Shown in pieces: positions 1-64,000 of a stretch of 64,000 nt of DNA. Positions within the stretch are counted from its first letter, which is position 1. Each line of letters begins with the position of its first letter. The notes below the pieces were generated by a model that was given only the letters and a program-made list of their open reading frames with translations, ran no database searches and was not told the origin of the DNA. A program made the translations under genes and the position numbers. The stretch is from Ruania rhizosphaerae (GTDB lineage Bacteria > Actinomycetota > Actinomycetes > Actinomycetales > Beutenbergiaceae), in the NCBI RefSeq assembly GCF_009805705.1, contig NZ_VSMB01000003.1, forward strand, positions 372,001 through 436,000, in the 5' to 3' direction.

Positions 1-194
1 ACCTGGGCATGAACGCCGGCGAGGTCGCCGGGGCAGGGGTCGCGGCGCACGCCCACCAGCACATCGTGCCCCGATGGCGCGGGGATGCGAACTTCCTGCC
101 GATCGTGGGCCGGGCGAAGGCCGTCCCGGAACTCCTCGCCGACACCAGGCGGGAACTGGCCCAGCAGTGGGGGAGCGACAGTGGTCCTCGGTAA
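1..194 (+). CDS. HIT-family hydrolase, 3' end only
   Basis: This is the last ~64 codons of a histidine-triad protein whose 5' end lies outside the window. The visible part carries the HIT signature HAHQHIVPRW followed by GDANFLPIVG, the form typical of the actinobacterial HIT protein encoded just before pgsA. HIT proteins hydrolyse or phosphorolyse nucleotide phosphate esters through the central histidine; the exact substrate here is unknown. Its TAA stop lies inside the first codons of the downstream pgsA, so the two are probably translated from one mRNA. Confidence 0.9.
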   Translation, partial: LGMNAGEVAGAGVAAHAHQHIVPRWRGDANFLPIVGRAKAVPELLADTRRELAQQWGSDSGPR

Positions 195-813
195 CCGCGG
201 CCGCTCGGTCACGTCGACGATCTTCGGTCCGTTGGCGCGCACGCTCGTGCGTGCGGGTGTTCACCCGGACGCGGTCACCCTGACCGGAACTCTGCTGGTC
301 TCGGTGGCCGCATTGTGGCTCTTCCCCACGGGGCACCTGGCAGCGGGAGCCTTGATCATCGGCGTACTCGCCTTCACCGACTCCGTCGACGGGTTGATGG
401 CTCGTGAGCGTGGGGGTTCGTCCGCGTTCGGGGCATTCCTGGACTCGACATTGGACCGCGTCTCCGACGCCGCGGTCTTCGGCGGCCTCACGTGGTACGT
501 GACGACGTCCGCTCCGCCTGCGTGGCAGTTGCCAGGGCTGGGGGTGGGGCTGGCCTGCCTGATGACGGGGATGCTCGTCTCCTATGTGCGGGCTCGGGCC
601 GAAGGGCTCGGGATGCGAGCCTCGGTCGGGATCGCCGAGCGCGCCGATCGCCTCGTCGTGGCGCTGGTCGCGGCACTGGCGGTCGGTCTCGGCGCCCCGG
701 ACGGCGTGCTGGTCGTCGCTCTCGGCGTCGTGGCCACGGCTGGCGCGGTGACCGTGGTGCAGCGTGTGCTCACCGTGCGCGGCCAGGCCAGGCAGCGGGA
801 GGGGCGGCGATGA
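181..813 (+). CDS. pgsA: phosphatidylinositol phosphate synthase (CDP-alcohol phosphotransferase)
   Basis: This membrane enzyme transfers a phospho-alcohol, most likely inositol-1-phosphate, onto CDP-diacylglycerol, the first step towards phosphatidylinositol and PIMs. The 210-residue product carries the complete family signature D70-G71-x2-A74-R75-x8-G84-x3-D88-x3-D92 and several hydrophobic segments. The GTG at 181 was chosen because GGGGGAG lies 5-6 nt upstream and because it gives the usual family length; the frame is open further upstream but that part is not family-like. It overlaps the HIT stop and its TGA overlaps the next ATG. The inositol specificity is inferred from the patA and pimA neighbours. 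Confidence 0.93.
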   Translation: MVLGNRGRSVTSTIFGPLARTLVRAGVHPDAVTLTGTLLVSVAALWLFPTGHLAAGALIIGVLAFTDSVDGLMARERGGSSAFGAFLDSTLDRVSDAAVFGGLTWYVTTSAPPAWQLPGLGVGLACLMTGMLVSYVRARAEGLGMRASVGIAERADRLVVALVAALAVGLGAPDGVLVVALGVVATAGAVTVVQRVLTVRGQARQREGRR

Positions 814-1775
814 GGGCAGCTGATCCGGCCCGGCTGTTCGCACTCGCCTGGCGGTGGGTCCCCCGGATGCCGAGGAGTGTGGCCAGCGCCCTCTTCGACG
901 TCATCGCCGTGGCTGTGCACACCCTGCGTATCCCGGGGGTGCGGCAGCTGGAACGCAACCTCGACCGGCTCGTTCCCGGTCTCGACCGCCGCCGCCTGCG
1001 CCGACTCTCCCGCCGCGGCATGCGCTCATACATGCGGTACTACTGCGAGGCCTTCCAGCTCCCGGGGATGTCGGAGACCGAGGTCGATGCCCGCGTGCGG
1101 GCGTCGGGGCACGAGTGGGTGGCCGATGAGGTCCGTGGCGGCGGCACCGTGGTGCTCGCGCTCGGGCACGCGGGCAACTGGGACCTGGCCGGAGCATGGG
1201 CGAACCGGCACCTGGGTACCGTGATCACGGTGGCCGAGCGACTCGAACCGGAGGAGCTGTTCGAGGAGTTCATGGCGTTCCGCGAGTCGCTCGGGATGGT
1301 GATCGTCCCGCACGAACGCGGCGGTGGGGTGTTCCGCCACCTGCTGCGGGCCTCGCGTCGCCCAGGCGTGGTTCCGCTGCTGGCCGATCGCGATCTGTCC
1401 TCCACCGGGGTCGAGACGGACCTCGAGGTCCCGGGCCGGCCGGCTCTGCGCGTGGCGCCCGGCCCTGCGGCCCTCGCTCTGGCCCGCGGGTCCCGCCTCG
1501 TGCCGGTCCTCGTCTCCTATGAGCGGTTGACCGGCCCGCGGCGCCGTGCCGCGCGCAGCCGCTGGGGAGTGCACATCGAGTTCCTCGCCGAGATCCCGGT
1601 GCCGGATCGCGCCGGGGGCACCATGCAGGACCTCAGCGCCACGCTCACCCGTACCTGGTTCGCGGCCTACGCCGCGCGCCTCGCCCAGGTGCCCGAGGAC
1701 TGGCACATGCTGCAGAAGGTGTTCGTCGACGATCTCGACCCAGCCCGACGACGTGAGACGGGGGAGGGACCATGA
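810..1775 (+). CDS. patA: phosphatidylinositol mannoside acyltransferase (PatA-like)
   Basis: This 321-residue protein belongs to the LpxL/HtrB-like lysophospholipid acyltransferase family. The catalytic HxxxxD motif is visible as H120-AGNW-D125. In actinobacteria the gene between pgsA and pimA encodes the acyltransferase that palmitoylates the mannose of PIM1/PIM2 at the inner face of the membrane. The start is the ATG of an ATGA overlap with pgsA, and its stop overlaps pimA in the same way, so translation is coupled along the operon. The assignment rests on the motif, length and gene order. Confidence 0.92.
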   Translation: MRAADPARLFALAWRWVPRMPRSVASALFDVIAVAVHTLRIPGVRQLERNLDRLVPGLDRRRLRRLSRRGMRSYMRYYCEAFQLPGMSETEVDARVRASGHEWVADEVRGGGTVVLALGHAGNWDLAGAWANRHLGTVITVAERLEPEELFEEFMAFRESLGMVIVPHERGGGVFRHLLRASRRPGVVPLLADRDLSSTGVETDLEVPGRPALRVAPGPAALALARGSRLVPVLVSYERLTGPRRRAARSRWGVHIEFLAEIPVPDRAGGTMQDLSATLTRTWFAAYAARLAQVPEDWHMLQKVFVDDLDPARRRETGEGP

Positions 1776-2938
1776 AGGTCGGCCTTGTCAGCCCGTACTC
1801 CTTCGACGCGCCGGGCGGGGTGCAGTTCCACATCCGTGACCTGGCCGAGCGGCTCATCGACCTCGGCCACCCGACCTCGGTGCTCGCCCCGGCCGAGGAC
1901 GACACCGAGCTTCCTGCCTACGTGGAGTCCGTGGGCGGCGCCGTGCCGGTGCGTTACAACGGGTCCGTTGCGCGGCTGGCGTTCGGGCCGGTCGTCGCCG
2001 CACGGGCGAGCCGGTGGCTGTCCGCCGGCGAGTTCGACGTGGTCCACATCCACGAGCCGTTCGCACCGTCGGTCGGCCTGATCTCCCTGCGGCTCGCGGA
2101 CGTCCCCGTCGTGGCCACGTTCCACTCCGCGCAGGAGCGTTCCCGGGCGATGCAGCTCGCCTACCCGCTCGTACGCCCCGGTCTGGAACGGATCAGCGCA
2201 CGGATCGCCGTCTCGGAGGACGCCCGCCGCACCGTTGTCGAGCACCTCGGCGGTGACGCTGTCATCATCCCCAACGGCGTCAACACCCGCACCTTCGCCG
2301 AAGCGCCGGTGCAGCCCGCGTGGCAAGGCACGGCACAGGCACCCACGATCGCCTTCCTCGGGCGACTCGACGAGCCACGCAAGGGCCTGCCCGTCCTGCT
2401 CGGTGCGGTGGCAGCCGTGCGTGCCCGGTATCCGGGAGCGCGATTCCTGGTGGCGGGACGAGGCCATCTGGAAGCGGCAACCCGAGGTCTCGGTGACCAT
2501 GCCGATGCGGTCGAGGGACTCGGCGGCATCAGCGATGCCGAGAAGGCCTCGCTCCTGGCCTCGGCCGACGTGTATGTGGCTCCCCAGACCGGCGGGGAGA
2601 GTTTCGGCATCGTGCTGGTGGAGGCGATGAGTGCGGGGACGACGGTCGTGGCCAGCGATCTCAACGCCTTCCGCCGGGTGCTCGACGACGGCGGTTCCGG
2701 CTTCCTGTTCAGCACCGGTGACTCCGCCTCGCTGGCGCAGACGATCTGCCGCGCCCTGGACGAGCCCACGGAAAGCCGGGCACGCCGGGCGCACGCACGC
2801 TCCGCCGTCGTGCGTTTCGACTGGGACGAGGTGGCGGCGAGGATCCTCGACGTGTACGCGATGGTGACGCCCGCGCCCGGGCCGGTGAGTGCGCTGCGGC
2901 CGTTGCTGGGCCGGCTCTTCAGCAGGGGTGAGCCGTGA
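1772..2938 (+). CDS. pimA: phosphatidylinositol alpha-mannosyltransferase (GT4)
   Basis: PimA moves mannose from GDP-mannose to the 2-position of phosphatidylinositol and so starts PIM synthesis. The 388-residue product has the GT-B layout. The N-terminal half begins MKVGLVSPYSFDAPGGVQ, with the family's glycine-rich loop. The C-terminal half has GRLDEPRKG and the nucleotide-sugar EX7E motif (E276-SFGIVLV-E284). It is joined by ATGA overlaps to patA upstream and to an unknown membrane-anchored protein downstream. Other GT4 activities cannot be excluded by sequence, but the neighbours make PimA by far the likeliest. Confidence 0.94.
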   Translation: MKVGLVSPYSFDAPGGVQFHIRDLAERLIDLGHPTSVLAPAEDDTELPAYVESVGGAVPVRYNGSVARLAFGPVVAARASRWLSAGEFDVVHIHEPFAPSVGLISLRLADVPVVATFHSAQERSRAMQLAYPLVRPGLERISARIAVSEDARRTVVEHLGGDAVIIPNGVNTRTFAEAPVQPAWQGTAQAPTIAFLGRLDEPRKGLPVLLGAVAAVRARYPGARFLVAGRGHLEAATRGLGDHADAVEGLGGISDAEKASLLASADVYVAPQTGGESFGIVLVEAMSAGTTVVASDLNAFRRVLDDGGSGFLFSTGDSASLAQTICRALDEPTESRARRAHARSAVVRFDWDEVAARILDVYAMVTPAPGPVSALRPLLGRLFSRGEP

Positions 2939-3549
2939 ACGCCGCCGAGATCGCCTTGGTCGTGGTCGCCGGGCTCCTCCTGATCGCCGTGGTGCTGGTG
3001 ACAGCGGCGCGCCGGCTGGATCGGCTGCACCGCCGGGAGAACAGCTCCCGGGCGACTCTCGAAGTTCAGCTCGTGCACCGCGCTGAGGCGGCGATCGCCC
3101 TGGCGGAGTCGGGCCTGCTCGATCCAGCGGGCGCGATCGTCGTGGCCGACGCCGGGTGGCGTGCGGCGTTCGGGGCTGAGCGCCTGGTCGGAGAGGACGA
3201 TCACAGTGCCACCGGCCCGAGCCATGCCGCAGGCTCAGCGCGTGGCCTTGCCGAGAGCGAGCTGAGCCGGGCCCTGCGCACAGCTCTCGGAACACCGGAG
3301 GATCAGGGCCCGCTGGCAGCCACCCCCGACGGCGCAGCTCACCTGCGTACCCTGGCTCACCACGTCTACCGGGTGCAGTTGGCTCGCCGGTTCCACAATG
3401 ACGCCGTCGTCCAGATCCGGCACGTCCGCAGGACCTGGGCGGTACGGCTGTTCCGGTTGGCGGGGCGCGCCCCGATGCCGAGACCGTTCGAGATGGACGA
3501 CGAGGTCGACGTGCTCGACCCCGGTCCGGATGCCACGCCTCTAGGGTGA
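2935..3549 (+). CDS. single-pass membrane protein of unknown function
   Basis: The product is 204 residues with one N-terminal membrane helix (about residues 6-25) followed by a short basic stretch. The rest is a soluble domain rich in Ala, Leu and Arg with no motif I recognise. The C-terminal part (RRFHNDAVVQIRHVRRTW, then FRLAGRAPMPRPFEMDDE) resembles what I recall of actinobacterial proteins encoded after pimA, some of which carry a Nudix domain that is absent here. Its GTG start lies inside the pimA stop and its stop overlaps the next start, so it is a full member of the PIM operon. No function is proposed. Confidence 0.75.
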   Translation: MNAAEIALVVVAGLLLIAVVLVTAARRLDRLHRRENSSRATLEVQLVHRAEAAIALAESGLLDPAGAIVVADAGWRAAFGAERLVGEDDHSATGPSHAAGSARGLAESELSRALRTALGTPEDQGPLAATPDGAAHLRTLAHHVYRVQLARRFHNDAVVQIRHVRRTWAVRLFRLAGRAPMPRPFEMDDEVDVLDPGPDATPLG

Positions 3550-4802
3550 GTCCCATGCCGCTCGAGTACCCGCCGGCGTACCGGCCCCGCCGACCCGGTC
3601 AGGTGCCTGGCTCGGCAGCGTCGGCGGGGCCGGCAGGGCCGGCAGGGCCGGCAGGGGCAGCACCACCCGTGCGCAGCAGTCCGGTACCCCAGGTGTGGGC
3701 GCCCGGGCAGCGCACCCGGAACCGCTTCGTCTTCCAGCTCGTGACGTCGATCATCGGCGGTCTCGCATTGCTGATCGCGCTCGGCTATATCGCTCTGGTG
3801 ACGGGACTGGGCAGCACGTCCGTGGGCTTCCTGCTCGCGCTCGTGCCCCTGGCGATCGTCCTCGCCGGGGTGCGCTGGCTGGACCGGTGGGAGCCGGAAC
3901 CGGTACCGATGCTGCTCGTGGCCCTCCTGTGGGGTGCCGGCGTGGCCGTGCTGAGCGCCTTGGTGCTCAACACCACGGCGATCGTCCTGATCCAGGTGCG
4001 CACCGGCGATCCATCGACGGCGGATGCCCTCGGTGCCGTGGTGGTGGCCCCGGTGGTCGAGGAGCTGGTGAAGGGAGCGGGGGTGCTGCTGATCTTCCTC
4101 GTGCGCCGCCAGCACCTCGACAGTCCGGTCGACGGCGTGGTCTATGCGGCCACGGTGGGAGCCGGGTTCGCCTTCACCGAGAACATCCTGTACTTCTCCA
4201 GCAATGCGCAGGTGGTGCTGGAGGTCTTCGTGCTGCGCGGGCTGATGTCACCCTTCGCCCACGCACTGTTCTGCGCGTGTACAGGCCTGGCCATCGGGCT
4301 CGCCGCCCGCTCCGCGCGGCGGCGTACGGTCCTGCTGGCCTTCCCCCTCGGGCTGCTCGGAGCAATGGCACTGCACGCCCTGTGGAACGGGAGCGCACTG
4401 TTCGCGGCCAACTTCTTCGTGGTCTACGCCCTCGTACAGGTCCCGGTCTTCGCCGTCATGGTGGTGCTGCTGTGGTGGCTACGCCGCCACGAAGCGCGGA
4501 TCATCCGTGGCCGGCTCGGTGAGTACGCCCAGGTGGGATGGTTCGCACCACATGAGGTGGACATGCTCGCATCGTTGCGGTTGCGCAGCGAGGCCAAGAC
4601 CTGGGCCACCGGCCTGGGAGAGCGTTCCAAGCGTGCGATGGTCGACTTCCAGCGGGATGCGACGACCTTGGCGCTGCGCCGGCAGAAGGTGCTGCTCGGG
4701 CGTCCCGTGCGAGCCGACCGCAGCGAGACCGAGCTGCTCGAGCACCTGGTCGAGCTGCGCGGCACCATCGCGCGGGCTGCTGCCGCCCGCGGCCTGGGAT
4801 GA
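3546..4802 (+). CDS. PrsW-family intramembrane metalloprotease
   Basis: PrsW-type proteins are polytopic membrane proteases; in Bacillus PrsW cleaves an anti-sigma factor. The 418-residue product has about eight hydrophobic segments. The signature EELVKG lies around residues 175-180, and a second motif, FAFTENILYF, follows about 40 residues later. A conserved histidine stands in SPFAHALFCA. The first 60 residues are Pro/Gly/Ala-rich and repetitive, and a charged tail follows the last helix. GTG 3546 overlaps the upstream stop (GTGA); ATG 3555 is an alternative start. The substrate is unknown, and a link to envelope lipids is suggested only by the operon. Confidence 0.88.
   Translation: MSPMPLEYPPAYRPRRPGQVPGSAASAGPAGPAGPAGAAPPVRSSPVPQVWAPGQRTRNRFVFQLVTSIIGGLALLIALGYIALVTGLGSTSVGFLLALVPLAIVLAGVRWLDRWEPEPVPMLLVALLWGAGVAVLSALVLNTTAIVLIQVRTGDPSTADALGAVVVAPVVEELVKGAGVLLIFLVRRQHLDSPVDGVVYAATVGAGFAFTENILYFSSNAQVVLEVFVLRGLMSPFAHALFCACTGLAIGLAARSARRRTVLLAFPLGLLGAMALHALWNGSALFAANFFVVYALVQVPVFAVMVVLLWWLRRHEARIIRGRLGEYAQVGWFAPHEVDMLASLRLRSEAKTWATGLGERSKRAMVDFQRDATTLALRRQKVLLGRPVRADRSETELLEHLVELRGTIARAAAARGLG
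3623..3658 (+). repeat. four 9-bp tandem units in the PrsW N-terminus
   Basis: Four consecutive 9-base units (GGCGGGGCC, GGCAGGGCC, GGCAGGGCC, GGCAGGGGC) encode a GPA tripeptide run in the cytoplasmic N-terminal tail of the PrsW-like protein. The units are in phase with the reading frame, so gain or loss of a unit would leave the protein in frame. Confidence 0.85.
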
Positions 4803-4814
4803 GACGGCGCCGGC

Positions 4815-4834
4815 GGCCCGCGCCGGCGCGGGCC
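4815..4834. terminator. perfect 20-bp GC palindrome after the PIM/PrsW operon
   Basis: GGCCCGCGCC is followed directly by its reverse complement GGCGCGGGCC, 12 bases past the PrsW stop. There is no T-tract, so it would be an actinobacterial-type stem without a U run. The pdxS -10 box starts only 10 bases later, so the palindrome could instead be a regulator site in the -35 region. Termination is the likelier reading but is not proven. Confidence 0.45.
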
Positions 4835-4843
4835 TGCGGGCAC

Positions 4844-4858
4844 TAGAATGGCGCTAGT
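4844..4858 (+). promoter_or_regulatory. pdxS promoter -10 region
   Basis: TAGAAT at 4844-4849 is a good actinobacterial -10 box, with a start point expected near 4856 and a leader of about 44 nt. No -35 box is visible because that position falls in the GC palindrome. The box sits in a small inverted repeat, ACTAG-7 nt-CTAGT. The bases TGGCGCTAGT at 4849-4858 recur exactly at the ruvA promoter (8539-8548). Confidence 0.6.
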
Positions 4859-4899
4859 CCCGGCGGCGCCGCCGCCTGCCCAACGCCCGAAAGGTCATC

Positions 4900-5826
4900 G
4901 TGTCCGATACTCCGACACCCCCTCCCACCGACTCCGAGCAGGGCACCGTCCGTGGGACTGCCCGGGTCAAGCGCGGTATGGCCGAGATGCTCAAGGGCGG
5001 CGTCATCATGGACGTCGTCACACCGGAGCAGGCCAAGATCGCCGAGGACGCCGGTGCCGTGGCGGTGATGGCTCTCGAGCGCGTGCCGGCCGATATCCGC
5101 GCTCAGGGTGGGGTCTCGCGGATGAGCGACCCGGACATGATCGACGGCATCGTCTCGACGGTCTCGATCCCGGTGATGGCCAAGGCGCGTATCGGCCACT
5201 TCGTCGAGGCCCAGGTGCTGCAGAGTCTCGGGGTCGACTACATCGACGAGTCCGAGGTGCTCACCCCGGCCGACTATGCCAATCACATCGACAAGTGGGA
5301 CTTCACCGTGCCATTCGTGTGCGGGGCGACCAACCTCGGAGAGGCGTTGCGCCGTATCACCGAGGGCGCAGCCATGATCCGCTCGAAGGGTGAGGCAGGT
5401 ACGGGTGACGTCTCCAACGCGACCACCCACATGCGTCAGATCCGGCAGGAGATCCGCCGGCTGCAGAATCTGCCACAGGACGAGCTGTACGTCGCTGCGA
5501 AGGAGCTGCAGGCGCCCTATGAGCTCGTGCGTGAGGTCGCCGAAGCCGGCAAGCTCCCGGTGGTGCTCTTCACGGCAGGCGGCATCGCTACCCCGGCCGA
5601 TGCAGCGATGATGATGCAGCTCGGGGCCGAGGGCGTGTTCGTCGGGTCCGGCATCTTCAAGTCCGGGAATCCGGCGCAGCGCGCAGCAGCCATCGTGCGT
5701 GCGACCACGTTCTATGACGACCCGGATCAGGTGGCTGCTGCCTCACGTGGGCTGGGCGAGGCGATGGTGGGGATCAACGTCGACGACGTGCCCGTCCCGC
5801 ACCGGCTCGCCGAGCGGGGTTGGTGA
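4900..5826 (+). CDS. pdxS: pyridoxal 5'-phosphate synthase, PdxS subunit
   Basis: PdxS condenses ribose-5-phosphate, glyceraldehyde-3-phosphate and ammonia (delivered by PdxT) into PLP in the deoxyxylulose-independent pathway. The 308-residue protein is full length. Recognisable blocks are [33 protein letters not shown] and [14 protein letters not shown] with a conserved lysine. C-terminal blocks are [20 protein letters not shown] and [10 protein letters not shown]. The start is GTG 4900 with GAAAGG 5 nt upstream. The glutaminase partner pdxT follows one gene later. Confidence 0.98.
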
Positions 5827-5838
5827 GGCGCCGGTCAC

Positions 5839-6399
5839 GTGAGTGGAGCCAACCTCGGGCCGGACTGGCGCCGCCTCGCCGATGGCACGGCGTACCGGCA
5901 GGCGGCGCGCGTGGTCGTCTTCGGCGACGACGGGCGCGTGCTGCTTGCCCGCGGGCACGATGCTGACCAGCCGGAGCGCTCGTGGTACTTCACGATCGGC
6001 GGCGGGATCGAACCGGGGGAGAGCCCACGGCAGGCAGCGGTGCGCGAGTTGGCGGAGGAGGCCGGCCTGCGGGTCGACCCTCAGGTGCTGGTGGGTCCGG
6101 TCCTCACCCGGCAGGCGAGGTTCGACTTCTTCGCCGAGAGCGTCCGTCAGGACGAGGTCTTCTTCCTCGCCCACGTCCCAGCAGGGTCGGCCGTCAGCAC
6201 GGACGGGTGGACCGCCGTCGAGCGGGGGTTCATGGACGAAGTGTGCTGGTGGGAGGCCGGCGACCTTGCCCAGGTCACCCGGGAGGTCTTCCCCGCCCAG
6301 CTGCCGGACCTGGTGCGGCAGTGGCGCAGCGGCTGGGACGGCTCGGTCATCCACCTCGGTCTGCAGGACGAGCGCACGACGATCGCGTCACCGCGATGA
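5839..6399 (+). CDS. Nudix hydrolase
   Basis: The 186-residue protein has a complete Nudix box starting at GGGIEPGESP and ending RELAEEAGL, which binds the divalent metal and cleaves nucleoside-diphosphate-linked substrates. The substrate cannot be read from sequence. It lies between pdxS and pdxT, 12 bases after pdxS, in a slot that in mycobacteria holds a thioesterase gene, so it probably travels with the B6 operon rather than acting in it. GTG 5839 is the first in-frame start. A run of aromatic residues (WYFTIGG) just before the box is common in this family. Confidence 0.92.
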   Translation: MSGANLGPDWRRLADGTAYRQAARVVVFGDDGRVLLARGHDADQPERSWYFTIGGGIEPGESPRQAAVRELAEEAGLRVDPQVLVGPVLTRQARFDFFAESVRQDEVFFLAHVPAGSAVSTDGWTAVERGFMDEVCWWEAGDLAQVTREVFPAQLPDLVRQWRSGWDGSVIHLGLQDERTTIASPR

Positions 6400-6439
6400 C
6401 ACGACGAACCAGCGATGCGAGCGAGGAAGGACCTGATCG

Positions 6440-7057
6440 GTGAGCGAGCCCATCATCGGCGTGCTCGCCCTCCAGGGTGATGTGCTGGAGCACTCGCGTG
6501 CACTGGAGCGGGCGGGTGCCCGGTCCAGGCGGGTGCGCCGAAGTGACGAACTCGCGGCGGTGGATGCACTCGTCCTACCTGGCGGCGAGTCCTCGACGAT
6601 CGACAAGTTGCTGCGCCGGTTCGACCTGATGGAGCCGCTGCGCGCGCGCATCGCCGCTGGCATGCCCGTCTACGGTTCGTGCGCGGGCATGATCCTGCTC
6701 GCCGACCGGATCCTGGATGGGATCGACGGGCAGCAGACCGTGGGCGGTCTCGACGTCACCGTGCGTCGCAACGCGTTCGGACGCCAGGTCGACTCCTTTG
6801 AAGAGGATCTGCACGCTCCGCAGCTCGGAGCCGGCCCGGATGAGGAGCCCATGCGCGCAGTCTTCATCCGAGCACCATGGGTCGAGCAGGCAGCGGCAGG
6901 GGTGGACGTGCTGGCGACAGTGAGCACCGGTCCGGCGGCAGGTAGGATCGTCGCAGTACGTCAGGGTGCGCTGATGGCGACTGCCTTCCACCCGGAGATC
7001 AGTGGGGACGTGCGCATCCACCGCGCATTCGTCGATCTGGTCCGGGCGCACCGCTGA
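6440..7057 (+). CDS. pdxT: pyridoxal 5'-phosphate synthase glutaminase, PdxT subunit
   Basis: PdxT hydrolyses glutamine and channels ammonia into PdxS. The 205-residue product begins with [13 protein letters not shown] and has the family motif LPGGESSTI. The nucleophile Cys81 lies in YGSCAGMIL, and the His-Glu pair lies in AFHPEI near the C-terminus. The GTG start at 6440 follows GAGGAAGGA, a strong ribosome-binding site. It is expected to act only in complex with the PdxS encoded upstream. Confidence 0.97.
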
Positions 7058-7119
7058 GTCATTCGCTCCGCAGGGCGGCCGAGCTGTGGAGCACACGATC
7101 AGATGCGAGAGGTGAACAC

Positions 7120-7878
7120 ATGTCGGGTCACTCCAAATGGGCAACGACGAAGCACAAGAAGGCGGCGATCGATGCCAAGCGGGGCAAGCTGTTCGCCAAG
7201 CTGATCAAGAACATCGAGGTCGCTGCCCGGACCGGCGGCGGCGACCCGGCTGCCAACCCGACCCTCTTCGACGCCATCCAGAAGGCCAAGAAGTCCTCGG
7301 TACCCAATGACAACATCGACCGGGCTCTCAAGCGCGGCTCCGGCGAAGAAGCCGGTGCGGCGGACTACGAGACGATCATGTACGAGGGGTACGCACCGGG
7401 TGGCGTGGCCGTACTGGTGGAGTGCCTGACCGACAACAAGAACCGCGCCGCCTCCGACGTACGTGTCGCGTTCACCCGCAACGGCGGCAACCTCGCCGAC
7501 CCGGGCAGCGTCTCCTACCTGTTCACCCGCAAGGGTGTCGTGCTGGTTTCCAAGACCGACGATCTCACCGAGGACGACATCCTCGCCGCGGTCCTGGACG
7601 CCGGTGCCGAGGAGGTCAACGACCTCGGAGAGTCGTTCGAAGTCCTGAGCGAGGCGACAGACCTGGTGGCAGTGCGCACGGCGCTGCAGGAGTCCGGCAT
7701 CGATTACGACTCCGCCGACGCACAGTTCGTCCCCGCCACCCAGATCGAGGTCGACGTCGAGGGAGCCCGCAAGGTGCTTCGCCTGCTGGACGCGCTCGAT
7801 GACAGTGACGACGTGCAGAACGTCTTCGCCAACTTCGACGCCTCGGACGAGGTACTCGCCGCAGTCGAGGAGTCCTGA
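7120..7878 (+). CDS. yebC: YebC/PmpR-family translation/transcription factor
   Basis: The 252-residue protein begins [20 protein letters not shown], the invariant start of this family. The acidic stretch FNVYDL-like surface seen in other members is here represented by [20 protein letters not shown]. Members have been described as DNA-binding regulators and, more recently, as factors that help ribosomes through proline-rich stretches. The position directly upstream of ruvC is conserved across many bacteria. The start has GAGAGGTGA just upstream. The function in this organism is not shown. Confidence 0.95.
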
Positions 7879-7936
7879 CCGCCCACTCTCGTGTCGGTTC
7901 CACGCCAGCTGCCCGCCGGCTGGGAGAGTGGCATCC

Positions 7937-8536
7937 ATGAGTTTTCGCATCCTCGGTGTCGATCCTGGCCTGACCAGGTGCGGCCTGGGTGTGGTCGACT
8001 CAGGACGTGGCCGCGACCTGCGGCTCGTCGATGTCGGCGTGGCGCGGACCGCACCGGAGGATCCCGTCAGTGAACGGCTCCGGGCCATCGCCGACGAGAT
8101 CGAAGCCTGGATCACGCGCCTGGAGCCGGATGCGGTCGCCGTTGAGCAGGTGTTCGCCCAGCACAACGTGCGCACGGTGACCGGGACCGCACAGGTGGCC
8201 GGGTTGGCGATGGTGGCGGCCAGTCGTGCCCGGGTGCCGGTGGCACTGCACACACCGAGCGAAGTGAAGGCTGCGGTGACCGGGAGCGGGCGTGCCGAGA
8301 AGGCTCAGGTCCAGGAGATGGTGCGGCGCCTGCTCAAGCTTCCCGAGGTGCCGCGGCCCGCTGATGCGGCGGACGCCCTGGCACTGGCGATAACACACGC
8401 GTGGCGAGCACACGCCGTCGGCTCGGTGCACCAGGCGGCCGGCGCACGGCAGACATCTGCACAGCAGGCCTGGGCGGCGGCGGAAGCGCGATCCCGGACG
8501 GCGGGTCGCACACGCGCCGGCATCCCCGGCCGCTAA
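7937..8536 (+). CDS. ruvC: Holliday junction endodeoxyribonuclease RuvC
   Basis: RuvC resolves Holliday junctions by symmetric cleavage after RuvAB branch migration. The acidic catalytic set is visible: D9 in LGVDPG, E70 in AVEQVF, and D143 and D146 in DAADALALA. The 199-residue product has a basic, Ala/Arg-rich tail of about 25 residues beyond the catalytic core. ATG 7937 is chosen because the RuvC fold starts at [12 protein letters not shown]; the frame is open further upstream without family sequence. Its TAA stop is part of the ruvA -10 box. Confidence 0.97.
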
Positions 8537-8560
8537 CCTGGCGCTAGTACAGATGTTCGC
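8534..8560 (+). promoter_or_regulatory. ruvA promoter -10 with SOS-like palindrome
   Basis: TAACCT at 8534-8539 fits a -10 box and contains the ruvC stop codon. Six bases later, 8545-8560 reads TAGTACAGATGTTCGC. This matches 9 of the 12 fixed positions of the mycobacterial LexA box TCGAAC-N4-GTTCGA, with the right half nearly perfect. The site would span the expected start point near 8546. LexA binding is inferred; no lexA gene is in the window. Confidence 0.5.
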
Positions 8561-8605
8561 GTGACGATCTGTGTCGTACCGGACCGTCAGTAGGAGGAGC
8601 AGCAG

Positions 8606-9217
8606 ATGATCGCCTCGGTCACCGGTCGGGTGGACCACGTCGGACTCGACGCCTGCGTCCTGTCCGCCGGAGGCATCGGGTACCGGATCCAGGCCACCCC
8701 GGGCACGTTGGCTGGACTGCGGACGGGGGCGGAGGCCAGCCTGGCGACCACACTCGTCGTCCGTGAGGACTCGATGACTCTGTTCGGGTTCGCGAACGCC
8801 GAGGAACGCGACGTCTTCGACACACTGCAAACGGTCAGCGGGGTCGGTCCGCGGCTGGCCTTGGCGATGCTCGCCGTCCACTCGCCCGATGACCTGCGCA
8901 GCGCCGTCGCGACCGAAGACCTGAAAGCCCTCACACGTGTGCCGGGGATCGGTCAGAAGGGGGCGCGACGGATCGTGCTGGAGCTGGGTGACCGGCTCGG
9001 GCCCGCCGCAGACGGGACCACCACGGCCGTTCCCGCGGCTGTCGATGGTGGCCGCACGGACGTCGTCGCAGCCCTCATCGGCCTGGGTTGGGCGGCCAAG
9101 CAGGCCGAGAGCGCCGTCGATGCGGTCCTTGCCGAGGAGGATGCGTCGGTGACCGGCGACACCGGCGCCGTCCTGCGTGCCTCGTTGCTGCGCCTGGGGG
9201 GAGGCGTTCGTGGCTGA
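8606..9217 (+). CDS. ruvA: Holliday junction branch migration protein RuvA
   Basis: RuvA binds four-way junctions as a tetramer and loads RuvB. The 203-residue protein shows the N-terminal OB fold ([19 protein letters not shown]), two helix-hairpin-helix motifs ([13 protein letters not shown] and [18 protein letters not shown]) and a C-terminal three-helix RuvB-binding domain starting near [18 protein letters not shown] lies 6 nt before the ATG. The 3' end overlaps ruvB by 8 bases. Confidence 0.97.
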
Positions 9218-10238
9218 GCAGGAGGATCATCTGCTCGCCGCCGAGGCGGACGAGCTGGACCGTGCGGCTGAGGCGGCGTTGCGGCCGCGGCGGCTGGAGG
9301 AATTCATCGGACAACCGGTCGTACGCGACCAGCTCTCGTTGGTGCTCGATGCTGCCAACGCCCGATCGAAGTCCCCCGATCACGTGCTGCTGGCCGGTCC
9401 GCCCGGGCTCGGGAAGACCACCCTGGCGATGATCGTGGCCTCCGAGGTGGGTGGAGCGCTGCGCATCACCTCCGGTCCGGCGGTCCAGCACGCCGGCGAC
9501 CTGGCCGCGATCCTCTCCGCCGTGCAGGAGGGAGACGTCCTGTTCATCGACGAGATCCATCGGCTGGCCCGGCCGGCCGAGGAGATGCTCTACCTGGCGA
9601 TGGAGGACTTCCGGGTGGACGTCGTCGTGGGCAAAGGACCGGGTGCCACCGCGATCCCGCTGTCACTGCCACCGTTCACCGTGGTGGGCGCCACGACCCG
9701 ATCAGGTCTGCTGCCCGCTCCGCTGCGGGACAGGTTCGGTTTCACCGCCCACATGGATTTCTACTCCGAGGACGAGCTCGAGCTGGTGCTGACGCGGTCG
9801 GCTCGACTGCTCGGGGCCGATCTGCACGCCGACGCGGCCGCCCAGATCGCCTCTCGCGCACGAGGGACGCCGCGGATCGCCAACCGGCTCCTGCGCCGGG
9901 TGCAGGACTGGGCGCAGGTGCGCGGCACGGGTGTGCTGGATCTGGGCGCCGCGATGGCTGCACTCGATGTCTTCGAGGTCGATCCGCGCGGTCTGGATCG
10001 CCTGGACCGTGCGGTGCTGCGCGCGCTGTGCCGTCAGTTCGGCGGCGGGCCGACCGGGCTGACCACACTCGCCGTCGCCATCGGGGAAGAACCCGAGACA
10101 GTGGAGACGGTGGCCGAACCGTTCCTCGTACGCGAAGGATTCATGGCGCGGACGCCACGTGGTCGGGTGGCCACGGCCGCAGCATTCGAGCACCTGGGCA
10201 TGACTGCGCCGACCCGGACCGGAGCGCTCTGGGAGTGA
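9210..10238 (+). CDS. ruvB: Holliday junction branch migration ATPase RuvB
   Basis: RuvB is the AAA+ ring motor that drives branch migration on RuvA-bound junctions. The 342-residue product has Walker [10 protein letters not shown] (around residues 63-71), Walker B LFIDEIHR, sensor 1 GATTRSG and the arginine-finger region PLRDRFG. The C-terminal winged helix ends FEHLGM. GTG 9210 sits inside the end of ruvA, giving translational coupling. A longer reading frame upstream has no family support. Confidence 0.97.
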
Positions 10239-10288
10239 GGGCTGCCGATGTCCCGGTATTGTCCGGACCCGTCGTAGGCGGCCCGTGG

Positions 10289-10317
10289 TTGGTGGCCCGG
10301 CGCCGGTCACCTACAAT
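10289..10317 (+). promoter_or_regulatory. yajC-secDF promoter
   Basis: TTGGTG (10289-10294) and TACAAT (10312-10317) are separated by exactly 17 bases, one of the best sigma-70-type promoters in the window. The expected start near 10324 leaves a leader of about 40 nt before the yajC ATG. It lies in the 126-base gap after ruvB, so the Sec genes need not depend on the ruv promoters. Confidence 0.7.
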
Positions 10318-10364
10318 CGCTGAGACGTCCGTCTTCTCGACCCAGCACTGGAGCGTGCCCCCTC

Positions 10365-10796
10365 ATGGGAGACCCCGCATTTCTCATCATCATCGTGGTG
10401 GGGCTCGGCGCCCTGCTGTTCATGAACTGGCGCATGCGCCGCAAGCAGCAGGACCAGCTGTCCTTCCGTGACCACCTCGAGGAGGGGCAGGAGGTGCAGA
10501 CCATCGGTGGGCTGATCGGCACGGTGGTCGACGTCGACGGGGATGTCGTCACGCTCGAGACCAGTCCCGGCAACGAGGTGCGGTTCATCAAGGCCGCGCT
10601 GGCCAAGCTGCGAGACGCCGACGAGCCAGCGGACGATGACGAGCTGGATGATGTCGAGGGTGCGCAGGCCGCCGAGGACGTGGAGACTGCTGCGGGGGCC
10701 GACGATGCCTCGGGCTCGTCCGACGACCCGACCCGACCGAGCGGATTCGACACCCGAAACGAGCTCGACGATATCCGTCGAGACGACCGGATCTGA
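10365..10796 (+). CDS. yajC: preprotein translocase accessory subunit YajC
   Basis: YajC is a small single-pass protein that joins SecDF in the holotranslocon. The 143-residue product has one N-terminal helix (about residues 5-20, FLIIIVVGLGALLFMNW) and then the family core RMRRKQQDQ...LEEGQEVQTIGGLIGTVVDV. A long, very acidic tail (about residues 85-143) follows, as in many actinobacterial YajC proteins. No clear ribosome-binding site precedes the ATG. Confidence 0.93.
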   Translation: MGDPAFLIIIVVGLGALLFMNWRMRRKQQDQLSFRDHLEEGQEVQTIGGLIGTVVDVDGDVVTLETSPGNEVRFIKAALAKLRDADEPADDDELDDVEGAQAAEDVETAAGADDASGSSDDPTRPSGFDTRNELDDIRRDDRI

Positions 10797-10849
10797 GACC
10801 TCTCATCGCCGTCGGACTGAGAGCCGGCGCCTGGTAGGAAGAAGTACGA

Positions 10850-12733
10850 GTGGCTACACGCAGCCGGGTCCATCCCGTGCGCACGCTGATCTATCTGCTG
10901 ATCATTCTCGGCCTGACCTTCGGCGGGCTGTTCGCCTCCGCACGGTGGAGCGATGGTGAGATGAGCCCGAGCCTCGCCCTCGACCTCGAGGGGGGGACTC
11001 AGCTCATTCTGCAGCCCACAGCCGAGGGGGCCGAGGTGACCGAGGAGCAGATCGACGAGGCGATCCGCATCATGCGTCAGCGCGTCGACGCGAGCGGCGT
11101 CGCCGAGGCGGAGATCTCCAGCCAGGGTGGCGAGAACATCGTCGTCGGCCTCCCGGGCAACCCCAGCCAGGAGACGCTCGATCTGGTCCGCCGCAGCGCG
11201 CAGATGCGCTTCCGCGTGCTGCTCACCGAGGCCGGGCCGGGCCCGATCGACCCGTCGGCGCTCGAGACTGCAGAGGATCCCGAAGCCGCCGCGGAGGAGT
11301 CGACCGACGAGCCCGATACCCAGCCGGAGTACACCGACGCCGAGATCGAGGAGGCCGCTCGGCAGGCTGCCGACCAGGACGGCGACGGTGAGCTCTCCAC
11401 CGAACCGGCCACCGAGCCGACAAGCGCCTCGGACACCGCCTGGATCACCGAGCAGGTGATGTATGACTTCTACACCCTCAACTGTCTCAACAGCGCGAAC
11501 CTGGTCGGCACCGGTGGGGACGATCCGGACGCCCCGCTCGTAGCCTGCGCTGAGGATGGCAGTGCCAAGTACATTCTCGGACCTTCGGAGCTCGCCGGTA
11601 CCGAGATCGAGACCGCCAACTCCGGTCTGTACGTGAACCAGCAGGGGATCGTCACCAACGAGTACGTCGTCAACATCACCTTCACCAATGCCGGTGGCGA
11701 GACGTTCTCGGACATCACCGAACGGCTCGCCGGACTCGCCACCAGCGGTCAGAACCGATTCGCGATGGTGCTGGACCGGCTGGTGATCTCGGCCCCCAAC
11801 GTCGAGCAGCAGATTCCCGACGGTGAGGCGCAGATCCGCGGTAGCTCGGCGAGTCCGTTCACCCAGGAAGAGACCCAGTCGCTGGCGAACCAGTTGAACT
11901 TCGGTGCACTCCCGATCACCTTCGAGGTGCAGAGCCAGGATCAGATCTCGGCGACCCTCGGGGCCGAACAGCTCGAACGCGGCATCCTCGCCGGCCTGAT
12001 CGGGTTGGGTCTGATCGTGCTGTACTGCCTGGTGCAGTACCGGGGCCTGGGCCTGGTCACCATGGCCAGCCTGCTGATCGCCGGTGCGATCACCTACGGT
12101 GCGATCACGGCGATGTCGCAGCTCATCGGGTACCGGCTCTCCCTCGCAGGCGTCGCCGGTCTGATCGTGGCGATCGGCATCACCGCCGATTCGTTCATCG
12201 TGTACTTCGAACGTATCCGCGACGAAGTGCGCGAGGGCCGACGGCTCGAGGATGCGATCGAACTCGGCTGGGCCCGGGCGCGGCGTACGATCCTCGCCTC
12301 GGACGCGGTCAACCTGCTGGCCGCGGTCGTGTTGTACACGCTGGCTGTCGGCGGCGTGCGTGGTTTCGCGTTCACGCTGGGTTTGACGACCTTCATCGAC
12401 GTGATCGTGGTGTTCCTCTTCACCCACCCGATGATGCAGCTGCTGGTCCGGACAAAGTTCTTCGGCCAGGGACACCGGCTCTCCGGGCTCGACCCACGTC
12501 ACCTCGGCTCTGAGGTACCGCTCTACCGAGGGCGGGGACGGATCCGCAGCGGTGCAGACTCCGCCGCCGGACAGACGATCGCCGAACGGCGGCGAGCCGC
12601 CGAGCTCGCAGCCCGCGAGGAAGAGCAGGCGCAGGCGAACGCCGAGGGCGAGGACACGGCAGGCGCCGACGAGCCCAACGGGGTCACAGCCGATGCCTCC
12701 GCCGGAACTGGTAGCAAGGAGGGGGAGCGCTGA
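10850..12733 (+). CDS. secD: protein translocase subunit SecD
   Basis: SecD with SecF uses the proton gradient to pull exported proteins out on the outer side of the membrane. The 627-residue protein has one N-terminal helix, a large external domain (SLALDLEGGTQLIL) and five or so C-terminal helices with the family block GVAGLIVAIGITADSFIVYF. Residues ~130-200 hold an acidic, low-complexity insert rich in Glu, Ala and Thr, typical of actinobacteria. The charged cytoplasmic tail has AAELAAREEEQAQANAE. The GTG start has AGGAAG 8 nt upstream; the stop overlaps secF (TGATG). Confidence 0.97.
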   Translation: MATRSRVHPVRTLIYLLIILGLTFGGLFASARWSDGEMSPSLALDLEGGTQLILQPTAEGAEVTEEQIDEAIRIMRQRVDASGVAEAEISSQGGENIVVGLPGNPSQETLDLVRRSAQMRFRVLLTEAGPGPIDPSALETAEDPEAAAEESTDEPDTQPEYTDAEIEEAARQAADQDGDGELSTEPATEPTSASDTAWITEQVMYDFYTLNCLNSANLVGTGGDDPDAPLVACAEDGSAKYILGPSELAGTEIETANSGLYVNQQGIVTNEYVVNITFTNAGGETFSDITERLAGLATSGQNRFAMVLDRLVISAPNVEQQIPDGEAQIRGSSASPFTQEETQSLANQLNFGALPITFEVQSQDQISATLGAEQLERGILAGLIGLGLIVLYCLVQYRGLGLVTMASLLIAGAITYGAITAMSQLIGYRLSLAGVAGLIVAIGITADSFIVYFERIRDEVREGRRLEDAIELGWARARRTILASDAVNLLAAVVLYTLAVGGVRGFAFTLGLTTFIDVIVVFLFTHPMMQLLVRTKFFGQGHRLSGLDPRHLGSEVPLYRGRGRIRSGADSAAGQTIAERRRAAELAAREEEQAQANAEGEDTAGADEPNGVTADASAGTGSKEGER

Positions 12734-13833
12734 TGCCCAGCTTCGCAAGGTTCGGCAACGACCTGTACACGGGCCGGCGTTCGTTCGACATCGTCGGCCA
12801 CCGGCGGCGTTGGTTCACCGCCGCCGCCATGCTGGTCATCCTGTCGGCACTGGTACTCGGCGTGCGGGGGCTGAACCTCGGGATCGAGTTCACCGGTGGC
12901 TCGCAGTTCACGATCTCCGGCACCGCCACCGCTGAGGAGAATCTGGCGCACGATGTGCTCGATGACGTGGGCACCGACCATGTCGCACGCGTGACGATCG
13001 TCGGGGACGACACTGTGCAGGTGCAGACCGAGCAACTGAGCGACCTGGAGACCACCGACGTCGCAGCCGAGCTCGCAGACGCCTACGGGGTGCCCGCCAC
13101 CGACGTCACCTCGTCCTTCGTGGGCCCGTTCTGGGGGCAGGACGTCACGACCAAGGCACTCCAGAGCCTGGTGATCTTCCTCGTCCTCGTCAGTGCGGTC
13201 ATGGTCCTGTACTTCCGGCGCTGGACCATGGCGGTCGCAGCGTTGGTCGCCCTGCTCCACGACGTGGTGCTGACCGTCGGGATCTACGCAGCGATCGGTT
13301 TCGAGGTGACCCCGGCGACGGTGATCGGCTTCCTGACCATCCTCGGGTACTCGCTGTACGACACCGTGGTGGTCTTCGACAAGGTGCGTGAGAACACCAC
13401 CGGGCTCACGGAACAGACGCGCTACAGCTACGCCGAGGGTGCGAACCTGGCGGTCAACCAGACGCTGGTCCGCTCGATCAACACCTCCGTGGTCGGGGTG
13501 CTGCCCGTGGCAGCGATCCTCTTCATCGGTGCGTTCCTGCTCGGTGCGGGGACGCTGCGGGACATCTCCTTGGCGCTGTTCATCGGCATGATCGCCTCGA
13601 CGGCTTCCTCGATCTTCATCGCGACGCCACTGCACGTACTGCTGGAGTCGAGGCGGCCCGCGGTCACCGAGCACACCGAGAAGGTGCAGGAGCGCCGCGA
13701 GGCGGTGCTGGCCGCGGCTGAGTCCGGGGACGTGGCCGGCGCGGCGGAACCGGTCGGCACGGGCGGACTGATCGCCGGCGGGCACCGGGGGCAGGCGGCG
13801 CAGCCGCGCCGCAAGCGACGGTCGCGCGGATGA
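12733..13833 (+). CDS. secF: protein translocase subunit SecF
   Basis: SecF is the second half of the SecDF export motor. The 366-residue protein shows the first helix with the RRRWFTAAAMLVI run, the external GIEFTGGSQF block and the C-terminal helices with FLTILGYSLYDTVVVFDKVR. The tail is basic and proline/arginine-rich. It begins in the TGATG overlap with secD, and its own stop overlaps apt. Confidence 0.97.
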   Translation: MPSFARFGNDLYTGRRSFDIVGHRRRWFTAAAMLVILSALVLGVRGLNLGIEFTGGSQFTISGTATAEENLAHDVLDDVGTDHVARVTIVGDDTVQVQTEQLSDLETTDVAAELADAYGVPATDVTSSFVGPFWGQDVTTKALQSLVIFLVLVSAVMVLYFRRWTMAVAALVALLHDVVLTVGIYAAIGFEVTPATVIGFLTILGYSLYDTVVVFDKVRENTTGLTEQTRYSYAEGANLAVNQTLVRSINTSVVGVLPVAAILFIGAFLLGAGTLRDISLALFIGMIASTASSIFIATPLHVLLESRRPAVTEHTEKVQERREAVLAAAESGDVAGAAEPVGTGGLIAGGHRGQAAQPRRKRRSRG

Positions 13834-14372
13834 CCCCGACGCCCGTCTCCGACGGGCTGAGTGACCTGATCCGGGCGCGGGTGCGTGATGTCCCCGGGTT
13901 CCCGCAGGAGGGTGTGACCTTCCGTGACATCACCCCGCTGCTTGCGGACGGCACTGCGTTCTCGGCGGTGATCGGTCACCTGGCCGACGTCTTCAGCGGG
14001 GCAGTGGATGCGGTCGCCGGAATCGAGGCACGTGGCTTCCTGCTGGCGGCCCCACTGGCCTCGGTCCTGGGATGCTCGCTGCTGACGATCCGCAAGGCCG
14101 GCAAGCTTCCGCCACCGGTCCTCTCCGCCGACTACCAGCTGGAGTACGGTACGGCGAGCATCGAGATCCCCGCAGATGCCCTACGTCCGGGAGCCCGAGT
14201 TGCGGTGCTGGACGATGTGCTCGCGACCGGAGGGACGGCGGCAGCGGCCTGTGCGTTGCTGGAGCGGGCAGGCGCCACGATCACCGGGCTGGGATTCCTG
14301 CTCGAGCTGGGCGAGCTCGCCGGTCGCGACCGGCTTCCGGGGCGGGAGCTGCACACCTTGGTCACGTACTGA
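13830..14372 (+). CDS. apt: adenine phosphoribosyltransferase
   Basis: Apt salvages adenine to AMP with PRPP. The 180-residue cytoplasmic enzyme has the family opening VRDVPGFPQEGVTFRDITPL, the substrate loop GIEARGF and the PRPP-binding motif VAVLDDVLATGGTAAAA. Its ATG overlaps the secF stop (ATGA). Pairing of apt with secF upstream and rel downstream is a conserved actinobacterial arrangement. Confidence 0.96.
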   Translation: MTPTPVSDGLSDLIRARVRDVPGFPQEGVTFRDITPLLADGTAFSAVIGHLADVFSGAVDAVAGIEARGFLLAAPLASVLGCSLLTIRKAGKLPPPVLSADYQLEYGTASIEIPADALRPGARVAVLDDVLATGGTAAAACALLERAGATITGLGFLLELGELAGRDRLPGRELHTLVTY

Positions 14373-14437
14373 TATCGATCCGCGTACGCGGCCAGATCCG
14401 GGCGCTCGACAGTCCACGACGCTACCGGGCCCGCGCG

Positions 14438-14450
14438 TAGGATGGGTAGA
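14438..14450 (+). promoter_or_regulatory. leaderless rel promoter
   Basis: TAGGAT at 14438-14443 is followed by exactly six bases and then the rel ATG at 14450. That spacing puts the transcription start on the A of the start codon, and no ribosome-binding site precedes it. No convincing -35 box is seen. A leaderless rel mRNA is therefore predicted. Confidence 0.6.
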
Positions 14451-16765
14451 TGAGTGAGGACGTGGCCCAGCAGCAGGAGACGGCGGGCGACAGCCGCGTG
14501 CCTCCCGTGCGGCCACGTTCGGGCCTGCTGCGCTTCGGCGGCCGCACCTCGAGTACGCCCGCCGCCCTCGACCCCTTGGTCTCCGTCGTCCGGAGCAATC
14601 ACCCCAAGGGTGACATCACGCTGATTGAGCGTGCCTACCGTGTGGCCGAACGAGCGCACGCGGGCCAACTACGCAAGAGCGGCGACCCGTACATCACTCA
14701 TCCGGTCGCCGTGGCGACCATCCTCGCCGAGCTCGGAATGACGCCGCCGACGCTGGCAGCCGCCCTGCTGCACGACACGGTCGAGGACACCAGCTATTCG
14801 CTGGAGGACCTACGGCAGGAGTTCGGGGACGAGATCGCGCTGCTGGTGGACGGCGTCACGAAGCTCGACAAGGTGCAGTACGGCGAGGCAGCCCAGGCCG
14901 AGACGGTGCGCAAGATGGTGATCGCCATGGCGCGAGACATCCGCGTGCTGGTGATCAAGCTGGCCGACCGGCTCCACAATGCTCGCACCTGGCGCTATGT
15001 CAACGCAGCCTCGGCGTCGAAGAAGGCCCGTGAAACCCTCGAGATCTACGCCCCCCTGGCGCACCGCCTGGGGATGAACACGATCAAGTGGGAGTTGGAG
15101 GATCTCTCCTTCGCCACTCTCTACCCGAAGGTCTTCGACGAGATCGTGCACCTCGTCGCCGAACGTGCACCGGCGCGAGAAGAGTTCCTGACCACGGTAC
15201 GCACGCAGGTGGCCGAGGATCTGAAGGCAGCCAAGATCAAGGCGACGGTCACGGGCCGCCCCAAGCACTACTACTCGATCTACCAGAAGATGATCGTGCG
15301 CGGACGCGACTTCGCCGACATCTACGACCTGGTCGGGGTGCGGGTGCTGGTGGACTCGGTGCGGGATTGCTACGGCGCCCTCGGTGCGCTGCACGCGCGA
15401 TGGAACCCGGTGCCGGGCCGGTTCAAGGACTACATCGCGATGCCGAAGTTCAACATGTACCAGTCCTTGCACACGACGGTGATCGGACCGACCGGTAAGC
15501 CGGTCGAGATCCAGATCCGCAGTCACGACATGCACCGCCGGGCCGAGTACGGTGTCGCAGCACACTGGAAGTACAAGGAGAGCAGCCGGACCGGGTCGAA
15601 GACCTCCGCCGAGGTGGATGCCATGCCGTGGCTGCGCCAGCTGGTGGACTGGCAGCGCGAGACGGCCGATCCGGGAGAGTTTCTCGATTCGCTCCGCTTC
15701 GAGATGTCCGGTGCGGAGGTCTACGTCTTCACCCCGAAGGGCGACGTGCTGTCGTTGCCGGGCGGATCGACCCCGGTCGACTTCGCCTACGCCGTGCACA
15801 CCGAGGTGGGCCACCGCACCGTCGGTGCCCGGGTGAACGGCAGATTGGTACCGCTGGAGTCGACACTCGAGAACGGCGATACGGTCGAGGTGTTCACCTC
15901 CCGGGCCGAGGGTGCCGGCCCGAGCCAGGACTGGCTCACGTTCGTGAAGTCGCCTCGGGCACGGAACAAGATCCGTTCCTGGTTCAGCAAGGAGCGCCGC
16001 GAGGAGGCGGTCGATACCGGTAAGACGCTCATCGCGAAGGCGATGCGCAAGCAGAACCTGCCGATGCAGCGCCTGCTCAACCACGACACCCTCCTGACCG
16101 TCGCCGACGAGATGCACTATCCGGACGTGACGGCTCTGTACGCCGCCGTCGGAGAGGGACACGTCTCGGCCGCGAACGTCGTCTCCAAGCTGGTGGCCAA
16201 CCTCGGCGGTGAGGATGGCCACGATGAGGACCTGGCGGAAATCACCCGCCCAGGAGCGCCGATGCGCCACGGTCGCGGTGGTGACCCGGGCATCATCGTC
16301 AAGGGGATGGACGCAGGGGAGACGTGGACGAAGCTCGCGAAGTGCTGCACACCCGTCCCAGGTGATCCGATCGTGGGGTTCGTGACCCGCGGCGCAGGCA
16401 TCTCGGTGCACCTGGTCGACTGCGCGAACGTCGAGAGCCTACGCCGGCAGCCGGAGCGGATGATCGACGTCGAGTGGGCTCCCGGCACCCAGAGTGTGTT
16501 CCTGGTGCAGATCCAGGTGGAGGCGCTCGACCGCAACGGCCTGCTCTCGGACGTGACCAAGGTGCTCTCCGACAACCACGTGAACATCCTGTCCGCGAAT
16601 GTGGCCACATCCCGAGACAGGGTGGCGATCTCCAAGTTCGTCTTCGAGATGGCTGAGCCGTCTCATCTGGGCCACGTGCTGCGCGCTGTTCGCGGTATCG
16701 ACGGGGTGTTCGACGTCTTCCGCACCACCGGCTCCCGTTCGGACGGCCCGGTCAGCACTCCCTAG
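14450..16765 (+). CDS. rel: bifunctional (p)ppGpp synthetase/hydrolase Rel
   Basis: Rel makes and degrades (p)ppGpp and runs the stringent response on the ribosome. In 771 residues the domains run in order. The HD hydrolase comes first ([22 protein letters not shown]), followed by the synthetase ([29 protein letters not shown]). TGS follows ([20 protein letters not shown]), then the ZFD/CC region ([18 protein letters not shown]) and a C-terminal ACT domain. The synthetase has R324-F-K-D327, the RxKD form of bifunctional enzymes rather than the ExDD of RelA. It converges on the DUF349 gene, with only 3 bases between the stops. Confidence 0.97.
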
Positions 16766-16768
16766 AGC

Positions 16769-18346
16769 TCACCGAGCGTCGTCGGCCGCGCGCAGCACCT
16801 GTTCCAGCCAGGCGCGGCGAGCGTTCAGGGCCTCCGTCGCAGAGGCCACTGCCTTCTGGTCACCGGACGCTTCGGCCTTGGCCAGGTCGTCCTCGAGCCC
16901 CGCGATCGACTCCTCGAGTTGAGCCGCCGCGCCCTCGGCCCGAGCGCGCACACGAGGATTCTTGCGCCGCCACTCCGCCTGGTCGGCATCGCGCACCGAC
17001 TGCTCCACGGCGCGCATCCGCCCCTCGACTCGCTGGACGTCCCCGCGCGGTACCTTGCCCGCGGCTTCCCAGCGCTCCTGGATGTCGCGCAGGCGGGCCT
17101 TGGCGTCCTTGAGGTCGGTGACCGGGACGAGCGCCTCCGCCTCCTCCAGCAGAGCGAGCTTCACCTCGAGGTTCTGCCCGTACTCGGCATCGATCTGAGC
17201 ATTCTGGGCGTTGCGTGCCTCGAAGAAGCGGTCCTGTGCGGCGCGGAACCGCGCCCAGAGGGCGTCGTCCTCCTTGCGGGCGGCCCGGCCCGCTGCCTTC
17301 CACTCGGCCATCAGGTCACGATAGGCGAGGGTGGTCGGACCCCAGTCGGTGGAGGCCGAGAGCGCCTCGGCACGCTCGATCAGCTTCTCCTTGATCTCCT
17401 TCGCCTCGGCATGCTGCTTGTCGAGCTCGGAGAAGAACTGCCGACGCTGCTTGTCGAACGCGGAGCGTGCGGCAGCGAACCGCTTCCACAAGGAGTCCTC
17501 GGTTGGCCGGTCCAGACGCGGCCCAGTCTTCTGGGCCACCTTCCAAGTCTCGAGGAGGTCGCGCAGCGCCTGGCCCTGCGTCTTCCACTGCACCCGGGAG
17601 GGGTCCATGGCGGCGATCTGCTCGGCCTGCTCGACGATCGCCGTTCGCTCGGCCAGAGCCTGCGCCTTGGCCTCCTCCCGTTCGGCCTGTACCTGCTGGC
17701 GCCGCTCCTTGGCGGCCTCCTTGAGCTCGTCGAAGCGGGCGCGCAACCCATCCAGGTCGCCGACAGCAGCCGGTTCAGCCAGAGCTTCGGCCAGGTTGTG
17801 CTGGGTGGTATCCAGATCCTTGACACTGAGCTGGCTGATCCGTGCTGCGAAGAGCTCCACCTGCGCCTTGAGGTCGAGGTAGCGGCGGATGTACAGCGAG
17901 AGAGCTTCGGCCTCGGGAACGTCGGGGAACTGCCCGACCGTACGTTCACCGCCTGCCTCCCGCACATACACGGTGCCATCGGGGTCCACCCGACCGAACT
18001 CGGTCGCGGCCGCGACGTCCGCAGGATCCATCGGCGGGGCCGTGGGGTCCGTCGTCGGCACCGCAGGCACACCGGGCACTGCCGGAGCAGGAGGTGCAGG
18101 CGGTGCTGCCGCCACTCCCGGTGCCCCGGCGGGCGGGTGCGGCCGCACCTTCGGCGCGAGGGCGGCAGGTGTGGGGATCGCCGACGGCTTGGGCGCCGGT
18201 GCCGGTGCCGGTGAAGGTGTTGGAGCGTCCGGGGCAGCCGGTGCCTGCTCGGCCACGTCGGCCTGGTCCGCGTTCGGAGTCGTCTCGGCCTGGTCGCTGC
18301 TCACGGAGTTCGCCTCGTCCTGGGGGTGGGCCTGCTGCTCGGTCAC
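16769..18346 (-). CDS. DUF349-repeat protein
   Basis: The 525-residue protein has an Ala/Pro-rich, probably disordered N-terminus of about 110 residues. A predicted helical, coiled-coil body follows with several DUF349 units, recognisable by repeats such as LWKRFAAARSAFDKQRRQFF and LWARFRAAQDRFFEARNAQN. The function of DUF349 proteins is not settled; they are widespread in actinobacteria next to rel. The GTG start overlaps the stop of the cyclophilin gene upstream (GTGA), so both are one minus-strand operon. No N-terminal signal or membrane helix is seen. Confidence 0.88.
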   Translation of the reverse strand: MTEQQAHPQDEANSVSSDQAETTPNADQADVAEQAPAAPDAPTPSPAPAPAPKPSAIPTPAALAPKVRPHPPAGAPGVAAAPPAPPAPAVPGVPAVPTTDPTAPPMDPADVAAATEFGRVDPDGTVYVREAGGERTVGQFPDVPEAEALSLYIRRYLDLKAQVELFAARISQLSVKDLDTTQHNLAEALAEPAAVGDLDGLRARFDELKEAAKERRQQVQAEREEAKAQALAERTAIVEQAEQIAAMDPSRVQWKTQGQALRDLLETWKVAQKTGPRLDRPTEDSLWKRFAAARSAFDKQRRQFFSELDKQHAEAKEIKEKLIERAEALSASTDWGPTTLAYRDLMAEWKAAGRAARKEDDALWARFRAAQDRFFEARNAQNAQIDAEYGQNLEVKLALLEEAEALVPVTDLKDAKARLRDIQERWEAAGKVPRGDVQRVEGRMRAVEQSVRDADQAEWRRKNPRVRARAEGAAAQLEESIAGLEDDLAKAEASGDQKAVASATEALNARRAWLEQVLRAADDAR

Positions 18347-19140
18347 TGGATGTCCACACTCTCGATGATCACGTTCTGTGCTGGCCGGCCGTCCATACCG
18401 CCGTCTGCAGTCCCGGCGGCGCCGATCTGCTCCAGGAGGTCCAATCCCTGCGTCACCTCGCCGAACACGGTGTACCCACCGGCGCTGTCACTGGGCAGGG
18501 TCACCTCGCCGAAGACGAGGAAGAACTGCGATCCCATGCTCTCGCCGTCATTGCCCTGCCGGGCCATGGCCAGCGTGCCGGCCGGATACACGTCGTCGGC
18601 GGGAGCGTTCTCGATCGGGCCGAAGGAATAACCGGGCCCACCGGTCCCGGTAGCCGTCGGATCGCCGCACTGCAACAGCGAGTCCGGCAGCAGCCGGTGA
18701 CACGCCGTCCCATCGAAGTAGCCGTCTCCCGCAAGCATGAGGAACGAGGCTACCGCCTGTGGTGCGTCGAGGCCGTCCAGCGTCACGGCGATCTCACCCA
18801 TGCTGGTGCTGATCACGGCATTCCAGCTGGTGTCGAGGGAATCACCGGCCGGCGGCGGAGCGTCGTAGCTGCGTGGCTGCGTCGTAGGCAACGGATCCAG
18901 CGAATCGGTGGTGTCCGCGGGCGTACTCTCCGTGGCGGTGGGAGTGGACCCGGCATCGGGCACATCGTCCTGCTGACGGTTGAGCACGATCAGGGCAACG
19001 GCGACCACGGCGAGAACGACCACCACGACCGCGGCCACGATCCGGCGCTCACGGGCGACCTGTGCTGCCCGTTCCTGACGCGCCACACGCTTCTCGTGCC
19101 GTCGGCGGGCGTACTCCCGCTCCCGCTTGCTCGGGGACAA
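18343..19140 (-). CDS. membrane-anchored cyclophilin-type peptidyl-prolyl isomerase
   Basis: A basic cytoplasmic head (SPSKREREYARRRHEKR) is followed by a membrane helix (RIVAAVVVVVLAVVAVALIV), a Thr/Ser/Pro linker and an external cyclophilin domain. The domain shows FDGTACHRLLPDSLLQCGDP, GSQFFLVFGE and YTVFGEVTQGLDLLE. Homologues fold or isomerise exported proteins. The TTG at 19140 is preferred (265 residues): GAGGAG lies 6-7 nt upstream and it places the conserved SPSKR motif at the N-terminus. GTG 19209, just after a TAGAAT box, would add 23 residues with no family likeness. Confidence 0.9.
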   Translation of the reverse strand: MSPSKREREYARRRHEKRVARQERAAQVARERRIVAAVVVVVLAVVAVALIVLNRQQDDVPDAGSTPTATESTPADTTDSLDPLPTTQPRSYDAPPPAGDSLDTSWNAVISTSMGEIAVTLDGLDAPQAVASFLMLAGDGYFDGTACHRLLPDSLLQCGDPTATGTGGPGYSFGPIENAPADDVYPAGTLAMARQGNDGESMGSQFFLVFGEVTLPSDSAGGYTVFGEVTQGLDLLEQIGAAGTADGGMDGRPAQNVIIESVDIQ

Positions 19141-19218
19141 ACCGGTCTCCTCTTCGTGGCCCTGGTGTGGGAGCGCGGACGCTCCGGCCCGCGCTCGGAG
19201 CGCGGGCACACGGTGGCG

Positions 19219-19224
19219 ATTCTA
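19219..19224 (-). promoter_or_regulatory. cyclophilin operon -10 box
   Basis: On the minus strand TAGAAT lies here, with the start expected near 19211. That leaves a leader of about 70 nt to the preferred TTG start, or almost none to GTG 19209. No -35 box is visible. Confidence 0.45.
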
Positions 19225-19311
19225 GGGGAGGGTCTGCAACGCCCGTGCCTGAGACGTGCCTGCACACGGTCACGGGATGGTCACAACTGCACCACCACGC
19301 TCAGCCGATGG

Positions 19312-19325
19312 GACAATGCGGTCCA
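19312..19325 (+). promoter_or_regulatory. leaderless hisS promoter
   Basis: GACAAT at 19312-19317 is followed by seven bases and then the hisS ATG at 19325. No purine-rich ribosome-binding site precedes the ATG, so a leaderless transcript is the simplest reading. The same 184-base gap holds the divergent cyclophilin promoter. Confidence 0.5.
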
Positions 19326-20680
19326 TGGCTCGCATCTCACCCTTGTCCGGATTTCCAGAATGGCTCCCCGAAGGCCGTGCCGTCGAACACGCAGTCCTGG
19401 AGACGGTGCGCCGCACGTTCGAACTGCACGGTTTCGCCGGGATCCAGACGCGCGCGGTGGAGCCTCTCGAGCACCTGCTGCGCAAGGGAGAGACCTCGAA
19501 AGAGGTGTACGTGCTGCGGCGGCTGCAGGCTGAGGATTCCGGCACTGCGGACGAGGACGATCGCAATCACAAGGCACTGGGCCTGCACTTCGACCTGACC
19601 GTCCCGTTCGCACGGTACGTGCTGGAGAACTCCGGACGGCTGCAGTTTCCGTTCAAGCGGTACCAGGTGCAGTCGGTCTGGCGAGGCGAACGCCCGCAGG
19701 AGGGTCGCTTCCGGGAGTTCACCCAAGCCGATATCGACGTGGTCGGGTCCGGGGAACTGCCGTTCCACTTCGAGGTCGAGGTTCCACTCGTGATGGCGGA
19801 GGTGTTCGCCCGGCTGCAGCAGTTCGGCGTACCCCCGGTGCGGATCCAGGTCAACAACCGCAAGGTCGCGCAGGGGTTCTACGAGGCCATCGGCCTCGCT
19901 GACGTCGAGGGAGTGCTGCGGACCATCGACAAGCTCGACAAGATCGGACCCGAACGAGTCCTGGCGACCCTGCAGGAGGAGAACGGTGCCTCACCGGAAC
20001 AGGCGGGGGCATGCCTGGATCTGGCGTCGATCTCCGGTACGGATGGCTCCATCGCCGATCGGGTGCTCGCCCTCGGTGCGCGCAGTGAGCTGCTGCAGGA
20101 AGGGCTCGAGGAACTGGTCACCCTCGTGGAGGCGGCACAGCAACGTGTGCCGGGCACGGTGGTCGCCGACCTGAAGATCGCCCGCGGCCTCGACTACTAC
20201 ACCGGCAGCGTGTACGAGACCACCCTCGTCGGGCACGAGCAACTCGGGTCGATCAGCTCCGGAGGCCGGTACGACTCCCTCGCCTCCGACGGTTCCTCGA
20301 CCTACCCCGGTGTGGGGATGTCGATCGGTGTCACTCGCCTGGTCTCCCGCCTCCTCGGCGCCGATCTGGTGCGCGCCAGCCGGCCCGTGCCGACCGCCGT
20401 GCTGGTAGCCGTCACCGACGAACAGACCCGCACCGACAGCGACGCGGTCGCAGCCGCCCTGCGGCGTCGTGGCATCCCCACCGACGTCGCCCCATCCGCT
20501 GCGAAGTTCGGCAAGCAGATCCGTTTCGCCGATCGTCGCGGTATCCCGTTCGTCTGGTTCCCCTCTCCGGAGGGCCACCAGGTCAAGGACATCCGCAACG
20601 GAGATCAGGTCGACGCCGACGCGCAGACATGGGAGCCACCGGCGGCCGATCTCTGGCCGACGGTGGCTCCCACGATGTGA
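19325..20680 (+). CDS. hisS: histidyl-tRNA synthetase
   Basis: This class II enzyme charges tRNA-His. The 451-residue protein shows motif 1 around GFPEWLPEGRAVEHAVLE, the histidine-binding and motif 2 region (FDLTVPFARYV, WRGERPQEGRFREFTQADID) and the histidine A motif ARGLDYYTGSVYE. Motif 3 is GVGMSIGVTRL, before the C-terminal anticodon domain. ATG 19325 is chosen because it begins the conserved N-terminus and has a -10 box 7 bases upstream; the reading frame extends further up without homology. The last 17 codons contain a strong hairpin. Confidence 0.97.
   Translation: MARISPLSGFPEWLPEGRAVEHAVLETVRRTFELHGFAGIQTRAVEPLEHLLRKGETSKEVYVLRRLQAEDSGTADEDDRNHKALGLHFDLTVPFARYVLENSGRLQFPFKRYQVQSVWRGERPQEGRFREFTQADIDVVGSGELPFHFEVEVPLVMAEVFARLQQFGVPPVRIQVNNRKVAQGFYEAIGLADVEGVLRTIDKLDKIGPERVLATLQEENGASPEQAGACLDLASISGTDGSIADRVLALGARSELLQEGLEELVTLVEAAQQRVPGTVVADLKIARGLDYYTGSVYETTLVGHEQLGSISSGGRYDSLASDGSSTYPGVGMSIGVTRLVSRLLGADLVRASRPVPTAVLVAVTDEQTRTDSDAVAAALRRRGIPTDVAPSAAKFGKQIRFADRRGIPFVWFPSPEGHQVKDIRNGDQVDADAQTWEPPAADLWPTVAPTM
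20631..20671. terminator. 16-bp hairpin in the 3' end of hisS, between convergent genes
   Basis: GGGAGCCACCG (20631-20641) pairs perfectly with CGGTGGCTCCC (20661-20671). After one mismatch, CGGCC (20643-20647) pairs with GGCCG (20655-20659) around a 7-base loop. The structure ends 7 bases before the hisS stop codon and 13 bases before the stop of the converging helicase. It probably serves as a shared terminator. There is no T-tract on either side. Confidence 0.6.
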
Positions 20681-20683
20681 TCC

Positions 20684-22471
20684 TCAGCGGTTCCCGCCGC
20701 TCCCCACAGGGCGACGGCCCCGGTGCTGAGCGCCGGGGCGTCGGCCCTCGGGCCGACCGCCGCGCTTCGTCGAGGCTGCCGGGCGTGCGCCCGCATTGCC
20801 CCGCGGTCCGGTATCCGGGCGAATGTGCAGGGACTGCCCCGCAACCCGGGCCTGGGCGATCCTGCGGGTGACGTCCGGGCTCAGGTCCGGCCCGATCTCC
20901 ACCAGCGAGAAGCGGGAGAAGATGTCGATCTTGCCCAGATCGGAGCCCCGCAGACCGCCCTCACCGGTAATGGCACCGACGATGTCCTGCGGCCGCACTC
21001 CGTGGCTGTGGCCCACCGCGACCCGGTAGACCGATCCGTTGGCGGAACGCCGGGGACGACCGCTGGCTGACCGGCCACGATCGGAGCTGCTCTCGCGGTC
21101 GAAGGTCTGCTCGGCAGGAGAGGCCACCTCGTCCTGATCGTTCGCACGCGGACCCGCATCGCCCACCGCCAGGGCGAGCAGAGCTGCGGCGATCTCCATC
21201 GGATCACCGTCGGAGCCGACGCGCTCGGCGAGCTGGTCGCGATACATGTGCAACCGACCCGCGGTGATGCGCTCGGAGACCGAGTCAAGGACCGTCGCAG
21301 CACGATGGGCACTGACCTGCGCGGGGGTCGGGATGGGGACCTCGGTGAGGCTCGTGCGGGTGAGCCGTTCGATCTGGGTCAGGCGGCTGCGCTCACGCGG
21401 GGTGAAGAACGTCAGCGCGGTTCCGGACCGGCCGGCGCGACCGGTGCGTCCGATGCGGTGCACGTAGGCCTCGGCCTCACGAGGGACGTCGAAGTTCACG
21501 ACGAGTCCCAGCTTCTCCACATCCAGCCCGCGGGCGGCGACATCGGTGGCCACGAGCACGCGGACACTGCCCGATCGCAGTCGCTCCACGATCCGCTCGC
21601 GTTCACGCTGAGCGACGTCACCACTGATGGTGGCGGCGCTGACGCCGCGTTCCAGGAGTGCACTGCCGACCTCCTCGGCCGTCTGGCGGGTGCGCACGAA
21701 GACGACCGCCGCCTCGGCGTCGGTGGTCGCGAGTACGCGGGCGAGTGCACCGACCTTGTGCCGGAAGGGCACGACGGCGTACGTCTGGGTGATCGTGTCC
21801 GTGGTCGAGGAGGGACGTGAGGTGGCGACCTCCGTGGGAGAGCTCATGTGGCGGCGCGCCACGGACCGGATCGCCGCCGGCATCGTCGCCGAGAACAGTG
21901 CCGTCTGGCGATCGGGAGCGGCGGCCGACAGGATCCGGTCGACATCCTCGGCGAACCCCATCCGGAGCATCTCGTCGGCCTCGTCGAGCACCAGCATCTG
22001 CACGGCGGAGAGGTTCAGTGCGCCCTTGTCGAGCATGTCGATCACGCGGCCCGGCGTCCCGACGACGACCTGCGCACCTTGTGCGAGCCCCCGCAGCTGG
22101 GGACCGTAGGGCGCGCCCCCGTAGATCGAGAGGACCTGCACACCGGCGTCACCGGTGAACGAGGCTGTGGCCTCGGCCACCTGGAGCGCCAGCTCCCGCG
22201 TGGGGGTGAGCACCAATGCCTGGACCTGACGGGCCGAGGTGTCCACCCGGGCCAGCATCGGAAGTGCGAAGGCGGCGGTCTTGCCGGTACCGGTCTGAGC
22301 GACGCCCACGAGGTCGCGCCCCTCCAGCAGCGGTGGGATCGCAGCGACCTGGATGTCGGTGGGCGTGGTGAAGCCCAGCGCCTCGATCGCTCGCAGGGAG
22401 GAGTCGGGAAGCCCGAGCTCGGCGAAGGAACGGACGGCAGCGGGCACGGAGGACACAACAGCAGAGGACAC
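20684..22471 (-). CDS. DEAD-box RNA helicase with DbpA-type RNA-binding domain (CsdA/DeaD-like)
   Basis: ATP-dependent RNA helicase of about 595 residues. The core shows the Q motif and then AQTGTGKTAAF (I), PTRELALQV (Ia), VLDEADEML (II), FSATMP (III) and HRIGRTGRAG (VI). The C-terminal third ends in a DbpA RNA-binding fold (VYRVAVGHSHGVRPQDIVGA), as in DeaD/CsdA enzymes of ribosome assembly and cold response. The start is uncertain: GTG 22471, 22456 and 22447 all lie just before the conserved SFAELGLP, and none has a good ribosome-binding site. The frame stays open far upstream, but that part lies over the neighbouring gene. Confidence 0.93.
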   Translation of the reverse strand: MSSAVVSSVPAAVRSFAELGLPDSSLRAIEALGFTTPTDIQVAAIPPLLEGRDLVGVAQTGTGKTAAFALPMLARVDTSARQVQALVLTPTRELALQVAEATASFTGDAGVQVLSIYGGAPYGPQLRGLAQGAQVVVGTPGRVIDMLDKGALNLSAVQMLVLDEADEMLRMGFAEDVDRILSAAAPDRQTALFSATMPAAIRSVARRHMSSPTEVATSRPSSTTDTITQTYAVVPFRHKVGALARVLATTDAEAAVVFVRTRQTAEEVGSALLERGVSAATISGDVAQRERERIVERLRSGSVRVLVATDVAARGLDVEKLGLVVNFDVPREAEAYVHRIGRTGRAGRSGTALTFFTPRERSRLTQIERLTRTSLTEVPIPTPAQVSAHRAATVLDSVSERITAGRLHMYRDQLAERVGSDGDPMEIAAALLALAVGDAGPRANDQDEVASPAEQTFDRESSSDRGRSASGRPRRSANGSVYRVAVGHSHGVRPQDIVGAITGEGGLRGSDLGKIDIFSRFSLVEIGPDLSPDVTRRIAQARVAGQSLHIRPDTGPRGNAGARPAASTKRGGRPEGRRPGAQHRGRRPVGSGGNR

Positions 22472-22641
22472 AAGAAGCCAATCGGGCAGGAGGGGCAAGA
22501 GACGGGGACTCGGTGGGAGGCCTCGGACCGGTCGGTCCTGCTCCGCGTCGGCCCTCACTCCATGCGCCGGTGTCGGCGTCTCCACGGCGGCTTTCCGCCA
22601 GGGGCCCGGTGCGGGATATGCACTCCAGGGATACGACGACC

Positions 22642-22647
22642 ATCCTA
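22642..22647 (-). promoter_or_regulatory. possible helicase -10 box
   Basis: TAGGAT on the minus strand would give an mRNA leader of about 165 nt before the helicase start. A small GGCGG-cttt-CCGCC hairpin (about 22586-22599) lies within it. The 243-base gap between the helicase and the divergent GTPase gene holds nothing else I can support. Confidence 0.35.
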
Positions 22648-22702
22648 CGGGCTCGACCGCGTGAGATGGGGGAGCTGTGCGCAACGTCACGACACCGCCT
22701 GG

Positions 22703-22715
22703 CATGATCGAGCTA
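22703..22715 (+). promoter_or_regulatory. leaderless promoter of the first dynamin-like gene
   Basis: CATGAT at 22703-22708 is followed by six bases and the ATG at 22715. The geometry is identical to the prepilin peptidase promoter at 41395. No ribosome-binding site is present. Confidence 0.4.
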
Positions 22716-24409
22716 TGGAAACCGAGCTGCGGAAGGTGCGTGACGCCGTCGCCGGCGCCCACCTGCCCCTGCAGACGCCGCCCGCCTCGGTGGCGAACGC
22801 GCACCGGGACCACCTGCTGGCCCAGCTCGACGACTATGTTCTGCCGCGGGCGGCTGCGCTCGATGCTCCGCTCCTGGTGGTCGTCGGCGGATCCACCGGC
22901 GCGGGCAAGTCGACGCTGGTCAACGCTCTCGTCGGCGAACCGGTGGCCACCACCGGGGCGTTGCGCCCGACCACCAGGGACCCGCTGCTGATCCATCACC
23001 CCAGCGACGCCGGCTGGTTCGTCCCGGCCAGGATCCTGCCGCATCTGGCCCGTCAGCGCGGGGACGGGACGCCGCAGGACCGTGGTGCCGGAGGCGTGGT
23101 GCGGCTCGTCGAGACCTCGGCAGTGGGGCCCGGGATCGCGCTGCTGGACGCACCTGACATCGACTCGGTGGTGGATGCGAACCGGGAACTTGCCGGGCAG
23201 CTGCTGGCAGCCGCCGATCTCTGGATCTTCGTGACCACAGCTCATCGGTACGCGGACGCGGTGCCATGGGAACTGCTGCGGGAAGCCGCGCGGCGAGACG
23301 TGGCTGTCGCGGTCGTGCTCGACCGGGTTCCACCCACGGTCAGGGACGAGGTGAGCGACGACCTGGCCACGATGCTCGAGGCCGAGGGGCTGGGGCAGGC
23401 GCCGCTGTTCCTGGTGGCCGAGTCCGAGCTCACCGACGGGATGCTGCCCGCGTCCGCGCTGTCCGGCCTCGCGCACTGGTTGGACCGACTGTCGGCAGAT
23501 GGCGCTGCGCGGGCGCAGGTGGCGCGTCAGACGCTGCACGGCGCGGTCAGGGACGTGGCACGTGGCGCACTCGACCTCGCCGAGGCCGTCGAGAGCCAGC
23601 ATCGCCTGAGCGAGGACCTCCGGGCCCGGGTGAGGGCTGCCTACGACACGTCGGACCTGCTCGGCACGCTCGCGGACGGTGCCCTGCTGCGCAGCGAGGT
23701 GCTCTCCCGCTGGCAGGACTTCGTGGGCACCGGCGAGTTCATCCGTTCGGTGGAGTCCACGGTCGGCAAGGCCCGGGACCGGATCACCGCGTTCGTGACC
23801 GGCAAGCCACAACCGGCGCGTCAGGTGGAGGACGCGATCGGGCACGGGGTGCTCGCGGTGCTGGTGGACCAGGCCAACACGGCCGCGGAGCGTACCTATC
23901 GCGGCCTGTCACAGGACCCCGCGGGCCGGGCCCTCGTGGCTGGTACCGACCTGGATGCCGCCTCGCCAGGGTTTGCCGAGCGTGCCGGTGAGGAGATCCG
24001 CGGCTGGCAGCACTACCTGCTGGAGCTGGTGCGCACCGAGGGGCAGGACAAGCGCACATCCGCCAGGATGCTGGCCTTCGGGGTCAACGGGGTGGCGGTG
24101 GTGCTGATGATCGTGGCGTTCGCGACCACCGGGGGCGCGTTGCTCGGGTCCGAGGTCGCGATCGCGGGTGGGGCGGCCGTCGTCGCCCAGAAGCTGCTGG
24201 AGGCGATCTTCGGCGATCAGGCGGTCCGCCGGCTCGCAGAGCAGGCCCGCGCTGACCTCGGCGATCGGGTGCACACGCTGTTCGCTGAGGAGCGTCGCCG
24301 CTACGAGGAGCTCCTGCCTGAGAGTGAGGCGATGGCGGGCTCGTCGGCCGCCCTGCGGGAGGCTGCTGCCGCCGCACAGACAGCGATCGACGCGGCGGAG
24401 CGCTCATGA
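22715..24409 (+). CDS. dynamin-like membrane GTPase, first of a pair
   Basis: The 564-residue protein has a P-loop GGSTGAGKST (residues 58-67), a candidate G2/G3 region (TRDPLLIHH, LLDAPDIDSV) and a long helical middle. A hydrophobic hairpin follows near residues 452-500 (NGVAVVLMIVAFATTGGALLG) and then a helical tail. This layout fits large dynamin-like GTPases that bind or remodel membranes. No classical NKxD is obvious; VVLDRVPP occupies its place. The ATG lies six bases after a -10 box. It is joined by an ATGA overlap to a second GTPase of the same kind. The cellular role is unknown. Confidence 0.85.
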   Translation: METELRKVRDAVAGAHLPLQTPPASVANAHRDHLLAQLDDYVLPRAAALDAPLLVVVGGSTGAGKSTLVNALVGEPVATTGALRPTTRDPLLIHHPSDAGWFVPARILPHLARQRGDGTPQDRGAGGVVRLVETSAVGPGIALLDAPDIDSVVDANRELAGQLLAAADLWIFVTTAHRYADAVPWELLREAARRDVAVAVVLDRVPPTVRDEVSDDLATMLEAEGLGQAPLFLVAESELTDGMLPASALSGLAHWLDRLSADGAARAQVARQTLHGAVRDVARGALDLAEAVESQHRLSEDLRARVRAAYDTSDLLGTLADGALLRSEVLSRWQDFVGTGEFIRSVESTVGKARDRITAFVTGKPQPARQVEDAIGHGVLAVLVDQANTAAERTYRGLSQDPAGRALVAGTDLDAASPGFAERAGEEIRGWQHYLLELVRTEGQDKRTSARMLAFGVNGVAVVLMIVAFATTGGALLGSEVAIAGGAAVVAQKLLEAIFGDQAVRRLAEQARADLGDRVHTLFAEERRRYEELLPESEAMAGSSAALREAAAAAQTAIDAAERS

Positions 24410-26076
24410 GACGCCGTAACCTGGCGCTGACCGACCGGATCGGGGCACTGGGCGAGGCGGTCGAGGTGCTGGGGCCGGTGGCCGGACCGGGTGACCCCGC
24501 GATCAGCACAGCGCTCACCGGCGCGGAAGGAGTGCTGCAGCGGGCCGCAGAACGCGGTGGCCTCTCGGCCGCGCACACAGTTGTTGCCCTCGCGGGTGCC
24601 ACCGGCAGCGGGAAGTCCTCACTCACCAACGCACTGGCCGGTCAGGAGGTGACCGCTGTCGGAGCCCGTCGGCCCACGACGGGGCACCCGGTCGCGGTGG
24701 TCTGGGGAACCGAACCCTCTGGGGCGCTGCTGGACTGGCTGGGCATCACCCGCCGGGTCGACGCCGTACCGACGAGCGACGTGCGCCTCGACGGATTGGT
24801 GCTGGTGGACCTGCCCGACATCGACTCGGTGAAGACCGATCACCACGACCGCGCGGCACGCCTGGCCGAACGCGTGGACATGCTCGTCTGGGTGCTCGAT
24901 CCGCAGAAGTACGGCGACGCGGTGGTCCACCAGCAGTACCTGCGGCCCATGGCACGCCATGCCGAGGTCACCCTCGCCGTCCTGAACCAGGTGGATACGC
25001 TCGCTCCGGCGGACGCCCGCCAGGTCATCGGCGACCTCGGTGCCAAGCTCGCCGACGATGGCCTCTCCGGCGTGGCCGTCCTCGGGGTCTCCGCGCTCAC
25101 TGGTGCGGGACTTCCAGATCTGCGCCGCCGGTTGGGCGACGTCGTCGCCAGGCGAGCGGCGGTGCAGGCACGCCTGACCGCCGATGTCGCCACCGCAGCG
25201 GACCGGCTGGCTCAGGCATGCCCGGCCGCAACCCCGGGCCGGATCACGCGTGCCGATCAGCGGCACCTGGTGGACCGGCTCAGTGAGGCCGGTGGTGTCG
25301 AGATGGTCGCGGCCGCCGTCGCCGGTTCCTATCGGTACCGCGCACGTCAACGAGCGGGATGGCCGGTGACTCGATGGCTGGGACGGTTCCGACCCGATCC
25401 GTTACGCCGCTTGCATCTCGGACGCCCGGCCAGCGAGATGCCTGTCAGCCAACAGGAGCCGATCGTGACCGTCTCCTCGGCCCCACCGGCCACGCCGGCG
25501 ATACGTTCGCAGGCCGCGACCGCCCTCAGACGCCTCGCCGAGGCAAGCGCGGGTGAGACAACCGGGGTCTGGCGCGACCACCTGCGAGAGGGCGCCATGG
25601 CGCGGATCGACGATCTGCCGGACGCCCTCGACGCCGCGATCAGCTCACGCCGATCGGTGCATGAGCGCGATCCACGCTGGTTCGCCGTGCCGTCGGTGCT
25701 GCAGTGGCTGTGGTTCGCTGCGGCCATGACCGGCGCGTTGTGGCTGGGCGTGATCGCGGGTGTGCGCTACCTCGGCCTCCCATTGCCGTGGACGCCGCAG
25801 CTCGGTCCGGTCCCGGCACAGGATCCGTGGCCGGCCCTGCCGGCGCTGCCGTGGCCGACAGTCCTGCTGGTGGCAGGTCTGGTGCTGGGGGTGATCACCT
25901 CCGTCGGAGTGTGGCTGGCCGCGCGGATCGGAGCGGCCCGCAGGCGGCGCAGGACCCGGGCAGAGCTCGGGCGAGCGGTGGAGCGGGTGGCCGAGCACCT
26001 GGTGCTGGCCGAGGTGCGCGCCCGGATCGACACGGCCGAGCGGTACGCCCGGGCGGTCGAGCTCGCCCGTACCTGA
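24406..26076 (+). CDS. dynamin-like/YfjP-type membrane GTPase, second of a pair
   Basis: The 556-residue protein has P-loop GATGSGKSS (residues 64-72), G3 region D135-LPDIDSV and G4 N194-QVD197. A long helical segment leads to two membrane helices near residues 430-453 and 484-506. Between P-loop and G3 it has the [11 protein letters not shown] block often annotated in YfjP-family GTPases. The ATGA overlap with the preceding GTPase suggests the two form a heteromer, as paired bacterial dynamins do. The substrate membrane and process are not known. Confidence 0.85.
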
Positions 26077-26127
26077 GACCACCGGTGCCCGGGCGCGCGC
26101 GGGGCTTCGCGAGGGATCGCTGGGCAT

Positions 26128-26133
26128 TAGGAT
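26128..26133 (+). promoter_or_regulatory. aspS -10 box
   Basis: TAGGAT with an expected start near 26140 gives a leader of about 43 nt that contains the GGAGGA ribosome-binding site (26171-26176) of aspS. No clear -35 box is seen. Confidence 0.55.
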
Positions 26134-26182
26134 CGTGGGGCGCCGCTCCGGCGCCACCACTCGAACGATCCGGAGGACTCTC

Positions 26183-27979
26183 GTGCTTCGCACCCACCAG
26201 GCCGGCATTCTGCGTGCCGGCGACATCGGCACCACCGTCACCCTGACCGGGTGGGTGGATCGTCGCCGGGATCATGGTGGGGTGGCATTCCTCGACCTGC
26301 GGGATTCCTCGGGGATCGTGCAGGTGGTAGTGCGGGACGAGGAGGTCGCCCACCCGCTGCGGTCGGAGTTCGTGCTGCAGGTGACCGGCGAGATCAGCGC
26401 GCGGCCTGAGGGCAACGCCAACCCGAACCTCGGTACCGGTGAGATCGAGGTGATCGCGAACGAGGTTCTCGTGCTGAACGAGAGCGCGCCGTTGCCGTTC
26501 CAGGTCTCGACCGCGATCGACGCGCAGGTCACCGTGGGCGAGGAGGTGCGCCTGGCGCACCGCTACTTGGACCTTCGCCGTCCCGGGCCGGCGTCGGCGA
26601 TCCGGCTACGGTCGCAGGTGAACCGTGCCGCTCGGACCGTCCTCGACGAGGCGGGCTTCGTTGAGATCGAGACCCCCACCCTGACCCGTTCCACGCCGGA
26701 GGGGGCACGCGATTTCGTCGTGCCCGCGCGGCTCGCGCCCGGTTCCTGGTATGCGCTGCCGCAGTCGCCTCAGCTGTTCAAGCAGCTGCTCATGGTGGCC
26801 GGGATGGAGCGGTACTACCAGATCGCCCGCTGCTATCGCGATGAGGACTTCCGTGCGGACCGGCAGCCGGAGTTCACCCAGCTCGATGTGGAGATGAGCT
26901 TCGTCGACCAGGACGACGTGATCGCCCTCGCCGAGCAGATCCTCATCTCGCTGTGGAAGTTGATCGGATACGAGATCACCGCTCCGATCCCGCGGATGAC
27001 CTATGCGGATGCGATGCGCCGCTACGGTACCGACAAGCCGGACCTGCGCTTCGGCCTGGAGCTGGTCGAGCTGACCGACTACTTCGCCGACACCCCGTTC
27101 CGGGTCTTCCAGGCCCCCTATGTGGGCGCGGTGGTGATGCCCGGTGGCGGCTCGCAGCCTCGCCGTCAGTTCGACGCGTGGCAGGAGTGGGCCAAGCAGC
27201 GCGGTGCCAAGGGGCTGGCGTATGTCACCGTGGCCGAGGACGGCGAGCTCGGCGGACCGGTGGCGAAGAACCTCTCCGAGGCCGAGCGTGCCGGCTTGGT
27301 GGAGGCCGTGGGCGCTCAGCCGGGTGACTGCGTGTTCTTCGCTGCGGGGAAGCAGTCCGAGTCGCGGGCCCTGCTGGGAGCCGCGCGGCTCGAGATCGGC
27401 CGGCGGCAGGAGCTGATCGATGAGTCTGCGTGGTCGTTCGTCTGGGTGGTCGACGCGCCGCTGTTCAAGCCCACGGGCGAGGACGACGACGTCGCGGTCG
27501 GCGGTGGCGCCTGGACGGCGGTGCATCACGCCTTCACGTCCCCGACGCCGGAGTGGATCGACACCTTCGAGTCGGACCCGGGCAGCGCGCTCGCGTACGC
27601 CTACGACATCGTCTGTAACGGCAACGAGATCGGCGGTGGTTCGATCCGTATCCACCGCAAGGACGTCCAGCAGCGGGTGTTCGAGGTGATGGGCATCGGC
27701 CAGGAAGAGGCCGAGGAGAAGTTCGGTTTCCTGCTGGAGGCGTTCTCCTATGGCGCCCCGCCCCATGGCGGGATCGCGTTCGGCTGGGACCGCATCGTGG
27801 CCCTGCTCTCGCGTGCGGACTCCATTCGCGATGTCATCGCCTTCCCGAAGTCCGGCGGCGGGTACGACCCGTTGACAGGTGCACCGGCCCCGATCTCCCC
27901 GCAGCAGCGCAAGGAGGCCGGGGTGGACGCCAAGCCTGAGCCGAAGGGCGAGGCACAGGCTCCCGCACCTGCGCAGTAG
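26183..27979 (+). CDS. aspS: aspartyl-tRNA synthetase (bacterial type)
   Basis: The 598-residue class IIb enzyme has the N-terminal OB fold ([20 protein letters not shown]), motif 1 and the flipping loop ([22 protein letters not shown]). Motif 2 is [16 protein letters not shown], the bacterial GAD insert lies at about residues 290-420, and motif 3 is [16 protein letters not shown] 26183 has GGAGGA 6 nt upstream and matches the family start ([11 protein letters not shown]). Whether it also charges tRNA-Asn depends on asnS and gatCAB, which are outside the window. The tail is Ala/Pro/Lys-rich. Confidence 0.97.
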
Positions 27980-27983
27980 GCCC

Positions 27984-28766
27984 GTGACGGCGACCTTCCG
28001 CCGCCTGGGATCGCTCGCCGATCTTGGTGACCCCTGGTCGAGCCTGCCGGTACTGCGAGCGGACGTCCCGCGGTACCGGCAGGCGATCTGGTGGGCGACC
28101 CCCGAGGCGCTTGCCCTGAGCGTTGACGCGGGCGAATCCATGCGCTCCCTGGTCGGAGTGGGCCCGCCCGCCGGACTTGCTCGTGTGGTCGCCGAGGCGT
28201 TCACCCCCGACGGCGTCCCTCACCCCGGCAGTGGCATCTCACCCGGGCACGTGGCGGTGGTCAGTCTCACCCGGGGCACCTGGGATCTGCTTCCGGCGCC
28301 GGTGCGGGCGTCCTTGGGGACAACCAGGGCCAGCCACTGGGACTGGATGGTCAGCACCCGGGCGCCGGTGCATCAGGCGGGCGAGGATGAGGTGGTCGAA
28401 CTCGATCTGTCCCGGGATCTGCCCGAGATGACCGCGCTACAGAAGTTGGTTCTCCCGGACACCTACACCCGCCTCGACAAGCCGGGGACACGGTGGTTCG
28501 GCTGGCGCGATCGCGGCGGTCGGCTCGGCGCGATGGCGGCGGCGAGCGGGTGGACCGACGAGGTGCACCTGGGTTCGATCGTCACCCACCCCGACCTGCG
28601 CCGTCGGGGGCTGGCAACGGCGGTCACGGCCGCAGTGACCCGGGACGGCCTGGCGGCCACGGGGCAGGTGAGCCTCGGGCTGTACGCCAGCAACGTGACG
28701 GCGAGACGGGTGTACCAGCGACTGGGCTTCACGCTCGCGCAGGAGTGGGAGAGCCGGCGCCCGTGA
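27984..28766 (+). CDS. GNAT-family N-acetyltransferase
   Basis: The 260-residue protein has a C-terminal GNAT domain with the acetyl-CoA loop LRRRGLATAVTAAVT and the closing motif LYASNVTARRVYQRLGF. The N-terminal half is less conserved and may shape the acceptor site. GTG 27984 lies 4 bases after the aspS stop and is the first start that leaves the GNAT-like N-terminus intact. It is probably co-transcribed with aspS. The acceptor substrate is unknown. Confidence 0.88.
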   Translation: MTATFRRLGSLADLGDPWSSLPVLRADVPRYRQAIWWATPEALALSVDAGESMRSLVGVGPPAGLARVVAEAFTPDGVPHPGSGISPGHVAVVSLTRGTWDLLPAPVRASLGTTRASHWDWMVSTRAPVHQAGEDEVVELDLSRDLPEMTALQKLVLPDTYTRLDKPGTRWFGWRDRGGRLGAMAAASGWTDEVHLGSIVTHPDLRRRGLATAVTAAVTRDGLAATGQVSLGLYASNVTARRVYQRLGFTLAQEWESRRP

Positions 28767-28782
28767 GGCGGTGCCGTGGGCG

Positions 28783-31080
28783 TCAGTGCGTGATGGCGAT
28801 CCGGCGGTGCAGGGCGCGCAATGGCCGCGGAGCCCACCAGTTGCGGTGCCCCAGCAGCGTCATCGTGGCCGGCACCAGCAGCATCCGGACCAGAGTGGCA
28901 TCGATGATCACGGTGACGGCCAGGGCAAACCCGGCCTGCTTGATGACGACCAACTCGCCGCTGACGAATCCGGCGAAGACCACGACGATCACGGCGGCGG
29001 CCGAGGTGATGATGCGACCCGACTGCTGCAGACCGTCGCGGACGGCGGCGTCGTTGCCTTCCCGGCCCCCCGGTCCGGCGTCGTAGAACTCCTTGATGCG
29101 GGCGATGAGGAAGACCTCGTAGTCCATCGCGAGCCCGAACCCGAAGGCGACGACCACTGCCACGACGTAGGACTCCAGGCCGCCGACCGGTTCGAACCCG
29201 AGCAGACCGCTGAGGTTGCCCTCCTGGAAGACCCAGGTGGTCACGCCCACCGAGGCGGCCAGGGAGAGGAGGTTCACCACCAGGGCCTTCGCGGGCACCA
29301 GTACCGATCCGGTCATCGCGAACAACAGGATGAAGGTGGCGAGCACCACCACACCCGCCGCGAGGGGGATTCCGGCGATCAGCGCCTCGGTGAAGTCGAT
29401 CTGGTTGGCCGCTTGCCCGAACACCCAGTAGGTCGCCTCGGAGGACTCACGCAACTGGCGGATCTCATCCACGACGCCCTCGGCAGAGCTGCCCCCGGGG
29501 TCGACCGAGTCCGCCAGGTGCACTCCCAGCACCTCGTAGTCCTCGTCGAGGCTCTGCGGGGGATCGATCCGCTCGACACCGGCTATGTCGGCGATCTCAT
29601 CGGAGAGTGTCTGCGCACCGCCGGACTCCACCAGCACCTGCACAGGGGCGTCGGCCAGGGCCGGGTACTGCTCGTCGAGGGTGTCGATCACCTCGCGTTG
29701 CTCGGTTCCGGGGGGCAGCATCTCGACTGTGGAGTTGCGCAGCTGCAGTCCCAGCAACGGGGAGGCGAGCAGCATCAGGACGGCGGCGGTGCCGATCATC
29801 ACCCACCACGGATGCCGCTGGACGCGACCGGCCAGGGCGGAGAACAGCCCGCTCGAGGGTGCGGTCTCGCCGAACCTGCCCAGCACGGACCGCACGCCTG
29901 GAATACGGGAGAGGGCACTGGGGCGCAGCATCCGGCGGCCACGCCAGGCCAGCAGGGCGGGGACCAGGGTCAGGGCGGAGAGCACGGCGAGAGCCACGAC
30001 GGACACGCCGGCCGCACCGAGCGAGCGGAGGATGTCGGGGCGCAGGAGCAGCAGACCGGCCACCGCGACCGCGACGGTGATCGCCGAGAAGGTGACGGTC
30101 CGGCCGGCTGTGGTCAGAGTGCGCCGCGTGGCGCGGATCACGGCTGCATCACCCCGGCCTTTGCGGCGCTCCCGGCGCACACGCCCCGTCGGGATCGGCC
30201 CGGTGGCGGCGAGCTGCGCCTCCTCCTCATCGACGGCTCGGCGGATCTCCTCCCGGAAGCGGGAGACGATCAGCAGCCCGTAGTCGATCGAGAGCCCCAG
30301 CCCCAGCACCGTGACGACGTTGACCACCACCGATTCCAGATCGATGACTGCCGAGAAACCCCACAGCACAGCAAGTCCGCCGGCGATCGAGGCGAGCGCA
30401 CCCGCCAGTGGCATCCCGGCGGCGAGGAAGCCGCCGAAGACGACGACCATGATCAGCAGGGAGATCGGCAGAGCGACCATCTCGCCGGTGGTGAGGTCCT
30501 CCTCCATCTGGTGGATGATCGCGTCGGTGATGAGCGTGCCGCTGGTCAGTTGCGCCTCGGCACCGACGTCCTCGGCGAAGGTGCGCAGCTCGGCGAGGAC
30601 GTCGTCGTGGGCTGTGGCCTCGGCGTCGGCGTCGAGGCCCGGGGCGAGCCCGACCGTGACGAGGAAGCCCGTGCCCTCCTCGGCCAGGAGCGCTGCTGCG
30701 GCCTCCGACTGCGGCCCACCGGGCACGATGAACGGATCGACGACAGTGTCGATGCGGTCATCGGCCAGCAGCACCGAGTGCAACCGGGCAGCGGCGCGTG
30801 AGGTCTCGGCGAGCGTCTCCGGGGAGTCCAGATCGACCCCGTTCATCACCGCCGTGACGCTCGCGCCCTCGTCGCCGGCGTCCTCGATGATGGTGCGGGC
30901 TTCCTGGCTCTCGGAGCCGGGTACGCGAGGCTCGCCGCTGTGCAGGCGCTCGAACAATCCACCGGCGCCGAATCCGGTCAGGGCGAGCGTGGCGGCGAGG
31001 GCTACGAGGATGACCCAGACGGCGACGATGCGACGAGGCGCGTGTGCGGTGAGAGCTCCGAGACGATCGAACACGTGCAC
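28783..31080 (-). CDS. MMPL/RND-family membrane exporter
   Basis: The ~765-residue protein has twelve predicted helices in two halves, each with an N-terminal helix, a large external domain and a five-helix bundle. The duplicated MMPL motifs [19 protein letters not shown] and [19 protein letters not shown] mark the proton-relay helices. Members of this superfamily export lipids or small hydrophobic compounds in actinobacteria; the cargo here is unknown. The first residues ([15 protein letters not shown]) suggest GTG 31080 or GTG 31074; neither has a clear ribosome-binding site. It is divergent from rarA, 47 bases away. Confidence 0.9.
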
Positions 31081-31114
31081 ATCATCGCAGGCGGGAGCGC
31101 CCGGTACGGGCGCG

Positions 31115-31128
31115 TAGGCTCTGGCGTG
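31115..31128 (+). promoter_or_regulatory. leaderless rarA promoter
   Basis: TAGGCT at 31115-31120 precedes GTG 31128 by seven bases (an overlapping GTG at 31126 is out of frame). There is no ribosome-binding site, so a leaderless transcript is predicted. Confidence 0.5.
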
Positions 31129-32474
31129 TGGATCTGTTCGAGGCAGCCGGGACCGACGACTCCGGGGTCCCACAGGCATCGTCGACGGCGCCGCTCGCCG
31201 TGCGGATGCGGCCGGCACGTCCGGAGGAGGTGCTCGGGCAAGCCCACCTGCTGGAGTCCGGTTCGCCGTTGCGGCGTCTCATCGACCCGCCCATCGCTGG
31301 TGCGCTGCCACCGTCATCGGTGGTGCTGTGGGGGCCTCCCGGCACGGGTAAGACCACATTGGCATATCTGGTGGCACACGTCTCCGGGCGGCGATTCGTG
31401 GAGTTGTCCGCCGTCACCGCGGGGGTGAAGGAGGTGCGGACGGTGATCGCGGATGCCCGGCGGCGCCTGGCCGGATCGGGTGAGGAGACGGTGCTCTTCA
31501 TCGACGAGGTGCACCGCTTCTCCAAGACGCAGCAGGACGCACTGCTGCCCGCGGTGGAGAACCGGTGGGTGACGTTGATGGCCGCCACCACCGAGAATCC
31601 GTCCTTCTCAGTGATCTCGCCGTTGCTGTCACGGTCGATCATGCTGACGCTGCGTTCGTTGGAGACCGCTGACCTCGATGCGTTGATCACGCGTGCGCTG
31701 ACCGATGAGCGCGGGCTGTCCGGTGAGGTGGAACTGGACGAGGAGGCCCGGGAGTACCTGCTGCGGCTCGCCGGCGGCGACGCGCGGAAGGCACTGACGA
31801 TCCTCGAGGCTGCGGCGGGCACCGCGGTCGGGGCAGGAGCTGACAGCATCAGCCTGGACGCGATGGAGCGGGCGATCGACGTGGCCGCGGTCAGGTATGA
31901 CCGCGCCGGCGATCAGCATTACGACGTGATCAGCGCCTTCATCAAGTCCATGCGCGGCAGCGATGTGGACGCGGCACTGCACTACCTCGCGAGGATGGTG
32001 GTGGCGGGGGAGGACCCCCGGTTCATCGCCCGCCGGGTCGTGATCGCTGCCTCGGAGGACGTCGGGATGGCCGACCCCACGGCGCTGCAGACGGCCGTGG
32101 CCGCGGCGCAGGCGGTTGCGCTGATCGGGATGCCCGAAGCGCGCATCATCTTGGCGCAGGCCGTGGTGCACGTCGCGAGTGCTCCGAAGTCGAACGCGTC
32201 CTATGCGGGGATCAACGCCGCCATCGCTGACGTGCAGGCCGGCAAGATCGGGCTCGTTCCGGCGCACCTGCGCGACTCGCACTACGCCGGCGCTCAGCGG
32301 ATCGGCCACGGCGCCGGGTACGTGTACTCCCACGACGAACCGCACGGTGTGGCCCGGCAGGAGTACCTGCCGGAGGATCTCGCGGGAGCGCGCTACTACC
32401 AGCCCACCGATCGGGGTTTCGAACGTGCACTGACTGAGCGGCTCGATCGGATCCGGTCGATGCTGGGGCGCTGA
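31128..32474 (+). CDS. rarA: replication-associated recombination protein RarA (MgsA)
   Basis: This AAA+ ATPase acts at stalled replication forks and resembles clamp-loader subunits. In 448 residues it shows an N-terminal [18 protein letters not shown] block, Walker [12 protein letters not shown] and Walker [19 protein letters not shown], then AATTENPSF (sensor 1). The MgsA C-terminal tetramerisation domain follows, with [18 protein letters not shown] and the closing [17 protein letters not shown] 31128 begins MDLFEAAG, the usual family N-terminus. Confidence 0.96.
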
Positions 32475-32522
32475 TCTGCCGTGCACGTGCCCCCGTGAGA
32501 ACTGCCGGCGGTCACGATGGGG

Positions 32523-32684
32523 TAGAGTGTGGGGGTTGTCCGCACGGGCACGCCTGGGGTCTTAGCCGACGGATCGTTCCACTCGGAACGCCTCCCGGAG
32601 TTGGCCCCACACCCCGCTCCCCGCGAATTCGTCTCGCGGAGTGTGGTGTGACGTCATCATCGACACGACAGGAAGATTCGCCGC
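32523..32684 (+). promoter_or_regulatory. rpsD promoter and structured leader
   Basis: A TAGAGT -10 box at 32523-32528 gives a leader of about 150 nt before rpsD. It can form two hairpins. The first is CGTTCC-actc-GGAACG (32575-32590). The second is a long stem at 32608-32650: CACACC with GGTGTG, CGCTC with GAGTG and CCGCGA with TCGCGG, broken by one mismatch and a small bulge. AGGAAG precedes the ATG. S4 represses its own mRNA in other bacteria, so this may be an autogenous S4 leader. Confidence 0.5.
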
Positions 32685-33311
32685 ATGGCATCGCAGAACC
32701 GCACGCGCCGGCAGGTCCGGCTTTCCCGTTCGCTCGGACTGGCCCTGACCCCGAAGGCCGTCAAGTACTTCGAGAAGCGCCCCTACCCGCCGGGTGAGCA
32801 CGGCCGCGCCCGTCGCCGGACCGACTCCGACTACGCCGTCCGTCTGAAGGAGAAGCAGCGTCTGCGCGCCCAGTACGGGCTCCGCGAGGCTCAGCTGCGC
32901 CGCGCCTTCGTCGAGGCCCGCCACGAGCAGGGCCTGACCGGTGAGTCGCTGGTCGAGCTGCTCGAGATGCGTCTGGACGCGCTGGTGCTGCGCGCCGGCT
33001 TCGGCCGCACCATCGCCCAGGCCCGTCAGGCGGTCGTGCACCGCCACATCCTCGTCGACGGCAAGTTGGTCGACCGTCCTTCCTTCCGGGTCAAGCCGGG
33101 TCAGGTCGTGCAGGTCAAGCCCCGCAGCCAGACGATGGTGCCGTTCCAGGTCGCCGCGGCCGGCGCCCACCGGGATGTCCTGCCCGCAGCGCCGGAGTAC
33201 CTCGAGGTGCAGATCGAGAAGCTGCGCTTCGAGCTGACCCGCCGCCCGAAGCGTGCCGAGGTGCCGATCACCTGCGACGTGCAGCTGGTCGTCGAGCACT
33301 ACTCGCGCTGA
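32685..33311 (+). CDS. rpsD: 30S ribosomal protein S4
   Basis: S4 nucleates 30S assembly. The 208-residue protein starts MASQNRTRRQVRLSRSLGLA and has the RPYPPGEHGRARRR block. The S4 RNA-binding domain is at about residues 98-160 (MRLDALVLRAGFGRTIAQAR, HILVDGKLVDRPSFRVKPGQ). The N-terminus lacks the zinc-binding cysteines, so it is the C-minus form. The gene stands alone, outside the S13-S11-alpha operon where S4 sits in many bacteria, as in other actinobacteria. Confidence 0.97.
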   Translation: MASQNRTRRQVRLSRSLGLALTPKAVKYFEKRPYPPGEHGRARRRTDSDYAVRLKEKQRLRAQYGLREAQLRRAFVEARHEQGLTGESLVELLEMRLDALVLRAGFGRTIAQARQAVVHRHILVDGKLVDRPSFRVKPGQVVQVKPRSQTMVPFQVAAAGAHRDVLPAAPEYLEVQIEKLRFELTRRPKRAEVPITCDVQLVVEHYSR

Positions 33312-33323
33312 TCCTCACGTGCG

Positions 33324-33363
33324 ACGCCCCGGGCGAGGTCTTCACCGGCCATGCCCGGGGCGT
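33324..33363 (+). terminator. rpsD terminator
   Basis: ACGCCCCGGGC (33324-33334) pairs over 11 bases with GCCCGGGGCGT (33353-33363) 12 bases after the rpsD stop, and the stem is followed by TTGTCGTCT. It is the most conventional terminator in the window. Confidence 0.75.
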
Positions 33364-33394
33364 TGTCGTCTCACGCGACGAGCCGTACGCCCGG

Positions 33395-33400
33395 TAGGGT
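33395..33400 (+). promoter_or_regulatory. -10 box for the DUF948 gene pair
   Basis: TAGGGT with an expected start near 33407 gives a 40-nt leader that carries the AGGAGAA ribosome-binding site before ATG 33447. It lies after the rpsD terminator, so the downstream genes have their own promoter. No -35 box is clear. Confidence 0.4.
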
Positions 33401-33446
33401 CCACCCCAGAGCCTGTTCGCACGTCTCGGTAGGAGAACCACACCCC

Positions 33447-33803
33447 ATGTCTGTAGGTGACATCGCCGGCCTCATCGCCGCGATCGCATTCGTGCTGCTG
33501 GTCGGCGCCCTCGCGGTGCCGTTGCTGAAACTGGGCCGGGTGATGGACGAGGCTCGCAAGAGCCTTGCGGACGTCACCGAGCACACGCTGCCCGTGATCG
33601 ACGAGGCCGCGGTCACGATCAGCTCTACCAACAGCCAGATCAGCAAGGTCGATACCGTGACCACGGCGGCGGCGGAGGTGTCGACGAATGTCTCGGCGCT
33701 GACCTCCCTGGTGGCCGCGACGGTCGGTGCGCCGCTGATCAAGGTGGCCGCCTTCTCACTCGCCGTACGTGGCATGTTCGGCAAGGGGGAGAAGTCCAAG
33801 TGA
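33447..33803 (+). CDS. DUF948-family membrane protein
   Basis: The 118-residue protein has an N-terminal membrane helix (IAGLIAAIAFVLLVGALAV) and then a helical stretch rich in Asp, Glu, Thr and Val (VMDEARKSLADVTEHTLPVI, KVDTVTTAAAEVSTNVSALT). This pattern fits the DUF948 family of small membrane-anchored coiled-coil proteins. It is conserved before alaS in actinobacteria. Its stop overlaps the GTG of the next gene. Function is unknown. Confidence 0.82.
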   Translation: MSVGDIAGLIAAIAFVLLVGALAVPLLKLGRVMDEARKSLADVTEHTLPVIDEAAVTISSTNSQISKVDTVTTAAAEVSTNVSALTSLVAATVGAPLIKVAAFSLAVRGMFGKGEKSK

Positions 33804-34114
33804 AGCGACTCCTGTGGGTGGGTGTCGGCGTCGCCGTCACGGTGGTGGTCCTGCGCCAGATGGGGAAGGCAAACGAGCGCGTGGGCGCGATCGCCCACGC
33901 GGTGAGCCCGGCGGGACTGGCCGAGTCCGTCACGACGCTCGCTGTGGCCGCCCGTGATCTGACCGACCAGCTACGAGACTCCATGGCCGAGCACGAGGAC
34001 AGATTGACGTCGGCACTGCTGCCGAGCGAGGAGGAGCAGGCGCGCGCTCGCCAGAACCGCGCTGCCCGGAACGCTCCGGCCCTCTGGCCGGACGACCTCG
34101 ACGACACGCTCTAG
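33800..34114 (+). CDS. small membrane protein of unknown function
   Basis: The 104-residue product has one N-terminal helix (LLWVGVGVAVTVVVL), a helical middle and a charged C-terminus ending in a Trp-Pro-Asp-Asp-Leu-Asp-Asp stretch. The GTGA overlap with the DUF948 gene suggests they act together at the membrane. I recognise it only as the conserved actinobacterial partner of that gene before alaS. Confidence 0.75.
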   Translation: MKRLLWVGVGVAVTVVVLRQMGKANERVGAIAHAVSPAGLAESVTTLAVAARDLTDQLRDSMAEHEDRLTSALLPSEEEQARARQNRAARNAPALWPDDLDDTL

Positions 34115-34191
34115 CCCCTCACCCACGGGTGGCGCCCCACCCGGTGCCCCCTGGGTGCCCAGCCCCTGACGAAGCGACCGAACGAGAACCC

Positions 34192-36891
34192 ATGCGTACC
34201 GCCGAGATCCGCAACCGCTGGCTGACCTACTTCGCCGACCGCGGTCACACCGTGGTGCCGAGCGCCCCGCTCGTTTCCCCGGACCCCTCGATCCTGTTCA
34301 CGATCGCCGGGATGGTGCCGTTCATCCCGTACATCGTCGGCACGGAGAAGGCGCCGTACTCCCGGGCCGTCAGCGTCCAGAAGTGCATCCGCACCAACGA
34401 CATCGAGAACGTGGGCGTCACCACCCGGCACGGCACGTTCTTCCAGATGTGCGGCAACTTCTCGTTCGGCGACTACTTCAAGACCGAGTCGATCGGGTTC
34501 TCCTGGGACCTGCTCACCTCGGGTGCGGACTCGGGCGGGTTCGAGCTGGACGGCGACCGGATCTGGGTCACCATCTGGAACGAGGACGCTGAGGCGGAGC
34601 GCGCTCTGCTCGACATCGGGGTGGATCCGCGGCACATCGTCAAGCTCGCCCGCGAAGAGAACTTCTGGGACACCGGACAGCCCGGTCCGGCCGGTCCTTG
34701 CGCGGAGTTCCACTACGACCGCGGTGCGGAGTACGGGCCGGAGGCCGAGGGCGGCACGGTTGACCCGGGTGGTGACCGGTACCTGGAGATCTACAACAAC
34801 GTCTTCGACCAGTTCGTCCGCGGCCCCGGCACCGGCAAGGACTACGAGCTGCTGGGTGAGCTGGAGTGCAAGTCGATCGACACCGGTCTCGGCCTGGAGC
34901 GCCTCGCGTCGGTGCTGCAGGGGCGCGAGAACCTGTACGAGATCGACCAGACCTACCCGCTGATCCAGACCATGGAGGAACTCTCCGGAGCGCGGTACCT
35001 CCTCGGTCAGAACTCACCGGCCCCGGACCAGGTGCAGATGCGGGTGGTGGCCGACCACGTGCGCTCGGCCCTGATGCTGATCGGTGACGGCGTCCGGCCC
35101 GGCAATGATGGTCGCGGATACGTGCTGCGCCGGCTCATCCGCAGGGCCGTCCGTTCCGTGAAACTACTCGGCGTGGACGAGCCGGCCCTTCCGGTGCTGA
35201 TGCCGGTGGCCAAGGACGCCATGGCGGAGTCCTACCCGGAGCTCGAGACGCAGTTCCCCACCATCAGCCAGGTGGCCTACGAGGAGGAGGAGGCGTTCCG
35301 CCGCACCCTCGCGGCAGGAACGACGATCCTGGACACAGCCGTGCAGCGGGCGAAGTCCGCCGGAGCGGGCACCCGCGTCCAGCTGCCGGGCAAGGAAGCG
35401 TTCGCGCTGCACGACACGTACGGCTTCCCGATCGACCTGACCCTGGAGATGGCGGCCGAGCAGGGTGTCGAGGTCGACGAGGCGGGATTCCGGTCCCTGA
35501 TGTCGGAGCAACGCCAGCGTGCGCGTGCCGATGCGCTGGCCAAGAAGACCGGTCACGTGGACTCGGCCGTCTATCAGTCCTTCCTGACGGCACTCGGTGG
35601 CCCCGACACGTTCCTCGGCTACACCGATCACGCCGCCCAGGCGCGCGTCATCGGTCTCGTGGTGGATGGGACTGCCTCGCCTGTGGCCACCGCTCCGGCC
35701 GATGTTGAGGTCATCCTCGACCAGACCCCGTTCTACGCCGAGGCCGGTGGTCAGCTCGCCGACCAGGGCACCATCACCCTCGCCGGTGGTGGCGTCGTGG
35801 ACGTGGCGGACGTGCAGTCCCCGGTGAAGGGGTTGCACGTGCACCGCGGAACGCTCACCGAGGGAACGATCACGGTGGACGAGCAGGCCGTGGCCACCAT
35901 CGACAGCGACCGCCGCCGGGCGATCGCCCGGGCGCACACAGCGACCCACATGGTGCACAAGGCCCTGCACGAGTTCCTCGGCGAGCAGGCCACGCAGGCC
36001 GGGTCGGAGAACGCGCCCTCGCGGCTGCGGTTCGACTTCCGGCACGGGTCGTCGGTTCCGTCCTCGGTGATCTCCGAGATCGATCAGCGGGTGAATGAAC
36101 GCCTGGCCGACAACCTGGACGTCACAGATGCCACGATGAGCCTGGACGAGGCGCGGGCCCAGGGTGCGATGGCCCTCTTCGGTGAGAAGTACGGCGAGCG
36201 CGTGCGGGTGGTCTCCATCGGCGGTGACTGGTCGAAGGAGCTGTGTGCGGGCACCCACGTGCAGCGTTCGGGCGATTTGGGGCTCGTGACGGTGCTGGGG
36301 GAGTCCTCGATCGGCTCGGGGGTACGCCGGATCGACGCCCTCGTGGGACAGGGCGCCTACGACAACCAGGCGAAGGCCCATGCCCTGGTCGGGCAGATCT
36401 CTCAGCTCGTGGGTGCGCGCGGGGAGGAGCTCCCGGAGCGTATCGAGACGATCCTGGGTCGCCTCAAGGATGCGGAGAAGGAGCTGGCCACGCTCCGGCA
36501 AGGGCAGCTCCTGGCCCGCGCGGGCGAGCTGGCCGCTTCGGCCACTGAGCACGGGGGAGTGCGCGCGGTCACCGCCACGCTGGGGCAGCTCACCTCCGCC
36601 GACGACGTCCGCTCGCTCGTTCTGGACGTGCGCGACCGGCTGGGGTCCTCTGCACCAGCTGTGGTTGCCTTGGGCGCGGTGGTCAAGGAACGTCCTGTGG
36701 TCGTGGTGGCCACCAACGACGGCGCACGTGCGGCTGGTGCAAAGGCCGGCGCTCTGGTGCGTACTGCTGCCACCAGGCTCGGCGGCGGCGGCGGGGGGAA
36801 GGATGACATCGCCCAGGGGGGCGGCACCGATGCCGGGACGCTGGAGGAGGCGCTGCGGGCTGTGGCCGCTGACCTGGACGCGTTGCCGTGA
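34192..36891 (+). CDS. alaS: alanyl-tRNA synthetase
   Basis: The 899-residue protein charges tRNA-Ala and edits Ser/Gly mischarging. The class II core starts MRTAEIRNRWLTYFADRGH and includes FFQMCGNFSFGDYFK. The editing domain has the zinc-site motifs HTATHMVHKALHEF and CAGTHV. The C-terminal C-Ala/DHHA1 domain ends with the glycine-rich RLGGGGGGKDDIAQGGG. ATG 34192 begins at the conserved N-terminus; the upstream frame is open but not family-like, and AACGAGAA is the only weak ribosome-binding site. It overlaps ruvX by GTGA. Confidence 0.97.
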   Translation: MRTAEIRNRWLTYFADRGHTVVPSAPLVSPDPSILFTIAGMVPFIPYIVGTEKAPYSRAVSVQKCIRTNDIENVGVTTRHGTFFQMCGNFSFGDYFKTESIGFSWDLLTSGADSGGFELDGDRIWVTIWNEDAEAERALLDIGVDPRHIVKLAREENFWDTGQPGPAGPCAEFHYDRGAEYGPEAEGGTVDPGGDRYLEIYNNVFDQFVRGPGTGKDYELLGELECKSIDTGLGLERLASVLQGRENLYEIDQTYPLIQTMEELSGARYLLGQNSPAPDQVQMRVVADHVRSALMLIGDGVRPGNDGRGYVLRRLIRRAVRSVKLLGVDEPALPVLMPVAKDAMAESYPELETQFPTISQVAYEEEEAFRRTLAAGTTILDTAVQRAKSAGAGTRVQLPGKEAFALHDTYGFPIDLTLEMAAEQGVEVDEAGFRSLMSEQRQRARADALAKKTGHVDSAVYQSFLTALGGPDTFLGYTDHAAQARVIGLVVDGTASPVATAPADVEVILDQTPFYAEAGGQLADQGTITLAGGGVVDVADVQSPVKGLHVHRGTLTEGTITVDEQAVATIDSDRRRAIARAHTATHMVHKALHEFLGEQATQAGSENAPSRLRFDFRHGSSVPSSVISEIDQRVNERLADNLDVTDATMSLDEARAQGAMALFGEKYGERVRVVSIGGDWSKELCAGTHVQRSGDLGLVTVLGESSIGSGVRRIDALVGQGAYDNQAKAHALVGQISQLVGARGEELPERIETILGRLKDAEKELATLRQGQLLARAGELAASATEHGGVRAVTATLGQLTSADDVRSLVLDVRDRLGSSAPAVVALGAVVKERPVVVVATNDGARAAGAKAGALVRTAATRLGGGGGGKDDIAQGGGTDAGTLEEALRAVAADLDALP

Positions 36892-37409
36892 CATTCCGCA
36901 CAGGCGTGCGCATCGCCGTCGACGTCGGTTCGGTACGGATCGGCGTGGCACGGTGTGATCTGCACGGAATCCTTGCCTCCCCGGTCCGCACGGTGTCGCG
37001 GTCAGGGGAGCAGGAGGGGCTGCGCGAGCTTGCCGAGATCGTCGCCGAGTACGAGCCGATCGAGGTGCTCGTCGGACTGCCACGCAGCCTCGACGGCGGT
37101 GAAGGCCCCGCAGCACTCAGCGTGCGGGCGTATTGTGGGCCCCTGGTCCGGGCGGTCCGTCCGATCCCGGTTCGTCTCGTCGACGAGCGACTGACCACGG
37201 TGACAGCCCACCAGGTGCTGCATCAGGCCGGTCGCAAGTCGAAGCGGCACCGCGAGGTCGTGGACCAGGTGGCGGCGGTGACCATCCTGGAGGCAGCCCT
37301 CGACGCCGAACGACGTCAGGGACGGCCACCCGGTGAGATCGTCCCGGACCCGGATGGTGAGACTCAACCGGACGCTGACGTGGACGCTTCGACTCAGGAG
37401 GGCATGTGA
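36888..37409 (+). CDS. ruvX: Holliday junction resolvase-like protein RuvX (YqgF)
   Basis: The 173-residue RNase H-fold protein has the first acidic residue in IAVDVGSVRIGVA and the family motif VGLPRSLDGGEG. The later acidic residue is in DERLTTVTA and the final one in VVDQVAAVTILE. YqgF proteins are linked to Holliday junction cleavage and to 16S rRNA 5'-end processing. The gene keeps the conserved slot between alaS and mltG, with GTGA overlaps on both sides. Confidence 0.93.
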   Translation: MTFRTGVRIAVDVGSVRIGVARCDLHGILASPVRTVSRSGEQEGLRELAEIVAEYEPIEVLVGLPRSLDGGEGPAALSVRAYCGPLVRAVRPIPVRLVDERLTTVTAHQVLHQAGRKSKRHREVVDQVAAVTILEAALDAERRQGRPPGEIVPDPDGETQPDADVDASTQEGM

Positions 37410-38551
37410 CCGACCTGTTCAACCAGGGTGCCGGCAATGCCGTCGACGCGCACGAGCGGCGCACGGCCGAGAGGCGCCGTCGAGCCCGGAAGCGAGCACA
37501 GCGGCGCCGGAACATCATCTCGTTCATCGTCATGATCGTCGCCCTCGGCCTGCTGGTCGGCGGTGGCTGGGTGCTGGTGCGCCCCTTGCTCAACCCCGAC
37601 TCCGACCCCACCGCGGAGGTCACCGACTACCCGGGCCCGGGGTCCGGTGAGGTCGAGGTCGTCATCGAGGAGGGTTCCAGCGGCAGCGATATGGCCACGG
37701 CACTGGTCGAAGCCGATGTGGTGGCGACCCGGACGGCGTTCATCAATGAGTTCAACGCCAATCCTGACGCCGCCGGGATTCAGCCGGGCACGTACACGAT
37801 GCTGCAGCAGATGAGTGCCGAGGACGCGGTCGCGACGATGCTTGATCCGGCCTCGCTGACCGGAAATCGGATCACCATTCCCGAAGGCTGGCGGGCCAGT
37901 CAGATCTACGAGCGGATCGCGCAGCGTCTAGAGATCGAGGTCAGCGAGGTCGAGGCAGCTGCGGACGAAGTCGCTGCCGACTACCTGCCTGACGTCGCCG
38001 GTGGCGATATGGAGGGGTGGCTCGCGGCGAGCACCTACAACATCCATCCGGAGGACGCGGCTGAGGATGTTCTCCAGTCGATGATCGACCGCACGGGGGA
38101 GATGCTGGACAGTCTCGAGGTGCCCGCTGACGATCGTCAGGACGTGCTGATCAAGGCATCGATCATTGAGGCTGAGGTCATCCGTGAGGATGAACGGGCT
38201 CGTGTTGCGCTAGTGATTGAGAACCGCCTCGACGGGTGCAGTGGCGACGGTCGACTCGGGATGGACTCGACGGTTGCCTACGGGCTGGGCATCACACTTG
38301 GTGAGGCATTGACGCAGGAACGTCTAGAGGCGGATACGTCGTACAACACCCGTATCAATCCAGGGCTTCCACCTGGTCCGATCGATTCTCCCGGACAGCA
38401 GTCGATCGAAGCGGTTCTTGACCCAGCTGAGGGGCAACTGTGCTACTTCGTCAGTGACCTCGATACGGGTGAGTCACTTTTCGCAGAGACCCTCGATGAG
38501 CACAACGAGAACCGAGCGATCATCAATGAACGCAGCAATGGTGATGACTGA
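37406..38551 (+). CDS. mltG: endolytic murein transglycosylase MltG
   Basis: MltG cuts new glycan strands in the periplasmic space and ends their elongation. The 381-residue protein has an Arg-rich cytoplasmic head, a membrane helix (about residues 36-58) and a LysM-like region (VVIEEGSSGSDMATALVEA). The YceG domain has the candidate catalytic E255 in ASIIEAE and then GMDSTVAYGLG and YNTRINPGLPPGPI. The last ~400 bases are clearly lower in GC (about 57%) than the surroundings but the frame is intact. The stop lies inside the proposed aroE start region. Confidence 0.95.
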   Translation: MTDLFNQGAGNAVDAHERRTAERRRRARKRAQRRRNIISFIVMIVALGLLVGGGWVLVRPLLNPDSDPTAEVTDYPGPGSGEVEVVIEEGSSGSDMATALVEADVVATRTAFINEFNANPDAAGIQPGTYTMLQQMSAEDAVATMLDPASLTGNRITIPEGWRASQIYERIAQRLEIEVSEVEAAADEVAADYLPDVAGGDMEGWLAASTYNIHPEDAAEDVLQSMIDRTGEMLDSLEVPADDRQDVLIKASIIEAEVIREDERARVALVIENRLDGCSGDGRLGMDSTVAYGLGITLGEALTQERLEADTSYNTRINPGLPPGPIDSPGQQSIEAVLDPAEGQLCYFVSDLDTGESLFAETLDEHNENRAIINERSNGDD

Positions 38552-39425
38552 CCATGAACGGCACTGTCTCGTGGCTGGAGTGACGCGCCGCGCCGCCGTC
38601 CTCGGACACCCGGTGGCCCACTCACGTTCTCCTGTCCTCCACACGGCCGCCTACGATGCGCTCGGGCTGACCGACTGGGAGTATCAGCTCCACGATGTCG
38701 ATGAGCACGAGCTGGCCGGGTTCCTGGAGGGACTCGACGACTCCTGGGCGGGCTTGTCGCTGACGATGCCGCTCAAGCACGAGGCGCTACGACTCGCGGA
38801 CCATGTGGACGGCTTGGCCAAGGTGGTGGGAGCCGCGAATACGCTGCTCCGTCAGCCGGGCGGGTTGCTCGTGGCCGCCAACACCGACGTCCACGGCCTG
38901 GTGGCCTCGCTGCGGGAGGTAGCGCCTGCTGGGTGGCAGCCGCGTTCGGCCGTGATCGTCGGCGGTGGGGCGACGGCCTCGTCGGCACTGGCTGCCGTCG
39001 GCGAGTTGGGTGTCCATCACCCGGTGGTGCTGGCGCGGTCTCTTGCCCGGGTCGGTGCGGTGCGCCGAGCGGCGGCGAAGACCGGCCTCGATCCGGAGTA
39101 CATCGCACTCGACCGGCCCGAAGCACCCGGCCTGCTGCGTTCGGCGGACATCGTGATCCTGACGCTGCCGCAACATGCGGCCGACCCACTCGCGGAGTGG
39201 CTCACCGGCGCCAACCTCTCACCATCGCAGGTGCTGCTCGACGCCGTCTACGCCGACTGGCCGACAGCTGCCGCGTCCGCCTGGGAGCAGGCGGGAGGAA
39301 CCATCGCGAGCGGCTTCCTGATGCTGCTGCACCAGGCCTGCGAACAGGTGCGCCTCATGACCGGCCACGAGGCGCCCGTCGATGCGATGCGCCAGGCGCT
39401 CACGGCCTCCCTGGCGCGGGCCTGA
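38544..39425 (+). CDS. aroE: shikimate dehydrogenase
   Basis: AroE reduces 3-dehydroshikimate to shikimate with NADPH. In about 293 residues it shows the substrate site AAVLGHPVAHSRSPVLH, the LSLTMPLKHEAL block with the catalytic lysine, and VVGAANTLLR. The Rossmann loop is VIVGGGATASSAL; it replaces the usual GAGGA form. The start is unsure: ATG 38544 overlaps mltG by 8 bases, while GTG 38571 and 38580 lie nearer the conserved N-terminus; none has a convincing ribosome-binding site. The 3' end overlaps the opposing HNH gene by 26 bases. Confidence 0.92.
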   Translation: MTDHERHCLVAGVTRRAAVLGHPVAHSRSPVLHTAAYDALGLTDWEYQLHDVDEHELAGFLEGLDDSWAGLSLTMPLKHEALRLADHVDGLAKVVGAANTLLRQPGGLLVAANTDVHGLVASLREVAPAGWQPRSAVIVGGGATASSALAAVGELGVHHPVVLARSLARVGAVRRAAAKTGLDPEYIALDRPEAPGLLRSADIVILTLPQHAADPLAEWLTGANLSPSQVLLDAVYADWPTAAASAWEQAGGTIASGFLMLLHQACEQVRLMTGHEAPVDAMRQALTASLARA

Positions 39426-41280
39426 TTCCTGCAGCGTCCTCCTCTCCGGTCCAGGTGGCCGCCACATCATCGCGGAGTTGCTCACTGAGCGCCGTGTGGT
39501 CGCTGCGCTCAGGTAGCCGCACGTAGACGTGCCCCGTGCGAGTACGCCAGGTGGTGATCCCTGTCCACGCGTCGCGCTCGACCGAGAATGCGCGTTCGGT
39601 CTTGCCCTGATGGTGGTGGCGGCACAACGCCTGCAGATTCGTCTCCACGGTCTGCGCCCACGCAGGCACGGCCGGGTCGAACGGGACGATGTGGTCGATC
39701 TGGCACCGCCACGACGGCACGAGGCATCCCGGAAAGCAACACGTCCGGTCGCGATCGATGACCAGGGCGCGAAGGCGCCGCGACGGCACGTAGGAGTCCG
39801 TGCACACCAGCCCGAGATCCGTTCCCATCACAGTCACCGGATCAGTTCTCCTCATGCCGCGCGGGGGAGCACCTGGACCAGCACGAGACTCTGCAGCGCC
39901 ACGCTCAGATGACCGATCGGTTGACGCTCCTCGGCCATCTGCAGCCGCCCGACCAGTGCCAAGTGATGGGTCGCCTCTCGGCTCCGGCGCGGTTTCTGAA
40001 GAGTGTGAGGTAGGTGACGAGTGTGACGTAGGTGAGGAGTGACTGACCTGGGCGTGTCCGCTCCCGCCGGACTGGTGTAGGCGCATCCACGCCACCGTCG
40101 CCCCCGGATCACTCCCGTCCGGCAGGTCCGGCGACCGGCGCCGCGGGAGGAACTCCCGCATCGGATCGAGGAGTTCCTGAAGCGTCGGCGCGGACGCCGG
40201 AGCCGCTCCTGTCTCAGGCGCAGCTCCGGTCGCGCCCTCGCCTGCCGCTGGGCGCCCTGCCAGTCGGCGCGCCGAGGAAGCCGAGATCGGCCCATATCCA
40301 TGCAGCTCGGCAGGCGTCTCGTCATCGCCGGCGAGCACGGGGACTGTCGCCGTGACGTGGACGGCCGGGCGGCGGCCGTGCCGTTCGGGGAGTGTGCGCC
40401 CACCGGTGGTGAGGATCTCCTGGAAGATCTGGGTGAAGACGTCGGCGCGGCGCTGGTCCAGGGTGCGGTCATCGTCCGCGGTGGTGTCCGCGGCGAGGGT
40501 GTCGACGCAGGTGTAGGCAGCGACGGCTTCCGCGGCCGGCACGTAGGCGCCGACCCAGGCCATCTCGTGCCGCGTCGGTTCCAACATGACCCGCCGCCGG
40601 GCGTGGGCCTTCTCACGCCCACGCTGGGCTCCGGCCGGGTCGGCGGCGAGTACGGCCGCCTCCAGCTCGCGCCGCAGCTGCGGGGGCGTGTGCTCCTGCC
40701 CGTAGGCGGCTCCGTGCTCCTGAAGGGTGAGTGCGGCGGCCAGCTCCATCCCTTCGGTCGCGTCGGTGATCAGGTCCGCCTTGCGGGTCGTGATGAGCCC
40801 GCGCCCCAGTGCATCGGCCACGGCGGGCGCCTCGGCCAACGCGGCTGCGCGTCCGACCAGGGTCTCGGCCGCGTGGCCCGTGGTCGCCAACCGAAGCGCG
40901 ATCTCATCGCGTGTGTGCGAGATCCCGCGTGAACCCTGCCGCCGTTCCATCAGCTCGGCGACGAATGCTGCCTGCAACGCGCCGGCTCGGTTCACGATCC
41001 GGTCCGCGGCGGCGATCAACTCGATCAGCAACCCCTCGTCCGGAGTCCTCATCCCGTCGACCTCGGCCTCCAGTAGGCCTAGCAGTTCCGCTCCGGCCGG
41101 AGCCTCAGCCACCACTTCTGCTGCTTGCGAGCAGGAGGCGTCGAACGACCACCCCGGTGTGCCGCGGTCCACGTCCCTCGCCGCATCCACCCGGCCACGC
41201 AGCGTGGCGAGGCCACCACCTGGGGAGGGGACGCCGTCGGGCCCCTCACCAGAGCGGGTGTGCGAGTGGTCTTCGAACAT
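39400..41280 (-). CDS. DUF222 domain/HNH endonuclease (13E12 repeat type)
   Basis: The 626-residue protein has the DUF222 domain that is abundant in actinobacteria (about residues 60-400, with AAFVAELMERRQGS and RTLPERHGRRPAV-like blocks). A low-complexity Ser/Thr/Pro linker follows. Near residues 513-572 comes an HNH nuclease motif with a zinc-type CCFPGC, QIDHIVPFDP and NLQALCRHHHQGKT. The natural target is unknown; such genes occur in many scattered copies and may be mobile. It is the only minus-strand gene in this cluster and splits aroE from the prepilin peptidase gene. ATG 41280 has AAGGA 4 nt upstream. Confidence 0.9.
   Translation of the reverse strand: MFEDHSHTRSGEGPDGVPSPGGGLATLRGRVDAARDVDRGTPGWSFDASCSQAAEVVAEAPAGAELLGLLEAEVDGMRTPDEGLLIELIAAADRIVNRAGALQAAFVAELMERRQGSRGISHTRDEIALRLATTGHAAETLVGRAAALAEAPAVADALGRGLITTRKADLITDATEGMELAAALTLQEHGAAYGQEHTPPQLRRELEAAVLAADPAGAQRGREKAHARRRVMLEPTRHEMAWVGAYVPAAEAVAAYTCVDTLAADTTADDDRTLDQRRADVFTQIFQEILTTGGRTLPERHGRRPAVHVTATVPVLAGDDETPAELHGYGPISASSARRLAGRPAAGEGATGAAPETGAAPASAPTLQELLDPMREFLPRRRSPDLPDGSDPGATVAWMRLHQSGGSGHAQVSHSSPTSHSSPTSHSSETAPEPRGDPSLGTGRAAADGRGASTDRSSERGAAESRAGPGAPPRGMRRTDPVTVMGTDLGLVCTDSYVPSRRLRALVIDRDRTCCFPGCLVPSWRCQIDHIVPFDPAVPAWAQTVETNLQALCRHHHQGKTERAFSVERDAWTGITTWRTRTGHVYVRLPERSDHTALSEQLRDDVAATWTGEEDAAGIRPAPGRP
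40001..40036. repeat. two 18-bp tandem units in the HNH gene
   Basis: GAGTGTGAGGTAGGTGAC and GAGTGTGACGTAGGTGAG stand directly side by side, differing at two positions, with a partial third unit after them. On the coding strand they encode the six-residue repeat SHSSPT of the linker before the HNH domain, so the unit number can change without a frameshift. Confidence 0.85.
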
Positions 41281-41394
41281 GTCCTTAGTTCACCACCGAC
41301 CACTGACACTGGCGTTCTGGTGCGGATCTGGGCGTCAGCAGGCCGCTGTCCACAGGTCGGGTTTCCGTGTCAGCGGCGACGGGACCGACGCTGC

Positions 41395-41407
41395 CATGAT
41401 GGGCGGA
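41395..41407 (+). promoter_or_regulatory. leaderless prepilin peptidase promoter
   Basis: CATGAT at 41395-41400, six bases, then ATG 41407. The same hexamer and spacing precede the first dynamin-like gene. No ribosome-binding site is present in the 126-base gap after the divergent HNH gene. Confidence 0.4.
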
Positions 41408-42087
41408 TGTGGGGATCGGTTGCCGGGGCGCTGCTGCTGGGAATGACGGCGTGGGCGAGCACAGGACTGGTGCGCCGTTTCACGTCCGGGACGCCAGGCA
41501 ACTCAACCACAGCGAGTACCTCCCGCCACGCGGGCAACCGCTGGATGCGCTGGCGGATCCACATCCTGCTGGCGGCGCTGACAGGCGCCGGGGTGATGGC
41601 CCTCCCCGTCGGGCCGGCCGTGCAAGCAACCCTCGCCGCTGCCGGTCTCGGGCTCGCGCTGCTGGTCACTGTCGACCTCGCGGTGCACCGGCTCCCGGAC
41701 CGGCTGGTCGTCGCCGTCGCCGTCGTGGTATTGACCGGTCTGCTGGCATCAGTCCTCCTCGGAGAGGGGAGTTGGGCAGATCTGGGACGTGCCGCCGTCG
41801 CCGGCATCGCCGTGGGTGCAGGCTTCCTCGTGCTGTGCCTGCTGACGCCCTCCGGCCTGGGACTGGGGGACGCCAAGCTCGCAGCGGTCCTCGCCACACT
41901 GCTCGGCTGGTTCTCCTGGTCGGCAGTACTCGCCGGCATCGTGCTGGCCTTCGTCACGGGCGGCCTCGTGGCTCTCGCACTGCTGGTGGCCAGGCGGGCA
42001 GGGCGCCGCACCCCGATCGCATTCGGACCGTTCCTCAGCCTCGGGGCCGCACTGGCCGTGGCGGTCGCCACGACGGCCCCGGCGTGA
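41407..42087 (+). CDS. A24-family prepilin peptidase
   Basis: The 226-residue polytopic protein has the two catalytic aspartates of the family: D90 in [10 protein letters not shown] and D155 in GLGLGDAK. About seven hydrophobic segments are seen. It lacks the cytoplasmic N-methylase domain of classical PilD and so resembles the short TadV/CpaA-type enzymes. No pilin or secretion ATPase genes are nearby; its place before aroC is a conserved actinobacterial position. The substrate pilins must be encoded elsewhere. Confidence 0.9.
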
Positions 42088-42148
42088 GGATGACTCGCCT
42101 CCTGGACATGCCCTCAAGACCAGCGCGCAACCGTGGGAGGATGTCGCC

Positions 42149-43366
42149 ATGCTCCGATGGTTGACCGCAGGCGAGTCGCACGGCCCCGCAGTTCTGGGGA
42201 TCCTCGAAGGGGTCCCGGCTGGTGTGGAGATCACCACCGACGACGTGGCCGGGGCGCTGGCCCGGCGCCGGCTGGGCTACGGACGCGGCGCCCGGATGAA
42301 GTTCGAGCAGGACGCCGTCCGTCTCCTCGGCGGTGTCCGGCACGGGCACACCATGGGTGGTCCGGTGGCGATCGAGATCGGCAACTCCGAGTGGCCCAAG
42401 TGGGAGCAGGTGATGTCCGCCGATCCGGTGGACACCTCCGTACTGGACGTCGACGCCGGTACCGGTGACGCCCGCGAACAGGCCCGCAACAAGCCGCTCA
42501 CCCGCCCCCGGCCCGGGCACGCCGATCTGGTGGGCATGGCGAAGTACCACCTCGACGACGCCCGCCCCGTCCTCGAACGCGCCTCTGCCCGGGAAACGGC
42601 CACCCGCGTGGCCCTCGGCCGGGTGGCCGCCGCCCTCCTTGAGCAGGCGGCCGGCGTTCGGCTCGTCTCGCACGTGGTCCAGACCGGTCCGATCAGCGTG
42701 CCCGAGGATGCCGCCCTGCCTGGTCCGGACGACGTCGACACCCTCGACGCCGACCCGGTGCGCTGCTTCCACCCGGAGAGCTCGGCGCGGATGGTCGCCG
42801 AGATCGACGACGCCAAGAAGTCCGGCGACACCCTCGGCGGGGTGGTGGAGGTGCTCGCCTACGACGTGCCGCCCGGGGTGGGCAGCTATGTGCACTCCGA
42901 CCGCCGCCTGGACGCCCGGCTCGCGGGTGCGCTCATGAGTATCCAGGCCATCAAGGGAGTCGAGGTCGGCGACGGCTTCCGCACCGCGGGCAGACGTGGC
43001 TCCGTCGCCCACGACGAGATCGTGCGCGACGCCGACGGGCACCTGACCCGCCAGACGAACCGCGCCGGTGGTGTCGAAGGGGGGATGGCGAACGGTCAGG
43101 TTCTCCGGGTCCGGGCCGCTCTCAAGCCGATCTCGACCGTTCCGCGAGCCCTCGCCACCGTGGACGTGGCCACCGGTGAGGCGGCGACGGCACTGCACCA
43201 GCGTTCGGATGTGTGCGCCATCGCCCCCGCAGCCGTGGTCGCCGAGGCCATGGTGGCCCTGGTGGTGGCGGAATCGTTGCTGGAGAAGTTCGGCGGCGAC
43301 TCGATCTCGGAGACGGCGCGCAATGTGCGCACCTACCTGGAGTCCATCCCGGAGCACATGCGATGA
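42149..43366 (+). CDS. aroC: chorismate synthase
   Basis: AroC makes chorismate from EPSP with reduced FMN. The 405-residue protein begins [20 protein letters not shown] and has the family blocks [30 protein letters not shown] and [12 protein letters not shown]. The C-terminal signature is [24 protein letters not shown] precedes the ATG. It overlaps aroK by ATGA and begins the aroC-K-B-Q operon. Confidence 0.97.
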
Positions 43367-43875
43367 GCCCCCGGACCCCGCGCCTCGTGCTCATCGGCCC
43401 GCCCGGTGCCGGGAAGTCGACGGTCGGTCACCTGCTGGCCGAGTCCCTAGGCGTCACCTTCCGCGACACCGACGCCGACGTCGAGACGACCGAGGGCCGC
43501 GCCATCTCCGACATCTTCGTCGATGACGGCGAGCCGTACTTCCGCCGCGTCGAGCGAGCTGCCGTCCAGCGTGCCCTGGGCGAGCACGACGGCGTCCTCG
43601 CCCTGGGTGGGGGAGCGATCCTCGATCCGGATACGCAGGCCGACCTCACCGGACACTCCGTGGTGTTCCTCTCGGTCGGTCTGGCCGACGCCGCCGGGCG
43701 GGTCGGGTTGACCACCAGCCGCCCCCTGCTGCTGGGCAGCCCCCGCCGTCAGTGGCAAGAGCTGATGGAGGCCCGGCGCGCGATCTACGAAGGGCTGGCG
43801 ACCGTCGTCGTGCGCACCGACGGGCTCAGCCCGGAGGAGGTCCGTGACCTCATCCTCGCGGAGGTGGGAGCGTGA
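43363..43875 (+). CDS. aroK: shikimate kinase
   Basis: The 170-residue kinase phosphorylates shikimate at the 3-hydroxyl. It shows Walker [10 protein letters not shown] (residues 12-20), the substrate-binding DTDADVE block, GEPYFRRVE and the GGGAI loop. The lid arginines are at [10 protein letters not shown]. The ATG overlaps the aroC stop, and its TGA overlaps the GTG of aroB. Confidence 0.96.
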
Positions 43876-44954
43876 GCGAGCCGGTCACCGTGCAGGTGCG
43901 CGCCGAGCATGACTATGACGTACTCATCGGTTCCGGACTGCTGGACCGGCTGCCCGCACTGGTCGGTGACGGCGTAGCCCGGGTCTTCCTGATGCACCCA
44001 CCGGCCCTGGCCGAGCAGTCTGCTGCAGTCGCGGGACGGCTGACGGCGGCCGGCTACGAGGTCCGGACGCACCCGCTCCCCGACGCCGAGCAAGCCAAGA
44101 CGGTCGAGACGGCGGCCGGTTGCTGGGCAGCGTTGGGACAGGACGCCTTCACCCGGACCGATGTGGTGATCGGGCTCGGCGGGGGAGCCACCACCGACCT
44201 CGCCGGCTTCGTGGCAGCCACCTGGTTACGGGGCGTACGCGTGATCCAGATCCCGACGACCGTCCTTGCCATGGTTGACGCTGCGGTGGGTGGCAAGACG
44301 GGCATCAACACCGACGAGGGCAAGAACCTCGTCGGTGCCTTCCACTCACCGGGTGCTGTGGTGTGCGATCTGGACTGGTTGCGTACCTTGCCCGAGGCAG
44401 ACCTGCGGGCGGGTATGGCCGAGGTGGTCAAGTGCGGCTTCATCGCCGACCCGCGGATCCTGGAGCTGGTGGAAGCCGATCCCGCCGCCGCGATGAATCC
44501 GGCTGGCCCGGTGCTGGCGGAACTGATCCGACGAGCGGTCCAGGTCAAGGCCGATGTGGTCTCGGCCGACCTGAAGGAGTCTTCGCTGCGGGAGGTGCTC
44601 AACTACGGGCACACTTTCGCTCACGCGGTGGAGCACTACGAGAAGTACCGGTGGCGGCACGGGGAGGCGGTCGCCGTCGGGATGGTGTTCGTGGCCGAGC
44701 TCGCCCACCGGGCGGGCCTGATCGACCTTGCGCTGCTGCAGCGCCACCGGGACGTCCTGACCGCGCTGGGACTGCCGACGCGCTACCGGCCCGGCGTGTG
44801 GGAGGAGCTGCGGACCGCGATGGGGCGGGACAAGAAGACCCGCGGCGCCACGCTGCGCTTCGTCGTGCTGGAAGGACTGGCACGTCCGACCCGCCTGGTG
44901 GGACCCGATCCCGCCCTGCTCGACGCCGCCTACGCCGCGATCACCGGGGAGTGA
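43872..44954 (+). CDS. aroB: 3-dehydroquinate synthase
   Basis: AroB turns DAHP into 3-dehydroquinate with NAD and a divalent metal. The 360-residue protein has GLGGGATTDLAGFVAATW (NAD site), PTTVLAMVDAAVGGKTGIN and the metal-binding NYGHTFAHAVE and WRHGEAVAVG. GTG start in a GTGA overlap with aroK. Confidence 0.97.
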   Translation: MSEPVTVQVRAEHDYDVLIGSGLLDRLPALVGDGVARVFLMHPPALAEQSAAVAGRLTAAGYEVRTHPLPDAEQAKTVETAAGCWAALGQDAFTRTDVVIGLGGGATTDLAGFVAATWLRGVRVIQIPTTVLAMVDAAVGGKTGINTDEGKNLVGAFHSPGAVVCDLDWLRTLPEADLRAGMAEVVKCGFIADPRILELVEADPAAAMNPAGPVLAELIRRAVQVKADVVSADLKESSLREVLNYGHTFAHAVEHYEKYRWRHGEAVAVGMVFVAELAHRAGLIDLALLQRHRDVLTALGLPTRYRPGVWEELRTAMGRDKKTRGATLRFVVLEGLARPTRLVGPDPALLDAAYAAITGE

Positions 44955-44957
44955 GAC

Positions 44958-45398
44958 ATGACTGACGTGCTGGTGCTGAACGGCCCCAACCTGGGCCGCC
45001 TGGGGAGTCGCGAGCCGGACGTGTACGGCCATCTGGATCATCCCGGTCTGGCCGGGCGCGTGCTCGCATGGGCCACCGAGCTGGGTTTCGAGGCCGAGGT
45101 GCGTCAGACCGACGACGAGGCCGAGCTGATGGCATGGCTGCACGAAGCGGTCGATACGCGCCGGGATGTGGTGCTGAACCCGGCGGCGTTCACGCACTAC
45201 TCGTACGCGCTGCGGGATGCGGCCGCCCAGGTGACCACCGGCGGGTTGCGCCTGATCGAGGTACATCTGAGCAACCCGGCGTCCCGCGAGCGATTCCGGC
45301 ACACCAGCGTGATCGCGGGCGTCGCCACGGGAACGATCGCGGGTTTCGGTGTCGATTCCTATCGCCTGGCCCTTCAGGCTCTGGCTCATCAAGCCTGA
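44958..45398 (+). CDS. aroQ: type II 3-dehydroquinate dehydratase
   Basis: The 146-residue enzyme dehydrates 3-dehydroquinate. The type II signature is LNGPNLGRLGSREPDVYG, with the catalytic loop arginine and tyrosine. Further blocks are NPAAFTHYSYALRDA and EVHLSNPASRERFRHTS. It starts 3 bases after aroB and closes the aro operon. The genes for DAHP synthase and aroA are not in the window. Confidence 0.96.
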   Translation: MTDVLVLNGPNLGRLGSREPDVYGHLDHPGLAGRVLAWATELGFEAEVRQTDDEAELMAWLHEAVDTRRDVVLNPAAFTHYSYALRDAAAQVTTGGLRLIEVHLSNPASRERFRHTSVIAGVATGTIAGFGVDSYRLALQALAHQA

Positions 45399-45399
45399 C

Positions 45400-45464
45400 A
45401 CCTTGATACTTGGTTATCAAGGTATAGGCCTTGATATGTAGTGATCAACGATCTACCCTTGATT
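45400..45464 (+). promoter_or_regulatory. AT-rich operator array and leaderless promoter of the SatD-like pair
   Basis: CCTTGATA stands at 45401 and 45429 and CCTTGATT at 45457, an exact 28-bp period. The first is half of a perfect 9-bp inverted repeat ACCTTGATA-6 nt-TATCAAGGT (45400-45423). The second has a matching but imperfect right arm (45443-45450) with the same 6-base spacer; the third is a half-site. TTGATA at 45431-45436 also fits a -35 box, 17 bases before TACCCT (45454-45459), itself six bases before ATG 45466. Autoregulation is inferred. Confidence 0.75.
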
Positions 45465-45465
45465 C

Positions 45466-46086
45466 ATGTTCGTCGTGACCGCTGACCAGAATGCCTCCCG
45501 GCGTCGAGGGGACCTCGTTCCCGAGACGCTGGCACACCTGCAGCACATCGGTACCGACCTTGATCTCACGCTGCCGTTCGAGCGCACGGTGGGCGACGAG
45601 ATCCAAGGCGTCCTGGCATCGGCTGCCAGTACTCTCCGGATCGTCCTCGCACTGCATCGCCGCCAGGACTGGAGCGTGGGCATCGGTGTGGGAGAGGTGG
45701 ACCGCCCCCTCGCCGAGAGTTCCCGGGCGTCGTCGGGTGCGGCCTTCCTCCACGCTCGTGAGGCCGTCGAACGCGCACGCGGTCGCACGGTCCCGGTCCC
45801 GATGGCTGTCACCGCCGACGATGACGACGGTGCCGGTGAGGTCGAGGCCCTGCTCCAGCTCCTCGCCTCTGTGGTGCGACGACGCACCACAGCCGGGTGG
45901 GAGGCGATCGACCTGCTGATGGCCACCGGTGGCACCGGGCGCGAGATCGCTGCCGAGCTGGGCATCTCTCCCCAGGCCGTCAGCGACCGGCTGCGGACCG
46001 CGATGTGGGACGAAGAGCGCGCAGTCCACCCCCTCGCGGAGCGCCTCCTGGCATCGTTGGACAAGCCTGCTAAGCAGGCATCATGA
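45466..46086 (+). CDS. SatD-like protein with C-terminal helix-turn-helix
   Basis: The first ~110 of 206 residues resemble the SatD family: an opening FVVTADQNASRRR, TVGDEIQGVL at residues 41-50 and WSVGIGVGEVD, then FLHAREAVERARG. The C-terminal part (about 157-180, GREIAAELGISPQAVSDRLR) is a helix-turn-helix like those of LuxR or sigma region 4. SatD belongs to the acid-tolerance sat locus of Streptococcus; its activity is unclear. The ATG directly follows a -10 box and has no ribosome-binding site. The HTH and the palindromes in its promoter suggest it represses itself. It overlaps the membrane partner by ATGA. Confidence 0.75.
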   Translation: MFVVTADQNASRRRGDLVPETLAHLQHIGTDLDLTLPFERTVGDEIQGVLASAASTLRIVLALHRRQDWSVGIGVGEVDRPLAESSRASSGAAFLHAREAVERARGRTVPVPMAVTADDDDGAGEVEALLQLLASVVRRRTTAGWEAIDLLMATGGTGREIAAELGISPQAVSDRLRTAMWDEERAVHPLAERLLASLDKPAKQAS

Positions 46087-46490
46087 ACGTCGGCGAGATT
46101 CTCCTCACCGTGGCCGTCGCCTGCCTTGCCCTGGGTGTCTCGGCCGGTGCCGGTGCACCTCTGACCGGGTGGTTGCTCGGTCGTATCGCCCGGCGCACCG
46201 AGCCACCAGAGGACCCACCGGCGCTCGAGCCGGAACCGACAGCCGCGGAGGTCCTGCGCGGCGGACTGTGGATCGGGATCCTCGAACGGTTCGCCATCAC
46301 CGGGTGCATCCTCGTCGGCTACCCCGCCGGGATTGCCGTCATCGTCGCCATCAAGGGCCTGGGACGGTTCCGCTCCCTGGACGGCCATGCCAACGTCTCC
46401 GAGCGGTTCCTCGTCGGGACGCTGGCTTCGTATCTGTGGGCCGCCCTCATCGGCCTCGGGGGCTTGGCCCTGTTCCATCTGATCGGCTGA
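46083..46490 (+). CDS. small membrane protein, partner of the SatD-like gene
   Basis: The 135-residue protein has three hydrophobic segments (about 5-27, 62-90 and 108-133) and a Pro/Glu-rich loop between the first two. The blocks ILERF (66-70), KGLGRF (91-96) and SERFLVGTLAS (106-116) match what I recall of membrane proteins encoded beside SatD in other bacteria. The ATGA overlap shows the two are made together. No enzymatic motif is seen. Function is unknown; a sensor or transporter role is only a guess. Confidence 0.72.
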   Translation: MNVGEILLTVAVACLALGVSAGAGAPLTGWLLGRIARRTEPPEDPPALEPEPTAAEVLRGGLWIGILERFAITGCILVGYPAGIAVIVAIKGLGRFRSLDGHANVSERFLVGTLASYLWAALIGLGGLALFHLIG

Positions 46491-46502
46491 GGCGCGCTCG
46501 AA

Positions 46503-46538
46503 GGCCCGGGCACGTTACCCTGAGTGCCGCACCGGGCC
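46503..46538. promoter_or_regulatory. efp -10 box inside an inverted repeat
   Basis: TACCCT at 46516-46521 fits the efp -10 box (start near 46528, leader about 60 nt). It lies in the loop of an inverted repeat: GGCCCGG (46503-46509) pairs with CCGGGCC (46532-46538), and inner GCAC with GTGC. The stem could end transcription from the SatD-like operon. Promoter and terminator would then share the same bases. Confidence 0.45.
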
Positions 46539-46589
46539 CGGCCTCTTGTCGTCAGCCCGTCCCGACCAACCTGTAGTGAGGAAGATCGC

Positions 46590-47153
46590 GTGGCAACGAC
46601 CAACGACCTGAAGAACGGCACCGTGCTCAACATCGACGGGCAGTTGTGGTCCGTCGTGGAGTTCCAGCACGTCAAGCCGGGCAAGGGGCCCGCGTTCGTC
46701 CGTACCAAGCTCAAGGGCGTGACCTCCGGCAAGGTCGTCGCCAAGACCTTCAACGCCGGTGTGAAGGTGGAGACCGCGAACGTCGACCGCCGGGACATGC
46801 AGTACCTGTACCTCGACGGCACCGGCTACGTCTTCATGGACACCAGCGACTACGAGCAGATCGCCGTACCCGAGGATATCGTCGGGGACGCCAAGAACTT
46901 CCTCCTCGAAGGTGCTGAAGTGATCGTGGCCCTGCACGAGGGGCTGCCGCTGTACATCGACCTGCCCGCCTCGGTGGTCATGGAGATCACCTACACCGAG
47001 CCTGGCCTGCAGGGAGACCGTTCCACCGGCGGCACCAAGCCGGCCACGATCGAGACCGGCTACCAGATCCAGGTTCCGCTCTTCCTGGAAGCCGGCACGA
47101 AGGTCAAGGTCGACACCCGCACGGGTGACTACCTCGGCCGCGTGAACGACTAG
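46590..47153 (+). CDS. efp: translation elongation factor P
   Basis: EF-P rescues ribosomes stalled on proline runs. The 187-residue protein has the KOW-like domain 1 with the tip loop K29-PGKGP-A35; K32 is the residue that other bacteria modify. The PGKGP form with a bare lysine is known from actinobacteria to work without modification. The two OB domains follow. GTG 46590 has GTGAGGAAG upstream and matches the family N-terminus. Confidence 0.97.
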
Positions 47154-47156
47154 CAG

Positions 47157-47615
47157 ATGGCCGCACGCACGAAGGCGCGCAAACGTGCCGTGGACGTCCT
47201 CTACGAGGCCGACCAGCGCGCCGTCGCCGCCCAGTCGGATCCAGCCACATCCGATCCCGGCCGCCCGACCCCGGTCTCAGTCCTCGCTGAACGCCTCATC
47301 GAACCCGGCACCCAGACCGCCCTGCCGCAGTACTCGGTGGAGATCGTCGAAGGGTTCGCAGCACACGCCGAGCGCATCGACGAGGTTCTCGCCACCTTCT
47401 CCCAGGGATGGACGCTGGAGCGGATGCCGAGCGTCGACCGCGCGATCCTGCGGGTGGGCACCTGGGAAGTGCTCTACAACGACGAGGTGGACGCCGCGGT
47501 CGCGATCGACGAGGCGGTCGGGCTGGCGCGAGAGCTCAGCACCGACGACTCACCCGGGTTCGTCAACGGCCTCCTCGGCCGGATAGCCGAGCTGGGGCCG
47601 AACCTGGTGGACTGA
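47157..47615 (+). CDS. nusB: transcription antitermination factor NusB
   Basis: The 152-residue helical protein binds boxA RNA with S10 and supports antitermination of rRNA operons. It begins MAARTKARKRAVDVLYEADQ with the basic RNA-binding helix, and ends with the conserved AVAIDEAVGLARELSTDDSP and GFVNGLLGRIAE. The ATG lies 3 bases after the efp stop; the efp-nusB pairing is widely conserved. Confidence 0.96.
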   Translation: MAARTKARKRAVDVLYEADQRAVAAQSDPATSDPGRPTPVSVLAERLIEPGTQTALPQYSVEIVEGFAAHAERIDEVLATFSQGWTLERMPSVDRAILRVGTWEVLYNDEVDAAVAIDEAVGLARELSTDDSPGFVNGLLGRIAELGPNLVD

Positions 47616-47616
47616 C

Positions 47617-48993
47617 GTGCCGACCCCAGCCCCCGATCCCCAGCCCGAGGTGCCCAACCGGCTCCGGGCCGCCTATGCCGCCGGGTCGGTGGGCACCGGG
47701 GGATTCGGCACCTTGCCCGGGCTGGTGCTCAGCTACTACCTGACCGACACCCTCGGCGTCACCGCCGGCCTGGCCTCGCTGGTGGTCACGGTCCCGAAGA
47801 TCTGGGATGTGGTGGTCGATCCGCTGGTGGGCCGGCTCAGCGATGCCAGTGCCCGGCGCACCGGGTCGCGGGCCCGGATCATGCTGGTCGGCGCGTTGAG
47901 CCTCCCGGTCGCCTTCACGTTGCTGTTCGCAGCACCCGGGACCGGTGGCGCGGCCGCCGCCTGGGTCGTCGGTGCCTTCCTCCTCGCCACCACCGCGTTC
48001 TCGCTGTTCCAGGTGCCCTATATCGCCCTACCCGCCGAGCTCGCACGGACCCCCGCCGCCCGCACCCGGCTGCTCGCCCCGCGCATCGCCGTCCTGGCCC
48101 TGGCCATCCTCGCCTTCGGCGGAGGGGGACCGATCGTGCGAGACGCCGCAGGCTCGGGGCGTACCGGCTACCTGGTGATGGCCGTCGTCACGGGCCTGAT
48201 CATGGCCGCGGGCATGGTGATCGCGGCCACCGGCACCCGGCGACACAGCTCAGCCGTCGTTGCCGCGCGTGAGCTGTCCTCACCGCAGCCGGAGAGAATC
48301 CTGGCCGCCTATCGCACCGGTATCCAGGTGCTACGGGACTGCGCCCCGTTGCGAGCGCTCCTGGCGGCATTCGTACTGCAGGCACTCGCCGCCGGCGCGA
48401 TGCTGGCTGCGGCTCAGTACGTCGCCACCTACGTCCTCGGACAGGAGAGCGCCGTCACCGGACTCTTCATCGCCCTCGTGGCACCGGCGCTGTTGGTGAT
48501 GGCACCCGCGCGCCGGCTCGCTGACCGTGTGGGCAAGAAGCGCGCGTTCGTGGCGAGCAGCCTGCTGTTCGCACTCGCTGCGGCGTCCTTGATGTTCATG
48601 ACGGCGGCCGTGGGCTGGTGGGTATACCTCGCCGTCGCCGTGGCCGGGGTTGCCTACGCCGGGATGCAGCTGTATCCGCTGGCCATGCTGCCGGACGTGA
48701 TCGCCCGCGACACCCATACCCGCCCCGCCGGCCACGATCGGGCCGGTGTGATCGCCGGTGTCTGGACGGCAGGCGAGACCGCCGGCATGGCGCTGGGCCC
48801 GACGCTCGCGCTCGCCGTGCTCGCCGTCAGCGGATTCGTCTCCAGCACAGGCGAGGGGCCCGCCGTCCAGCCCGGATCCGCCCTGACCGCCGTTGTGGTG
48901 ATCTTCAGCGCGCTCCCGGCCCTGCTGGCGGGAGTCTCGCTGTTCCCGTTGGCCCGCTACCGCGACCCCCAGCAGTACACGGAGGCTCGATGA
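47617..48993 (+). CDS. MFS transporter, GPH/MelB-like
   Basis: The 458-residue protein has about twelve membrane helices. The loop after helix 2 (VPKIWDVVVDPLVGRLSDAS, then RTGSRARIM) matches the sugar:cation symporter (GPH) branch, whose helix-2 aspartates bind the coupling ion. The substrate is unknown. GTG 47617 starts 1 base after the nusB stop. It overlaps the downstream PLP enzyme by ATGA, so the two probably serve one pathway, such as uptake or export of the substrate or product. This pair is not part of the usual nusB-pyrR neighbourhood. Confidence 0.88.
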   Translation: MPTPAPDPQPEVPNRLRAAYAAGSVGTGGFGTLPGLVLSYYLTDTLGVTAGLASLVVTVPKIWDVVVDPLVGRLSDASARRTGSRARIMLVGALSLPVAFTLLFAAPGTGGAAAAWVVGAFLLATTAFSLFQVPYIALPAELARTPAARTRLLAPRIAVLALAILAFGGGGPIVRDAAGSGRTGYLVMAVVTGLIMAAGMVIAATGTRRHSSAVVAARELSSPQPERILAAYRTGIQVLRDCAPLRALLAAFVLQALAAGAMLAAAQYVATYVLGQESAVTGLFIALVAPALLVMAPARRLADRVGKKRAFVASSLLFALAAASLMFMTAAVGWWVYLAVAVAGVAYAGMQLYPLAMLPDVIARDTHTRPAGHDRAGVIAGVWTAGETAGMALGPTLALAVLAVSGFVSSTGEGPAVQPGSALTAVVVIFSALPALLAGVSLFPLARYRDPQQYTEAR

Positions 48994-50441
48994 CCGACGA
49001 CGATACGACCCGCATCCTGGCCGAACTGGCACAGATCCGGCAGGCAGACCCGCCCACCCACGGCGGCCGGGTGCTGTCCTACGTCTACGATCACGGCCGT
49101 CCCGAGCTCGACCGGCTCGCTGCGGACGCGGCCGCGATGTTCCTCCCCGTGAACGGGCTCGACCCCACGACGTTCTCCTCCGTGGCACGCCTGGAGCGAG
49201 ACCTGGTGCGCTTCACCCGATCGGTACTCCACGGCGACGAGAACGTGGTCGGCTCGGTCACGTCCGGTGGCACCGAGTCCTGCCTGCTCGCCGTGAAGTC
49301 GGCACGGGAGTCCTGGCTCGCCCAGGAGGGCCGCCGTGCCGGCGACCCCGGCAGCCCCCGGCCCGAGGTGGTCATGCCCACGACGGCGCACCCCGCCTTC
49401 CGTAAGGCGGCCCACTATCTGGGCCTGGTGCCGGTGGAGGTCCCGGTCGATCCCGCGACCGGGATCGTCGACGCCGACGTCCTGCTCTCCGCAGTCACCA
49501 CCTCCACGGCGCTCGTCGTAGTCAGCGCACCGAACTATCCGTTCGGCACCATCGATCCGATCACACGAGTCGCTGCCGGGGCAGCGGGGCGCGGCGTCGC
49601 CGTGCACGTCGACGCCTGTATCGGAGGGTGGCTGTTGCCCTGGTGGCCCGGGGAGGGCACGGGCGGCGAGCCGTGGGACTTCGCCGTCGACGGTGTCACC
49701 TCCATCTCGACCGATCTGCACAAGTACGGCTACGCCCCGAAGGGAGCCTCGGTCGTGCTGTACCGGGAGCGCCAACGCCACCGCGGGCAGTATTTCGCCA
49801 CCACGAGCTGGCCCGGGTACCCCGTGGTCAACCCCACGATGCTCGGCTCGCGCTCGGCGACCGCGATGGCGGCAGCGTGGGCCGTCACCCAGGCGCTCGG
49901 CACTCAGGGGTACGCCGACCTGGTCGCGCAGACCGCTGCGGCGACCGGTGCTGTGCGCCGGGCGATCGATGGCATCAGCGGCCTCAGCGTGGTGGGTGAT
50001 CCCGCCGTTGCACTGCTGGCGGTGGCGGCGGATCCGGACCGGGCTCCGGCGCACCAGGTCGATCCGTTCGCCTGGGTCGATGCCGTGCGCCGGCGCGGAT
50101 TCCTGCTGCAGGCCCAACCAGCCTTCGCTCAAGGTGATGGCTCGGTGCTGCCGCGCACCGCGCACCTGACCTTCACACCGGTCACCGAGTCCGTCACCCG
50201 TGAGCTGGTCGCCGCCTTGCGTGAAGGTGCCGATGAGGTCCGGGGTCGTGCGGCGCCTGGGCCACAACCCGACCTGGTGGAGCGCGTGATCACCGGTGGT
50301 CTGCCCGAGGAGATGGCTCCGGTGCTCTCCACTCTCGAGGCGATGGACGGTGAAGCGGCGCCCGCCGCCCTGACGTCGCTGCTTGCGTCGGTGATCGACC
50401 CAGACGTGGGGCACGACACAGACGGCGCTGCGGACGCCTGA
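48990..50441 (+). CDS. PLP-dependent decarboxylase/aldolase, sphingosine-1-phosphate lyase-like
   Basis: The 483-residue fold-type I PLP enzyme has GSVTSGGTESCLLAVKSARE (phosphate-binding), HPAFRKAAHYLG, VDACIGGWLLPW and the lysine motif STDLHKYGYAPKGASVVLYR. The last is closest to S1P lyases and related group II decarboxylases, where this lysine forms the Schiff base. The likely reaction is cleavage or decarboxylation of an amino-alcohol phosphate or amino acid; the substrate is not known. ATG 48990 overlaps the transporter stop. An N-terminal open extension over the transporter gene was not accepted. Confidence 0.88.
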   Translation: MTDDDTTRILAELAQIRQADPPTHGGRVLSYVYDHGRPELDRLAADAAAMFLPVNGLDPTTFSSVARLERDLVRFTRSVLHGDENVVGSVTSGGTESCLLAVKSARESWLAQEGRRAGDPGSPRPEVVMPTTAHPAFRKAAHYLGLVPVEVPVDPATGIVDADVLLSAVTTSTALVVVSAPNYPFGTIDPITRVAAGAAGRGVAVHVDACIGGWLLPWWPGEGTGGEPWDFAVDGVTSISTDLHKYGYAPKGASVVLYRERQRHRGQYFATTSWPGYPVVNPTMLGSRSATAMAAAWAVTQALGTQGYADLVAQTAAATGAVRRAIDGISGLSVVGDPAVALLAVAADPDRAPAHQVDPFAWVDAVRRRGFLLQAQPAFAQGDGSVLPRTAHLTFTPVTESVTRELVAALREGADEVRGRAAPGPQPDLVERVITGGLPEEMAPVLSTLEAMDGEAAPAALTSLLASVIDPDVGHDTDGAADA

Positions 50442-50459
50442 TCGTGCCCGCGGCCCGGG

Positions 50460-50517
50460 TAGAGTAATGCCTCGGCACGCAACCCTTTAAGCCCGTCCCG
50501 TGAGGCGGGGAAGGAGG
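50460..50517 (+). promoter_or_regulatory. pyr operon promoter and PyrR-binding leader
   Basis: TAGAGT (50460-50465) is a -10 box with a start near 50472. The leader has a PyrR-binding hairpin: CCCGTC (50492-50497) pairs with GGCGGG (50504-50509) around the loop CCGTGA, giving the consensus-like GTCCCGTGAGGC. Below it CCTT (50484-50487) can pair with AAGG of the ribosome-binding site (50511-50517). There is no terminator. This fits translational repression by PyrR-UMP, as described for Mycobacterium smegmatis, rather than Bacillus-type attenuation. Confidence 0.75.
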
Positions 50518-50526
50518 CAAACGCCG

Positions 50527-51078
50527 GTGACTTCTGGCGCCCCAGCACGAGTCGTTCTCTCCGAGCACGACATCTCCCGGGCTTTGACCCGGATCGCACA
50601 CGAGATCGTCGAACGCAACAAGGGCGCCGAGGAGGTGCTGTTGCTCGGCATCCCCACGCGCGGTGTCCCGCTCGCCACCAGGATCGGCGCCCGGATTGTC
50701 GAGGCTGAGGCAGGCGGTCTCACCTCCGAGGATCTGGTGGGAACCATCGATCCGACGATGTACCGCGACGATCTGCGCCGCCAGCCGACCCGCGGTCTCG
50801 AACCCACCCGGATCCCGCCGGCTGGACTGACCGACAAGGTCGTGGTGCTCGTCGATGACGTGCTCTACTCCGGTCGCACCGTGCGTGCCGCACTCGACGC
50901 ACTCTCGGACGTCGGCCGTCCCCGCGCGGTGCAGCTCGCGGTGCTCGTCGACCGCGGGCACCGGGAGCTGCCGATCCGTGCCGACTACATCGGCAAGAAC
51001 CTGCCGACCGCCCGCCACGAACGTGTCAGCGTCCATCTGAGCGAACTCGATGACGCCGATGAGGTGGTGCTCTCATGA
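50527..51078 (+). CDS. pyrR: PyrR bifunctional regulator/uracil phosphoribosyltransferase
   Basis: PyrR binds pyr mRNA when UMP is high and can also make UMP from uracil. The 183-residue protein has [15 protein letters not shown], the variable hood loop with DPTMYRDDL, and the PRPP motif [25 protein letters not shown] lies 9 nt before the GTG at 50527 and is part of the leader structure. It heads an operon in which every junction overlaps. Confidence 0.96.
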
Positions 51079-52040
51079 GGCACCTGCTCTCGGCCGCCGA
51101 TCTCAGCCGCGAGGAGGCCATCACCGTCCTCGACACGGCCGCGACGATGGCAGCCACCCAGTCCCGAGAGATCAAGAAGCTCCCGGCGCTGCGGGGGCTG
51201 ACCGTCGTGAACCTGTTCTTCGAGGATTCCACCCGCACCCGCATCTCGTTCGAGGCCGCCGCCAAGCGACTGTCGGCTGATGTCATCAACTTCGCCGCCA
51301 AGGGCTCCTCGGTCTCCAAGGGGGAGTCCCTGAAGGACACGGCCCAGACGCTGCAGGCGATGGGTGCCGACGCCGTGGTCATCCGCCACTCCGCTTCCGG
51401 TGCACCGCACCGGCTCGCCACCTCGGGCTGGATCGACGCGCCCGTGGTCAACGCCGGTGATGGGATGCACCAGCATCCGACGCAGGCGCTGCTCGACGCC
51501 TTCACCATGCGCCGTCACCTGATGCCCGAGGGCGGTGCCGGTGCCGGTCTGGACGGCAAGCGCGTGGTGATCGTGGGGGACGTGCTGCACTCCCGGGTGG
51601 CGCGCTCGAACGTCGACCTGCTGCACACCCTCGGCGCCGAGGTGACCCTGGTGGCACCACCCACACTGCTGCCGATCGGTGCCTCGACGTGGCCGTGCCG
51701 GATCTCCTACGACCTCGACGCCGCCATCGCCGAGCAGGCGCCGGACGCCATCATGATGCTGCGGGTGCAGCGCGAACGCATGTCGAGTGCGGGCGGCGGG
51801 TTCTTCCCCTCGGCCGCCGAGTACTCCCGCCGGTACGGCCTCGACGCTGCTCGCTTCGAGGCACTGCCCGGCCACGCCCTGATCATGCATCCCGGTCCGA
51901 TGAACCGCGGCCTGGAGATCTCTGCCCGGGCGGCTGACTCTGACCGCTCCACCATCGTCGAACAGGTTGCCAACGGGGTGGCCGTACGGATGGCCGTGCT
52001 CTACCTGGTGCTCGCCGGCAACGAAGGGACGCCCTCATGA
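51075..52040 (+). CDS. pyrB: aspartate carbamoyltransferase catalytic subunit
   Basis: PyrB joins carbamoyl phosphate and aspartate. The 321-residue protein has the carbamoyl phosphate motif [13 protein letters not shown], the KGESLKDT loop, [15 protein letters not shown] and [11 protein letters not shown]. No pyrI is present. In several actinobacteria it forms a complex with the dihydroorotase encoded next. ATGA overlaps at both ends. Confidence 0.97.
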
Positions 52041-53365
52041 CCGACTACCTCATCACCGGTGCCCAGCTGCCTGAGGGCTCGATCACCGATCTGCTGCTCG
52101 CCGATGGCCGCATCGCCGCCACCGGATCGGACGCCGCCGACATGGCCGGTGCTCGAGCCGGCGCTCAGGTCCACCGCATCGACGCCCACGGACTGGTGGC
52201 CCTGCCGGGCCTGGTCGATCTGCACACGCACCTGCGCGAACCCGGCCGGGAGGATGCCGAGACCGTCGCTTCCGGCACCCGGGCAGCGGCTGTAGGCGGT
52301 TTCACCTGCGTGCACGCGATGGCGAACACCACACCGGTGGCCGATACGGCCGGAGTCGTCGAGCAGGTCTGGCGCCTCGGCGAGGATGCCGGGTGGGCGC
52401 AGGTGCGGCCGGTGGGGGCCGTCACGGTCGGCCTGGCGGGGGAGCAGCTCGCGGAGCTGGGTGCGATGGCCTCCTCAGCGGCGCGTGTTCGCGTGTTCTC
52501 CGATGACGGTCTGTGCGTGCATGACCCGGTGCTGATGCGCCGGGCGCTGGAGTACGTCAAGGCCTTCGACGGCGTCGTGGCCCAGCATGCACAGGAGCCG
52601 CGCCTGACCGCTGGTGCACTCATGCACGAGGGCATCGTCTCCGCCGAGCTCGGCCTGACAGGGTGGCCGGCCGTCGCGGAAGAGGCGATCATCGCCCGCG
52701 ATGTCCTGCTCGCCGAGCATGTGGGCTCGCGCGTGCACATCTGCCACCTGTCCACCGCCGGCTCGGTCGACATCGTGCGCTGGGCCAAGGCACGTGGGAT
52801 CCAGGTGACCGCCGAGGTCACCCCGCACCACCTGATGCTGACCGATGAGGCCATCCGCGGCTACGACCCGCAGTTCAAGGTCAATCCGCCGCTGCGCACC
52901 GCCGAGGACGTCCAGGCCGTGCGGGACGGGTTGGAGGACGGCACGATCGACATCGTGGCCACCGATCACGCCCCGCACCCCAGCGAGGACAAGGACTGTG
53001 AGTTCGCCGCTGCCGCGATGGGGATGACCGGCCTGGAGACCGCCCTGTCCGTGGTGACCGAGGCGATGGTGGCGGACGACTCCCGCGACTTCGGCTGGCA
53101 GGACCTCGCGCGCACGATGTCGGCCACCCCGGCCCGCATCGGCCGGGTGACCGGGCAGGGGCGTCCGCTCGCAGCCGGCGAGCCGGCGCATGTGACCCTC
53201 GTCGATCCCTCCGCCCGTTGGACCGTGGACCCCGCTGGGCTGCGTACCGCTAGCGAGAACACCCCGTTCGCCGCCCGGGAGCTGCCGGCTCGCGTGATGG
53301 CCACCTTCTACCGCGGCGTGGCGACCGTGCTTGACGGCCAGCCGCAGGACGGGAGCACCCGATGA
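52037..53365 (+). CDS. pyrC: dihydroorotase
   Basis: The 442-residue class I dihydroorotase cyclises carbamoyl aspartate. The metal-binding [16 protein letters not shown], the HICHLST histidine block and [14 protein letters not shown] are complete, so it should be active, unlike the PyrC-like pseudoenzymes that accompany some ATCases. ATGA overlaps link it to pyrB and carA. Confidence 0.97.
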
Positions 53366-54582
53366 CCACGACCACACTGATGCCGAAGGACCATGCCGTG
53401 ACCGGAACCTCAGATCTCGCTCTTCTTGTGCTCGAGGACGGAACGGTGGTGCGTGGCCGTGCCTATGGTGCCCGCGGCGTGACCTTCGGCGAGATCGTGT
53501 TCTCGACCGGGATGACCGGCTACCAGGAGACCCTGACGGACCCCTCGTACCACCAGCAGATCGTGGTCATGACCGCCCCGCACGTCGGCAACACCGGCGT
53601 CAACGACGAGGACCGCGAGTCCGGCCGCATCTGGGTCTCCGGGTACGTGATGCGTGACCCGGCACGGCGCCCGTCGAACTGGCGCTCCCAGCGCAGCCTC
53701 GACGAGGAGCTCCAGACACAGGGAGTCGTCGCCATCAGCGATGTGGACACCCGGGCGCTGACCCGCCGCCTGCGCGAGGGCGGGGTGCTGCGTGCCGGCA
53801 TCTTCTCCGGAGAGGCGCTGCCGGACGTCGTCGACGCGCGCACCGAGTCCGAGTTGCGCGAGCAGGTGCTCGCCTCACCGGAGATGGCCGGCGCCGACCT
53901 GTCCGGTGCCGTCACCACCACCGAGGCGTATGTGGTCGAACCCACCGGGGACTTCGCCGGGAAGGAACCGATCGGCACCATCGCCGCCCTCGACCTCGGC
54001 ATCAAGGCCATGACACCGCAGCGGATGGCCGAACGCGGTCTGCGCGTCCACGTACTGCCTGCGGCCACCACCCTCGAGGAGGTGCAGGCCCTGCAGCCCG
54101 ACGGGGTGTTCTTCTCCAACGGGCCCGGTGACCCGCAGACGGCGGAGCATGCGGTCGACCTGCTGCGCGGTGTGCTGGACGCGAGAATCCCGTTCTTCGG
54201 GATCTGCTTCGGCAACCAGCTGCTGGGCCGCGCCCTCGGGTTCGGCACCTACAAGCTCGCCTACGGGCACCGCGGCATCAACCAACCGGTGCAGGACGTG
54301 ACCACCGGCAAGGTGGAGGTCACGGCGCACAACCACGGGTTCGCCGTCGACGCGCCGATCGGTGAAGCGACCACCGCCCCCTATGACGACGGCCGCTACG
54401 GCCGGGTACTCGTCTCCCACGTGGGCCTCAACGACAACGTCGTGGAAGGCCTGCAGTGCCTCGACCTGCCTGCCTTCTCCGTGCAGTACCACCCGGAGGC
54501 TGCTGCCGGACCCCACGACGCCGCCTATCTGTTCGACCGCTTCGTCGACCTGCTCACCTCGACCACGAAGGACCACGCCTGA
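53362..54582 (+). CDS. carA: carbamoyl phosphate synthase small subunit
   Basis: CarA is the glutaminase that feeds ammonia to CarB. In 406 residues it has the N-terminal domain ([20 protein letters not shown]) and a class I amidotransferase domain with the nucleophile C282 in [15 protein letters not shown] and the His/Glu pair in YHPEAAAGP. Its TGA overlaps the carB ATG (TGATG). Because pyr is the only pathway here, regulation is expected through the pyrR leader. Confidence 0.97.
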
Positions 54583-57500
54583 TGCCCCGCCGCACCGACA
54601 TCTCCAGCGTCCTGGTCATCGGCTCCGGGCCGATCGTCATCGGCCAGGCCGCCGAGTTCGACTATTCCGGCACCCAGGCGTGCCGCGTGCTCCGGGAGGA
54701 GGGCCTGCGGGTCATCCTCGTCAACTCCAACCCGGCGACGATCATGACCGACCCCGAGTTCGCCGACGCCACCTATGTCGAGCCGATCACGCCGGAGGCG
54801 GTAGCCGCGATCATCGCCCAGGAGAAGCCCGACGCGCTCCTGCCCACCCTCGGCGGCCAGACCGCACTGAACGCCGCGATCGCACTGGACGAGGCCGGGG
54901 TGCTCGCCGAGCACGGGGTCGAGCTGATCGGGGCCAACATCGAGGCCATTCACCTGGCCGAGGACCGGGAGAAGTTCAAGGGTGTGGTCGAACGCTGTGG
55001 CGCCGAGTCCGCCCGCAGCTCCATCTGCCACTCCATGGACGAGGTGCTCGCCGCCGTGGAGGATCTGGGCTATCCGCTGGTGGTGCGCCCCTCCTTCACC
55101 ATGGGCGGGCTCGGTTCCGGTATCGCCTTCGACGAGGCCGAGCTGCGGCAGATCGCGGGAGCGGGCCTGCACTACTCGCCCACGACCGAGGTCCTGCTGG
55201 AGGAGTCGATCCTCGGCTGGAAGGAGTACGAGCTCGAGTTGATGCGCGACCGCAACGACAACGTCGTGGTCGTCTGCTCGATCGAGAACGTCGACCCGGT
55301 CGGGGTCCACACCGGCGATTCGACCACGGTGGCGCCTGCGCTCACCCTCACCGACCGCGAGTACCAGAAGCTGCGCGATGTCGGCATCGCCGTCATCCGC
55401 GAGGTGGGCGTGGACACCGGGGGCTGCAACATCCAGTTCGCCGTCCATCCCGATACCGGCCGTGTGGTCGTCATTGAGATGAACCCGCGGGTCTCCCGGT
55501 CCTCGGCGCTGGCCTCGAAGGCCACCGGCTTCCCGATCGCCAAGATCGCGGCGCGGCTCGCCGTCGGCTACACCCTGGACGAGATCCCGAACGACATCAC
55601 CGGATCCACGCCGGCCTCGTTCGAGCCCACGCTCGACTACATCGTGGTCAAGGTACCGCGGTTCGCCTTCGAGAAGTTCCCCGCCGCCGACCCGACGCTG
55701 ACCACCACGATGAAAAGCGTCGGTGAGGCGATGGCCCTCGGCCGCAACTTCACCGAGGCGCTGCAGAAGGCGATGCGCTCGATCGACTACACCGGCTCCA
55801 GCTTCGACTTCTCCTCGCCGGCGCCCGACGCCGAGGAGACTGCGGCCCTGCTGGAGTCGATCCGAACGCCGACCGATCACCGGATGCTGGACCTGATGCG
55901 CGCGATCCGGGGTGGGGCGGAGCTGTCGGAGCTGTTCGATGCCACCTGGATCGACCCGTGGTTCCTGGACCAGTTCCAGCTGCTGCACGAGGTGGCCGAG
56001 GAGGTGCGCGCTGCTCCGGCGCTGACCACCGAGGTGCTCGCCCGGGCCAAACGGCACGGTTTCTCCGACGAGCAGATCGCCGGCATCCGCCGGCTGGGTG
56101 AGGCGACTGTCCGGGAGATGCGGCACGCCTATGGCCTGCGCCCGGTGTTCAAGACCGTGGACACGTGCGCCGCCGAGTTCGCCGCCCGCACGCCGTACCA
56201 CTACTCCAGCTACGACTCCGAGACCGAGGTGCAGCCGCGCGAGCGTCCGGCGGTTCTCATCCTCGGCTCCGGGCCGAACCGGATCGGTCAAGGGATCGAG
56301 TTCGACTACTCCTGCGTGCATGCGGCGCTGGCGCTGAAGGACTCCTACGAGACGGTGATGATCAACTGCAACCCGGAGACCGTCTCCACCGACTACGACA
56401 CCGCGGACCGGCTGTACTTCGAACCGCTCACGTTCGAGGACGTGCTCGAGATCTACGAGGCCGAGCTGGCCGCCGGTCCGGTGGCGGGCGTCATCGTCCA
56501 ACTGGGTGGCCAGACCCCGCTGGGCTTGGCCGACCGGCTGGCCGAGGCTGGCCTGCCGATCTGGGGGACTCCGCCGTCGGCGATCGACGCAGCAGAGGAC
56601 CGCGGCCAGTTCGGTGAGGTGCTCGTCCAGGCCGGGTTGCCCGCACCGGCATTCGGCACCGCCAGCACCCTGGTGGAGGCGAAGGAGATCGCCGACCGGA
56701 TCGGCTACCCGGTGCTGGTGCGTCCCTCCTATGTGCTCGGCGGGCGTGGGATGGAGATCGTCTACGACGAGGCACAGCTGGTGGACTATGTCTCCCGTGC
56801 CACTGGCACCAGCAGCGAGGCGAGCAGGCTCCCGGCTCCCGTACTGGTGGACCGCTTCCTCGACCAGGCGATCGAGATCGACGTCGACGCCCTCTACGAC
56901 GGCGAGCAGCTGTTCCTCGGTGGCGTGATGGAGCACATCGAGGAGGCCGGGATCCACTCCGGTGACTCCGCGTGTGTGCTCCCGCCGGTCACGCTCTCGG
57001 ACTCGATGATTGCCCGGATCCGCGCCTCCACCGAGGCCATCGCGGCCGGGGTCGGCGTGCGCGGATTGCTGAACATCCAGTTCGCCCTGGCCGCGGATGT
57101 GCTGTACGTGCTGGAGGCCAACCCGCGCGCCTCCCGCACGGTGCCGTTCGTGGCGAAGGCCACCGGGGTACCACTCGCGCGGGCCGCCGCACTCCTGATG
57201 AGCGGGCAGTCCATTGCCGAGCTCACTGCCGCCGGAGTACTGCCGGACACGGATGCATCTGTCACCGACCACGGCGCACCGTTGGCGGTCAAGGAGGCCG
57301 TACTTCCCTTCAAACGTTTCCGGACGGCGTCCGGTCAGGTCGTCGACACGGTGCTCGGCCCGGAGATGCGCTCCACGGGTGAGGTCATGGGCTACGACGT
57401 GGACTTCCCGCTGGCGTTCGCCAAGTCACAGGCCGCCGCCTTCGGCGGTCTGCCGACGACGGGCACCGTGTTCGTCTCGGTAGCCGACCGGGACAAGCGT

Positions 57501-57923
57501 TCCCTGACGCTGCCGGTGAGCCGGCTCGTCGAACTCGGTTTCCGGATCCTGGCCACCGCGGGCACCGCGTCGGTGCTGCGGCGCAACGGGATCGCCGCTG
57601 AGGTGGTGCGCAAGGCTTCGCAGGGGCCCGGACCCGACGGGGAGGGGACGATCATCGACCTCATCACCGCAGGGGAGGTCGACATGGTGCTGAACACCCC
57701 GGGAAGCAAGGGCGCACGTGCCGACGGCTACGACATCCGGGCTGCCACCACCGCCGCTGACAGGGCGATCGTGACGACCATGCAGCAGTTTACCGCCGCG
57801 GTTCAGGCGATCGAGGCGATCCGGCGGGGACCCTTCGCGGTGAAGTCGCTCCAGACCCACGACGCCGACCGGGCGGATCGACTGCGCGAGGTGGAGGCCA
57901 CCGTGGTCGGGGCGGGCACGTGA
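54582..57923 (+). CDS. carB: carbamoyl phosphate synthase large subunit
   Basis: CarB makes carbamoyl phosphate for pyrimidines and arginine. The 1113-residue protein has the two ATP-grasp halves: [20 protein letters not shown] in the first and [19 protein letters not shown] in the second. Each half has its own [11 protein letters not shown] or [18 protein letters not shown] block. A C-terminal MGS-like allosteric domain follows ([26 protein letters not shown]-type [10 protein letters not shown]). ATG 54582 begins at the conserved [14 protein letters not shown]. Confidence 0.98.
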
Positions 57924-58819
57924 ACGCCGCCGGGGCCACGACGCCCCCACGCGCGCCCTTCGGGCGGCGGCTGGCGACCGCGATGGACGCCTATGGGCCG
58001 CTGTGCGTGGGCATCGACCCGCACGAGGAGCTGCTGGCTGGATGGGGGCTTCCCAGCACCGCCGATGGCGTGCGGGAGTTCGCTCTGCGCACGGTGGAGG
58101 CGCTTCGTGACGTGGTCGGCGTGGTCAAGCCGCAGGCTGCGTTCTTCGAACGCTTCGGCAGTGCTGGGGTCGCGGTGCTGGAGGAAACGATCGCAGCATG
58201 CCGTGCGGCAGGGCTGCTGTGCATCGTCGACGCCAAACGTGGCGACATCGGCAGCACGATGGGCGGATACGCCAGCGCCTACGTCGGCGAGGATTCCCCC
58301 CTGGCGGGCGACGCCGTCACCGTGTCACCGTATCTGGGCTTCGGCTCCCTCGACCCGCTCATCGAGCGGGCTCAGGCCACGGGACGTGGCGTGTTCGTGC
58401 TGGCGCTGACCTCCAACCCGGAGGGCGCCCAGGTGCAGCATGCCCGCGAGGCCGGCGGGACGAGCGTCGCCGCACGGATCGCAGCCGAGGCGGGGCGTCG
58501 CAACGCCGCCGAGCTCGAGGCAGGTGAGCCCCTCGGCAGCGTCGGGCTCGTGGTCGGAGCGACCGTGGGGTCGGCGCCACGTGAGCTCGGGATGGATCTG
58601 GCCGCCGTCGGTGGCGCATTGCTCGCCCCGGGCCTGGGCGCACAGGGTGCCGGGGTGGATGAGATCCGCCGCGTCTTCGCCGGAGCCGAGGGCGCCGTTC
58701 TGCCATCGAGTTCGCGTGAGATCCTCTCCGCGGGACCGACCGGTCTGGCTGTTGTGGCGCAGCGGGTGCAAGATGGCCTGTGCGACCTGCGGCGTTCCGA
58801 CGGCGGAACCTCCGATTGA
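57920..58819 (+). CDS. pyrF: orotidine 5'-phosphate decarboxylase, type 2
   Basis: PyrF makes UMP from OMP. The 299-residue protein is the longer, mycobacterial-type form. It has [16 protein letters not shown], the catalytic block [20 protein letters not shown] and the phosphate site [15 protein letters not shown] overlaps carB. It ends the pyr operon; pyrD and pyrE are not in the window. The mihF promoter begins in its last codons. Confidence 0.96.
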
Positions 58820-58844
58820 TTTGCATCGGCCTGCTCGCTACGTT
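58816..58844 (+). promoter_or_regulatory. mihF promoter
   Basis: TTGATT (58816-58821) and TACGTT (58839-58844) are separated by 17 bases, and the -35 box overlaps the pyrF stop codon. The expected start near 58851 gives a 40-nt leader with GAGGTGA before GTG 58891. mihF can thus be expressed apart from the pyr operon. Confidence 0.6.
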
Positions 58845-58890
58845 GCCAGGCATACGTCCTATCCGTCCCCGACCGGCGAGGTGACACACC

Positions 58891-59202
58891 GTGGCCCTTC
58901 CTCCACTCACGCCCGAACAACGCGCGAAGGCGCTTGAGAAGGCGGCACAAGCCCGCGTGACGCGTGCTGAGGTGAAGAATCGCCTGAAATACTCCGGCGG
59001 CAAGCTCTCCGAGGTGATCACCGAAGGGCAGGAGGACGATGCGATCGGCAAGCTCAAGGTGCTCGCACTGCTGGAGTCCTTGCCCGGAGTCGGGAAGGTG
59101 ACGGCACGTACCGTGATGACCGAGGTCGGCATCTCGGAGTCACGCCGGGTCCGCGGTCTCGGTCCGCAGCAGATCGCCAAGCTGGTCGAGCGGTTTGGCT
59201 GA
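58891..59202 (+). CDS. mihF: actinobacterial integration host factor
   Basis: This nucleoid protein binds and bends DNA without the HU fold and is needed for chromosome organisation and phage integration in mycobacteria and Streptomyces. The 103-residue protein begins [20 protein letters not shown] and has the helix-two-turn-helix region [20 protein letters not shown] and the closing [15 protein letters not shown]. The GTG start has GAGGTGA upstream. It overlaps gmk by 8 bases. Confidence 0.95.
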
Positions 59203-59785
59203 GGCAACCACAGACCGTGCCCGCCTGACGGTCCTGGCCGGTCCGACCGCCGTCGGCAAGGGGACGGTGTCGGCTGACGTACGCGCCCGCTACCCGCATG
59301 TCTGGCTCTCCGTGTCGGCCACGACGCGCCCTCCCCGGCCCGGGGAGGTGGACGGAGTCCACTATCGCTTCCTCTCACCGGAGGAGTTCGCCCAGATGGT
59401 CAGCGAAGGCGAGTTCCTGGAGTGGGCTGTCGTGCATGGCCGTCACTCCTACGGCACGCCGCGTGGTCCGGTGGAGGAACGACTCGCAGCGGGGCGTCCG
59501 GCACTGCTCGAGATCGATTTGCAGGGCGCACGTCAGGTGCGTCAGACCATGCCCGAAGCGCACTTCGTGTTCCTGGCGCCACCGAGTTGGGAGGAACTCG
59601 TGCGGCGGCTCGAGGGACGAGGCACAGAGGACGCCGACGAACGTCAGCGCCGCCTCGCCACGGCCGAGGTGGAGATGGCGGCGGCCGCCGAGTTCGACCG
59701 TACGATCATCAACGACGACGTCACCCGAGCCACGGACGAGCTCGTGGAGCTGATGGGCGTCACCACACCGGAACGAACCGCCTGA
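59195..59785 (+). CDS. gmk: guanylate kinase
   Basis: Gmk phosphorylates GMP to GDP. The 196-residue protein shows the P-loop GPTAVGKGT (residues 16-24), the GMP-binding [19 protein letters not shown] and [16 protein letters not shown], and a C-terminal IINDDV. The start is TTG 59195, within the last codons of mihF; no better start lies before the P-loop, and re-initiation after mihF is the likely mode. It is part of a mihF-gmk unit. Confidence 0.95.
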
Positions 59786-59808
59786 CCCGCATTCGCCACG
59801 AGAACGGG

Positions 59809-59814
59809 TAGCAT
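59809..59814 (+). promoter_or_regulatory. rpoZ -10 box
   Basis: TAGCAT with a start expected near 59821 gives a leader of about 80 nt before rpoZ. No -35 box is convincing. The rest of the 114-base gap shows no strong hairpin. Confidence 0.45.
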
Positions 59815-59899
59815 TGAACGTTGGCGGTGGGTCCTCGTACGCCCTCACGGCGCATGAGATGTTCCCGCTGCTACGCACCGACTATCGCGAGGGATCCAC

Positions 59900-60163
59900 A
59901 TGTCAGGAACTGTTGCTGCACCCGAGGGCATCACCGACCCGCCCATCGACGACCTGCTCAAGGCCGCGGACTCGAAGTACGCGCTGGTGATCTACTCCGC
60001 CAAGCGGGCCCGGCAGATCAACGCCTACTACGCCCAGCTGAACGAGGGTCTGCTGGAGTACGTCGGCCCGCTCGTGGAGACCAAGCCGCAGGAGAAGCCG
60101 CTCTCCATCGCGATGCGCGAGATCAACGAGGGCCTGCTGACGGCTGAGAAGACCGAGGGCTGA
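59900..60163 (+). CDS. rpoZ: RNA polymerase omega subunit
   Basis: Omega helps fold and assemble the beta-prime subunit. The 87-residue protein has the family core [27 protein letters not shown] and [13 protein letters not shown]. It lies in the conserved gmk-rpoZ-coaBC order, 8 bases before coaBC. Confidence 0.95.
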
Positions 60164-60171
60164 CACCCGCG

Positions 60172-61458
60172 ATGCGCATCCTGCTCGGCGTGAGCGGGGG
60201 GATCGCCGCCTACAAGGTGCCCTCTGTGCTGCGTGCGCTGCGGGAGGACGGTCACGCCGTCCGGGTGATTCCCACCCGGGCGGCGCTCGACTTTGTGGGT
60301 CGTGCCACCTGGGAGGCGCTCAGCGGTGAGCCGGTGACCACGTCGGTCTTCGACGGCACCGAATCGGTGGACCACGTGCGTCTCGGACGCGAGGCGGAGC
60401 TGGTCGTGGTAGCGCCCGCGACCGCCGACCTGCTCGCACGTGCCGCTGCCGGTATCGCCGACGACCTGCTGACTGCGACGCTCCTGACGGTGACCTGCCC
60501 GGTGGTGCTCGCCCCGGCGATGCACACCGAGATGTGGCTGCATCCGGCCACGCAGCGCAACGTCGCGACGCTGCGAGAGCGTGGGGTCCATGTGATCGAT
60601 CCGGCGGTCGGCCGCCTCACCGGTGCCGACTCCGGGCCCGGACGGATGCCCGAACCGCACCAGATCGTCGACGTCGCTCTGGCTGCTGCGGGAGCTTCCG
60701 GCGCTACCGATCGCGACGGCGGGGATTTGCAGGGGCTCCAGATCGCGATCAGTGCCGGTGGCACGCGCGAACCCCTCGACCCGGTCCGTTTCCTGGGAAA
60801 TCGTTCCAGCGGGCGCCAGGGGGTAGCCCTCGCCGCTACGGCAGCAGCACGCGGTGCTCAGGTGCGCCTGGTGGCAGCGAACGTCGATTCCTCGGTGCTC
60901 GGTGTTGTTCCCGACGGCGTCCAGATCACCTCGGTCGAGACTACTGCGGAGCTGCAGGAGGCCATGCTCGAGGCGGCGGCGAGTGCGGACGTGGTCGTCA
61001 TGGCTGCCGCGGTCGCCGACTTCCGCCCGGCGCAGACACGGACCGAGAAGACCAAGAAGCACGCCGACGGCAGCGTCGAGAGTCTTGAGCTGGTCCAGAA
61101 CCCCGACATCCTCGCCGGCCTCGTGTCAGGTCGGCGAGAGGGTCAGATCATCGTGGGTTTCGCGGCCGAGACGGGGGACGCCGACGGCTCGGTGCTCGAT
61201 CATGGTCGCGCCAAGGCCCGCCGCAAGGGCGCTGACCTGCTGGCTGTGAACGCCGTCGGTGCCGATGTCGGGTTCGGGGACGTGCCGAACGAGGTACATC
61301 TACTCGACGCTTCCGGAAGTGACCTCGGCGCTGGCGGTGGGACCAAGGACGACGTTGCGCACGTGGTGTGGGACGCCGTCGTGAGGCTTCTCAGCAGCCG
61401 GTCGGGCAGCGAGACACCGACGGTGAGTACGTCCGCCGCAGGTAGGCTCTCCGGGTGA
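60172..61458 (+). CDS. coaBC: bifunctional phosphopantothenoylcysteine decarboxylase/synthetase
   Basis: CoaBC carries out two steps of coenzyme A synthesis. The N-terminal flavoprotein half begins [20 protein letters not shown] and has the active-site motif APAMHTEMW, where the E. coli enzyme has Asn in place of this His (PxMNxxMW). The C-terminal CoaB half shows [29 protein letters not shown] and KTKKH, then NPDILAGLV. The length of 428 residues is normal. GTGA overlap with metK. Confidence 0.96.
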
Positions 61459-62675
61459 CCATCCGCCTCTTCACTTCCGAGTCCGTCACCGAAGGGCACC
61501 CTGACAAGGTTGCGGACCGTATCTCCGACTCGATCCTCGACGCGATGCTCGAGGCCGACCCGGCGTCCCGGGTGGCCGTGGAGACGCTGGTGACCACCGG
61601 ACTGGTGCATGTGGCCGGTGAGGTCACCACGGAGAGCTACGTCGAGATCCCACGGTTGGTGCGCAGCGTGGTGAACGCGATCGGGTACACCTCTTCCGAC
61701 ATCGGTTTCGACGGTCATTCCTGCGGTATCTCCCTCTCGATCGGTCAGCAGTCACCCGATATCGCCGCCGGGGTGGACAAGTCTCTCGAACTGCGGACCT
61801 CGGCCGAGCACGAGGAGACCGGTTTCGATGCCCGGTTCGACGAGCAGGGCGCCGGTGACCAGGGGCTGATGTTCGGGTATGCCACGGACGAGACGCCCGA
61901 GTTGATGCCGCTGCCCATCCTGCTCGCGCATCGTCTGAGTGCCCGGCTGACACAGGTGCGCAAGGAGGGGATCGTGCCGGGGCTGCGGCCCGACGGCAAG
62001 ACGCAGGTCACGATCGCCTATGACGGCGACCGTCCCGTGGCCGTGCGCACAGTGGTCGTCTCCACCCAGCACGAAGCACAGGTGCGCCTCGTCGAGGACC
62101 TGGAGCCCGCCGTCCGGGAGCACGTGGTCGCCCACGAGCTCGCGCGGATCGGGGCCGACCTGGACATCGACGTCAGTAGCTACGAGTTGCTCGTGAACCC
62201 CACCGGCACCTTCGTGATCGGTGGTCCGATGGGCGATGCCGGACTGACCGGCCGCAAGATCATCGTCGACACCTACGGCGGGATGGCCCGCCACGGTGGG
62301 GGCGCGTTCAGCGGGAAGGACCCCTCGAAGGTGGACCGCTCCGCCAGCTACGCGATGCGCTGGGTGGCCAAGAACGTCGTGGCGGCCGGGCTGGCGCGCC
62401 GCTGCGAAGTCCAGGTGTCCTACGCGATCGGGCGCGCTCACCCGATCGCGGTGTACGTGGAGACGTTCGGCACCGAGACGGTACCGGTGGAAGCGATCAC
62501 GGCAGCCATCTCGCAGGTGTTCGATCTGCGGCCGGCAGCCATCATCGACGCACTGGACCTGTTGCGCCCGATTTATGCGCTGACCTCGACCTATGGTCAT
62601 TTCGGGCGCGAACTGCCGGAGTTCACCTGGGAACGCACCGACCGCGCCGACGCTCTGCGTGCCGCGGTCTCCTGA
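61455..62675 (+). CDS. metK: S-adenosylmethionine synthetase
   Basis: MetK makes SAM from methionine and ATP. The 406-residue protein has [20 protein letters not shown], the [20 protein letters not shown] signature and the [17 protein letters not shown]-loop-like motif. GTG start inside the coaBC stop. No SAM riboswitch can be present because there is no leader. Confidence 0.97.
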
Positions 62676-62696
62676 CCGCGGCGTCACCTGCTCGTG

Positions 62697-64000
62697 ATGG
62701 GATCGGGTGCTGTGGACGTCGAACAACCGAGCCTGCTCGACCCGGGTGCCGTGGCGCCGCCGCAGCCAGCTCCCTACAGCGGCGTGGCCCAGGTGATCGT
62801 CGACGTCCCGCTGCCGCACCTGGACCGGACCTTCGACTACGGAATCCCGCCCGAGCTGGACGCCGACGTGCACCCAGGTGTACGCGTGAAGGTGCGCTTC
62901 GCCGGGCTCGAGCGCGACGCCTACGTCGTGGGCCGTACCCGCACCTCCGATCACGGTGGGTCGCTCTCTCCGGTGCGGAAGGTGCCGTCCTCTGTGGCCG
63001 TGCTCGCCCCGGAGATCCTCTCGCTCGCCCGGCGGGTGGCGCGTCGGTACGCCGGGACCACCACCGACGTCCTGCGCCTCGCCGTGCCGCCTCGCCACGC
63101 CACCGCGGAGCGGTCGGTCCTCGAGGGGCTTGCCGAACAGGCAGACCGGCGCATCCCATGGGAGGAACAAGCCGGCGACGGCGGAGCTCACCTCGGTCAG
63201 GAGACGTTGCCCGATCCGCAGGTCGAGCACACCGATCTCGACGCGGCGACCCTGCGCGTGTGGCAACCCTATGCAGGGGGAGAGGCATTCCTGCGCCGTC
63301 TCACGGCTGGGCAGTCGCCGCGGGCGGTGTGGTGCGCGCTGCCATGGTCGGACGCCGGGCCGGAGGAGGCGCCACCACACTGGGCCGGGGCGATCGTGGC
63401 AGCCATCCAGGCGGTGCGCGCGGGCGGACGAGACGCCGTCGTGTGTCTGCCCGATCAGCGAGACATCGCGAGCCTGGGCGAGGCACTGACGGCGGCCGGG
63501 GTGGATCATGTGGTCCTGAGCGCCGACCAGGGCGCCTCGGCGCGGTACCGCCGCTTCCTGCTCGCGCTCACCGGGCAGGCGCACGTGGTGATCGGCACCC
63601 GGTCGGCGGCGTTCGCACCGGTACGCAACCTGGGCCTGGTGGTGTGCTGGGACGACGGCGACGATCTGCATGCCGAGCCGCGAGCACCGTATCCCCACAT
63701 CCGGGAGGTCCTGTGCCTACGGGCTGAGGAGGAGTCCGCGGCGGCGCTGATCGGCGGGTTCGGGCGAACCCCGCATGCGGAGATTCTGGTTTCGCAGGGC
63801 TGGGCGCGCTCGGTGCAGGCGGCGCGGGGACTGGTACGGGCGAGTACACCGCGGGTGAGCGCACCCACTGATGTCGATCTCGCACGAGAAGGGGCCGCCG
63901 GGCGGGCACGTATCCCGGGTGCGGCCGTGCAGGTCGTCCGGCGCGGTCTGAGCGAGGGGCCGGTGCTCGTGCAGGTGCCGCGTTCGGGATATCTGCCGGT
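62697..64000 (+). CDS. priA: PriA-like primosomal protein N', 5' part
   Basis: About 434 residues are visible; the gene runs off the right edge. The N-terminal DNA-binding domain reads [19 protein letters not shown], then [16 protein letters not shown], then [11 protein letters not shown]. In the motor part, where PriA has Walker A, this protein reads [12 protein letters not shown], and where the DEAH-like box is expected it reads [20 protein letters not shown]. It is therefore the actinobacterial type without helicase motifs. Start ATG 62697 or GTG 62694; no ribosome-binding site is seen. Confidence 0.93.

Follow-up and report, generated by a model that had tools for sequence, protein, structure and literature searches.

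Which protein acts on the boxes that precede the satD-like gene of Ruania rhizosphaerae, and to what effect? In the 64,000-nucleotide stretch of DNA analysed here (the window), the 67 bases between aroQ and this gene (45399-45465) have a GC content of 40%, compared with about 63-76% in the surrounding 100-base windows, which agrees with the AT-richness noticed in the first-pass annotation. That annotation had suggested that periodic sites in the gap are bound by the product of the gene that they control.

The box array and the satD-like gene

The CCTTGAT boxes described earlier were found on the forward strand at 45401, 45429 and 45457, and another copy is present on the reverse strand at 45416. 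Counted as half-sites, five boxes had been recognised and are real; a sixth, the ATCAA at 45388 inside the end of aroQ, had been missed. The gap and the last aroQ codons together carry ATCAA at 45388, 45416 and 45444 and TTGAT at 45403, 45431 and 45459. These six half-sites make up three palindromes with a 28-bp period, none of them assigned to a strand. Palindrome 3, the distal one (ATCAAG-N8-CTTGAT, 45388..45407), has one mismatch and overlaps the last aroQ codons. Palindrome 2 (ATCAAGG-N6-CCTTGAT, 45416..45435) is perfect and its right half-site is the -35 element, and the proximal palindrome 1 (45444..45463), with one mismatch, covers the promoter spacer and the end of the -10 element. When the 78 bases in question were shuffled 200,000 times (mononucleotide shuffling), at most two half-sites fell in register, compared with six in the real sequence.

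Both alternations of half-sites, and hence either palindrome unit, exist in the array. The perfect 9-bp inverted repeat ACCTTGATA-N6-TATCAAGGT reported previously is located at 45400-45423, and its second, imperfect copy begins at 45428. The palindrome CCTTGATA-N6-TATCAAGG, which had been taken as the unit, does exist, but the dimer unit is probably ATCAAGG-N6-CCTTGAT, half a period away, because of the outer/inner logic of the recognition helix. The helical repeat of DNA is 10.5 bp, and 28 bp correspond to 2.67 turns, which places neighbouring sites ~120 degrees apart; the period is indeed no exact multiple of the helical repeat, but it is not close to one as had been stated. One extra CCTTGAT lies inside satD (45558-45564), outside the 28-bp register, and the heptamer is over-represented across the whole window (16 copies vs. 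2.65 expected).

The gap had been named after aroQ and efp. The gene order is aroQ, satD, membrane-protein gene, efp, and the gap is that between aroQ (type II dehydroquinase, 44958..45398, forward strand) and satD. The satD-like gene (45466..46086, forward strand) encodes 206 aa with an invariant GDE motif, a C-terminal helix-turn-helix (HTH) and the residues P169, Q170 and D174. The gene for a small hydrophobic (membrane) protein of 135 aa (46083..46490, forward strand) overlaps its end by 4 bases, and a homologue of this partner was found in 91 of 93 regions downstream of satD relatives.

The window protein scored 26.1 bits against Pfam SatD (PF16264), below the gathering cut-off of 29, and is therefore called SatD-like. 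Its residues 33-178 aligned to positions 38-194 of the 211-position profile, taking in the N-terminal domain and the HTH. SatD matches at E<=0.001 were obtained for 40 of 95 members, the window protein among them, and G43, D44 and E45 are invariant in all 95 rows. GDEFQG was visible in six of the eight above-cut-off loci that we read; the remaining two gave no usable frame. HTH matches in the window protein fell at about residues 144-188. HTH_3 did not match it and matched 2 of the 95 members, and a weak KORA match was seen in 7 of the 95. A PDB sequence search with the window protein returned 16 weak matches (E up to 1), which included Cro proteins (E 0.05-0.4) and from which 434 and lambda repressor were absent; the protein may be distantly tied to the 434/lambda repressor family. 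Weak sigma region-4-like HTH matches occurred in 29 of 95 members, and SatD as a sigma-70 family factor was rejected, as no region-2 family was among the matches listed. PADLOC gave no match for the SatD-like or the membrane protein. PHROGs gave weak HTH matches for the former and none for the latter, and the membrane partner matched nothing in Pfam or NCBIfam at E<=0.1.

Conservation of the array and the promoter geometry

The first set comprised 134 satD loci: 95 nearer relatives (one source search kept 80 of 201 candidates) and 39 loci from a class-wide search, in which 60 of 197 genomes had a satD match. For the second set, an order-wide search found matches at E<=1e-30 in 192 of 396 genomes; 101 among the matches listed were hand-picked for spread before the upstream DNA was seen, and 97 were usable. 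After 13 of these were removed at >=90% identity (9 matched first-set loci and 4 one another), 84 held-out loci were left. Excluded rows were duplicate genome copies (L010, L011, L013-L015, L017, L029, L117, L186, L187, L190, L195, L204, L208 and L211), distant SatD loci (L026-L028 and L159-L166), one wrong frame (L138), and loci where the expected start codon was absent (L212, L266, L269 and L277).

An array is present upstream of satD in 180 of the 231 loci of both sets, and in 136 the last TTG lies at -7. Within the first set, an array 5-10 nt from the start reached a score of at least 3 in 104/134 loci (shuffle null 0.6%) and at least 4 in 95/134 (shuffle null 0.03%); with any offset from 3 to 69 allowed, a score of at least 3 was reached in 114/134. 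The register was read from 114 non-redundant loci with an offset of 7, which were selected for arrays, so that peaks in them reflect register and not array frequency. TTG peaked at -35 (112 loci), -7 (88) and -63 (35), and CAA at -20 (88), -48 (84) and -76 (24), with 7 and 8 loci at the respective runner-up positions. The first-pass annotation had expected the boxes to be conserved in relatives that keep the gene pair, and among the 95 nearer loci the array was found in 54/54 with aroQ detected within 1.5 kb upstream. It was also found in 36 of the 41 without detected aroQ, although four of the 95 loci hold <1 kb of upstream DNA and aroQ may be missed there. A role of the boxes as an aroQ element was discarded on account of these 36 loci.

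The predicted promoter in the window is composed of the -35 hexamer TTGATA (45431..45436, forward strand), a 17-bp spacer, the -10 hexamer TACCCT (45454..45459, forward strand; TANNNT type) and 6 nt before the ATG at 45466. The final T of TACCCT doubles as the initial T of the proximal TTGAT, so the operator period equals the distance between the promoter hexamers (28 = 6+17+5). In 100 loci with an offset of 6-8, the hexamer whose final base is the opening T of the last TTG has T at its first position in 88, A at the second in 99 and T at the sixth in 99. A sigma-70 consensus scan of the window, the aroQ–satD gap included, found no promoter, and TACCCT agrees with TATAAT at only 3/6 positions; the promoter call is thus based on conservation and not on a consensus score. 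Shine-Dalgarno-like strings were found in 0/158 loci at offset 6-8, vs. 9/21 at offsets >10. It had been claimed that one box serves as the -35 element and that the start falls on the ATG, and the conserved spacing of -35, -10 and ATG together with the missing Shine-Dalgarno strings gives this claim comparative support. The satD promoter is accordingly predicted to be leaderless, with +1 at the A of the start codon.

The overlap of the array with the -10 hexamer is not universal. Strong arrays lie >10 nt from the assumed start in 14 loci, 11 of which have no TANNNT where the last box lies; for some of the 14 (e.g., L091, L108 and L137), the choice of start codon is uncertain. Arrays at such other distances suggest that the protein dictates the 28-bp period, which the promoter adopted in most lineages.

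Covariation of the recognition helix with the boxes

The bases that flank TTG vary among loci and do so together with the HTH of the adjacent SatD: Q, R or another residue at position 169 goes with TTGT, TTGC or TTGA, K at 174 goes with GTTG, and Q at 170 goes with the TTG core. Arrays were located by their TTG/CAA cores alone, and the flanking bases were taken from exact half-sites at the 114 first-set array loci. For the base after TTG (+1), Q169 was accompanied by T in 32/33 loci (one tie), R169 by C in 12/12, and P169, E169 and A169 by A in 34/35, 23/25 (two ties) and 3/3, respectively; K169 was mixed (4 A, 1 T, 1 tie). For the base before TTG (-1), K174 was accompanied by G in 8/8, Q174 by C in 81/86 (five ties) and D174 by C in 3/3, and A174 was mixed (4 C, 2 G, 5 ties). 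A TTG array was present in the first set in 111/116 loci with Q170, 3/4 with A170, 0/11 with S170 and 0/3 with G170.

A blind scan of all protein columns (142 rows) ranked residue 169 first of 190 columns for base +1 (1.03 bits vs. 0.65 for the next) and residue 174 first of 189 columns for base -1 (0.67 vs. 0.40). The same two positions came first in an earlier scan of 80 non-redundant first-set rows.

The rule was fixed on the first set and then applied to the 84 held-out loci, all <90% identical to it. Among the 52 held-out loci that combine Q170 with an array, the prediction was correct in 47 for base +1 and in 43 for base -1, compared with 29/52 at each position when the commonest base is guessed. 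K174 to G (13/13), Q174 to C (25/25), Q169 to T (14/14) and R169 to C (4/4) were predicted without error, and two new combinations fit the rule: R169 with K174 gave GTTGC (2 loci) and Q169 with K174 gave GTTGT (3 loci). Prediction of base -1 was poor for R174 (1/5), N174 (0/2) and S174 (2/4). Held-out proteins with Q170 lacked a TTG array in 15 of 67 cases; arrays were present in 0/12 loci with S, G or P170 and in 2/5 with A170. The arrays at A170 loci in both sets indicate that Q170 is not strictly needed.

Sorted by half-site, base +1 was as predicted in 80/97 (F0), 92/96 (R0), 120/129 (F1), 91/95 (R1), 45/47 (F2) and 22/32 (R2). The half-sites outside the promoter hexamers (R0, R1 and F2) obey the code, and the distal R2 does so less well.

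The positions involved resemble those of the phage 434/lambda repressor HTH, for which the residue-base contacts of 434 repressor are known: recognition-helix positions 1, 2 and 6 correspond to consecutive parts of a TTG-type half-site, and where the first Gln is lost, the outer base differs. The spacing of the CAA and TTG cores is 9 bp in the 434 operator and 13 bp in the SatD array. The SatD system further differs in that the window protein lacks HTH_3, that its HTH is C-terminal behind a different domain, and in the 28-bp period of the array. Helix-swap work on the 434/lambda repressor HTH is covered in passages of PMC8163980, which we cite beside passages of PMC3317979. For the LacI family, excerpts of Camas et al. 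(2010, PMC2978694) describe a code obtained from local regulation, in which two amino acids covary with two bases. As in those excerpts, covariation in locally regulated genes acts here as a family-wide code; SatD differs from that case in being another family, with three positions, an array of several half-sites and a predicted leaderless promoter. A precedent for reading a recognition code in MerR is given in part of PMC5045206.

Predicted autorepression and alternative readings

The earlier suggestion that the boxes are bound by the product of the gene they control gains comparative support from the covariation, and SatD very probably binds them. We consider it highly likely that the boxes are the SatD operator and that satD and the membrane-protein gene form a leaderless, autorepressed operon. 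SatD would read the half-site [C/G]TTG[A/T/C] through its C-terminal HTH, with residue 169 setting the base after TTG, residue 174 the base before it, and Gln170 going with the TTG core. SatD dimers would bind the palindromes that half-site pairs form at 28-bp repeats, perhaps cooperatively along the array. One half-site coincides with the -35 hexamer and the next starts at the T that closes the -10; bound SatD would therefore cover the -35, the spacer and the -10, exclude RNA polymerase and repress its own gene. Release would follow a signal that may act via either the N-terminal GDE domain or the membrane partner, the latter being a candidate for the signal input.

LexA- and KorA-type proteins are autorepressors with operators over their own promoters, and the predicted SatD operator likewise overlaps the -35 and -10 of its own gene; the alternating half-sites, the 28-bp period that takes in both hexamers and the predicted leaderless start set it apart from these types. 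SatD of the streptococcal sat operon belongs to the same Pfam family, whose model spans the HTH region, and the likeness to the window protein, which is under the cut-off, is through this model. PMC11323703 links satD of S. mutans to tolerance of acid stress and describes the gene as unstudied in the remaining streptococci. No account of SatD as a DNA-binding regulator was found among the papers listed in searches of the open-access PMC literature. The comparison points to a likely DNA-binding and autoregulatory role for a family so far named only for streptococcal acid tolerance, whose recognition helix and boxes appear to have changed together across many actinobacteria, and to a predictive code with natural specificity swaps that is testable by two or three point changes.

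We propose more tentatively, as a possible though doubtful extension, that SatD represents an unrecognised regulator family with a modular three-residue code, which coats the promoter as a helical assembly with a ~120-degree repeat and is released by a membrane-protein signal through the GDE domain. If this were true, operators would be predictable from the SatD protein alone, and recruitment of the array to a second gap in one genus (see below) would hint at a nucleotide- or envelope-related signal.

SatD might instead activate its own promoter from the upstream palindromes. Some loci have half-sites upstream of the -35 (exact F2 core in 47/132, exact R2 core in 32/132), and some arrays lie away from the -10. 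In most array loci, however, half-sites fall on the -35 and on the last part of the -10, as would be expected of a repressor that blocks the promoter, and we regard positive autoregulation as unlikely. SatD may also form loops at the satD promoter.

It is similarly improbable that the boxes are the signal of a wider regulon, with satD as one target among many. The first-pass annotation had proposed a genome scan for further copies of the motif. In the genome of the window, the four-half-site pattern (<=3 mismatches) matched at satD and at one other place, with two mismatches (0 for the reversed control), so a further array was found, but a wide regulon is not supported. The TTG-out palindrome gave 12 matches vs. 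12 in the control. A loose one-palindrome scan did give 180 matches vs. 54 for the reversed pattern, as a wide regulon would predict; these are mostly weak 3-mismatch matches, however, and the excess may be due to codon composition.

Across the family, 20 of 24 genomes contained the four-half-site pattern (<=3 mismatches), each of them at satD; outside satD it occurred at seven places vs. five for the reversed pattern. In 3/3 genomes of genus g5 (L169, L170 and L171, around 1501-1548), a match falls in the gap that separates a thymidine kinase gene from a divergent FAD-linked oxidase gene. These are three of the seven places, and they speak for more than one target; the Pfam TK assignment of the kinase was tested in one of the three. 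The oxidase may be the target, because in one g5 genome the thymidine kinase lies at a distance of 436 nt, beyond another frame. Two g5 species have K174, and by eye the exact half-sites in their gaps are GTTGA (4/4 and 2/2). In the 21 other family genomes, the best thymidine kinase match has no array within 450 upstream bases, and conservation of this second array is confined to the one genus. The remaining four matches do not exceed the five of the reversed-pattern control; one lies before an integrase-like frame, one inside an open frame and two in prophage-looking DNA (one of these in the genome of the window). The two arrays judged by eye to be in prophage-looking DNA have two mismatches each and may be due to chance: that at L003 1487-1534 (G000:C5:28295-28342) is near a terminase-like frame and that at L334 1001-1048 just before a scaffold-like frame. 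The array at L332 1001-1048 has three mismatches and is on the start side of the integrase-like frame.

A different or global regulator could bind the boxes, the link to SatD then being one of shared ancestry only. Box types do track clades, and on trees built from SatD residues 1-160 only, base +1 changed at least 3 times (first tree) or at least 7 times (larger tree) and base -1 no fewer than 9 times. Supported branches provided 5 independent pairs for K174, 3 for Q169 and 2 for R169, of which 4.9, 2.9 and 2.0, respectively, were concordant on average and none ran opposite; with so few independent pairs per trait, no trait alone reached 0.05 in a sign test. We consider such a regulator very unlikely, since the best-tracking of about 190 columns are the recognition-helix positions 169 and 174, no pair runs opposite, and the array stays with satD in most nearer loci without detected aroQ. 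Least credible of all is an ordinary promoter with chance repeats. Any sigma-70-type promoter should have a TTG at -35, but the recurring CAA at -20/-48 and TTG at -7/-63 are no promoter features and covary with SatD, and six half-sites stand in a register where shuffles yield two at most.

Two side observations concern boxes in other lineages. Among the S170 loci of both sets, 2/15 (L240 and L242, recognised by eye) carry TTC in the same register, with CTTCAT/ATGAAG-like boxes upstream of satD, in which the core base may have changed naturally. The sister Actinomyces loci L093 and L099 have Q169 and P169, and the Q169 member combines two TTGT boxes with two of the TTGA type, which may represent a specificity switch under way.
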